A stretch of DNA of 37,929 nucleotides, taken from positions 1-37,929 of the forward strand of contig CALWFV010000035.1 of assembly GCA_944377745.1 (NCBI GenBank), written 5' to 3'. Source of the DNA: an uncultured Mediterraneibacter sp. Its GTDB lineage: Bacteria > Bacillota > Clostridia > Lachnospirales > Lachnospiraceae. The position numbers and the translations under genes were made by a program. The notes beneath the pieces were generated by a model that was given only the letters and a program-made list of their open reading frames with translations, had not been told where the DNA came from and ran no database searches. Below, piece after piece: positions 1 through 37,929 of this stretch (position 1 is its first letter; each line of letters starts with the position of its first letter).

Positions 1-71
1 GCGGGTGTAGTTCAATGGTAGAACACCAGCCTTCCAAGCTGGATACGTGAGTTCGATTCTCATCACCCGCT
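1..71 (+). tRNA. tRNA-Gly (anticodon TCC)
   Basis: A complete cloverleaf can be folded. The acceptor arms are GCGGGTG and CACCCGC with discriminator T. The D arm contains AGTTCAATGGTAGAAC, the anticodon stem CCAGC/GCTGG carries loop CTTCCAA (anticodon TCC), and the T arm contains GTTCGATTC. The 3' CCA is not encoded. The gene begins at the first base of the window, so other tRNAs could precede it. Confidence 0.96.
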
Positions 72-77
72 TTATTT

Positions 78-111
78 TTTTGCCGTCGTGCTGGAAGGTG
101 CGGCGGCAAAA
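78..111. terminator. Hairpin after the tRNA (possible terminator)
   Basis: Arms 78-88 (TTTTGCCGTCG) and 101-111 (CGGCGGCAAAA) pair with one G-U wobble. The strong T-tract lies before the hairpin on the plus strand, and only a weak one (CTGTTTTCG) follows it. It could stop leftward transcripts or act as a processing/termination element for the tRNA. Confidence 0.4.
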
Positions 112-141
112 CTGTTTTCGACATATATGTTCTTTTTTGGA

Positions 142-178
142 TTGTATCTGCCCTTATCCCTGTGCTATACTGTAAGAA
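142..178 (+). promoter_or_regulatory. Promoter of the structured RNA
   Basis: A -35 box TTGTAT (142-147) and an extended -10 box TGCTATACT (TATACT at 166-171) are 18 nt apart. The predicted start, about 178-180, is just before the long inverted repeat that begins at 182. That fits a dedicated promoter for a non-coding RNA. Confidence 0.6.
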
Positions 179-373
179 AATTGTAACAGTTCAGCCATGC
201 GGCTCCTTTCCCTCTGTGTCCTTTTGCGCTAGGCTTGAAAAGACCTCGCCAACTGCTCAATGCATCGCTGAGGGTGTTCGCCCCATGCCAGGATAAAAGA
301 GGTCATGCCCCTTGTAAGCCAGCTTCTGTGCAAGCCTTCCTTTATCCTGACGCAAGGCTGAACTGTTACAGAA
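178..373 (+). ncRNA. ssrS: Candidate 6S-like structured RNA
   Basis: About 190 nt between the promoter and yesL fold into a rod. A perfect 15-bp closing stem joins 182-196 to 356-370. It is followed by two unpaired strands of about 31 nt each (197-227 and 324-355). An upper stem then forms from 228-236/316-323, 242-247/299-304 (GACCTC/GAGGTC) and an apical hairpin near 262-287. Length, closing stem, large central bubble and terminal stem match the 6S RNA layout (mimic of an open promoter that binds sigma70-RNA polymerase). No U-tract follows the closing stem, so the 3' end may be processed. The RNA could instead be a structured leader of yesL-xpt. The 6S identity is an inference from shape, not sequence homology. 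Confidence 0.55.
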
Positions 374-402
374 AATTATCGAAAAGAGAGATGGTAACTG
401 AA

Positions 403-1041
403 ATGAGATTTAATCTTGCTGATAACCCGGTAACCCGTGCACTTTCAAAGATCTGTGATATGGTATGCCTGAACATTCTCTGGCTGGTATGCTGCATCCC
501 GATTGTGACGATCGGAGCGTCGACCACGGCGCTTTATTCGATCATGCTCAAGATGGTAAAAAATGAAGAAGGATATATCTTTAAAGGGTTCTTCAAGGCA
601 TTTAAGGAGAATTTCAAGCAGAGCACGATCATGTGGCTTCTGTTTGTTGTGCTCTGGATCGTCTGGTGGCTGGACTATAATTTTGCGGGATCTCTCCCGG
701 GGACATTTGGATTTCTGTTCCGCGCCCTGTTCCTGCTTCTCGGATTTGTCCTTCTGTCAGTGATGATATATGCTTTTCCATTGACAGCGAGATACGTTAA
801 TCCAATCGGGGCGACTCTGAAGAACGCGCTGATCCTGACGGTGGCAAAGCTGCCGTATACGTTCTTGATGGTCATAGTCATTGTGGCTTCGATCCTTGGA
901 TCATTGTGGAACACAGTTACTTTCATGTTTGCGATTCCATTGTGGCTTCTGGTTGGCGGATCGCTCATAGCCTGGGTGAATTCATGGATACTGCGGAGAG
1001 TCTTTACCATATTTGAGGGAAAAGATGGAAATGGTCAATAG
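403..1041 (+). CDS. YesL-family (DUF624) membrane protein
   Basis: A 212-residue protein of the DUF624/YesL family, whose molecular role is not established. Family members often sit beside carbohydrate ABC transporter genes. The N-terminus has the family pattern (LADNP, then a hydrophobic segment with PIVTIGASTTALY and KMVKNEEGYI), and about four to five membrane segments are visible. The frame is open further upstream, but that stretch overlaps the structured RNA. ATG 403, preceded by AGAGAG, matches the family N-terminus better; ATG 391 sits too close to the purine-rich run. It ends 29 nt before xpt, so the two are probably cotranscribed. A second DUF624 domain occurs in the fusion gene at 22464-24287. 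Confidence 0.82.
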   Translation: MRFNLADNPVTRALSKICDMVCLNILWLVCCIPIVTIGASTTALYSIMLKMVKNEEGYIFKGFFKAFKENFKQSTIMWLLFVVLWIVWWLDYNFAGSLPGTFGFLFRALFLLLGFVLLSVMIYAFPLTARYVNPIGATLKNALILTVAKLPYTFLMVIVIVASILGSLWNTVTFMFAIPLWLLVGGSLIAWVNSWILRRVFTIFEGKDGNGQ

Positions 1042-1070
1042 AAAAAAATAACAGAGGAAGAGGTTGAGGG

Positions 1071-1649
1071 ATGAACTTTTTAGAGGAACGGATCGTAAAA
1101 GACGGAGTGGTAAAAGAAGGTAATGTACTCAAAGTCGACAGTTTTCTGAACCATCAGATGGATATTAAGCTGCTCGATCAGATGGGAGCGGAGTTTAAAC
1201 GGCGCTTTGCGGACAAAACGATCAATAAGATACTGACGATTGAGGCTTCCGGGATCGGAATCGCCTGTATTACCGCCCAGCATTTTGATGTGCCAGTGGT
1301 GTTTGCGAAGAAGTCACAAAGCATCAATCTGGATGGCGAGATGTATGTGGCGGAGGTAGAGTCCTTTACGCATAAATGCATCAATCACGTAATTGTAGCG
1401 CAGAAGTTTCTGGAACCTGAGGATCATGTGCTGATCATTGATGACTTCCTGGCCAATGGCTGTGCGCTCCAGGGACTGATCCAGATCGTACAGTCGGCAG
1501 GCGCGACGGTTGAGGGGATCGGGATCGCCATTGAGAAGGGCTTCCAGTCCGGCGGACGCATCATAAGGAACCTGGGATATCAGCTGGAGTCTCTCGCCAT
1601 TGTTGATGGGATGGATGCCGAGACGGGGAGGATCGATTTCCGGCCCTAG
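1071..1649 (+). CDS. xpt: Xanthine phosphoribosyltransferase
   Basis: A 192-residue purine salvage enzyme that makes XMP from xanthine and PRPP in the cytoplasm. The PRPP-binding motif [11 protein letters not shown] is at residues 120-130, and the N-terminal segment [12 protein letters not shown] is typical of Xpt. Length matches the family (about 190). The start ATG 1071 is preceded by a GAGGAAGAGG-type purine-rich site. In many Firmicutes xpt follows a purine riboswitch and pairs with pbuX. Here neither is present; the gene sits 29 nt behind yesL and would be transcribed with it or from a promoter I cannot see. Confidence 0.93.
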
Positions 1650-1693
1650 GGGGAAATGACGGTAGTTTTAGGGCGGAGAGAGCAGGAGAAAAA

Positions 1694-2422
1694 ATGAATG
1701 TAAATAAGAAAGTTCAGCAGATGTCTGAGTGTGGACCAGCCCTTGTAAGGGGGCTGGTCTTTGATATGGACGGACTTCTTCTTGATTCGGAGAAGCTGGT
1801 AAAGCGGACCTGGGACTATGCGGGGAGTCTGCTGGGGTATGAGGATTTCGGGGATCATATCTATAATACTGTGGGATTTAATCTGAAGAGGCGGACCCGC
1901 TATTTCAGGGAGAATGTGAGCGAAGACTTCCCTATGGAATGGTTCGCGGACGTGACGCGGAAGAAGTATCATGAGATTGCAGACGAGGAAGGCGTTGAGG
2001 TAAAAGCCGGAGCAAGAGAACTTCTGGAGTATGCAAAAGAGAAGGACTACCGGATCGGGCTTGCCACATCCTCCCGGAAGATTCATGCGGAACAGTCTCT
2101 GAAAAGTGCCGGTCTCTTCTGTTATTTTGACGGGATGGTATTCGGCGATGTGGTGAAGGAAGGAAAGCCGGCGCCTGAGATATATCTTCGGGCATGCCGT
2201 CAGATCGGAGTGGAGCCGTCGGAAGCTGTGGCGCTGGAGGATGCACCATCAGGAGTGATCTCGGCACATGCGGCAGGAATGCGGGTTATCGTAGTGCCGG
2301 ATCTTGTGGAGCCGCCGGAGGAGATCATCGGGCTTGTGTGGCACAGGGCGGAAAGTCTGGCAGAAGTTCCAGCTATGTTGGAAGAGGAAAGGGGTGTAAT
2401 GGTGCAAAAGCCTGTTTTATGA
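1694..2422 (+). CDS. HAD-family hydrolase, beta-phosphoglucomutase/phosphatase type
   Basis: A 242-residue HAD subfamily I protein. Motif I is FDMDGLLLDSE (D24 likely nucleophile, D26 acid/base), motif II is LATSS, and the conserved lysine is in KEGKPAPEIY. Motif IV is ALEDAPSG. The cap between motifs I and II is helical, as in beta-phosphoglucomutases and small sugar-phosphate phosphatases. The substrate cannot be read from sequence. AGGAG at about 1683 supports ATG 1694. Residues 1-18 precede the fold, and a later start is possible. It lies 44 nt after xpt, so cotranscription is likely. Confidence 0.85.
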   Translation: MNVNKKVQQMSECGPALVRGLVFDMDGLLLDSEKLVKRTWDYAGSLLGYEDFGDHIYNTVGFNLKRRTRYFRENVSEDFPMEWFADVTRKKYHEIADEEGVEVKAGARELLEYAKEKDYRIGLATSSRKIHAEQSLKSAGLFCYFDGMVFGDVVKEGKPAPEIYLRACRQIGVEPSEAVALEDAPSGVISAHAAGMRVIVVPDLVEPPEEIIGLVWHRAESLAEVPAMLEEERGVMVQKPVL

Positions 2423-2466
2423 AAAACGGTTCAAAAAATCTTTAGAATTTCTTAGGAATCTTATAT

Positions 2467-2516
2467 CAGCCTCCTTTAGATTTACAGGATATCCTGTAAA
2501 CAGTTAAAGGAGGCTG
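2467..2516 (+). promoter_or_regulatory. Hairpin covering the dedA ribosome binding site
   Basis: Arms 2467-2478 (CAGCCTCCTTTA) and 2505-2516 (TAAAGGAGGCTG) are perfectly complementary over 12 bp. The downstream arm contains the AGGAGG site (2508-2513) of the gene starting at 2522. Between the arms lies a perfect 20-nt palindrome (2481-2500, TTTACAGGATATCCTGTAAA), which could be a DNA operator or an inner hairpin. No U-run follows, so this is not a standard terminator. Confidence 0.6.
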
Positions 2517-2521
2517 TTTCA

Positions 2522-3091
2522 ATGAATATCCAGATACTGACAGATTATTTCATACAGTATGGCGCGTTTTTTATCTTTCTGATCGTCTTTCTGGAATATC
2601 TGAACCTTCCGGGTTTTCCTGCCGGAGTGATCATGCCGCTGGCGGGGATCTGGGCGGCAAAAGGAGAGATCAGTTTTCCGGTGGTGATGATACTCAGCGT
2701 ACTGGCAGGGCTTGCGGGAAGCTGGCTTCTGTATCTGCTGGGGAGGATCGGAGGGGTAAAACTTCTGGGATTTTATTTCAGGAAATTTCCCGGACAGAAG
2801 GATGCGGTAGAGAAAAAGATCGCATATCTCAGGGAGAAAGGATGCATTGGCGTCTTCTTCAGTAAACTGCTCCCGGTGGCGAGGACGCTCATCTCCGTTC
2901 CGGCGGGAATGATAAAGATGAACTTCGCGAAATATACGATCAGTTCGGTCTGCGGAGTATTCCTCTGGAATCTGGCATTTGTGGGAGCCGGATACTTTTT
3001 CGGGGAAAAGGGATCGACATGCTGGCATAAGGACGCCGCGGAAAAGAAGGGGCAGAAAAGCAGGGTTGCCAGAGAGAGGGAGATGGATTAG
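2522..3091 (+). CDS. DedA-family membrane protein, short C-terminus
   Basis: A 189-residue DedA/SNARE-associated membrane protein; family members are linked to lipid-carrier recycling and membrane homeostasis. The family blocks are visible: EYLNLPGFPAGVIMP near residue 24, GSWLLYLLGRIGG near 66 and SKLLPVARTLISVPAGM near 119. The last hydrophobic helix is at about 145-160 (FLWNLAFVGAGYFFG). The usual final membrane helix is missing: the last 28 residues are strongly charged, and no other frame there encodes a hydrophobic stretch. The start ATG 2522 has AGGAGG at 8 nt, sequestered in a hairpin. The gene stands between the HAD gene and a two-component system. Confidence 0.82.
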   Translation: MNIQILTDYFIQYGAFFIFLIVFLEYLNLPGFPAGVIMPLAGIWAAKGEISFPVVMILSVLAGLAGSWLLYLLGRIGGVKLLGFYFRKFPGQKDAVEKKIAYLREKGCIGVFFSKLLPVARTLISVPAGMIKMNFAKYTISSVCGVFLWNLAFVGAGYFFGEKGSTCWHKDAAEKKGQKSRVAREREMD

Positions 3092-3141
3092 AATCAGTAG
3101 TGTCTGGAAAATAGATGGAATATTCTGACAATATTATGCAG

Positions 3142-3179
3142 CAGGTGCCGTGTACCTGTGAAAAAGTACACGGCACCTG
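3142..3179. repeat. Palindromic repeat, copy 1
   Basis: Arms 3142-3155 (CAGGTGCCGTGTAC) and 3166-3179 (GTACACGGCACCTG) are perfectly complementary over 14 bp with a 10-nt loop. The plus-strand side is followed by TTAAAAAATAA, an A-rich rather than T-rich tail. The core GGTGCCGTGTAC/GTACACGGCACC recurs at 34736-34781, which marks it as a dispersed intergenic element. Confidence 0.8.
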
Positions 3180-3213
3180 TTAAAAAATAAACGATCATAA
3201 AAGGAGAGGGAAA

Positions 3214-3912
3214 ATGGAAACGAGCAACATTCTGGTTGTGGAAGATGACAAGGAGATCAGGGAAGGAGTCCAGATCTATCTGCAGAGCCAGGGATACAGG
3301 GTATTCCAGGCGGCGGACGGGATCGAGGGTCTCGAGATCATAGAGAAGGGGGAGATCCATCTGGCGATCGTGGATATCATGATGCCCAGGATGGACGGGA
3401 TACGGATGACCATGAAACTTCGGGAGAAGTATGACTTCCCGGTGATCATGCTGTCAGCGAAATCGGAGGAGGTCGACAAGATCACAGGTCTGAATATCGG
3501 CGCCGACGACTATGTGACAAAGCCTTTTACGCCGATGGAGCTGATGGCGAGGGTGAATTCCCAGCTCCGGCGGTACCGGAAATTTCTGGAGAAGCTGACG
3601 CCGAAGGAAAATGTGCATGTGATCGGGGGACTGGAGATCAACGAGGATACGGTGGAGGTATCGGTGGACGGTGTTCCCGTGAGGCTGACGCCCATCGAGT
3701 ACAAGATCATCCTGCTTCTGGCGAAGAATCCGGGGAGGGTGTTCTCTTCCGAGGAGATCTACGAGAGAGTGTGGCAGGAGAAAGCGATCAACACAGATAC
3801 GATCATGGTGCATGTGAGGAACATAAGAGAGAAGATTGAACTGGATCCGAAAAATCCAAAATATTTAAAGGTGGTGTGGGGTGTTGGATACAAAATCGAA
3901 AAACAGCCATAA
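3214..3912 (+). CDS. OmpR/PhoB-family response regulator
   Basis: A 232-residue DNA-binding response regulator. The receiver domain (residues 5-120) has the acidic pair D11/D12, phosphoacceptor D54 in IVDIMMP, the S/T position in MLSAKS and K103 in VTKPF. The C-terminal winged helix (about 135-230) contains LTPIEYKIILLLAKNPGRVFS and HVRNIREKIE. It resembles VanR/RprY-type regulators, and the target genes are unknown. The AGGAG site precedes ATG 3214. Its 3' end overlaps the start of the sensor kinase gene by 32 nt, so the two are translationally coupled. Confidence 0.93.
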   Translation: METSNILVVEDDKEIREGVQIYLQSQGYRVFQAADGIEGLEIIEKGEIHLAIVDIMMPRMDGIRMTMKLREKYDFPVIMLSAKSEEVDKITGLNIGADDYVTKPFTPMELMARVNSQLRRYRKFLEKLTPKENVHVIGGLEINEDTVEVSVDGVPVRLTPIEYKIILLLAKNPGRVFSSEEIYERVWQEKAINTDTIMVHVRNIREKIELDPKNPKYLKVVWGVGYKIEKQP

Positions 3913-6025
3913 ACTTGGCGTGGTCTTAGTCTTTGTGTTTTTGCTGGCATGTTCCCTGGTGATGATGGGGCAGTATGGTCTGATCAGGAAACAGCTTGAG
4001 AGCGAGACGGATCAGGGCGTCCGGCAGCAGGAAGCGCTCCTGTCGATGGGGGACGACCTGATCGAGGGAAGCTATATCCTGTACAATGAATATTCCGGCG
4101 ATACAGAACTGTCGGATCTTGATTTCCTCAACGAATACGGTCAGAGGGATTTTGACCTTACGAGAAGGTTCGTGGAATACGGAGTGTTTGACAGTAAGGG
4201 GAAATCACTTCTGGATGAGACGTCGGATCTGGAGTCGACCCGGCTTCAGAGGGCGCAGCAGTATTATGCGTTCCAGGCGGAATATGATTTCTCAGATGAA
4301 GGAGAGCTCTCTGACGTTCAGGTGACCGGGAAAAGCCTGACGGCGCAGGAGGAATATGAGCTTGAGTCAGCTTATCTGAATGATGCGGAGAACGCGATCT
4401 ACGGAGGGTATGTGACAGAGATCACAGAACCTGCCGGAGTCAAGGTGATCTACGGGATGACTTCCGACAGCCTGGCTTCTTATACAGAGGCGGTATATCC
4501 TCAGGAAACGGGGCTGTACACGCTGTATACGCTGTCATCGTTCCGGGATATGTTTGAGATCCTGATCCTTGCGGTGATCGCGGCGGCGCTTCTGCTTCCC
4601 TGTGTAAAACGGCTGGATATCAGTGAGATGAAAGCGTTCCGCGTACCCTTTGAGATTCCTGTGTTTGTACTGTTCTTACTGATGGCGGCGGACATTTTCT
4701 GGATGACGGGGGCTGTGGTTTACAGTACGCTGGAGGGAAGCCGTTTGAATTCCGGTCCGGGAATGCTGATGAACGTCCTGATGTGGATGTGCGTGTTCGG
4801 TATTTTCTTCTGGGCGTTCACATCCCTGCGGGCGATCATCCGTATGAAAGGAGCGTACTGGCGCGAGAGGACTTTCGCTTACAGGCTGTACCGCTGGATC
4901 CGGTACGGAGAAGGCGGCGGGAAAAAGATCAGGGAAGGCGTTGCAGGCGTGTTCAGGAAAGGGAAAAAATTCTTTGCGGATCAGTATGACGCGCTCCTGC
5001 ATCTGGATTTTAAGGATAAGACGAACCGTACGATCCTGAAGATCGTGGCAGTCAACTTTATCATCCTTGCCGTTGTATGTCTGTTCTGGTTCTACGGGAT
5101 GTTCGCGCTGATCATCTATTCGGTCCTGCTGTTTTTGTTCCTGCGCAGATTTACCAGGGATCTTCAGGACAAATACAGTCTGCTCCTGCAGTCGACAAAC
5201 GAACTGGCGGAGGGGCACCTGGACGTCCCCATCGAAGGAGATATGGGGCTGTTCAACCCGATCCGGGAAGAGCTGAAGAAGATCCAGAAGGGATTTAAGA
5301 AAGCGGTCGAGGAAGAGGTTAAGAATGAGCGGATGAAGACCGAGCTGGTGACCAATGTGTCCCATGACCTGAGGACGCCGCTGACGGCGATCATCACCTA
5401 CACAGACCTTCTGAAAAATGAGACGGATGAGGAAAAGCGAAAAGAGTATATTGAAGTGCTGGAGAAGAAGTCGCTGAGACTGAAAGTGCTGATCGAGGAT
5501 CTGTTCGAGATCAGCAAGGCGGCAAGCAAAAGCGTGAAGATGAATTACATGAAAGTGGATATCGTGGATCTGCTGAAACAGGTCGGACTTGAGAATGACA
5601 GCAGAATTAAAGAAGCGGATCTGGAGTTCCGCTGGAAACTGCCGGAGCATAAGATCGTCATGTGGCTGGACAGCCAGAAGACATACCGGATCTTTGAAAA
5701 CCTGATCGTTAATATCACAAAATATGCCATGCCTCATACAAGAGCATACGTTGAGATGACGGACGGGGAGAAAGGCGTGCACATCTCTATGAAAAATGTC
5801 TCTGCGGCGGAGCTGGATTTCAATGTGGATGAGATCACGGACCGTTTCGTGCGGGGAGATTCCTCCAGGAATACGGAAGGCTCCGGGCTCGGACTCGCGA
5901 TCGCCAAGAGTTTTGTGGAACTTCAGCACGGAACTCTCACGATCTCCACAGAGGCGGATCTGTTCAAGGCGGATATCACCCTGCCAAAGATGGAGATGCC
6001 TGAGGAGTCCCGGGAAATGAAATAA
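3881..6025 (+). CDS. Membrane sensor histidine kinase
   Basis: A 714-residue kinase starting at GTG 3881, inside the end of the response regulator gene. A membrane helix (about residues 12-30) leads to an outside domain of about 190 residues. Then come roughly five more hydrophobic segments (about 225-243, 258-280, 293-315 and a pair at 380-420), giving a larger membrane part than usual. A linker with NELAEGHLDVPIEGD resembles HAMP. HisKA has the phosphoacceptor H495 in VSHDLRTPLTAI. The ATPase domain has the N box (FENLIVNITKYA) and the G box (NTEGSGLGLAIAKS). The signal sensed cannot be inferred. It partners the regulator at 3214. Confidence 0.92.
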   Translation: MLDTKSKNSHKLGVVLVFVFLLACSLVMMGQYGLIRKQLESETDQGVRQQEALLSMGDDLIEGSYILYNEYSGDTELSDLDFLNEYGQRDFDLTRRFVEYGVFDSKGKSLLDETSDLESTRLQRAQQYYAFQAEYDFSDEGELSDVQVTGKSLTAQEEYELESAYLNDAENAIYGGYVTEITEPAGVKVIYGMTSDSLASYTEAVYPQETGLYTLYTLSSFRDMFEILILAVIAAALLLPCVKRLDISEMKAFRVPFEIPVFVLFLLMAADIFWMTGAVVYSTLEGSRLNSGPGMLMNVLMWMCVFGIFFWAFTSLRAIIRMKGAYWRERTFAYRLYRWIRYGEGGGKKIREGVAGVFRKGKKFFADQYDALLHLDFKDKTNRTILKIVAVNFIILAVVCLFWFYGMFALIIYSVLLFLFLRRFTRDLQDKYSLLLQSTNELAEGHLDVPIEGDMGLFNPIREELKKIQKGFKKAVEEEVKNERMKTELVTNVSHDLRTPLTAIITYTDLLKNETDEEKRKEYIEVLEKKSLRLKVLIEDLFEISKAASKSVKMNYMKVDIVDLLKQVGLENDSRIKEADLEFRWKLPEHKIVMWLDSQKTYRIFENLIVNITKYAMPHTRAYVEMTDGEKGVHISMKNVSAAELDFNVDEITDRFVRGDSSRNTEGSGLGLAIAKSFVELQHGTLTISTEADLFKADITLPKMEMPEESREMK

Positions 6026-6054
6026 GATTTTACCTGAATATGATGAAAATAAGC

Positions 6055-6091
6055 CCTGCATATGATACTATGGTCGTATGCAGGACTTTTC
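6055..6091 (+). terminator. Probable terminator after the kinase gene
   Basis: CCTGCATA (6055-6062) pairs with TATGCAGG (6077-6084), followed by ACTTTTCTG. The 8-bp stem is solid but the T-run has only four bases, so termination may be partial. Confidence 0.5.
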
Positions 6092-6214
6092 TGCGCAATA
6101 GACCATGCAAGCGGCTGGTGTGCCTGCACGGGCAGGCGTTTGCAGGCCGAAGCGGAGCGCAGGCCAGAAAAGCAGGAATTATTTCCCGCAGGGGAAAAGA
6201 AGGAGGACGAAGAG

Positions 6215-6895
6215 ATGAGATATGAGATCAAGGGCGACACACTGCCGGTAGTGATCTGCTACCTGGACGGAGGAGAACAGATGATCACAGAGAGGGGATC
6301 CATGAGCTGGATGTCTCCGAACATGAAGATGGAGACCACGTCGAACGGAGGGATAGGAAAGGCTCTTGGAAGGATGTTCGCGGGGGAGGCGCTGTTCCAG
6401 AACCGGTATACCGCAGAGGGCGGAAACGGGCTGATCGCGTTCGCATCCAGTTTTCCGGGGCAGATCATGGCGCGCCAGATCAGCCCGGGAAATGAGATCA
6501 TCGTGCAGAAGTCAGGATTCCTCGCGGCGGAAGCGGGAGTGGAACTCTCTGTGTTCTTCCAGAAAAAACTGGGGGCAGGATTCTTCGGCGGGGAAGGTTT
6601 TATCATGCAGCGGCTCTCCGGCCAGGGGATGGCGTTCCTGGAGTTTGACGGGCATGTGGTGGAATATGAGCTTCAGCCGGGGCAGCAGATCGTGGTGGAT
6701 ACGGGATATCTTGCCGCGATGGAGGGCTCGTGCAGCATCGAGATCAAGAGTGTGCCGGGGATCAAGAATATGGTATTCGGCGGCGAGGGACTCTTTAACA
6801 CGGTGGTGACCGGACCGGGACGGGTGTGGCTCCAGACCATGCCGGTCTCCAATGTGGCGGAACTGATCATGAAGTTCATGCCGCCGAAATCATGA
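6215..6895 (+). CDS. AIM24/TIGR00266-family protein
   Basis: A 226-residue protein of the TIGR00266 (AIM24-like) family, predicted to fold as a glycine-rich beta structure; the biochemical role is unknown. The sequence shows the characteristic blocks MSWMSPNMKMETTS, GGEGFIMQRLSGQGMAF and KNMVFGGEGLF. ATG 6215 is chosen because AGGAGG (6201-6206) sits 8 nt upstream; the longer open frame has no such site and starts inside the preceding terminator region. The region upstream (6092-6214) contains a small hairpin (CCTGC/GCAGG near 6143) but no other gene. It lies 18 nt before the AraC regulator gene and may share its transcript. Confidence 0.85.
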   Translation: MRYEIKGDTLPVVICYLDGGEQMITERGSMSWMSPNMKMETTSNGGIGKALGRMFAGEALFQNRYTAEGGNGLIAFASSFPGQIMARQISPGNEIIVQKSGFLAAEAGVELSVFFQKKLGAGFFGGEGFIMQRLSGQGMAFLEFDGHVVEYELQPGQQIVVDTGYLAAMEGSCSIEIKSVPGIKNMVFGGEGLFNTVVTGPGRVWLQTMPVSNVAELIMKFMPPKS

Positions 6896-6913
6896 TGGTC
6901 AGGCTGAGGAGAT

Positions 6914-7789
6914 ATGGAAGAATCATATGTATTGCAGATAAAAGAACGGCAGTTTTCTGATCTGTACCTGTGTTTCTGCGGATATGCGAAATGCAGTCCG
7001 GGACACAGTTTCGGTCCGGCTGTCCGGCCAAACTATATCATCCACTATATCGTGGAGGGCAGAGGGAGCTACACGGTCGACGGGGTAAAATATGAACTGG
7101 AGGCAGGACAGGGATTCCTGATCCAGCCCGGAGTGCAGACGTTTTACCAGGCGGATGAGAAGGAACCGTGGAGTTATCTGTGGGTGGGATTTGACGGAAA
7201 CCGCGCGAAGGGATATCTGAGAGGGATGGGGCTGGGGGAGAACAGCCTGATCTACCGCAGCAGCCACGGAGAGAGGCTGAAACAGACCGTGCTCAGCATG
7301 CTGCGGCACAATACCTACACGGCGTCGGATCAATTTCTTCTGGAGGGGCTTCTGTATTCTTTCTTCGGGACACTGTCAGAGGATATGGATATCCTGGCTT
7401 CGTCGGAGACGAACACTGGAAGCCTGTATGTGAGAAGGGCGGTAGAGTTTATCCAGAACAATTACTGTAATCCTATCCACATCACCGATATCGCGGAATA
7501 TGTCTGTATCAACAGAAGCTACCTGTATACTCTGTTCCAGAAAGAGCTGGGCATGTCACCCCAGGAATATCTGACCAACTACCGGCTTACTCAGGCGGCG
7601 GAACTGCTGGTCATAACTGATATTTCCATAGAAAGTGTTGCCCTCTCCTGCGGGTACAGCGACCCGCTGGTTTTTTCCAAAGCATTTAAGGTGAAAAACG
7701 GGATCACACCGTCCGCGTATCGGAAGAAAGACCGGAAGGAACAGAGAGAAAATCGGAAGAAGAATGAAGCAAAACTGGAAGGACTGTAG
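6914..7789 (+). CDS. AraC-family transcriptional regulator
   Basis: A 291-residue regulator. The N-terminal cupin-like sugar-sensing domain (about 15-160) has the pattern seen in MsmR/RafR-type proteins: RPNYIIHYIVEGRGSYTVDG and a PGVQTFYQAD segment. The C-terminal pair of helix-turn-helix motifs (about 175-275) includes ITDIAEYVCINRSYLYTLFQ and the signature VALSCGYSDPLVFSKAFK. It lies directly before an alpha-galactosidase gene transcribed the same way, so it probably activates that gene in response to an alpha-galactoside. The stop codon lies within the 5' arm of a strong terminator. Confidence 0.9.
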   Translation: MEESYVLQIKERQFSDLYLCFCGYAKCSPGHSFGPAVRPNYIIHYIVEGRGSYTVDGVKYELEAGQGFLIQPGVQTFYQADEKEPWSYLWVGFDGNRAKGYLRGMGLGENSLIYRSSHGERLKQTVLSMLRHNTYTASDQFLLEGLLYSFFGTLSEDMDILASSETNTGSLYVRRAVEFIQNNYCNPIHITDIAEYVCINRSYLYTLFQKELGMSPQEYLTNYRLTQAAELLVITDISIESVALSCGYSDPLVFSKAFKVKNGITPSAYRKKDRKEQRENRKKNEAKLEGL

Positions 7790-7811
7790 GGAAACCTGCA
7801 GTCCTTCTTTT
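7779..7811 (+). terminator. Rho-independent terminator of the AraC gene
   Basis: A 12-bp stem (7779-7790 with 7795-7806, one G-U pair) closes a GAAA tetraloop and is followed by CTTTT. The TAG stop codon (7787-7789) is inside the 5' arm. Confidence 0.85.
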
Positions 7812-7970
7812 AACATTTTGACTGTTTGGTACAACATCAGTGCCTGTTATTTCTGATGCATTTTTTTATAATAGCTATACGGCAAGAGATCGCAGTCCGC
7901 ACCGTTCACCGGCGGGCGGTCATGAAGGCGCGGACAGCAGGATCGTGGAGAAAGCGAAGGAGGAACAGGC
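7812..7970 (+). promoter_or_regulatory. Promoter region of the first alpha-galactosidase gene
   Basis: A consensus -10 TATAAT (7867-7872) has a poor -35 at 17 nt (CTGTTA), as expected of an activator-dependent promoter. TTGACT near 7818 is too far upstream to serve as its -35. The stretch 7818-7860 is the likely AraC-type binding region, though I cannot define half-sites. The leader is about 90 nt long; AAGGAGG before ATG 7971 is the ribosome binding site. Confidence 0.5.
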
Positions 7971-10220
7971 ATGAGCATTATATTTAACGAAAAGAGCAGG
8001 ACATTCCATCTGTTTAACTCAGAGATCAGCTATATTATGGCGGTGCTTCCGAACGGGAACATGGGACAGTACTATTTTGGAAAACGGATCCGCGAGAAGG
8101 AGGATTATTCCTATCTTCTTGAGATGGTCCCCCGTTCCATGGCGGCATATGTGTTTGAGGGTCGGAGGACATTATCCCTTGAGCATGTGAAACAGGAATA
8201 CGGTGTTTACGGGTCGTCGGACTACCGGTTCCCGGCGGTGGAGATCCTTCAGGAAAACGGCAGCAGGATCTCGGATTTCTGCTATGTGAGCCATACGGTA
8301 ACGGCAGGGAAACCGAAACTTAAAGGACTGCCGGCTACTTATACGGAGAAGGAGGATGAGGCGGAGACGTTGACCCTTCTGCTGAAGGATGAAGTGACGG
8401 GAGTCCGGCTGGAGCTCCTCTATACTATCTTTGCGGAGGGAGGCGTCATCGCCAGAAGCGCCAGATTCGTAAATGAAGGAGAAAGCGCGGCCCACCTGCT
8501 CAAGGCCATGAGCCTGTGCCTGGACCTTCCGGACTGTGATTATGACTGGATCCAGTTCTCAGGCGCCTGGGCAAGAGAGCGCCATATGAAGACGAGAAAG
8601 CTGGAGCAGGGGATCCAGTCCGTGGGAAGTACGAGGGGGCATTCCTCCCATGAACACAATCCGTTTGTCATACTGAAGCGCCCCACTGCGGATGAATTCC
8701 AGGGGGAAGCGATCGGCTTCAGCCTGATATACAGCGGAAATTTCCTGGCCCAGGCAGAGGTGGATACCCACGATACAACTCGAGTGCTCCTGGGGATCAA
8801 CCCGGAGAGTTTTGACTGGAAACTGGAGCCGGGGGAGGTGTTCCAGACGCCGGAGGCGGTCATGGTCTATACAGACCGGGGGCTCAATGATATGAGCCAG
8901 ACGCTCCACCGGCTGTACCAGAAGCGCCTCGCAAGAGGATACTGGAGAGACCGGGTGAGACCGATCCTGATCAACAACTGGGAAGCAACCTATATGGACT
9001 TCAATGAGGAAAAACTGCTCCGGATCGCTCAGAAGGCGAAGGAGAGCGGGATCGAACTGTTTGTCCTGGACGACGGCTGGTTCGGAGCCAGAAGGGACGA
9101 TACTGCCGGTCTGGGAGACTGGAAGGCAAACACAGATCTGCTCCCGGGCGGGATCACAGGGATCGCGCAGAAGATCGAGGACATGGGGATGAAGTTCGGA
9201 CTCTGGTTTGAGCCGGAGATGGTGAACAAAAACTCGGACCTTTACCGGGCGCATCCGGACTGGATCCTTTCGGTCCCGGGGAGAGGGCAGTCACAGGGAA
9301 GATATCAGCATGTGTTAGATTTCTCCAGGAAAGAGATCGTGGATCATATCTATGACAGCATGGCGGACATCCTGGGAAATGCGAAGGTTTCTTATGTGAA
9401 ATGGGATATGAACCGCAGCATCACGGAGTGCTGGTCCGCGGCGCTCCCGGCAGACCGCCAGGGGGAAGTGTTCCACCGCTATATCCTGGGCGTGTATGAT
9501 CTGTATGAGAGATTGACCTCTGCATTTCCGGAGGTACTGTTCGAGTCCTGCGCAAGCGGCGGGGCGCGGTTCGATCCGGGGCTTCTGTACTATGCTCCCC
9601 AGGGATGGGCGAGCGACGACTCGGATGCTGTCGAGCGCCTGAAGATCCAGTACGGGACCTCCTACTGCTATCCCATCAGCAGTATCGGAGCCCATGTTTC
9701 CGCATCCCCGAACCACCAGGTCGGGAGGAACACGCCGCTCTCCACAAGGGCAAATGTGGCATGTTTCGGTACCTTCGGCTACGAGCTGGATCTGAACCGT
9801 CTCACGGCGGAAGAGCAGGAAGAGGTAAAGCGCCAGGTAGAGTTCATGAAGAAGTACCGGGAGCTGCTCCAGTTCGGCACATTCTATCGGCTGAAGAGTC
9901 CCTTTGAGGGAAATATCACGGCGTGGATGGCAGTCAGCGAAGACCGGAGCAAAGCCATCGTCGGCTGGTATAAAGTCCTCAACGGGGCAAATATGCCGTA
10001 TATGAGGCTGAAGCTGGCGGGACTGGATCCGGACCGGGAGTATACGGTGCGCGAAGAGGGGGAAGCCCACGGGAAGGCGTGCGGCAGTTTTTACGGGGAC
10101 GAACTGATGAACGCGGGGCTGATCACCACAGACAGCAGCGCAGGGGATGTAATGCCCGGTCTGGAGCAGGGACTGCATCTCTCGAAAGATTTTGACTCAA
10201 GGATCTTTGTGCTGGAGTGA
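7971..10220 (+). CDS. Alpha-galactosidase, GH36 (first copy)
   Basis: A 749-residue GH36 enzyme that hydrolyses terminal alpha-galactose, for example alpha-1,6-galactosyl groups of galactomannan or raffinose-type sugars. There is no signal peptide, so it is cytoplasmic. The order is N-terminal beta domain (1-330), catalytic barrel (about 330-650) and C-terminal beta domain. Family motifs seen: FVLDDGWFG, KWDMNR with nucleophile D479, ESCASGGARFDPG and ASDDSDAVER with acid/base D549. The 70-residue gap between the two Asp matches AgaB-type enzymes. Length is normal. It follows an AraC regulator and is closed by its own terminator, so it is a separate unit from the second copy at 10395. Confidence 0.95.
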   Translation: MSIIFNEKSRTFHLFNSEISYIMAVLPNGNMGQYYFGKRIREKEDYSYLLEMVPRSMAAYVFEGRRTLSLEHVKQEYGVYGSSDYRFPAVEILQENGSRISDFCYVSHTVTAGKPKLKGLPATYTEKEDEAETLTLLLKDEVTGVRLELLYTIFAEGGVIARSARFVNEGESAAHLLKAMSLCLDLPDCDYDWIQFSGAWARERHMKTRKLEQGIQSVGSTRGHSSHEHNPFVILKRPTADEFQGEAIGFSLIYSGNFLAQAEVDTHDTTRVLLGINPESFDWKLEPGEVFQTPEAVMVYTDRGLNDMSQTLHRLYQKRLARGYWRDRVRPILINNWEATYMDFNEEKLLRIAQKAKESGIELFVLDDGWFGARRDDTAGLGDWKANTDLLPGGITGIAQKIEDMGMKFGLWFEPEMVNKNSDLYRAHPDWILSVPGRGQSQGRYQHVLDFSRKEIVDHIYDSMADILGNAKVSYVKWDMNRSITECWSAALPADRQGEVFHRYILGVYDLYERLTSAFPEVLFESCASGGARFDPGLLYYAPQGWASDDSDAVERLKIQYGTSYCYPISSIGAHVSASPNHQVGRNTPLSTRANVACFGTFGYELDLNRLTAEEQEEVKRQVEFMKKYRELLQFGTFYRLKSPFEGNITAWMAVSEDRSKAIVGWYKVLNGANMPYMRLKLAGLDPDREYTVREEGEAHGKACGSFYGDELMNAGLITTDSSAGDVMPGLEQGLHLSKDFDSRIFVLE

Positions 10221-10235
10221 GACTGGAATTAATGT

Positions 10236-10278
10236 AAGAAGGCTGATCCATTTGTAATATGGAACGGTCTTCTTTTTT
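10236..10278 (+). terminator. Terminator after the first alpha-galactosidase gene
   Basis: AAGAAG pairs with CTTCTT and TCCAT with ATGGA, in a long imperfect stem interrupted by two mismatches. The 3' side runs into TCTTCTTTTTTGG. This is a typical U-rich tail. Confidence 0.75.
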
Positions 10279-10284
10279 GGCAGG

Positions 10285-10391
10285 ATTAACTTAAAATAAA
10301 TTAATTCTTTGGTTAAAAAGTATATTGACAAAAAACAAAAAATAATTAATTATAATTAAAAAAGAAAATGACCTGACATGGCGAGGAGGAA
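10285..10391 (+). promoter_or_regulatory. Promoter and operator-like palindrome of the second alpha-galactosidase gene
   Basis: This is a very AT-rich stretch. TTGACA (10325-10330) and TATAAT (10351-10356) are both perfect boxes but 20 nt apart, wider than optimal. The -10 box lies inside a perfect 14-bp palindrome (10346-10359, TTAATTATAATTAA), a good place for a repressor. The 15-nt string TTAAAATAAATTAAT (near 10291) recurs upstream of the transporter operon at about 14863, which suggests control by the same LacI-type regulator(s). Confidence 0.55.
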
Positions 10392-10394
10392 ATG

Positions 10395-12575
10395 ATGAAT
10401 ATAATATATGACGAAAAAAACGAAACCTTTCTGCTGCATACAGAGAAGACGACTTATGGGATTGCGGTCGTAGACGGAAGATATCTGGAACATATGTATT
10501 ATGGGGCGTCCCTTGACAATGCGGATATCCGTTATCTTCTCAGAGAGGATGAAAATCCCGGCGTGCCTTCTGCCAACAAAAGGGAAACAGGGGCGTTTCT
10601 GGACTGTGCTCCAATGGAGTTCCCTGAGACGGGGATGGGGGATTATCGGGAGAGTGCTTTCTGTATCAGGAGCATGAGCGGTTACAGAGCCAGTGAGCTG
10701 ACTTACGAAGGGTATGCGGTCGAAGACGGCAAACCAGAGCTGGAGGGGCTTCCGGCCACATGGGGAGAAAAAGAAAACTGCAGGACGCTGAAACTCTTTC
10801 TGAGGGACAGGCTGCTGGGGGCAAGAGTGACCCTCCTGTATTCTGTCTTTGAAAGCTCGGACGCAGTCACAAGATCCGTGATCGTGGAAAATAAGGGGGA
10901 AGAGCCGTTTTATATTGAGAAGATACTTTCCGCCTGTCTGGATATGGATGACAGAGGATTTGAAGTCCTGGGGCTGTTCGGATCCTGGGCGAGAGAGAGG
11001 CATGTCCAGAGGATGCCTCTGGGATACGGAAGACAGAATATTGCTTCCTTTAAGGGGAATTCCAGTCATCAGGAGCATCCGTTCATGGCTCTTGTTACTC
11101 CGGGGACGACGCAGGACAGCGGAGAAGTTTATGCTATGAATTTTGTCTATTCGGGAAATTTTATCGCGCAGGCTGAGAAAAACCAGTTTGATTCTGTCAG
11201 GATGATGATGGGGATCCATCCGGAGGGATTTACCTGGAAACTTGAGCCGGGGCAGTGCTTTACAGCTCCGGAGGTGGTGATGACCTATTCGTCGGAAGGT
11301 CTGGGAAAGATGACGAGGACATTTCACGACCTGTACAGAAACCATCTCATAAGGAGCCCTTACCTCCATGAAAAAAGACCGATCCTGATCAATAACTGGG
11401 AGGCCACTTACTTTGATTTTGACGAGAAGAAACTGCTTGAGATCGCGGAAGAAGCCTCTGAACTCGGGATCGAGATGCTGGTCATGGATGACGGATGGTT
11501 CGGGAAACGGAGTATGGACGACAGTTCCCTGGGTGACTGGTATGTAAATGAGGAGAAGTTAAAAGGCGGGCTGAATGCCCTGGTTGAGAATGTTAAGCAG
11601 ACCGGGATGAAGTTTGGGATATGGGTCGAGCCGGAGATGATCTCTCCAGAGTCGGAATTGTACAGGAAACACCCGGACTGGGCAATCCAGATCCCCGGAA
11701 GGGATATCACCCAGAGCCGAGCTCAGTATGTCCTGGACCTTTCACGGGAAGAAGTGGCAGACGAAGTGTATGAGATGATCGCGGCAGTCCTGCGCAGCGC
11801 TGATATTTCCTATGTGAAATGGGATATGAACCGGCAGATCGCGACGATGGGGAGCAGTTCTCTTCCGGATGACCGCCAGGGAGAGCTGGCCCACAGGTAT
11901 ATCCTTGGCGTGTACAGGATGCAGGAACGGCTGATCACGGATTTCCCGGAACTCCTTCTGGAAAACTGTGCCAGCGGAGGCGGAAGGTTTGATCCCGGCA
12001 TGCTTTATTACAGCCCGCAGATCTGGTGCTCGGACGATACGGATGCGGTCGAGCGTCTGGCGATCCAGGAAGGTACGGCAATGCTGTATCCTGTGTCAGC
12101 GATCGGAGCGCATGTCAGCGTATGCCCGAATCATTCTGTTGGCAGGACGACGCCTTTTGAGACGCGGGGAGACGTCGCGCTCCTGGGAACATTCGGATAT
12201 GAACTGGATATCACGAAACTGTCTCCGGAAGAAAAGGACCTGGTAAAGGTTCAGGTGGAAAAATATCATAAATATAATGATCTGATCCGCGAAGGAGACT
12301 ATTACCGTCTTGCATCTGCTGCGGAAAACAGATATTATGATAGTTGGATGATCGTTGAAAAGGATAAGAGCCGGGCGCTTCTGTTTTATGTCCAGGTGAT
12401 GGCCCGGGCAAATGCAAAGAGCAGGTTTATAAGGCTTGCGGGACTGGATCCGGAGAGAAGATATGAGGCGGAAGGGAAGGAATATACAGGAAATACCCTG
12501 ATGCAGGCGGGGATACGTATCCCGGCAGAGTTCGGAGACTTCAAAAGCAGGCTGATAGAGATCAGAGGCAGATAG
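10395..12575 (+). CDS. Alpha-galactosidase, GH36 (second copy)
   Basis: A 726-residue cytoplasmic GH36 enzyme, paralogous to the gene at 7971 with the same domain order. Nucleophile D477 lies in KWDMNR and acid/base D547 in CSDDTDAVER. Other family motifs are VMDDGWFG and ENCASGGGRFDPG. Two ATG codons are adjacent (10392 and 10395). The second leaves a better gap to AGGAGG (10384-10389) and aligns with the N-terminus of the first copy (MNII against MSII), so I use 10395. It starts a unit with the two LacI regulators, so it is probably induced separately from the first copy. Confidence 0.95.
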   Translation: MNIIYDEKNETFLLHTEKTTYGIAVVDGRYLEHMYYGASLDNADIRYLLREDENPGVPSANKRETGAFLDCAPMEFPETGMGDYRESAFCIRSMSGYRASELTYEGYAVEDGKPELEGLPATWGEKENCRTLKLFLRDRLLGARVTLLYSVFESSDAVTRSVIVENKGEEPFYIEKILSACLDMDDRGFEVLGLFGSWARERHVQRMPLGYGRQNIASFKGNSSHQEHPFMALVTPGTTQDSGEVYAMNFVYSGNFIAQAEKNQFDSVRMMMGIHPEGFTWKLEPGQCFTAPEVVMTYSSEGLGKMTRTFHDLYRNHLIRSPYLHEKRPILINNWEATYFDFDEKKLLEIAEEASELGIEMLVMDDGWFGKRSMDDSSLGDWYVNEEKLKGGLNALVENVKQTGMKFGIWVEPEMISPESELYRKHPDWAIQIPGRDITQSRAQYVLDLSREEVADEVYEMIAAVLRSADISYVKWDMNRQIATMGSSSLPDDRQGELAHRYILGVYRMQERLITDFPELLLENCASGGGRFDPGMLYYSPQIWCSDDTDAVERLAIQEGTAMLYPVSAIGAHVSVCPNHSVGRTTPFETRGDVALLGTFGYELDITKLSPEEKDLVKVQVEKYHKYNDLIREGDYYRLASAAENRYYDSWMIVEKDKSRALLFYVQVMARANAKSRFIRLAGLDPERRYEAEGKEYTGNTLMQAGIRIPAEFGDFKSRLIEIRGR

Positions 12576-12594
12576 AAAAGAAGAGGTAGCGCGT

Positions 12595-13623
12595 ATGGGG
12601 CAGAAAAAGAAAGTAAAGCTGGAAGATATCGCTGACAGGCTGGGAGTGAGTATCGTTACGGTATCTAACGCCCTGAAGGGAAAGAAAGGCGTCGGTATGA
12701 AGCTTCGGGAGAAAATCGTCCGGACAGCGGAAGAAATGGGATATCACAGCGTGCCCCGGGAAAAGAAAGTGCAGGATTCTTATATTATCGGAGTTGCAGT
12801 GGCGGAAAAGTATGTGAAAGAATTTCCGTCTTTCTATATGGAAATCTACCAGAGGATCGCGGGAGAAGCGGTGAAGAAAGGTCATCTTACCGTGCTTGAA
12901 GTGGTGACGCCGGAAAAGGAGAGCATGGAAAAACCGTTTGAACCTTTCCTCGAAAAGAAGACGGCGGGACTGATCCTGATCGGAGAACTGAAAAAAGAAT
13001 ATCTCCAGGCGATCAGGGAGAACTATGATATCCCCGTTGTGTGCGTGGACTACTATGATATCTATGAAGACCTGGATTATATTGTGACAGACGGGTTCGG
13101 CGGTATGACGCAGATGACGGAGCTTTTGCTGGAACAGGGATACCGGGACCTGATGTTTGTCGGGACGCCGGATGCGACGAAAAATATCACGGACCGCTAT
13201 CTTGGATACTGCAAAGCGTTGGAAAAAGCGGGGATAGAAAATGCACAGTCCAGAGTGCTCATGGACCGCGATTTTGTGAACGGAGATTACCGGATCGATA
13301 TCCGGCTTCCGGAAAAACTTCCGGAGGCGTTCGTGTGCAACTGCGATAAGACAGCGGGGATCCTGATAAGAAAGCTGGCGGAGCGGGGGATCCGGGTGCC
13401 GGAAGACGTATCCGTAGTGGGATTTGATGATTATAAGGCTCAGCTTACAGGCGATCTGAAACTGACGACTTATGAAAACGATGAGAAGGTGATCGCGCAG
13501 ATCAGCATGAATACTCTTCTTAAGAGGATCGAGGGGAAAAGACATGCCGGATGCGTGCGTATCGTGGAAGGAAATGTCGTGGAAGGGCATACCGTGAAAA
13601 TGAGGAGGGTGCAGCGTGTCTGA
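12595..13623 (+). CDS. LacI-family transcriptional regulator 1
   Basis: A 342-residue repressor-type protein. The N-terminal helix-turn-helix (about residues 8-30) reads LEDIADRLGVSIVTVSNAL, followed by the hinge region. The periplasmic-binding-protein-like sensor domain (about 60-335) ends with PEDVSVVGFDDYKAQ. It lies 19 nt after the second alpha-galactosidase gene in the same direction and overlaps the next LacI gene by 8 nt. The ligand is presumably a sugar handled by the locus. Candidate sites are the AT-rich palindromes upstream of 10395 and 14913. Confidence 0.92.
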   Translation: MGQKKKVKLEDIADRLGVSIVTVSNALKGKKGVGMKLREKIVRTAEEMGYHSVPREKKVQDSYIIGVAVAEKYVKEFPSFYMEIYQRIAGEAVKKGHLTVLEVVTPEKESMEKPFEPFLEKKTAGLILIGELKKEYLQAIRENYDIPVVCVDYYDIYEDLDYIVTDGFGGMTQMTELLLEQGYRDLMFVGTPDATKNITDRYLGYCKALEKAGIENAQSRVLMDRDFVNGDYRIDIRLPEKLPEAFVCNCDKTAGILIRKLAERGIRVPEDVSVVGFDDYKAQLTGDLKLTTYENDEKVIAQISMNTLLKRIEGKRHAGCVRIVEGNVVEGHTVKMRRVQRV

Positions 13624-14614
13624 TGTAACGATGAAAGATATTGCCGGGGCGGTCGGGGTGAGCGTGGTCACGGTCTCGAACGCACTGTCCGGCAGGAAAG
13701 GCGTCAGCGAAGATGTCAGATACCGGGTCGAAGAAAAAGCCCGGGAACTGGGATATGACCTGAGAAGAAATGAACGGCAGGCACAGGGGACGGTGATCGG
13801 CGTGATCGCTCCGGAAAAATATATCACAGTAGGAAATTCTTTTTACTGGACGCTCTACCAGCATGTTGCGTATGAGGCGGCAAAAGTTCAGAGTGTAACG
13901 ATGCTGGAGATACTTACGTTCTCTATGGAAGAAAGAGAAGAACTGCCCAAGCTGATGAAAGAGAAGGCGATAGGCGGTCTGATCATAATAGGCTGGATGT
14001 CCCGGTCCTATGTGGAGAAGATCGTATCGGCGGCGGAAGTCCCTGCTGTTCTTCTTGATTTTCAGATGAAAGGGCTTCAGTGCGATTCGGTGATGTCCAG
14101 CAACTTTGTCGGGATGTATAAAATGACGAGATATCTGCTGGAGAGAGGACACAGGGACATCGCTTTTGTGGGATCTGTCCAGGCGAATGATAATATCCTG
14201 GATCGCTTCTACGGTTACCGGAAAGCTCTTATCGAGGCAGGGATCCGTATGAGGGAAGAGTGGATCCTTGAGGACAGAGACCTTCAGAAGGGACTGAGCA
14301 AGGTTGAAGTGCCGGAAAATATGCCCAGCGCTTTTGCATGCAACAGCGACTGGGCGGCAGGGCTTCTCTACAACATCCTTTCGGAGAGAGGATACCGGAT
14401 CCCGGAGGATGTCTCTATTGTGGGATATGATAATTACCTTTATGGAAACAGCTTTTCAGAACGCCTGACAACATATAATGTTGATATGCGGGCGATGGCG
14501 CATCAGGCGGTGAAATTTTTGAAAGAAAAGATAAAAGGGGACGAAAAGCACTGGAGGACAAGGTATATTGACAGTGTTGTGATAGAGCGGAGCAGTGTAA
14601 AAACTTTAATATAA
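13616..14614 (+). CDS. LacI-family transcriptional regulator 2
   Basis: A 332-residue LacI-type regulator starting at GTG 13616, with AGGAGG at 13603-13608. The helix-turn-helix MKDIAGAVGVSVVTVSNALS is nearly the same in the recognition helix as in regulator 1 (VTVSNAL followed by KGV). The sensor domain ends with PEDVSIVGYDNYLYG. Overlap with regulator 1 and the shared recognition helix point to a tandem duplication whose products may bind the same sites or form heterodimers. A strong terminator follows. Confidence 0.92.
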   Translation: MSDVTMKDIAGAVGVSVVTVSNALSGRKGVSEDVRYRVEEKARELGYDLRRNERQAQGTVIGVIAPEKYITVGNSFYWTLYQHVAYEAAKVQSVTMLEILTFSMEEREELPKLMKEKAIGGLIIIGWMSRSYVEKIVSAAEVPAVLLDFQMKGLQCDSVMSSNFVGMYKMTRYLLERGHRDIAFVGSVQANDNILDRFYGYRKALIEAGIRMREEWILEDRDLQKGLSKVEVPENMPSAFACNSDWAAGLLYNILSERGYRIPEDVSIVGYDNYLYGNSFSERLTTYNVDMRAMAHQAVKFLKEKIKGDEKHWRTRYIDSVVIERSSVKTLI

Positions 14615-14636
14615 GAAAAGTATGGATATTCAGGCG

Positions 14637-14682
14637 GAGTGCTGTAAATGTATCGGAAAGAGCGTTTGCGGCACTCTTTTTT
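14637..14682 (+). terminator. Terminator after the LacI pair
   Basis: GAGTGCTGTAAA (14637-14648) pairs with TTTGCGGCACTC (14665-14676), two G-U pairs included, and is followed by TTTTTT. This separates the regulators from the transporter operon. Confidence 0.85.
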
Positions 14683-14699
14683 GACGCTTGTTTTTGGCA

Positions 14700-14890
14700 A
14701 TGATAACTTAAAAATTAAAAGAAAATTAATCTGATTAAAAATAAGTTAAGTTTAAAATAAAACGTCTTTTTGGCGAATTTTATTATAAAAATTACCAAAA
14801 AGCAGATGCAAAAAATGTATAAATGGTAGAAATGACGAAGAATTATGATAAAATATTGAAGTTAAAATAAATTAATGATAAGATTAAAAC
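14700..14890 (+). promoter_or_regulatory. AT-rich control region of the mannan-oligosaccharide operon
   Basis: No gene fits here. The promoter nearest the operon is TTGAAG (14856-14861), 17 nt, TAAGAT (14879-14884), predicting a leader of about 22 nt. Upstream lie TTAATCTGATTAA (13-nt palindrome near 14727), a long imperfect palindrome at 14766-14802 (CTTTTTGG and CCAAAAAG outer arms) and TTAAAATAAATTAAT overlapping the spacer. The last string is shared with the promoter of the second alpha-galactosidase gene. Repressor sites for the LacI pair are the most likely reading. Confidence 0.55.
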
Positions 14891-14912
14891 AACTTAAAAA
14901 AGGAGGGGAAAA

Positions 14913-16295
14913 ATGAAAAAACAAACTTTAAAACGTGCGGCATCATTGGCAATGGCATCAGCAATGGTATTCTCGCTGACGGCATGCGGAGGCGGCGGAG
15001 AAGACAACGACGCTTCTTCAAGCGGTGAGGCGGTTCCCACCATTGATCAGATCACAGTGGGAGAGGACTACACGGATATTGAGGCGGATATCACAGTCCT
15101 GACCAACAGAACGGATATCGTGGACACGGTATACGCAGGATACGCAGAACAGTTCATGGAACTGTATCCGAATATCAATGTGCAGTATGAGGCGGTCACA
15201 GACTATGAAGAGTCGCTGACACTGAGACTGACCACAGGCGACTGGGGCGATCTCTGCTTCATCCCTACCGGTGTGGATAAGAGCGAGCTGAGCAACTATT
15301 TTACTCCGCTGGGAGACTACGACACACTGGATCCGATCTACAACTTTGTTTCTGAAAAAACCTACGATGGGACAGTATACGGAATCGCCAACGGCGGTAC
15401 AGCCAACGGCGTTGTGTACAACAAAAAGGTATGGGCTGACGCGGGGATCACAGAGCTTCCGAAAACTCCGGACGAGTTCCTGGAAGACCTGCAGACGATC
15501 AAGGACAACACCGATGCCATCCCGCTGTACACAAACTTCTCGGCAGGATGGCCGATGGGAGCATGGGATGCCTATATCGGGATCGCAGCGACAGGAAATC
15601 CGGATTATATGAACCATGACATCGTACATACCAAAGATCCGTTTGCAAAACAGGACGACATGACAGGACCGTACGCAGTTTATTACACCTGCTATGAGTC
15701 GGTTGCAAGAGGTCTTGTTGAGGAAGATCCGGCCAGCAGCGACTGGGAATCTTCAAAGACAAGGATCAACAACGGCGAGATCGCTACGATGGTACTCGGA
15801 TCCTGGGCTGTACAGCAGTGCAAGGATGCAGGAGACACTCCGGACGATGTGGGATACATGCCGTTCCCGATCACAGTTGACGGAAAACAGTACGCGGGAG
15901 CAGGCGGAAACTATTCCTTCGGTATCAATAACCAGGCAAGTACGGACAACCAGATCGCAGCAATGGTCTATCTGAAATGGCTCATTGAAGATTCCACGAT
16001 CTATGAGGATGAGGGAAGCATCCCTGCGCTCAAAGGCGAGGAACTCCCGGACGCTCTGGCGGATTTCGAGGGTGTAGAGCTTCTCTCCGACAACCCGCCG
16101 GTGGAAGGAGAGGAAGAGCTGTTCAATGACGTGAACAATGAGAGTGAAGTGGGGATCAACAATGACGATTACCCGAACTGTTACCTGCTGGAGAGCGCGC
16201 TGTACGGAACAAAGACACTGGACGAAGTGGTCGGCGAGTGGAACGAACAGTGGTCCGCGGCTCAGGAAGCGCTGGGAGTGGACGTCAATATGTAA
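14913..16295 (+). CDS. Sugar ABC transporter solute-binding lipoprotein
   Basis: A 460-residue extracellular binding protein of the family 1 (MalE/UgpB-like) type. A lipoprotein signal has positively charged KKQTLKR, a hydrophobic core and lipobox LTAC with lipidated C25, followed by a GGGGEDNDASSS linker. It would sit on the outer face of the membrane and bring oligosaccharides to the two permeases encoded next. Context (alpha-galactosidases, GH130, epimerase) suggests galactosylated beta-manno-oligosaccharides as ligand, but specificity is inferred. AGGAGG at 14901 supports the start. Confidence 0.93.
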   Translation: MKKQTLKRAASLAMASAMVFSLTACGGGGEDNDASSSGEAVPTIDQITVGEDYTDIEADITVLTNRTDIVDTVYAGYAEQFMELYPNINVQYEAVTDYEESLTLRLTTGDWGDLCFIPTGVDKSELSNYFTPLGDYDTLDPIYNFVSEKTYDGTVYGIANGGTANGVVYNKKVWADAGITELPKTPDEFLEDLQTIKDNTDAIPLYTNFSAGWPMGAWDAYIGIAATGNPDYMNHDIVHTKDPFAKQDDMTGPYAVYYTCYESVARGLVEEDPASSDWESSKTRINNGEIATMVLGSWAVQQCKDAGDTPDDVGYMPFPITVDGKQYAGAGGNYSFGINNQASTDNQIAAMVYLKWLIEDSTIYEDEGSIPALKGEELPDALADFEGVELLSDNPPVEGEEELFNDVNNESEVGINNDDYPNCYLLESALYGTKTLDEVVGEWNEQWSAAQEALGVDVNM

Positions 16296-16309
16296 CACGC
16301 GCAGGGGAG

Positions 16310-16335
16310 AGGGCGGCCTCGCGGCTGCCCTTTTT
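16310..16335 (+). terminator. Leaky terminator between binding protein and permease genes
   Basis: AGGGCGGC (16310-16317) pairs with GCTGCCCT (16324-16331) with loop CTCGCG and a TTTTT tail. Located inside an operon, it likely lets the binding protein be made in excess over the permeases. Confidence 0.75.
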
Positions 16336-16370
16336 CTCCGCAGGGTTCCTTATATGAGAGGAGGATATCA

Positions 16371-17396
16371 ATGAGTAAACAGGCAGCGGCAGTTCCGAAA
16401 AAGAAACGGAGCTTTATGGAACTGATGAAAAGAAGAGAGGTGCAGAGAGGTCTTGTGATCGTTCTGTTCATGTTTGTACCGCTTCTTCTTTTAATGACTT
16501 TTACCTATATACCGTTTGCTAAAATGGTACAGTTCAGTTTTTATGATATGAAATATATCGGTGAGAGGACTTTTGTGGGACTCCAGAACTATATCGACGT
16601 CTTCCAGAGAGAAGACATCTTCAGCTCTCTGTTTGTCAGCCTTTACTACATGGGCGGAGCCATCGTGCAGCTTGCGCTTGCGCTGTTCTTCGCATCGCTC
16701 ATGGTGTTCAAGGAGAGAGGGGCAAGCTTTTTTAAGGGGGCGATGTTCTTCCCGTACCTGATCTGCGGTATCGCGATCGGATTTATCTTCAAATTCTTCT
16801 ATGCGAGAGGATTTGTTCTTGACTCTATCCTGCAGATGTTCGGTATGAACATGGAAGATATCCCGATGTGGCTGCAGGACCAGAGCATTAACAATATCGC
16901 TCTTGCGGCGACTTCTGTGTGGAGGTACACAGGGCAGAACATGATCCTGTTCCTGGGCGCGATGATGTCGGTGGATTCCGATCTGTATGAGGCGGCTTCC
17001 CTGGACGGAGCGAACAAATGGCATCAGTTTATCTATATCATACTGCCGAGCATCAAGTCCATCGTGGTACTGAACCTGATCCTTTCCATCAGCGGCTCCT
17101 TAAGCGCATTTGAACCGCCATATGTTATCACAAACGGTACGATGGGGACCGGTACATATTTTGTTATCATGAACCGTATCGCACATGAGAACCAGAAGGT
17201 AGGACTTGCCTGCGCCATGGCGATCGTGCTCCTGGCGATAATCATCCTCTGCACAGTGGCGCAGAAGCTGTTCTTCAAATACGCGTTTGACGACGGCACT
17301 TCAGACGAGTCCAAGGCTGCGGTAAGGAAGAGGAAGAAAGCAGAGAAGGCGGCGAAAAAAGCCGCTCAGAGAGCAAAGGGGGGACAGGCAAAATGA
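16371..17396 (+). CDS. Sugar ABC transporter permease, MalF/UgpA type
   Basis: A 341-residue inner membrane permease with about six membrane helices (first at about 25-47). The cytoplasmic EAA loop that contacts the ATPase starts at residue 207 (EAASLDGANKWHQF). The C-terminus ends in a Lys/Ala-rich tail (RKRKKAEKAAKKAAQRAK), unusual but probably just a charged tail. GAGGAGG precedes ATG 16371. The next permease gene overlaps by 4 nt (ATGA), so the two subunits are coupled. Confidence 0.94.
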   Translation: MSKQAAAVPKKKRSFMELMKRREVQRGLVIVLFMFVPLLLLMTFTYIPFAKMVQFSFYDMKYIGERTFVGLQNYIDVFQREDIFSSLFVSLYYMGGAIVQLALALFFASLMVFKERGASFFKGAMFFPYLICGIAIGFIFKFFYARGFVLDSILQMFGMNMEDIPMWLQDQSINNIALAATSVWRYTGQNMILFLGAMMSVDSDLYEAASLDGANKWHQFIYIILPSIKSIVVLNLILSISGSLSAFEPPYVITNGTMGTGTYFVIMNRIAHENQKVGLACAMAIVLLAIIILCTVAQKLFFKYAFDDGTSDESKAAVRKRKKAEKAAKKAAQRAKGGQAK

Positions 17397-18235
17397 AAAG
17401 CCAGATTAAGATCGGATCTATTCTGTTCAGTATTTTTAAATATGCGATGCTGATCGCGGCGGCGGTCATCTCCCTGCTCCCGGTCGTGGTCTGCGTCTTT
17501 ACGGCGTTCAAGACAACGGACGACTACAACAGTTCTTCCGTACTCGATCTGCCGAAACAGTGGATGGCGGAGAACTTTTCCATCGCCCTGGACCAGGCAA
17601 ACATGCTGAGAGGATTTGCCAACACGGCGATCGTTCTTGTGGTGGTGCTGACGTGCTCCATCTTTATCAGCGCAATGCTTGCATATGTGCTGAACCGGTT
17701 TAAATTCAGAGGCAATGGGATCATCCAGAACCTGTTTATGTTTGCGTCCCTGATCCCGGGTATCGCGACTCAGGTAACAGTATATCAGATCATGTTCTCG
17801 CTGGGACTGATCAACCATCTGTATGGATATATGATCGTACTGATGGGGACGGATATCATTTCCATCTATATCTTCCTGCAGTTCTTCGAGAACCTTCCGG
17901 TGTCACTGGATGAGTCTGCGATCATGGACGGTTGCACCTACTTTGGCGTATTCTTTAAGATCCTGTTCCCGCTGCTTAAACCGGCGATCGTGACGTCGCT
18001 GGTGCTGAAGGGCGTGAGCGTGTACAACGAGTACTATATGTCAAACCTGTACCTGCAGACAAGGGAGCTTAGGACAATATCAACTGCCCTGTACGCGTTT
18101 ACAGGACCTTACGGAAACCAGTATAACTATATCTGTGCTGGCGTGCTGATCACGATCATCCCGATCTTCGTCCTGTTCCTGATCTTCCAGAAACAGATCT
18201 ACGGCGGAATGGCAGCAGGCGCGGTAAAAGGCTAG
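17393..18235 (+). CDS. Sugar ABC transporter permease, MalG/UgpE type
   Basis: A 280-residue permease, the second half of the heterodimeric channel. Six membrane helices can be drawn, and the EAA loop begins near residue 173 (DESAIMDGCTYFGVFFKI). The length is normal for this subunit. No ATP-binding subunit follows; as in many Firmicutes sugar importers a shared MsmK/UgpC ATPase would serve, such as the one partly encoded at the right edge of the window. Confidence 0.94.
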   Translation: MKSQIKIGSILFSIFKYAMLIAAAVISLLPVVVCVFTAFKTTDDYNSSSVLDLPKQWMAENFSIALDQANMLRGFANTAIVLVVVLTCSIFISAMLAYVLNRFKFRGNGIIQNLFMFASLIPGIATQVTVYQIMFSLGLINHLYGYMIVLMGTDIISIYIFLQFFENLPVSLDESAIMDGCTYFGVFFKILFPLLKPAIVTSLVLKGVSVYNEYYMSNLYLQTRELRTISTALYAFTGPYGNQYNYICAGVLITIIPIFVLFLIFQKQIYGGMAAGAVKG

Positions 18236-18271
18236 GAAGACTGAACGACTTATTTTATACGGAGGTTGCTT

Positions 18272-19297
18272 ATGAGTAATGTAAAGATCATCGGCGCAGA
18301 TGTGCCGAATATGCCGTGGCAGGACCGCCCGGCGGATGCGAAAGAATGGATGCCGCTGTGGAGATACAGCGAGAACCCGGTGATCGGGCGCAATCCGGTG
18401 GAGGGAGTGGCGCGGATCTTTAACAGCGCGGTGATCCCTTATGAGGGCGCTTATATCGGAGTGTTCCGCGGAGAGCAGATCAACGGGATCCCGTACATCT
18501 ATCTCGGAAGAAGCGAGGATGGGATCCACTGGGATTTTGATAAGAACAAGATCCCGTTTAAGGATGAAGACGGGAATGACTTTATGCCGGTCTATGCCTA
18601 TGACCCGAGACTGGTAGAGGTTGACGGAGTCTACTATATCATGTGGTGCCAGGACTTCTACGGGGCGTCCATCGGCATGGCAAAGACGACAGATTTTCAG
18701 ACATTTACCAGGATCGAGAACCCCTTCCTTCCATTCAACAGGAACGCTGTTCTCTTCCCGCGGAAGATCAATGGAAATTTCGTCCTTCTTTCAAGACCCA
18801 GCGACAGCGGACACACGCCGTTCGGAGATATTTTCCTCTCAGAGAGCCCGGATATGGTCTACTGGGGAAAACACCGCCATGTGATGGGCAAGAGCCCGGA
18901 GTGGTGGGAGTCGGTGAAGATCGGCGGAGGAGCAGCGCCCATTGAGACGAGCGAAGGGTGGCTTCTGTTCTACCACGGCGTGACAGGGACCTGCAACGGC
19001 TATGTTTACAGCATCGGCGGCGCGATCCTGGATATCGACAACCCGTCGATCGTGAAGTACCGCTGTGAGAACTTCCTCCTTACACCGGAAGAATGGTATG
19101 AGGAGAGAGGGTTTGTGCCCAACGTGACCTTCCCCTGTGCGACGATCCACGACGCGGCTACCGGAAGGATCGCCATCTATTACGGCGCGGCGGACTCGTA
19201 TGTGGGACTGGCGTTTACGACGGCGGATGAGGTAGTGTCCTATATCAAGGACCACTCCATTATAAGAGAAAGTGATTCAGAGATTGGAAGAAGATAA
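18272..19297 (+). CDS. GH130 beta-1,4-mannooligosaccharide phosphorylase (subfamily 2-like)
   Basis: A 341-residue GH130 enzyme, a five-bladed beta-propeller that splits beta-1,4-mannosyl bonds with phosphate, giving alpha-mannose-1-phosphate. The likely proton donor is D111 in YAYDPRLVEVDG. Other visible blocks are NPVIGRNP near the N-terminus, SRPSDSGHTPFGD, and the late IAIYYGAADSYVGLA. The last two resemble RaMP2-type mannooligosaccharide phosphorylases more than the mannosylglucose enzyme encoded at 20477. ATG 18272 with GGAGG at 18261 is preferred over the in-frame TTG at 18266, which abuts the binding site. Exact chain-length preference cannot be read from sequence. Confidence 0.88.
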   Translation: MSNVKIIGADVPNMPWQDRPADAKEWMPLWRYSENPVIGRNPVEGVARIFNSAVIPYEGAYIGVFRGEQINGIPYIYLGRSEDGIHWDFDKNKIPFKDEDGNDFMPVYAYDPRLVEVDGVYYIMWCQDFYGASIGMAKTTDFQTFTRIENPFLPFNRNAVLFPRKINGNFVLLSRPSDSGHTPFGDIFLSESPDMVYWGKHRHVMGKSPEWWESVKIGGGAAPIETSEGWLLFYHGVTGTCNGYVYSIGGAILDIDNPSIVKYRCENFLLTPEEWYEERGFVPNVTFPCATIHDAATGRIAIYYGAADSYVGLAFTTADEVVSYIKDHSIIRESDSEIGRR

Positions 19298-19299
19298 CT

Positions 19300-20487
19300 A
19301 TGCAGGATATAAAAGCATTTGCAGAAGATGTGAAAGACCATCTCACCGGAACCATCATCCCGTTCTGGAAGAATTTAAGGGATGAAGAATATGGCGGTTA
19401 CTATGGATGGCTTGGATATGATCTGAAACTGGACAAAGAAGCGGTCAAGGGCTGCATCCTAAACAGCAGGATCCTCTGGTTTTTCTCCAATGCATATCTG
19501 CTGCTGGGGGAGGAATCCCTCCTCCGGGAGGCAGACCATGCGTGGGAGTTCCTCCGGGATCATTGCGTGGACCGTGAAAATGGAGGCGTGTACTGGTCGC
19601 TCACCTACGACGGGAAACCGGAAGATACGACAAAACACACGTACAATCAGGCGTTCGCTATCTATGCGCTGTCTTCCTATTATGACGCCTCCGGCAGAAA
19701 AGAGGCTCTGGAGCTTGCGTGGGAGCTTTACCGTCTGATCGAGACAAAATGCAGGGATGAATACGGTTATCTGGAGGCGTTCAATATCCGTTTTGAGCCG
19801 GAGGACAACGACAAGCTCTCGGAGAACGGAGTTATGGCTGAGAAGACGATGAACACCCTGCTCCATGTATTCGAAGCCTATACGGAATTGTACCGGGTGA
19901 CAAAGGATCAGGAAGTGGGGAATCGGCTGCGTTTTATGCTGGATCTTATCGCAGACAAAGTCTATAACCCGGAGTTGGGTCGGCAGGAGGTCTTTTTTGA
20001 CCGGATGTGGAACAGTCTTATCGATCTGTATTCCTACGGACATGATATCGAGACCGCATGGCTGACGGACCGCGGGCTGGATGTGCTGGATGATACGGCA
20101 TATAAAGTAAAACTCCGTCCCATTACAAAGGAGATCACCAAAAATATCTATGACAGAGCCTACATCGATCACTCCCTCGTAAATGAGGCAGAGAACGGAG
20201 TCGTGGATACGACGAGAGTCTGGTGGGTCCAGGCAGAGGCTGTGGTAGGTTTTCTGAACGGATGGCAGCGGACGCCGGAGAAGACAGAATATCTGGACGC
20301 GGCGGAGGACATCTGGAAATTTATAAAGACCTATATGGTTGACCACAGGGAAGGGTCCGAATGGTACTGGGCGCTGGATCAGGAGAAGAGACCTCTTGAA
20401 AAGCCTGTCGTGGAGCCGTGGAAATGCCCTTATCATAACGGAAGAATGTGCATTGAAGTTATCAGGAGGACACAAAATGTTGCATGA
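19300..20487 (+). CDS. Cellobiose 2-epimerase-type enzyme (AGE superfamily)
   Basis: A 395-residue alpha/alpha-barrel protein of the N-acylglucosamine 2-epimerase superfamily. It has the cellobiose 2-epimerase signature: catalytic histidines H248 in YGHDIE and H379 in CPYHNGRMC, plus KHTYNQAF (H113). Such enzymes convert beta-1,4-mannobiose to mannosyl-glucose, the substrate of the GH130 enzyme encoded next, so gene order supports this over N-acylglucosamine epimerisation. It starts 2 nt after the previous stop, and its 3' end overlaps the next gene by 11 nt. No signal peptide. Confidence 0.9.
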
Positions 20488-21649
20488 ACAGTATTATGTG
20501 GAAAAGGCGAAAGTGGACCGCCTTATCGGAAGGAAAAACCGGAAGACGGATTTCTACAACGGGATCTATGACAGATACGAGTTCCCGGTGCTCACAAGAG
20601 AGTTCGCCCCGGTCCACTGGAGATATGACCTAAATAAAGATACGAATCCTTACTTTATGGAGCGGCTGGGAATCAATGCGGTGATGAATTCCGGCGCCAT
20701 CGAACTGGACGGAAAGTATTATCTGGTCGTCCGCGTGGAGGGAAATGATCGAAAATCGTTCTTCGCAGTGGCAGAGAGTGACAACGGGATCGACGGGTTT
20801 CATTTCTGGGACTATCCTGTAGTGCTGCCGGATACCTGCCCGGAGGAGACGAATGTCTATGACATGAGACTTACAAAACATGAGGACGGCTGGATCTACG
20901 GTGTGTTCTGCTCAGAGAGCAAAGACAGGGAAGACCCGGATCTCTCAGCGGCTGTCGCGGCGGCGGGAATCGTCAGGACGAAAGATTTAAAGACATGGGA
21001 GCGGCTTGATAACTTAAAGACACTTCATTCGCCGCAGCAGCGCAATGTGGCGCTTCACCCGGAATTTGTGGATGGCAGGTACGCTTTTTACACACGGCCG
21101 ATGGACGGATTTATCGAGACCGGTTCCGGCGGCGGGATCGGATTCGGCCTCTGCGAGGATATCGAACACGCGGTGATCGATGAGGAGAAGATCATCAGCC
21201 GGCGGATCTACCACACGCTGACCGAGTCAAAGAACGGCGCCGGTGCTGTGCCGATCCGGGGAAAGAAATGCTGGATCCATATCGCTCACGGCGTACGAAA
21301 TACGGCGGCGGGACTTAGGTATGTGCTCTACGCGTTCGGAACAGATCTGGAGCATCCGGACCGGGTGGTCGCGGAGCCGTCAGGCGTCTTCCTTGTTCCC
21401 CTCGGCTGTGAGAGGGTGGGAGACGTATCGAACGTGGTATTTACAAACGGAGCCATCGCAAAGGAGAACGGGGACGTCTACATCTATTATGCTTCCTGCG
21501 ACACAAGGATGCATGTGGCGACAACGACGATCGATAAACTGGAGGACTATCTGTTCCACACACCGAAGGATCCGCTCCGGTCTCCGGATTGTGTAAAACA
21601 GAGATGTGAACTGATCGAAAAAAATCTGAAACTGTTAAGCGGCGAGTAA
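20477..21649 (+). CDS. GH130 4-O-beta-D-mannosyl-D-glucose phosphorylase (subfamily 1-like)
   Basis: A 390-residue GH130 enzyme matching the length of characterised mannosylglucose phosphorylases. N-terminal [15 protein letters not shown] and [18 protein letters not shown] are typical of that group, and the likely proton donor is D129 in VYDMRL. It would convert mannosyl-glucose and phosphate to mannose-1-phosphate and glucose in the cytoplasm. The frame is open upstream, but AGGAGG at 20464 points to ATG 20477, overlapping the epimerase gene by 11 nt. That tight coupling supports consecutive steps. Confidence 0.92.
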
Positions 21650-21666
21650 GAAAACGGCCGGAAGAG

Positions 21667-21710
21667 AAGGCAGCGGTCCGGAGCGGTTCCGGCCGCGGGG
21701 ACGCTGCCTT
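21667..21710 (+). other. Intra-operon hairpin
   Basis: AAGGCAGCG (21667-21675) pairs with CGCTGCCTT (21702-21710), with a further GC-rich inner stem. The tail is TAAAGG rather than a U-run, so it may stabilise or process the mRNA instead of ending it. Confidence 0.5.
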
Positions 21711-21727
21711 TAAAGGAAGAATGAACA

Positions 21728-22402
21728 ATGAAAGATTATATCCGGAAAATCCGGAAAAATACAGAGGGAATGACAGGAAAAGAGAAGGCGGAATACATCC
21801 TCGCTTACTACTGGTATCATATCCTGGGCATTGCGGCGGCAGTGGGACTGATCCTGTTCCTGATCATCCATTTTGGTTTCAGGGAAGAACCGCCGCTCTT
21901 TACGTGCGTGCTGGTAAATCAGAAGATAGACCAGTCAAGAGACGCACAGATGGAAAGCGATTTTGCAGATTCATCCGGGATCGAAGAGGAACGCATCGTA
22001 TTCGACTCGGATTTTAATATATCTTACGGGGACACGCAGTTGGAAGGGATCAATGAGAGTTCCTATGAAAAGTTCTTTTTCAAATGGCAGAACCGGGAAC
22101 TGGACGCGGTGATCATGCCGGAGAGTTTCTACGAGTACTGCCTCAGTCTGGGAGGGACATTCCGAAGTCTTGGAGATTGGGGTGTGCAGGGGATCCCGCT
22201 CTACGAAGACGGCGGTGAACCGAAGGCGGTAAAGGTGGAAGAGACTTCTCTTTCCCGGTATCTGGAAAATGAGACTGGGGAGACTCTGCTCCTCGCTTTT
22301 CCGACGGAGGGAGAGCATGAGGAGCAGTGCGGGAAATTCCTTGAGTATCTGTCCGGCTGTGATCTGGACTGTACGCAGGAGTCCGCAGCAGCGGCCGGGT
22401 AA
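21728..22402 (+). CDS. Single-pass membrane protein of unknown function
   Basis: A 224-residue protein I do not recognise as a characterised family. It has an N-terminal cytoplasmic stretch (KEKAEYILAYYWYH), one membrane helix at about 33-49 (ILGIAAAVGLILFLIIHF) and an outside domain of about 170 residues rich in acidic residues. The outside domain contains CVLVNQKID, VFDSDFNISYGDTQLEG and DAVIMPESFYEYCLS, a pattern that could be a small ligand-binding fold. It sits between the phosphorylase and the DUF624-esterase fusion, and partnership with the DUF624 domain is a plausible inference. AAAGGAAGA precedes ATG 21728. Confidence 0.7.
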   Translation: MKDYIRKIRKNTEGMTGKEKAEYILAYYWYHILGIAAAVGLILFLIIHFGFREEPPLFTCVLVNQKIDQSRDAQMESDFADSSGIEEERIVFDSDFNISYGDTQLEGINESSYEKFFFKWQNRELDAVIMPESFYEYCLSLGGTFRSLGDWGVQGIPLYEDGGEPKAVKVEETSLSRYLENETGETLLLAFPTEGEHEEQCGKFLEYLSGCDLDCTQESAAAAG

Positions 22403-22463
22403 AAGAGCGGGATCCGATGGGAAATGAAAAGCCGGGAACTCTCGGCGGAAAGGCGGAGAGAAC

Positions 22464-24287
22464 ATGAAAAAATTCGGGATCGACAATCCTTTTTTCGGAT
22501 TTATGAGCAGGCTCGGAGATCTTCTGATCCTGAACATCCTTTTTGTGATTACATGCATTCCTGTGGTGACGATTGGGATGTCCTGCGCGGCTCTGTACAG
22601 AGTGGCGCTTCGTATGGCAAGAGGGAAAAGCAACTATGTGGCGCGGGAGTATTTCCGGGCGTGCAGAGAAGAGTGGAAGAAGAGCACGGCGATCGGGTTC
22701 CTCTTTCTGGCGACGGGAGCCCTGCTCTTTTTTGACGTTCTCGTAGCAGGAGAGATGTGGAGCGCGCTCAATGTCGCGGTCGGAGTGCTGATCCTGTTAT
22801 GGGCCTTCCTGTTCACCTGGGCATTCCCTCTTCAGGCACGGTTTGAGAATCCGGTCCGGGTAACCCTGAAAAATGCAATGTATATGTCAGTGAGAAATCT
22901 TCCGTTTACGCTTCTCATGACAGTGCTCAACGCAGTCCCCGCGGTGTGTATCGTGCTTGGGAGCGCAGCCGCGTTTCTTGCGGTTCCTATCTATATCGTC
23001 CTCGGATTTTCTCTGACGGCGAGGATCAATGCGGTCCTGCTGGAACGGAGTTTCCGGAAGTATGTGCCGGAGGAAGCAGAGAAAGAAACGGAGACGGCAG
23101 AAGAGGAAACAGCAGAGGAAAAAGATGAGGGGGAAAAGAAGATGTGGGTCAGCCCGGACAATGAGAAACTCCAGTACAGCGGAAGGATCGATCATTCCGA
23201 CAAAAGCGCGATGTGCAGAACAGATCTTGCGAGACTGAAAGAATGTATGAGGCGGGCGGAAACCGGCGGGGAACTGACACTGGGCTTTTTTGGCGGGTCT
23301 ATCACCCAGGACAGCCTTGCCACAAAGCATGAGAACTGCTATGCATACCGCGTGTTCCGGTGGTGGGAGGAGACGTTCCCGAAGGCGCGGCTTCACTATG
23401 TAAACGGAGGGATTGGCGGCACAACGTCCCACTATGGCGTTTCCCGCGCGGTGACGGATCTTCTGATGTACCAGCCTGATTTTGTGACGGTGGATTTTTC
23501 CGTAAACGATGAGCCGAATGAATTTTTCCAGGAGACATACGAGGGGCTGATCAGGAAGATACTGTCGTGGCCGTCCCGTCCGGCAGTCATCCTTTTAAAC
23601 AACGTATTCTACGACACGGGAGTCAACGCGCAGGAGTATCACAACCGGGTGGGGGAGTGGTACGGTGTGCCTCATGTGAGCATAAAAGATACCTTATGGC
23701 AGAGGATGAAAGCAGGGGAATACACCAGGGATGAATTCACTCCCGACGGGCTGCACCCGAACGACAGGGGGCACGGACTCGTTGCAGAAGAGATCACGGC
23801 ATATCTGAAAAGGGTGAAAGAACAGATGTGGAAGGAAGAGACAGAACGGGAATTCCCGTCTGCCATGACTGACAATGCCTATGAAAATGCAAAAAGGCTG
23901 ACGATCCGGGAAATCTGTCCGAAACTGGAAGGATTCCGGGCAGATCCGGAAGAGAAGATGGGACATCTGGATCATTTTAAAAACGGCTGGATCGGAAAAC
24001 GCCCGGGAGACAGGATCCGGTTTGAGGTCGAAGCGTCCTGTATCGCGGTGCAGTACAGAAAGACCGTCCGGCATCCGGCCCGCAGGGCGGAACTGGTTCT
24101 TGACGGCGACAGAGAACATCCGGTGCTGCTGGACGGAAATTTCGATGAGGGATGGGGAGACTGCCTCTATCTGGAACCGGTCCTGCACCACGGGGAATCC
24201 AGGATGCATACAGTCGAGATCGAGGTGCTGCCGGACAAACAGGAAGATGCAGAGCCTTTTTATCTGATGGCGCTGATCACAGCATAA
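22464..24287 (+). CDS. DUF624 (YesL) membrane domain fused to an SGNH acetyl-esterase (CE17-like)
   Basis: A 607-residue protein in one open frame. Residues 1-200 are a DUF624/YesL membrane domain (NPFFGFMSRLGDLLILN, PVVTIGMSCAALY). A Glu/Lys linker follows (about 202-226). Residues 268-460 are an SGNH hydrolase with S279 in GGSIT, glycines in NGGIGGT, N348 in VND and D428/H431 in DGLHPN. The last 115 residues look like a beta-sandwich, possibly carbohydrate-binding. CE17 esterases of gut Lachnospiraceae deacetylate beta-mannan, and the context here fits. An in-frame ATG at 23142, with GAGGGGG at 23127-23133, could give a separate 381-residue soluble esterase. Confidence 0.82.
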   Translation: MKKFGIDNPFFGFMSRLGDLLILNILFVITCIPVVTIGMSCAALYRVALRMARGKSNYVAREYFRACREEWKKSTAIGFLFLATGALLFFDVLVAGEMWSALNVAVGVLILLWAFLFTWAFPLQARFENPVRVTLKNAMYMSVRNLPFTLLMTVLNAVPAVCIVLGSAAAFLAVPIYIVLGFSLTARINAVLLERSFRKYVPEEAEKETETAEEETAEEKDEGEKKMWVSPDNEKLQYSGRIDHSDKSAMCRTDLARLKECMRRAETGGELTLGFFGGSITQDSLATKHENCYAYRVFRWWEETFPKARLHYVNGGIGGTTSHYGVSRAVTDLLMYQPDFVTVDFSVNDEPNEFFQETYEGLIRKILSWPSRPAVILLNNVFYDTGVNAQEYHNRVGEWYGVPHVSIKDTLWQRMKAGEYTRDEFTPDGLHPNDRGHGLVAEEITAYLKRVKEQMWKEETEREFPSAMTDNAYENAKRLTIREICPKLEGFRADPEEKMGHLDHFKNGWIGKRPGDRIRFEVEASCIAVQYRKTVRHPARRAELVLDGDREHPVLLDGNFDEGWGDCLYLEPVLHHGESRMHTVEIEVLPDKQEDAEPFYLMALITA

Positions 24288-24329
24288 ACCTTGTAGTAAG
24301 GAAAAGACCGGAAATCCGCAGATATCGCA

Positions 24330-24350
24330 GCCGGGAGTTTTGCGCCCGGC
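24330..24350 (+). other. Intra-operon GC-rich hairpin
   Basis: GCCGGG (24330-24335) pairs with CCCGGC (24345-24350). No U-tract follows. Lies in the 130-nt gap between the esterase and phosphohexomutase genes, which otherwise holds only the AGGAGG at 24402. Confidence 0.4.
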
Positions 24351-24417
24351 ATCAAATCAGAGAACATGGAATGGACAAGGTCCGGCGGACGCACCGGGAA
24401 AAGGAGGAAGATTCACA

Positions 24418-26142
24418 ATGGAAGCAAAGAAAAGATATGAAGAGTGGCTTGAAACCCCGTACTTTGATGAGAAGACAAAAGAAGAATTAAGAGCGATCGC
24501 TTCGGATGAAAAAGAGATCGAAGAGAGATTCTACCGCGATCTTGAATTCGGAACGGGAGGTCTCCGGGGGATCATCGGAGCGGGAACAAACCGGATGAAC
24601 ATCTATACCGTGAGAAAGGCGACGCAGGGGCTTGCCAATTTTATCCGGAAGGAAAACGCGCAGGAAAAAGGTGTGGCAATCGCTTTTGACTCGAGGAACA
24701 TGTCCCCGGAATTTGCAGAAGAGGCTGCGCTGTGCCTGGCGGCGAACGGGATCAAGGCATATATCTTCCCGTCACTGCGCCCCACACCCATGCTGTCCTT
24801 TGCTTTAAGAGAGCTTGGATGCACAGCGGGGATCGTGGTGACGGCGAGCCATAACCCGCCGGAGTACAACGGCTACAAAGTGTACTGGGCGGACGGCGCC
24901 CAGATCACATATCCGAAAGACGAACAGATCATCGGTGAAGTGAAAGCGGTGACAGATTATGCCAGCGTAAAGACAATGAGCCGGGAAGAAGCTGAAAAAG
25001 CTGGGTTGTATCAGGTTATCGGACCGGAGATCGACGACAAGTACATTGCGGCATTAAAATCACTTGTCATTCATCCGGAAATCATCCGCGAGGAGGCGCA
25101 GAACTTAAAGATAGTGTACACGCCGCTCCACGGGACAGGCAACCTTCCGGTGCGCCGCATTTTAAAGGAATTAGGATTTGAAAAAGTCTATGTAGTGAAA
25201 GAACAGGAGCGCCCGGACGGGAATTTCCCGACCGTGTCCTACCCGAACCCGGAGGACAAGAATGCATTTAAACTGGCGCTGGACCTTGCGAAAGAAGTGG
25301 ATGCTGATATCGTTCTCGCCACAGATCCGGACGCAGACCGTCTCGGTGTGTATGCGAAAGATACAAAGACCGGGGAATATATGAGTTTTACGGGAAATAT
25401 GTCCGGAATGCTCATTCTTGAATATATACTTTCCCAGAGGAAAGCGCTCGGGACACTTCCGGAAAACGGGGCGGTTGTGACTACCATCGTATCCGGAAAA
25501 ATGTCCAAAGAGATCACGAAGGAGTATGGCATGGCGCTCATCGAGACGCTGACCGGATTCAAATACATCGGAGAGCAGATCAAGTTTTTTGAGCAGTCCG
25601 GCAGCCATGAGTACGTGTTCGGCTACGAAGAAAGCTACGGCTGTCTTGTAGGAACCCATGCAAGAGACAAGGACGCGGTTGTTGCCGTGATGGCGCTCTG
25701 CGAGGTGGCGGCGTACTGCAGGCATCAGGGGATCACGCTCTGTGACCAGATGGAAAGACTCTTTGAAAAATACGGATACTACAAAGAAGGACTCTGCACA
25801 GTGACGCTCAAAGGGCAGGAAGGTGCAAAGAAGATACAGTCCATGATGGAACAGATCCGCACTAACGTGCCGGATGCAGTCGGCGGGCTGAAGATCCTGC
25901 GTTTCCGGGATTACAGGGAGAATGTGATAAGAGACTGCGCGACAGGCGAAGAGACGGCTACAGGGCTTCCGAAGTCCAACGTACTCTACTTTGAACTGGA
26001 AAATGACGCGTGGTGCTGCATCCGCCCGTCAGGGACAGAGCCGAAGATCAAGTTTTATATCGGTGTGAAAGGAACATCAGACGCGGATGCACAGGAGAAG
26101 CTGGATACGCTGACAAAAGCTGTAAAAGCGCTGGCGGAGTAG
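24418..26142 (+). CDS. Phosphoglucomutase/phosphomannomutase (alpha-D-phosphohexomutase)
   Basis: A 574-residue enzyme that interconverts hexose-1- and hexose-6-phosphates in the cytoplasm. The phosphoserine loop TASHNPPEYNG has S144, the metal-binding loop is DPDADRLGV, the sugar loop is GYEESYG and the phosphate-binding C-terminal motif is RPSGTEPKIKFY. It belongs to the long PgcA-like group. In this operon it would convert mannose-1-phosphate from the GH130 enzymes to mannose-6-phosphate. ATG 24418 with AGGAGG at 24402-24407 is preferred to an open frame reaching 24340. Confidence 0.93.
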   Translation: MEAKKRYEEWLETPYFDEKTKEELRAIASDEKEIEERFYRDLEFGTGGLRGIIGAGTNRMNIYTVRKATQGLANFIRKENAQEKGVAIAFDSRNMSPEFAEEAALCLAANGIKAYIFPSLRPTPMLSFALRELGCTAGIVVTASHNPPEYNGYKVYWADGAQITYPKDEQIIGEVKAVTDYASVKTMSREEAEKAGLYQVIGPEIDDKYIAALKSLVIHPEIIREEAQNLKIVYTPLHGTGNLPVRRILKELGFEKVYVVKEQERPDGNFPTVSYPNPEDKNAFKLALDLAKEVDADIVLATDPDADRLGVYAKDTKTGEYMSFTGNMSGMLILEYILSQRKALGTLPENGAVVTTIVSGKMSKEITKEYGMALIETLTGFKYIGEQIKFFEQSGSHEYVFGYEESYGCLVGTHARDKDAVVAVMALCEVAAYCRHQGITLCDQMERLFEKYGYYKEGLCTVTLKGQEGAKKIQSMMEQIRTNVPDAVGGLKILRFRDYRENVIRDCATGEETATGLPKSNVLYFELENDAWCCIRPSGTEPKIKFYIGVKGTSDADAQEKLDTLTKAVKALAE

Positions 26143-26231
26143 TCCCTTGAGCTGGCAGGAACGCCAGAAGATCAGATTTCTGTCCGGACAGGATAGACCG
26201 ATCAGGAGATTTTCAACAGGAGGATCTGCAT

Positions 26232-27590
26232 ATGGGATTTAGAAAGGATTTTGTATGGGGCGCCGCTACCAGCGCCTATCAGATCGAGGGCGGTGTCTAC
26301 GGCACCGGCAAAGGGATGCATATCTGGGATGTGTACACGAAAGAGCCGGGCAGGGTGTACGGCGGGCATACTGGCGATACAGCCTGCGACCACTACCACA
26401 GATTCCGCGAAGACGTTCAGACTATGAAAGAGATCGGGCTGAAAGCATACCGCTTCTCTATCGACTGGAGCCGCGTCCTGCCGGAGGGAACAGGCCGGGT
26501 GAACGAAGAGGGAATCCGTTTCTATAATGAACTGATTGATGAACTCTTGAAAAACGGGATCAAGCCTTATATCACGCTTTTCCACTGGGAACTGCCTTAT
26601 GAGCTGTATAAAAAAGGCGGTTGGATGAACCGGGAGATAGCAGAGTGGTTTGGGGAATATGCCCGTCTTGCTGCGGAGCGGTTCAGTGACCGTGCGACGT
26701 ACTTTTTCACTCTGAATGAGCCACAGTGTTTCGTGGGGCTAAGCTATCTGACCGGCGCTCATGCGCCAGGGATTAAGTGCCCGCTCCGGGATACGTTTGA
26801 GATGGCGCACAATGCTCTACGCGCCCACGGGCGGGCGGTACAGATGCTCAGGCAGTACGGAAAACAGCCTCTTACCATCGGATATGCCCCTACGAGCGGG
26901 ATCATCTATCCGGCGTCAGAGCGTCCGGAAGATATTGAGGCGGCGCGGAAGAAATACTTCTCCATGCCGGACGACGATTCAGACTGGACGTGGAATGTTG
27001 CGTGGTGGTCAGATCCGGTCCTGCTGGGACACTATCCGGAAGAAGGACTTGTGAGGTATGAGAAATATCTGCCGAGGATGACGGAGGAAGATATGCGCCT
27101 CATCTCCGAGCCGATCGATATATACGGCCAGAATATTTACAATGGCAGGGCGTTTTGCATGGGTGCGGACGGACAGCCGGAGGAAGTTCAGCGTGCGCCT
27201 GGATATGCGAAGACGGCAGTGAGCTGGCCGGTGACGCCCGAGTGTCTCTACTGGGGACCGAAGTTCCTCTATGAGAGGTATAAAAAACCAATCTATATTA
27301 CAGAGAACGGCATGGCGTGCCACGACACGGTTTCGCTGGACGGGAAAGTCCACGATCCGGATCGGATTGATTTCCTCGCGCGTTATCTTCACGAGCTGAA
27401 ACGGGCATCGGACGAGATCGACCTGAGAGGGTATTTCCAGTGGTCGCTCATGGACAACTTTGAATGGGAAAAGGGGTATGCTGAGCGGTTCGGACTTGTC
27501 TATGTGGATTTTGAGACGCAGGAGCGGATCCTGAAAGATTCCGCGTACTGGTACAGGGACGTGATCAGGACAAACGGGGAAGAATTATGA
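26232..27590 (+). CDS. GH1 beta-glycosidase
   Basis: A 452-residue cytoplasmic GH1 enzyme of normal length. The N-terminus FVWGAATSAYQIEG is the GH1 signature. The acid/base is E163 in TLNEP and the nucleophile E358 in ITENG, and WSLMDNFEW near the C-terminus forms part of the sugar site. No 6-phospho-sugar signature is evident, and import is by an ABC system, so non-phosphorylated beta-glucosides or beta-mannosides are the likely substrates. In a glucomannan pathway it would remove terminal glucose or mannose. AGGAGG lies at 26218. The gap before it holds two small hairpins (near 26151 and 26180). Confidence 0.9.
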   Translation: MGFRKDFVWGAATSAYQIEGGVYGTGKGMHIWDVYTKEPGRVYGGHTGDTACDHYHRFREDVQTMKEIGLKAYRFSIDWSRVLPEGTGRVNEEGIRFYNELIDELLKNGIKPYITLFHWELPYELYKKGGWMNREIAEWFGEYARLAAERFSDRATYFFTLNEPQCFVGLSYLTGAHAPGIKCPLRDTFEMAHNALRAHGRAVQMLRQYGKQPLTIGYAPTSGIIYPASERPEDIEAARKKYFSMPDDDSDWTWNVAWWSDPVLLGHYPEEGLVRYEKYLPRMTEEDMRLISEPIDIYGQNIYNGRAFCMGADGQPEEVQRAPGYAKTAVSWPVTPECLYWGPKFLYERYKKPIYITENGMACHDTVSLDGKVHDPDRIDFLARYLHELKRASDEIDLRGYFQWSLMDNFEWEKGYAERFGLVYVDFETQERILKDSAYWYRDVIRTNGEEL

Positions 27591-27621
27591 AAATAAACTT
27601 AAAAAAGGAGATTGCTGAGAG

Positions 27622-29517
27622 ATGAGTGTTCTGAAATTAAAACCGAGCTGTAAAGATTATCTCTGGGGCGGACACCGCCTCGTGGATGAATACGGGAAAG
27701 ACTACGACGGAGATATCCTCGCGGAGACATGGGAACTGTCCTGCCATCCCGACGGACCGTCCCGGATCGCAAACGGCAGTTATGCGGGGATGACACTGGA
27801 GGAATATATCGGGGCGGCGGGAAAAAAAGTGCTTGGCACAAACTGCCGCAGGTTCCGTGACTTCCCTATCCTTATCAAGTTCATCGACGCGAAGCAGAAC
27901 CTGTCCATCCAGGTGCACCCGGATAACCGTTACGCACTGAAAAACGAAGGGCAGTATGGTAAGACAGAGATGTGGTATGTGATGGATGCGGGAAAAGACG
28001 CGTTCCTATACTACGGGTTTAAGAAGGAGATCAGCAAAGAAGAATTTGCGAAGCGGATACAGGAGGACACGCTTCTTGAAGTACTCAATGCAGTGCCGGT
28101 GCAGAAAGGGGACGTCCTCTTTATCGAGTCGGGAACGATCCACGCCATCGGTGAAGATATCCTGATCGCGGAGATCCAGCAGAATTCAAATGTAACTTAC
28201 CGCGTCTACGACTACGGCCGTGTCGGCAAGGACGGGAAGAAGAGGGATCTTCACATTGAAAAGGCGCTCGCCGTGACGAACCGTGTACCTTTGATCAAGA
28301 GCAAGAGCAGCTATCCCCATGTGGCGGATTGCGATTACTTCACTGTGGACAAGCTTAATCTGGACGGGAAAATGATGCGCAGGATGGAAGGAAATGTTTC
28401 AGAGGAGTCCTTTGTCAGCATACTGATCCTTGACGGAGAGGGAACCGTTTCCTGCGGCGGGCAGAAAGCGGAAGACGTTCAGGACAAAGATACCGCGGCA
28501 GACAGGAAAGTCTCGTATAAGAAAGGGGACAGCCTGTTCCTCCCGGCGGGGAGCGGCGAGTATGTGATTGAGGGGAGCTGTGACGCGCTGATCACGACGA
28601 TCAGAGAGAAAGCCGCCCCGGTGCGTATCGGCATCGACATTGGAGGGACGGATACGAAGGTCGGGCTTGTGGACGTGCACCAGAAGCTGATTGATTCCGC
28701 GTGCATCCCCACTGATGCAGAACGGCCGGCGGAGGACGTGATCCGCACAGCCGCAGAAACCGCGCTGGGACTTCTGGAGAAGAACGGTATCGCCATAGAT
28801 CAGTGCGTTGGTGCGGGGATCGGCGTTCCGGGAACTGTGGACCGGAAAAACGGGATTGTCCGCTATTCCAACAATATCCGTTGGGAGGAAGTGCCGCTGG
28901 CAGAAGAGATGGAACGCTTTCTCCCAATCCCGGTGGAGATCGCAAATGACGCGGACTGCGCCGCTCTGGGCGAGACCCTTGCCGGAGCAGGGAGGGAGTG
29001 CAGTGATGTAGTAATGATCACTCTTGGTACCGGTGTGGGCGGCGGTATTGTGCTGGACGGTGAAATCTACGAGGGCAGAGGGATCGGCGGAAGTGAGCTG
29101 GGGCACATGGTCATCGTGGAAGACGGAGAGCCGTGCACCTGCGGACGCAGGGGATGCCTGGAAGCATACGTCTCTGCCACAGCACTGAAAAGAGATGCGA
29201 AGCGGGTATCAGGGAAAGATATGGAGCCGGAAGAAATTTTCCGTTTGGCAGCAGACGGGAACGAAGCGATGAAGGCGGTTACCGGAGCGTATATCCGCAG
29301 GCTCGGCCTTGGCATTGTAAATATCGTCAATATCTTCCGCCCGCAGCTCGTACTTCTCGGTGGAGGTATCTCAAGGCAGGGAGAAACGCTGCTCAAGCCG
29401 CTGCGGGAGATCGTGAGGAAAGAATGCTTCGGAGGGGAAAAAGGCGATGTGCCGGAGATTGAGACGGCAGTGCTTGGAAATGATGCCGGGATGATCGGGG
29501 CAGCCGGACTCCTGTAG
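27622..29517 (+). CDS. Fusion of mannose-6-phosphate isomerase and ROK sugar kinase
   Basis: A 631-residue two-domain protein. Residues 1-325 are a type I mannose-6-phosphate isomerase with zinc ligands Q97 and H99 (IQVHPDN), E116 (KTEMWYV) and H174 (SGTIHAIG). Residues 334-631 are a complete ROK kinase: phosphate loop GIDIGGTDTK from 337, catalytic D443 in ANDADCAALGE, and a zinc site H495, C505, C507, C512. The junction is smooth with no sign of frameshift. Together the domains could phosphorylate free mannose, fructose or glucose and isomerise mannose-6-phosphate to fructose-6-phosphate. It is the last gene of the mannan-type operon; a terminator follows. Kinase specificity is not readable. 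Confidence 0.92.
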   Translation: MSVLKLKPSCKDYLWGGHRLVDEYGKDYDGDILAETWELSCHPDGPSRIANGSYAGMTLEEYIGAAGKKVLGTNCRRFRDFPILIKFIDAKQNLSIQVHPDNRYALKNEGQYGKTEMWYVMDAGKDAFLYYGFKKEISKEEFAKRIQEDTLLEVLNAVPVQKGDVLFIESGTIHAIGEDILIAEIQQNSNVTYRVYDYGRVGKDGKKRDLHIEKALAVTNRVPLIKSKSSYPHVADCDYFTVDKLNLDGKMMRRMEGNVSEESFVSILILDGEGTVSCGGQKAEDVQDKDTAADRKVSYKKGDSLFLPAGSGEYVIEGSCDALITTIREKAAPVRIGIDIGGTDTKVGLVDVHQKLIDSACIPTDAERPAEDVIRTAAETALGLLEKNGIAIDQCVGAGIGVPGTVDRKNGIVRYSNNIRWEEVPLAEEMERFLPIPVEIANDADCAALGETLAGAGRECSDVVMITLGTGVGGGIVLDGEIYEGRGIGGSELGHMVIVEDGEPCTCGRRGCLEAYVSATALKRDAKRVSGKDMEPEEIFRLAADGNEAMKAVTGAYIRRLGLGIVNIVNIFRPQLVLLGGGISRQGETLLKPLREIVRKECFGGEKGDVPEIETAVLGNDAGMIGAAGLL

Positions 29518-29540
29518 CGGATTTCAGTTATACGAGGAAC

Positions 29541-29589
29541 GGGGACAGTGCGCCGGTTTAGCAGGATGCTGTCCCCTTGCTTTATTTTT
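29541..29589 (+). terminator. Terminator at the end of the carbohydrate operon
   Basis: GGGGACAG (29541-29548) pairs with CTGTCCCC (29569-29576), followed by TTGCTTTATTTTT. The tail runs into the ribosome binding site of the Nudix gene. Confidence 0.8.
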
Positions 29590-29601
29590 GGAGGGTTAGG
29601 A

Positions 29602-30135
29602 ATGGAAAATACAATACCGTTTGAGACACTGGAATCAGAGAAAATAGAAGCGGGTCGTTTCACGATCGTGCAGGACCGTGTGCGCGTGAACGGCCATGAA
29701 CAGCCATATGATTACCTGGAGGTCAGGGAGGGCGTGAGCGTCCTCCCGCTCCGAAATGGAAACATACTTTTGCAGAGGCAGTACAGGTATCCGGTGCGTT
29801 CCTGGCAGTGGGAGCTCCCGGGCGGCTTTGTCGACCCGGGGGAGACTCCGGGTGAAGCGGCCATAAGAGAGCTTAAGGAAGAAACGGGATACAGTGTGAA
29901 AAAACTGTATTCTCTTGGGGCGTTCTACCCGTCATTCGGATCGACCAACGAGAAGATATGGCTCTTTGCGGCAGAGTGCGGCGGGGCAGGTGACTCTGAC
30001 AGAGAGCCGGGAGAGATCATAAGGACAGAAGAGGTAACCGAAGTGCGGTTCAGAGAACTTGTGGCAGAAGGAGAGTTTATGCACGGCGCAGGGCTTGCGG
30101 CATGGGCGAGATTTCTTTCCCGGAAGCACATTTAA
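29602..30135 (+). CDS. Nudix hydrolase, ADP-ribose pyrophosphatase type
   Basis: A 177-residue Nudix protein. The Nudix box runs from GGFVDPGETPGEAAIRELKE into ETGY with all consensus Glu and Arg residues. The flanking pattern (RQYRYPVRSWQWELPGG before it, FYPSFGSTNEKIWLF after it) is typical of ADP-sugar pyrophosphatases acting on ADP-ribose. GGAGGG upstream supports ATG 29602; the longer frame from 29548 starts inside the terminator. It is probably not part of the sugar pathway. Confidence 0.9.
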   Translation: MENTIPFETLESEKIEAGRFTIVQDRVRVNGHEQPYDYLEVREGVSVLPLRNGNILLQRQYRYPVRSWQWELPGGFVDPGETPGEAAIRELKEETGYSVKKLYSLGAFYPSFGSTNEKIWLFAAECGGAGDSDREPGEIIRTEEVTEVRFRELVAEGEFMHGAGLAAWARFLSRKHI

Positions 30136-30184
30136 AAAAGGAACAGACGCAATAGTGCGTTAGCACGATTTTGCGAATGGATAA

Positions 30185-30218
30185 GTGGGTTGGATGATCT
30201 CTAAATCATCCAACCCAC
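30185..30218. terminator. Long hairpin between convergent genes (possible bidirectional terminator)
   Basis: GTGGGTTGGATGAT (30185-30198) and ATCATCCAACCCAC (30205-30218) form a perfect 14-bp stem with loop CTCTAA. Neither flank has an immediate T-run; TTTTT occurs 11 nt downstream on the plus strand. A second weaker hairpin (GTGC GTTA GCAC inside CGCAA/TTGCG) lies at about 30149-30175. Confidence 0.5.
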
Positions 30219-30258
30219 AGATGGAAAGTTTTTCGGTCTCTGCCGGTTCGAACCGGGA

Positions 30259-31680
30259 TCAGAACCGGAAATCCCTCCGGTTGTCCTGCTCGATCAGGCG
30301 CAGGTTTTCAAGTACAACCTTTCTTACCTTTTCATTCGGCACGTTGAGCACTTCTTTGTCGATCAGCTTATCACCGATGGCTTTCGTCTCCGGAGACGCA
30401 TAATCCATGAGATACTCCTTCAGCGTCATGAGCGCGTTGGGGTGGCAGCAGTTCTGGATCTGGCCGCTCTTGCACAGGGACATGAACCGGTCGCCGGTGC
30501 GCCCTTCCCGGTAGCATGCGGTGCAGAAGCTGGGGATGTAATCCATCTGCATGAGCCAGCGGACTACCTCGTCCAGGGTACGGTTGTCGCTGACGTCAAA
30601 CTGTTCGGAGCTTTCCTCCTCCGGTTCCGGCTCGTAGTATCCGCCCACGCTGGTGCGGGAACCGCCGCTGATCTGAGAGATGCCCAGGTGCAGCGCCCGT
30701 TCACGGCAGCTCTTATTCTCACGGGTGGAGATGATCATGCCGGTGTAAGGAACTGCGATACGGATACATGCGATGATCTTTAAGAAGGTCTCGTCGTCGA
30801 TGCCGTTGTCGAATTCCTCCGGGTTGATGTCGTCCGCGTGTTTCAGTCTGGGAACGCTGATAGTGTGCGGACCTACGCCGAAAGCTGCCTCAAGATGCTC
30901 GGCGTGCATGAGCAGTCCGGCAAATTCGTAGCGGTATTTGTCGAGACCGAAGAGAACGCCCAGTCCCACGTCGTCGATACCGCCTTCCATCGCTCGGTCC
31001 ATGGCTTCTGTGTGATAGTTGTAGTCGTGCTTCGGACCTGTGGGGTGGAGCTCCAGATAGCTTTCTTTATGATAGGTCTCCTGGAAGAGGATGTAGGTGC
31101 CGATGCCGGCTTCTTTCAGCAGGCGGTAATTGTCCACAGTGGTCGCCGCGATGTTGATATTGACGCGGCGGATCGCGCCGTTTTTATGTTTGATGCTGTA
31201 GATGGTCTGGATGGACTCCAGGTAATAGTCCATGGTGTTGCGGACCGGATCCTCCCCGGCCTCCAGAGCAAGGCGCTTGTGTCCCATGTCCTGAAGGGCG
31301 ATCACTTCCCGGCGGATCTCATCCTGGGAGAGCTGCTTTCTCGGGATGTGCTTGTTTTTTGCATGATAGGGACAGTAGGTGCAGCCGTTGATGCAGTAGT
31401 TGGACAGGTACAGCGGCGCGAACATGACGATGCGGTTCCCGTAGAAGTCCTTCTTGATCTGCTCGGCAAGTTTATAGATTTCCTGGTTCTTTTCCTCAAT
31501 GGGACAGGCGAGCAGGACGGACGCCTCCCTGTGGGTCAGTCCTTTTCTCTTTTTCGCCTTCTCGATGATGGAGTCGATGAGTTCTGCATTTTCCTTGTTT
31601 TCATCTGCGTATGCAAGAGTTTCAAGGATCTCCTCATGATTGATAAAATCGTCTGCGCATTTTGAATTTACATCATACAT
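30259..31680 (-). CDS. hydG: [FeFe]-hydrogenase maturase HydG
   Basis: A 473-residue radical SAM enzyme that cleaves tyrosine to make the CO and cyanide ligands of the hydrogenase H-cluster. The SAM-cluster motif CINGCTYC gives C96, C100 and C103. The C-terminal auxiliary cluster region has FCTACYREGRTGD and SLCKSGQIQNCC. Conserved blocks include ISGGSRTSVGGYYEPE. Length is typical. The start ATG 31680 has AAAGGAGG upstream on the minus strand. It is the last gene of a group with hydE and a TM1266-type regulator. HydF and the hydrogenase itself are not in the window. Confidence 0.95.
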   Translation of the reverse strand: MYDVNSKCADDFINHEEILETLAYADENKENAELIDSIIEKAKKRKGLTHREASVLLACPIEEKNQEIYKLAEQIKKDFYGNRIVMFAPLYLSNYCINGCTYCPYHAKNKHIPRKQLSQDEIRREVIALQDMGHKRLALEAGEDPVRNTMDYYLESIQTIYSIKHKNGAIRRVNINIAATTVDNYRLLKEAGIGTYILFQETYHKESYLELHPTGPKHDYNYHTEAMDRAMEGGIDDVGLGVLFGLDKYRYEFAGLLMHAEHLEAAFGVGPHTISVPRLKHADDINPEEFDNGIDDETFLKIIACIRIAVPYTGMIISTRENKSCRERALHLGISQISGGSRTSVGGYYEPEPEEESSEQFDVSDNRTLDEVVRWLMQMDYIPSFCTACYREGRTGDRFMSLCKSGQIQNCCHPNALMTLKEYLMDYASPETKAIGDKLIDKEVLNVPNEKVRKVVLENLRLIEQDNRRDFRF

Positions 31681-31694
31681 CGTGGTATTTCCTC

Positions 31695-31730
31695 CTTTTA
31701 TAGTTCCCTGGACTTTTATAGTTTCCCGGA
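31695..31730. repeat. Tandem 18-nt repeat upstream of hydG
   Basis: Two adjacent 18-nt units (31695-31712 and 31713-31730) share CTTTTATAGTT and differ at a few positions in the GGGA part. Read on the minus strand each contains ACTATAAAAG, so the duplication doubles a -10-like sequence just before the hydG ribosome binding site. The rest of the 185-nt hydE-hydG gap holds a small GACGC/GCGTC hairpin and no gene. Confidence 0.7.
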
Positions 31731-31859
31731 CGCTGCTTTGGCGTCTGGTTTTTGATTTTTACTGTTAATCTGTATTGATCTGTACTAATCCGTATGGTTA
31801 CTCCCCGGTTTTTCACTTCTGGCGGGTATGACCTTAAGGTTCAGTCCTGGTCGAAGTAT

Positions 31860-31891
31860 CCCTGGCTAAGCGAGTCCCTGGTTAAGCGAGT
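31860..31891. repeat. 16-nt tandem duplication at the end of hydE
   Basis: CCCTGGCTAAGCGAGT (31860-31875) is followed directly by CCCTGGTTAAGCGAGT (31876-31891), one mismatch. The hydE stop codon lies in the first unit, so the duplication changed the last few residues of HydE. Confidence 0.85.
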
Positions 31892-32987
31892 CTCCTCGGG
31901 AGACAGCGATATGGTAACCGATAGCGCGGAAACGCTGCTCCAGGCTTTTCAGGCTCTCGGCGGCCTCGTCGCCGGTACAGAGCTTATTGTCGTACAGAAG
32001 ATAATTCTTCCTCACCTCGCAGGGAGACAGGTTGGGCATGACTACATTTGCCCCGGCAAGGATCCCCTGTTCCCGACCGTTTTCCGCGATAGTTCCCAGC
32101 GCTGTGGTGGCGGGCAGCAGGACTTTGGGGATCATGAGCCGGATCAGCCCCAGCATGAAGACGGTAAGCTCCAGCGTTCCGGCAGGCTGACCCGCGAAGG
32201 GGGTGTCGTGATGCGGGATGAACGGACCGATCCCGACCATCTGGGGATTCAGATCTTTCAGGAAGAGCATGTCGTCAGCCAGATTTTCTGCGGTCTGGTA
32301 CGGGGAGCCGACCATGAAGCCTGTCCCCACCTGATAGCCCAGTTCCTTTAAGTCCCAGAGACATTTCTGGCGGTGGGATGCGCTCAGCGACGGCGGATGG
32401 AGCCGGGCGTAATGTGCACAGTCGTAAGTTTCGTGGCGGAGCAGGTATCGGTCTGCTCCGGCTTCAAAGAATCGCCGGTAACTCTCTCTGGGAAGCTCTC
32501 CGATCGAAAGCGTGATCGCGCAGTCGGGGAACCGCTGCCGGATCTCGGCGACGATGTCTGCCATCCGGTCTTCTGTGAACCATCCGTCCTCGCCGCCCTG
32601 GAGGACAAAGGTGCGGAAACCGAGCCTGTATCCGTTTTCACAGCAGGAGAGGATCTGATCTTTGCTCAGCCGGTAGCGTACTGCGTTCTGGTTGCTTTTG
32701 CGGATGCCGCAGTAATAGCAGTCGTTCCGGCAGTAGTTTGTAAATTCGATCAGTCCCCGGATGTAGATGTCCTTTCCATAATAACGAATCCGGATTTTAC
32801 GGGCACGCTCGAAAAGGTATTCGGCAAGCGCCGGCGTCCGGCTCCGGATCAGGGCTGCCCATTCGGTCCGGGACAGTGCGCGGGTCTGCTCCAGCTTGTC
32901 GATGAGAGATTTCCCTTCTGATTCAGAGAGCACGGGGGCTGCTGGGATCACGGAGAGTTTTGGATCAGTGTGTCCTGTGATGTTCAT
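31866..32987 (-). CDS. hydE: [FeFe]-hydrogenase maturase HydE
   Basis: A 373-residue radical SAM enzyme acting in H-cluster assembly with HydG and HydF. The cluster motif CRNDCYYC gives C86, C90 and C93, followed by GIRKSNQNAVRYRLS as in HydE. Further family blocks are RTFVLQGGEDGWFT and LLRHETYDCAHYARLHP. The start ATG at 32987 overlaps the stop of the upstream regulator gene (ATGA), so translation is coupled. The last codons fall in a 16-nt tandem duplication. Confidence 0.94.
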   Translation of the reverse strand: MNITGHTDPKLSVIPAAPVLSESEGKSLIDKLEQTRALSRTEWAALIRSRTPALAEYLFERARKIRIRYYGKDIYIRGLIEFTNYCRNDCYYCGIRKSNQNAVRYRLSKDQILSCCENGYRLGFRTFVLQGGEDGWFTEDRMADIVAEIRQRFPDCAITLSIGELPRESYRRFFEAGADRYLLRHETYDCAHYARLHPPSLSASHRQKCLWDLKELGYQVGTGFMVGSPYQTAENLADDMLFLKDLNPQMVGIGPFIPHHDTPFAGQPAGTLELTVFMLGLIRLMIPKVLLPATTALGTIAENGREQGILAGANVVMPNLSPCEVRKNYLLYDNKLCTGDEAAESLKSLEQRFRAIGYHIAVSRGDSLNQGLA

Positions 32988-33232
32988 ATGTTTTTCCCGT
33001 AGATGGTCTTCGTGCTCACGCCCGGCAGCATCCCCAGTTTGCCGGAGAGGGCGCTGATGACATTGTTCGGGGCATCCATTGCCACACTGATGACATGGAT
33101 GCCTTTTTCCCGGTATGGGATTCCCATCCTGCCGATGACATGATCCCCGTATTCGCTGAGCAGGTGGTTCAGCTCATCGACAGATTCCCTTGTCTCGAGG
33201 ATAATGCCGATGAGTGCGATTCGTGTTTCCAT
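32984..33232 (-). CDS. TM1266-type iron-only hydrogenase system putative regulator
   Basis: An 82-residue protein with the ferredoxin-like, ACT/NikR-C-type pattern of the TM1266 family, which accompanies [FeFe]-hydrogenase maturation genes. Visible features are the opening METRIALIGIILE, GRMGIPYREKGIHVISVAMDA and the closing GVSTKTIYGKN. No DNA-binding motif is obvious, so a regulatory role rests on context. AAGGAGGG lies 5 nt before ATG 33232. It is first in the operon and overlaps hydE by 4 nt. Confidence 0.9.
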   Translation of the reverse strand: METRIALIGIILETRESVDELNHLLSEYGDHVIGRMGIPYREKGIHVISVAMDAPNNVISALSGKLGMLPGVSTKTIYGKNI

Positions 33233-33277
33233 AGAGTCCCTCCTTATGGATTTCCGGTGATGTGCAGTGCAGGCAAG

Positions 33278-33304
33278 AAAAAACCTGCACTTTAAAAGCG
33301 CAGG
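33278..33304 (-). terminator. Second leader terminator of the hydrogenase maturation operon
   Basis: On the minus strand CCTGCGCTTT pairs with AAAGTGCAGG, followed by TTTTTT (33283-33278). The 3' arm GTGCAGG can instead pair with CCTGCAC just downstream (complement of 33266-33272), a mutually exclusive fold. Confidence 0.8.
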
Positions 33305-33310
33305 TATGCC

Positions 33311-33336
33311 AAAAAAGAGGAACAGTGATTTCCTCT
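33311..33336 (-). terminator. First leader terminator of the hydrogenase maturation operon
   Basis: On the minus strand AGAGGAA (33336-33330) pairs with TTCCTCT (33322-33316), followed by TTTTT. It stands about 80-105 nt after the predicted transcription start and well before the first gene, so it looks like an attenuator. Confidence 0.85.
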
Positions 33337-33416
33337 CAGATATATTTCAGCAGTATTTGCGCCTTTTTGCTCAGGCGCTCCGCTGAGGGAGCCCTTCGCA
33401 GTCAGAACGAAATTCC
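33337..33416 (-). promoter_or_regulatory. Structured leader RNA, candidate riboswitch or attenuator
   Basis: On the minus strand the leader can form GAACG/CGTTC, then GCTCC/GGAGC with loop CTCAGC, then GCGCC/GGCGC with loop TGAGCAAAAA. The two loops contain CUCA and UGAG, which could kiss. The CTGAG before the first terminator stem can also pair with CTCAG of the second hairpin, a possible antiterminator. I could not match it to SAM-I, TPP, glycine, lysine, NiCo, T-box or c-di-GMP riboswitch consensus features. Confidence 0.5.
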
Positions 33417-33422
33417 ACGTTC

Positions 33423-33451
33423 AGTATAGCATACCGGGGATGCGATCACAA
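33423..33451 (-). promoter_or_regulatory. Promoter of the hydrogenase maturation operon
   Basis: On the minus strand, -35 TTGTGA (33451-33446), 17-nt spacer and extended -10 TGCTATACT (TATACT at 33428-33423). Predicted start about 33416, giving a leader of about 184 nt. Confidence 0.65.
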
Positions 33452-33586
33452 TAAGAACAAAAGAAATCGCAAGATGTTCGTTGATTTTATTTTCTGTCCA
33501 CGCTAAAATATATGGCAGGGGCAGCGTCAGAGGCAGGCGTCTGCGAACGACGCGGGCTGAACGGCTGCCGGTCTGGAGGAATGTTT

Positions 33587-33856
33587 ATGTCAGATGTGAG
33601 AAAACATATCGTATTTTACGGCAGGGTCCAGGGAGTCGGCTTCCGCTATACTGCAAAATACCTTGCCCAGTCCCTCGAACTGACAGGCTGGGTCAGGAAT
33701 GAATATGACGGGACAGTCACCATGGAAGTCCAGGGACGGGAGGCGCTCATCAACAAGCTTTTAGTGGGGTTGAACCAGAACAGCTTTATCACGATCGACT
33801 GGGTGGATACAAAAGAGATCCCGCTGGAGGATGAGAAGGCGTTTAAAGTGAGGTGA
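33587..33856 (+). CDS. acyP: Acylphosphatase
   Basis: An 89-residue acylphosphatase that hydrolyses acyl phosphates such as acetyl phosphate or 1,3-bisphosphoglycerate. The signature GRVQGVGFR carries catalytic R20 and VRNEYDG carries N38. ATG 33587 is chosen because GGAGGA (33575-33580) sits 6 nt upstream, while ATG 33581 abuts it; the frame is open further upstream without a binding site. Length is typical. Confidence 0.93.
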   Translation: MSDVRKHIVFYGRVQGVGFRYTAKYLAQSLELTGWVRNEYDGTVTMEVQGREALINKLLVGLNQNSFITIDWVDTKEIPLEDEKAFKVR

Positions 33857-33860
33857 ATTC

Positions 33861-33879
33861 AAAAGGGTCAGACCCTTTT
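33861..33879. terminator. Short inverted repeat after acyP
   Basis: AAAAGGGTC and GACCCTTTT flank a single base, giving a 7-bp hairpin with a 5-nt loop and the 3' arm ending in TTTT. It may act as a weak terminator between acyP and proC. Confidence 0.5.
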
Positions 33880-33927
33880 GGACACTGTGTTCAGAAAATT
33901 TTGAAAAATAAAGGAGAGACAAAGATC

Positions 33928-34722
33928 ATGAAACTTGGATTTATCGGAACCGGAAATATGGCAGGAGCTATCATGGGAGGCATCATAAGGGAAGGGCTGA
34001 TCCCGCCGGAGGAGATCATCGGCGCGGATATCTCGGAGGCTGGAAGGGAAAGAGTAAAAAGTCAGCACGGTATCCATGTGACGGCAGATAACCGGGAAGC
34101 GGCGGAGAAATCAGAGGTCCTTGTACTGTCAGTCAAACCTCAGTTTTATGAGGAGGCAATCGCCGGGATCAGGGACTGTATCCGTGACGATCAGATCATT
34201 GTCACGCTGGCGCCGGGGAAAACGCTGGAGTGGCTGGAAGAAAAATTCGGGAAACCGGTGAAGACCGTGCGGACGATGCCGAACACTCCGGCTCTGGTCG
34301 GAGAGGGAATGACAGCGGCATGCCCTAACCGGTATGTGACAGAAGAAGAGAAGGAATATGTACTCCGTATACTGGGGGCATTTGGAAAAGTCGAGGTTGT
34401 GCCTGAGAGACTGATCGATGCAGTGGTGGCGGTCAGCGGCAGTGCGCCCGCATATGTGTTCATGATGATTGAGGCTATGGCAGACGCCGCGGTGGCGGAG
34501 GGGATGCCGAGGGCGCAGGCTTATGAGTTTGCTGCTCAGGCGGTATACGGCAGCGCAAAAATGGTGCTCGAGACAGGAAAGCATCCGGGAGAACTCAAGG
34601 ATATGGTCTGCTCACCGGCTGGGACGACGATCGAGGCGGTACGGATCCTTGAAAAAGAAGGATTCCGCAGCGCGCTGATCGAGGCGATGAAAGCATGCGC
34701 GGAAGTTTCGAGGAATCTGTAG
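33928..34722 (+). CDS. proC: Pyrroline-5-carboxylate reductase
   Basis: A 264-residue enzyme for the last step of proline synthesis, reducing pyrroline-5-carboxylate with NAD(P)H. The N-terminal Rossmann motif is GFIGTGNMAGAI. The C-terminal helical dimer domain has the signature MVCSPAGTTIEAV, preceded by AVSGSAPAYVFMMIEAMADA. ATG 33928 with AGGAGA at 33912 is preferred to the frame opening at 33853, which runs through a hairpin. Length is typical. Confidence 0.94.
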   Translation: MKLGFIGTGNMAGAIMGGIIREGLIPPEEIIGADISEAGRERVKSQHGIHVTADNREAAEKSEVLVLSVKPQFYEEAIAGIRDCIRDDQIIVTLAPGKTLEWLEEKFGKPVKTVRTMPNTPALVGEGMTAACPNRYVTEEEKEYVLRILGAFGKVEVVPERLIDAVVAVSGSAPAYVFMMIEAMADAAVAEGMPRAQAYEFAAQAVYGSAKMVLETGKHPGELKDMVCSPAGTTIEAVRILEKEGFRSALIEAMKACAEVSRNL

Positions 34723-34735
34723 GAATGTTAATTCT

Positions 34736-34781
34736 TTAACGGGTGCCGTGTACCTTGTTAAAGGTACACGGCACCCGTTAA
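34736..34781. repeat. Palindromic repeat, copy 2
   Basis: A perfect 19-bp inverted repeat (34736-34754 with 34763-34781), extendable to 21 bp with a GTTA loop. Its core GGTGCCGTGTAC/GTACACGGCACC is that of the element at 3142-3179. It is followed by an A-run on the plus strand, so it does not look like an ordinary terminator in either direction. Confidence 0.85.
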
Positions 34782-34806
34782 AAAAATATCAGGAAAGGGA
34801 AAAATT

Positions 34807-35715
34807 ATGTATGATATCGGAATCGTAGGAGGCGGCACGGCTGGAATGACAGCCGCGATCTACGGACAGAGAGCTGGAAAAAAGACGGTGATCATCGAGG
34901 GAGGGAATTTTGGCGGTCAGATCACATCCTCCCCCAATGTGGAGAATTATCCGGGGATCGCCAGTGTGAGCGGCAGTGAGTTTTCTATGAACCTGCTGGA
35001 TCAGGCGATGAAGCTGGGTGCGGAGACTGTGGTTGAGAAAGTGACGGGGATCCGGGATGAGGGCGCCATCAAGGTGATAGAGACGACAGGAAAAGAGTAT
35101 CCGTGCCGCAGCGTGATCCTGGCGACCGGCGTGACGCACAGGCATCTTGGAGTCCCCGGGGAAGAGAAGCTGACAGGAGCCGGGGTATCTTACTGTGCGA
35201 CCTGCGACGGAGCATTCTTCCGGGGGAGGGATGTGGCTGTGATCGGAGGAGGCAGCACCGCGCTTCAGGACGCGGAGTTCCTTTCAAACTACTGCAGAAA
35301 GGTATATCTGGTGCACAGAAGGGATGAGTTCCGCGGGGAGGAAAGCATCGTCAGACGGCTCAGGGAAAAAGAAAATGTAGAATTTGTCCTGAGCGCGACG
35401 GTGAACGAAATCCTGGGGGATACTGTAGTTGAAGGATTAAGCCTGAACAATAAAAAGACCGGAGAAGACTTCCGCCTTGACGTGGCAGGCGTGTTCATCG
35501 CAGTCGGTCAGATTCCTCAGAATGAACAGTTTTCTGAGACGGTAAAACTGGACGGGGCAGGATTTATCCTTGCCTCGGAGGACTGTATAACGTCCCATCC
35601 AGGAATTTTTGCCGCGGGAGACTGCAGGACAAAAGAGGTCCGTCAGCTTACAACGGCTGCTGCCGACGGGGCTGTGGCGGCTCTGGCGGCATGCAGGTAT
35701 GTGGCGGAGCACTGA
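34807..35715 (+). CDS. Thioredoxin reductase-like FAD/NAD(P) disulfide reductase
   Basis: A 302-residue flavoprotein of the low-molecular-weight TrxB type. The FAD-binding GIVGGGTAGMTAAIYG is at the N-terminus, and the redox-active CATC (C130, C133) lies in YCATCDGAFF. The NADPH-binding VIGGGSTALQDAEFL follows, and the C-terminal GIFAAGDCR contacts FAD. It would reduce thioredoxin or a related carrier. The NADPH loop has HRRDEF, matching NADPH-using family members. The upstream gap contains the palindromic repeat; GGAAAGG precedes ATG 34807. Confidence 0.9.
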   Translation: MYDIGIVGGGTAGMTAAIYGQRAGKKTVIIEGGNFGGQITSSPNVENYPGIASVSGSEFSMNLLDQAMKLGAETVVEKVTGIRDEGAIKVIETTGKEYPCRSVILATGVTHRHLGVPGEEKLTGAGVSYCATCDGAFFRGRDVAVIGGGSTALQDAEFLSNYCRKVYLVHRRDEFRGEESIVRRLREKENVEFVLSATVNEILGDTVVEGLSLNNKKTGEDFRLDVAGVFIAVGQIPQNEQFSETVKLDGAGFILASEDCITSHPGIFAAGDCRTKEVRQLTTAAADGAVAALAACRYVAEH

Positions 35716-35818
35716 AAATACATCACAAATGCTCCGGTTTAAATGAACAGGCGTAGATGAGCAGGCACAAATGAACATCACGGCGTATGGGAATGCCTCC
35801 TGTCGCTGCTGCAAAAGA

Positions 35819-35863
35819 GGAGAATGCCGCATGTGGGATAAAATCTTGTATGCGGCATTCTCC
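35819..35863. terminator. Bidirectional terminator between convergent genes
   Basis: GGAGAATGCCGCAT (35819-35832) and ATGCGGCATTCTCC (35850-35863) form a perfect 14-bp stem. The plus-strand tail is TTGTTAG, and the minus-strand tail is TCTTTTGC. It separates trxB-like (+) from the minus-strand membrane protein gene. Confidence 0.75.
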
Positions 35864-35894
35864 TTGTTAGGGCTCTAAATAAAATTGGAATAGG

Positions 35895-36395
35895 CTAATC
35901 TTTATACATTTTCGATCCCATCCACTGCTGCATGTGGTCGATCATCTTGCTGTCCGGTTCGATATAAATGCAGGTGTTTGTCTGATCGATCGGAAGAAAT
36001 ACAGCATAAGCTTTTGCGGAGGGATCTCCGGAGGTAAAATCATATACCTTTTCTGCTTTAAAAGAATTCAGGCGGGGAGATCCTTTCGGCGCAATGATCT
36101 CGGCTGCTTGGATATCGATCCCCAGTTTAGACTTTCTCTTCGCCTTGTTGTAGATGACGTCGATCTGCATATCGTGATTCAGAAGAGAATACTCATATTC
36201 CACGTTCAGGCGCGGAAAGATAAAATAATATGCTATCATCGCGATGATCACGGCGATAAAGAAAGAAAAGAAGCCGATCAGCGGCATGCCGAAGATGGCA
36301 ACTGCCACAATGACAAGGATCACGAGGATCCGCACAGCCATATCGTAAGGCTTCGGTCTGCGCGCTACGATCTGTTCGTATAAAGCATCGTTCAT
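35895..36395 (-). CDS. Small membrane protein of unknown function (DUF6106-like)
   Basis: A 166-residue protein. After a short cytoplasmic start (NDALYEQIVARRPKPYD) come two close hydrophobic segments (about residues 20-60, MAVRILVILVIVAVAIFG and FFSFFIAVIIAMIAYYFIF). A soluble domain follows with NVEYEYSLLNHDMQIDVIYNKAKRK and a late CIYIEPDSKMID. I recall this layout from DUF6106 proteins of Lachnospiraceae; the function is unknown. It starts 2 nt after the PucR-type regulator gene in the same direction, so the two form an operon. Confidence 0.75.
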   Translation of the reverse strand: MNDALYEQIVARRPKPYDMAVRILVILVIVAVAIFGMPLIGFFSFFIAVIIAMIAYYFIFPRLNVEYEYSLLNHDMQIDVIYNKAKRKSKLGIDIQAAEIIAPKGSPRLNSFKAEKVYDFTSGDPSAKAYAVFLPIDQTNTCIYIEPDSKMIDHMQQWMGSKMYKD

Positions 36396-36397
36396 GT

Positions 36398-37303
36398 TTA
36401 ATGGTTCCTTTCTGTTTTAAGATAGTTCATTACCATAATGGCAATCTTGAACGTCATGGCATCTTCGAATGTACGCAGATCCAGTCCTGTCCGTTTCTGG
36501 ACCTGTTCCAAGCGGTAAATGAGCGTGTTCCGGTGCATGTGGAGCTGCCGCGAGGTCTCCGCGATATTCAGGTTATTCTGAAAAAATTTATTTATTGTGG
36601 AGGCAGTATCTTCGTCCAGCCCTTCCGGCACATCATCCCCGAAAATCTCTTTCAGAAAATTTTCACAGAGCGTAATGGGAAGCTGATAGATCAAACGTCC
36701 GATTCCCAGCTCGTTGTAGGGGAAAATAGTCTGTTCTGAATAGAAAAGTTTTCCAACCTTCAAGGCAAGTGTGGTTTCTCTGAAGGCCCCCGAGAGGTCG
36801 GCAAGCGTCTCGATGATCGAGCTGTAGGAGAGTTGTACATGGGTCAATGCCTCCATGTTCAGCGTATCCACTATTGTCCGGGCAACCCGCCTCATGGATT
36901 CCGCAGTCTCTCCTGTTTTGACAGGACGCAGGATAACAAGAGTCGTCTCACTCATGGGGACAAGGTAAGTCCTGGTCTGGGATGGAAAAAGATTTTTCAG
37001 GATCGCAGTCACCGCTTCATCAAGGACACGCGCTTCCAGAAGAAAAAGGACCCGTTTCTCATCCGGTGCGATATGCAGCCGGGAAGCCCTCTCGGCGATA
37101 TCATAGGAAGGAACTCCGCTTTTCATAAGACTCTGGAGAAAATCGATCTTGTTGTACTTTTCTTTGTAAGCGGTACAGAGACAGCGAATCTGTGTCAGCG
37201 CAAGTTCTGTCTCCTCCGGAGTCTCTGCAGAGACGTCCATGGTGATACCTGTGATACGTTTCAGCTCATAGAGTGCTTTGTCCAGTTCCTGTGTGTGCTC
37301 CAT
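36398..37303 (-). CDS. PucR/CdaR-type transcriptional regulator
   Basis: A 301-residue regulator. The C-terminal PucR helix-turn-helix domain (about 240-295) reads NLNIAETSRQLHMHRNTLIYRL followed by a QKRTGLDLRTFEDAM segment. The middle resembles the GGDEF-like fold of CdaR-family regulators. The start ATG (MEHTQELDK), about 8 nt after GGAG, is preferred to a GTG 36 nt upstream that lies in a terminator hairpin. Ligand and targets are unknown. Cotranscribed with the small membrane protein gene; it follows the ATPase gene on the same strand across a terminator-like hairpin. Confidence 0.88.
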   Translation of the reverse strand: MEHTQELDKALYELKRITGITMDVSAETPEETELALTQIRCLCTAYKEKYNKIDFLQSLMKSGVPSYDIAERASRLHIAPDEKRVLFLLEARVLDEAVTAILKNLFPSQTRTYLVPMSETTLVILRPVKTGETAESMRRVARTIVDTLNMEALTHVQLSYSSIIETLADLSGAFRETTLALKVGKLFYSEQTIFPYNELGIGRLIYQLPITLCENFLKEIFGDDVPEGLDEDTASTINKFFQNNLNIAETSRQLHMHRNTLIYRLEQVQKRTGLDLRTFEDAMTFKIAIMVMNYLKTERNH

Positions 37304-37322
37304 AAATAATTCTCCATATACT

Positions 37323-37355
37323 AAAAGGGACTGCACCACATAGTGCAGCCCCCTC
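37323..37355 (-). terminator. Terminator after the ABC ATPase gene
   Basis: On the minus strand a GGGGCTGCAC arm pairs with GTGCAGTCCC (one G-U), followed by TTTTAG. The tail is short, so read-through into the PucR-type gene is possible. Confidence 0.6.
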
Positions 37356-37449
37356 TATATCATATTTCATAAGCGGTAAACTGTTCGGCAATGCCAATCA
37401 GTGTGAAACAGCATTCTGACCGCCATGCTGCCATTACAATTTTAAAGCA

Positions 37450-37929
37450 TTAGTTTGTGATAGTCAACTCTGTTTCTTTGTCAAATACGTGAATCTTCTC
37501 CATGTCAAGAGCGAATACAGCTTTGTCGCCTGTTCTCAGAGTAGTACGCGGGTTAACACGTGCTGTCATCTGTGTTCCCTCTACATCGAAGTACAGGAAT
37601 ACCTCAGCTCCGAGCAGCTCGTAAACTTTGATCGTAGATGTGATCACGCTGTCAGGTGAGTTGCTGATGAACGCCTCTGAATCATGTACATCCTCAGGAC
37701 GGATACCAAGAACAACTGTCTTTCCGTTGTAACCGCCGTCGATGAGAACTTTCTTTTTGGAAGCCGGTACTTTCAGGACATGCTCGCCAACTGTAAGTGT
37801 AACATCGTCACCCTTAACTGTGCAGAGTGCATCCATGAAGTTCATCTGCGGGGATCCGATGAATCCTGCTACGAACAGGTTGCAAGGTGTATTGTAAAGG
37901 TTCTGAGGTGTATCTACCTGCTGAACAAC
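37450..37929 (-). CDS. msmK: Carbohydrate ABC transporter ATP-binding protein, C-terminal part
   Basis: A partial gene; the 5' part lies beyond the right edge of the window. The frame is open from 37929. It encodes the end of the ATPase domain (QQVDTPQNLYNTP, FVAGFIGSPQMNF) and the regulatory TOBE-like domain with VLGIRPEDV, ending at a TAA near 37450. This is the pattern of MsmK/UgpC-type ATPases, which often serve several sugar importers. It is a good candidate partner for the permeases at 16371-18235, which have no ATPase of their own. Confidence 0.92.
   Translation of the reverse strand, partial: VVQQVDTPQNLYNTPCNLFVAGFIGSPQMNFMDALCTVKGDDVTLTVGEHVLKVPASKKKVLIDGGYNGKTVVLGIRPEDVHDSEAFISNSPDSVITSTIKVYELLGAEVFLYFDVEGTQMTARVNPRTTLRTGDKAVFALDMEKIHVFDKETELTITN

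Follow-up and report, generated by a model that had tools for sequence, protein, structure and literature searches.

The window analysed here, the whole stretch of 37,929 nucleotides from an uncultured Mediterraneibacter sp., is on its gene content a beta-mannan utilization locus. Within it, a DUF624 membrane part runs in frame into a CE17 acetylesterase. The features concerned are:

14913..18235, plus strand: ABC importer, with Pfam matches to SBP_bac and BPD_transp_1 at 14913-17396
17393-18235, plus strand: second permease, assigned from gene order, sequence and the same position in relatives
18266..21649, plus strand: GH130, epimerase and GH130 (mannan-oligosaccharide breakdown), by Pfam
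21728..22402, plus strand: TMsmall, one predicted membrane helix and an outside domain, by hydrophobicity; a recurrent DUF624 neighbour
22464-24287, plus strand: DUF624-CE17 frame, stop-free, 607 aa
22464..23141, plus strand: DUF624 (MusI-like) membrane part, residues 1-226 including an acidic C-terminal tail (PF04854)
23127..23133, plus strand: GAGGGGG, a Shine-Dalgarno-like site by pairing energy, probably the inherited CE2 ribosome site
23142..23210, plus strand: CE2 relict, the first 23 codons (residues 227-249), by profile match to CE2 N-termini
23162..23164, plus strand: relict DUF624 stop TGA, out of frame with the fusion, recognized from the stop position in relatives
23211..24287, plus strand: CE17 acetylesterase, residues 250-607 and stop, by alignment to 6hfz
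24418..29517, plus strand: a gene with ATG at 24418 that we take to be phosphoglucomutase-like, followed by GH1 and ManA-ROK, the latter two by Pfam

Two GH36 genes and two LacI-type regulators also belong to the locus and lie ahead of the importer genes. The order phosphoglucomutase-like gene, GH1 and ManA-ROK is kept in several relatives. In ManA-ROK (27622-29517), a mannose-6-phosphate isomerase is joined to a ROK-family protein, and full-length matches to it occur in several relatives. A second DUF624 gene lies near the contig start (235-1041), well away from the mannan genes, and two adjacent minus-strand genes at 30259-32987 presumably encode radical-SAM hydrogenase maturases (HydG and HydE).

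The fused frame and its start sites

The frame from 22464 to 24287 is uninterrupted, as an earlier sequence-only reading had stated. Its N-terminal half matches the Pfam family PF04854 (DUF624) over residues 20-91 (E 1.8e-16, 60.5 bits, above the cut-off of 24.2). Against the NCBIfam model MusI_fam (NF052431), the same half reaches E 6.2e-35 and 120.8 bits, which is under the cut-off of 160; it is by sequence a relative of MusI and, by this model, not a member of the family. It shares 48-67% identity with the separate DUF624 proteins of five relatives and has four hydrophobic stretches, compared with four or five in relatives. An acidic C-terminal tail is also found in three of the five aligned relatives (L050, L051 and L056). 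An AlphaFold2 model of this half, made from six alignment rows, had a mean pLDDT of 45.2 and was left aside, and only the CE17 rows of alignment A3, in which the DUF624 rows were misplaced, were used.

The C-terminal half matches Lipase_GDSL_2 over residues 275-438 (E 2.5e-16), and the mannan-type esterase that the sequence-only reading recognized in it proves to be a CE17. The best solved relative is 6hfz (E 1.5e-111), with residues 252-605 aligned to 14-367 over 354 residues with no gap. By this alignment, the catalytic set is intact: Ser279, Asn348, Asp428, His431 and the clamp Trp564 correspond, in the same order, to Ser41, Asn110, Asp190, His193 and Trp326 of RiCE17 from Roseburia intestinalis. 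By sequence, the CBM35-type domain at the C-terminus is also present, clamp Trp included, the alignment reaching residue 605. We take RiCE17 to be the enzyme called RiCEX in PMC6385246. PMC13276840 names 6hfz as RiCE17 and assigns catalytic roles to its Ser, Asp and His, an oxyanion role to Asn110 and a clamp role to Trp326.

An in-frame ATG at 23142 (residue 227) would give a short form of 381 aa. The GAGGGGG ahead of it, rightly singled out before as a ribosome site of its own, pairs with the 16S tail at -10.6 kcal/mol, a value equalled or bettered at 2.3% of the 821 plus-strand ATGs of the window, 23142 itself counted. The DUF624 start at 22464 is weaker (-7.4 kcal/mol), and M250, where CE17 once began, has no ribosome site (+0.1 kcal/mol). 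For comparison, the CE2 starts of nine relatives range from -6.5 to -13.8 kcal/mol and their CE17 counterparts, likewise measured in nine relatives, from -6.4 to -11.4 kcal/mol. Because the site at M250 was lost and that at M227 kept, the internal start appears to have been inherited from CE2; on this evidence ATG 23142 is the former CE2 start, and it is the likely start of the predicted 381-aa product. Two products from one gene, as previously proposed, are hence plausible given a second start with a strong site, but this start would originate from CE2 and not in the way envisaged.

Gene order in relatives and the CE2 relict

In all six named loci in which DUF624 lies at this place (L050, L051, L056, L062, L069 and L070), the order is TMsmall, DUF624, CE2, CE17 and phosphoglucomutase, as separate genes, and CE2 also stands between DUF624 and CE17 in L127. 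Among the 32 named CE17 loci, several of which end early at contig ends, 22 hold CE2 in a closed frame, ten show no CE2 and six have DUF624 beside the esterases. Of the 22 named loci with CE2, 21 have it ahead of CE17 at a distance of no more than 0.4 kb; in L079 the distance is 1.7 kb. A stop codon between the two domains in related strains had been named in advance as an observation that would speak against the fusion; what separates the domains in relatives is the DUF624 stop together with a whole CE2 gene. Broken frames were seen for DUF624 in L069 (6161-6900) and for TMsmall in L058 (6083-6919).

Residues 227-249 of the fused protein, MWVSPDNEKLQYSGRIDHSDKSA, are identical at 9 to 16 of the 23 positions to each of 16 CE2 N-termini. 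A profile of these N-termini scores 63.4 on this peptide; the runner-up among the 75,722 23-mers of the window reaches 12.4, and 20,000 shuffles gave at most 26.1. M250, which follows the relict directly, aligns with the start of separate CE17 proteins. The CE2 of a relative matches PF17996 (CE2_N) in Pfam; in the window, the CE2 jelly-roll and catalytic domains are missing and the 23 N-terminal residues are left. The distance between CE2 codon 24 and the start of CE17 is 0.99 to 1.06 kb in L050, L051, L053, L054, L056 and L069. The CE2 protein of genome G012, used as query, had no match in the window's own genome, while as a control it matched all six relatives searched. Read from these comparisons, the junction is a CE2 deletion scar, and the two genes form one frame because the gene that separated them was deleted. 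The charged linker described earlier consists of the acidic tail of DUF624 itself, followed by the 23-residue CE2 relict.

The old DUF624 stop is also legible. In L050, L051, L056 and L069, the DUF624 stop follows the A of the CE2 ATG by 20 bases, in another frame, and the window keeps a TGA at 23162-23164, 20 bases past the first base of ATG 23142 and in the old DUF624 frame. Since this TGA is kept and DUF624 is now read in the CE2 frame, the fusion would have taken two changes, one that removed CE2 and one that shifted the frame within the tail. The overlap between DUF624 and CE2 is not universal, because DUF624 of L070 ends ahead of the CE2 start (6913 vs 6939).

With L056 as outgroup, amino-acid changes in CE17 are even, 21 being found only in the window and 21 only in L050, so that CE17 shows no excess of change. 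In DUF624, 34 changes fall to the window and 19 to L050 (p 0.039, uncorrected), and DUF624 may be changing faster in the window than in L050. The CE17 counts were strongly uneven with the outgroups L051 (50 to 6), L052 (47 to 4) and L069 (41 to 9), and these tests were set aside on the assumption that the three are probable near relatives of L050.

The sequence-only reading had proposed a database search for the DUF624-SGNH architecture, and no second listed case was found among the genomes searched. In full-protein searches of 41 relatives, 397 genomes of the family and 392 of the order, sets that overlap with each other and with the 58 genus genomes, no other match among those listed spans DUF624 and CE17, the family and order searches scoring at most three candidates per genome. 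Matches at E 1e-60 or better, own genome included, occur in 55 of the 397 family and 21 of the 392 order genomes. With the CE17 half as query, seven of the 58 genus genomes, one of them the window's own, have a match at E 1e-40 or better, and none of the other matches listed is joined to DUF624. Titles and abstract openings of the papers listed on DUF624 (YesL), MusI and CE17 mention no such fusion.

Several long frames were rejected as DUF624-CE17 fusions. An 805-aa frame in G314 holds two stops, and frames of 700-832 aa in G200, G246, G118 and G385 are CE17-CE17 or CE17-ManA, with no DUF624. A match in G141 (C27) from query residue 181 lies in a frame of 465 aa with no DUF624 hit, and one in G726 (C38) from query residue 213 in a frame of 501 aa; both matches begin within the DUF624 part of the query, but the frames are too short for the two halves. 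In addition, L117, L118 and L119 contain tandem CE17-CE17 frames, whose first copy has diverged to 24-28% identity to the window CE17. CE17 and a ManA-like mannose-6-phosphate isomerase share one frame in the Lachnospiraceae MAGs L078 (6052-8232), L079 (7962-10073) and L080 (7962-10109), and in L120.

When 299 family genomes were searched for DUF624, the matches listed included a single frame of at least 400 aa, L116:1782-4001 (G148, C8), in which DUF624 passes through its acidic tail into a class I Glu/Gln-tRNA synthetase, presumably of the glutamyl type. As in the window, an acidic-tailed DUF624 runs in frame into the downstream gene, but the partner has no function in common with an esterase. 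Read-through of a DUF624 tail into the next gene thus happens, or is assembled, elsewhere, in this one genome, and since DUF624 can be joined to a tRNA synthetase, the fusion partner alone says little.

Origin of the fusion

The fusion is very probably the product of a deletion in the beta-mannan locus, with a soluble CE17 made from the former CE2 start as the most likely outcome. In the ancestor, DUF624 would have been followed by CE2 and then by CE17, each a gene of its own, and DUF624 would have ended 20 bases inside CE2 in another frame. About 1.0 kb would have been lost in frame, beginning with CE2 codon 24 and reaching as far as the start of CE17, and the CE17 ribosome site would have gone with it; CE17 would since have used the start signal inherited from CE2, GAGGGGG with ATG 23142. 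In the purine-rich tail of DUF624, a net shift of frame would have led out of the frame of the old stop and into that of CE2 and CE17. The soluble, cytosolic 381-aa CE17 from 23142 would strip 2-O-acetyl groups from imported manno-oligosaccharides, and translation from 22464, with its weaker site, would hold some DUF624-CE17 on the cytosolic side of the membrane. Counterpoints to this account are that both changes of frame had to come out right, whether by chance or under selection, that DUF624 and CE2 do not overlap in L070, and that DUF624 may be changing faster in the window than in L050.

A rival explanation, the idea of the sequence-only reading with the side of the membrane specified, is a selected fusion in which DUF624 keeps the esterase on the cytosolic side of the mannan importer and oligosaccharides are deacetylated on entry. 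An ABC importer lies in the same locus, the frame is intact over two full-length domains, and the DUF624 C-terminus is predicted to be inside, where CE17 works in relatives according to PMC8262883 and PMC6385246. However, the junction is occupied by the CE2 scar, no other listed match spans both halves in the family and order genomes, DUF624 accompanies the esterases in six of the 32 named CE17 loci (several incomplete), and the DUF624 of L116 is in frame with an unrelated enzyme. We consider such a selected tether unlikely; there is no evidence of selection for it, and deacetylation at a membrane importer, suggested earlier as a possible role of the fusion, is not borne out. About as unlikely is that the repetitive tail was misread in sequencing and that the cell in fact has DUF624 as one gene and, as another, a 381-aa CE17 driven by the CE2 start. 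The frame does hang on a tract with runs of AAAAA, GGGGG and AAAA, the old DUF624 stop still stands at 23162, and L069 has a frame break inside DUF624; against this, short runs are seldom misread, the host genome is 99.98% complete in 85 contigs, and the CE2 deletion is independent of the tail tract. That CE2 was never in the lineage, the 23 residues being a chance or convergent linker, is extremely improbable in view of the profile score, far above the next peptide and the best shuffle, and of the almost constant place of CE2 just before CE17; no point in its support was found. From its sequence, the fusion has the look of an accident in the genome and not of a membrane enzyme built for a purpose.

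A bolder possibility is that the deletion made a working membrane-tethered 2-O-acetyl esterase, DUF624 carrying CE17 on its inner face and, with TMsmall, maybe docking to the importer, while the CE2-derived start would give a free pool of the enzyme. We allow this an outside chance; if true, it would be a dual-location enzyme made by the loss of the gene in between.

Deacetylation, TMsmall and the function of DUF624

Hydrophobicity and charge place the Lys/Arg-rich loops and the C-terminus of DUF624 on one side of the membrane; by the positive-inside rule this side would be the inside, and the fused CE17 would be cytosolic. Manno-oligosaccharides are deacetylated in the cytosol in R. intestinalis (PMC6385246) and Faecalibacterium prausnitzii (PMC8262883), and CE17 takes off 2-O-acetyl groups and CE2 3-O-, 4-O- and 6-O-acetyl groups (PMC8262883, PMC13276840). 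By analogy, 2-O deacetylation is predicted to be kept in the window and 3-O, 4-O and 6-O deacetylation to be lost. The window CE17 resembles RiCE17 in its ungapped alignment, its Ser, Asn, Asp, His and Trp residues and its kind of locus, but RiCE17 works beside a CE2 (PMC8262883), whereas in the window CE2 is lost and the N-terminus is made of DUF624 and the CE2 relict. According to PMC8262883, the locus of FpCE2 and FpCE17 in F. prausnitzii shares with the window two GH130, an epimerase, a phosphomutase, GH1, GH36 and an ABC importer, and together these two enzymes remove every acetyl group; of such a pair, the window retains the CE17 member only. One half of the usual context of CE17, the mannan locus, is present and the other, a neighbouring CE2, is absent, although this context does not define the family.

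The fusion had also been put forward as a first clue to the function of DUF624, which finds no support in a junction that is a deletion scar. MusI is a subunit of the MusEFGK2I maltose importer of Corynebacterium glutamicum, a separate protein needed for uptake by its own ABC importer. The DUF624 half being related to the MusI family, DUF624 was not without earlier clues. Like MusI, the window DUF624 matches MusI_fam and sits in an ABC importer locus, but its score is under the cut-off of the model and it is fused.

The better lead on DUF624 is the neighbouring TMsmall gene and not the CE17 fusion. TMsmall, whose outside domain is mostly acidic, lies directly upstream of DUF624 in all six named loci, and in L141 (1504-2931) the two form one frame of 476 residues. 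A TMsmall search of 100 family genomes gave six matches at E 1e-10 or better, one being the window's own, with DUF624 within the fetched stretch in five of the six, on the opposite strand in two. TMsmall occurs with no adjacent DUF624 in L053, L057, L058 and L124. It had no match in Pfam and NCBIfam, and its model (pLDDT 82.2) had no Foldseek match at E 0.001 or better. Among the 50 weak Foldseek matches listed, many are solute-binding proteins and maltose-binding-protein fusions, a hint of which none is significant. From its recurrent position, TMsmall is perhaps a working partner of DUF624.

For the bacterium, the loss of CE2 should leave half of the deacetylation kit, unless another esterase substitutes, and the predicted loss of 3-O-, 4-O- and 6-O-acetyl removal by this route would imply dependence on other bacteria or on simpler mannans. 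More generally, what seems a meaningful fusion in a single genome can turn out to be the scar of a deletion, its reading-frame relicts still legible.
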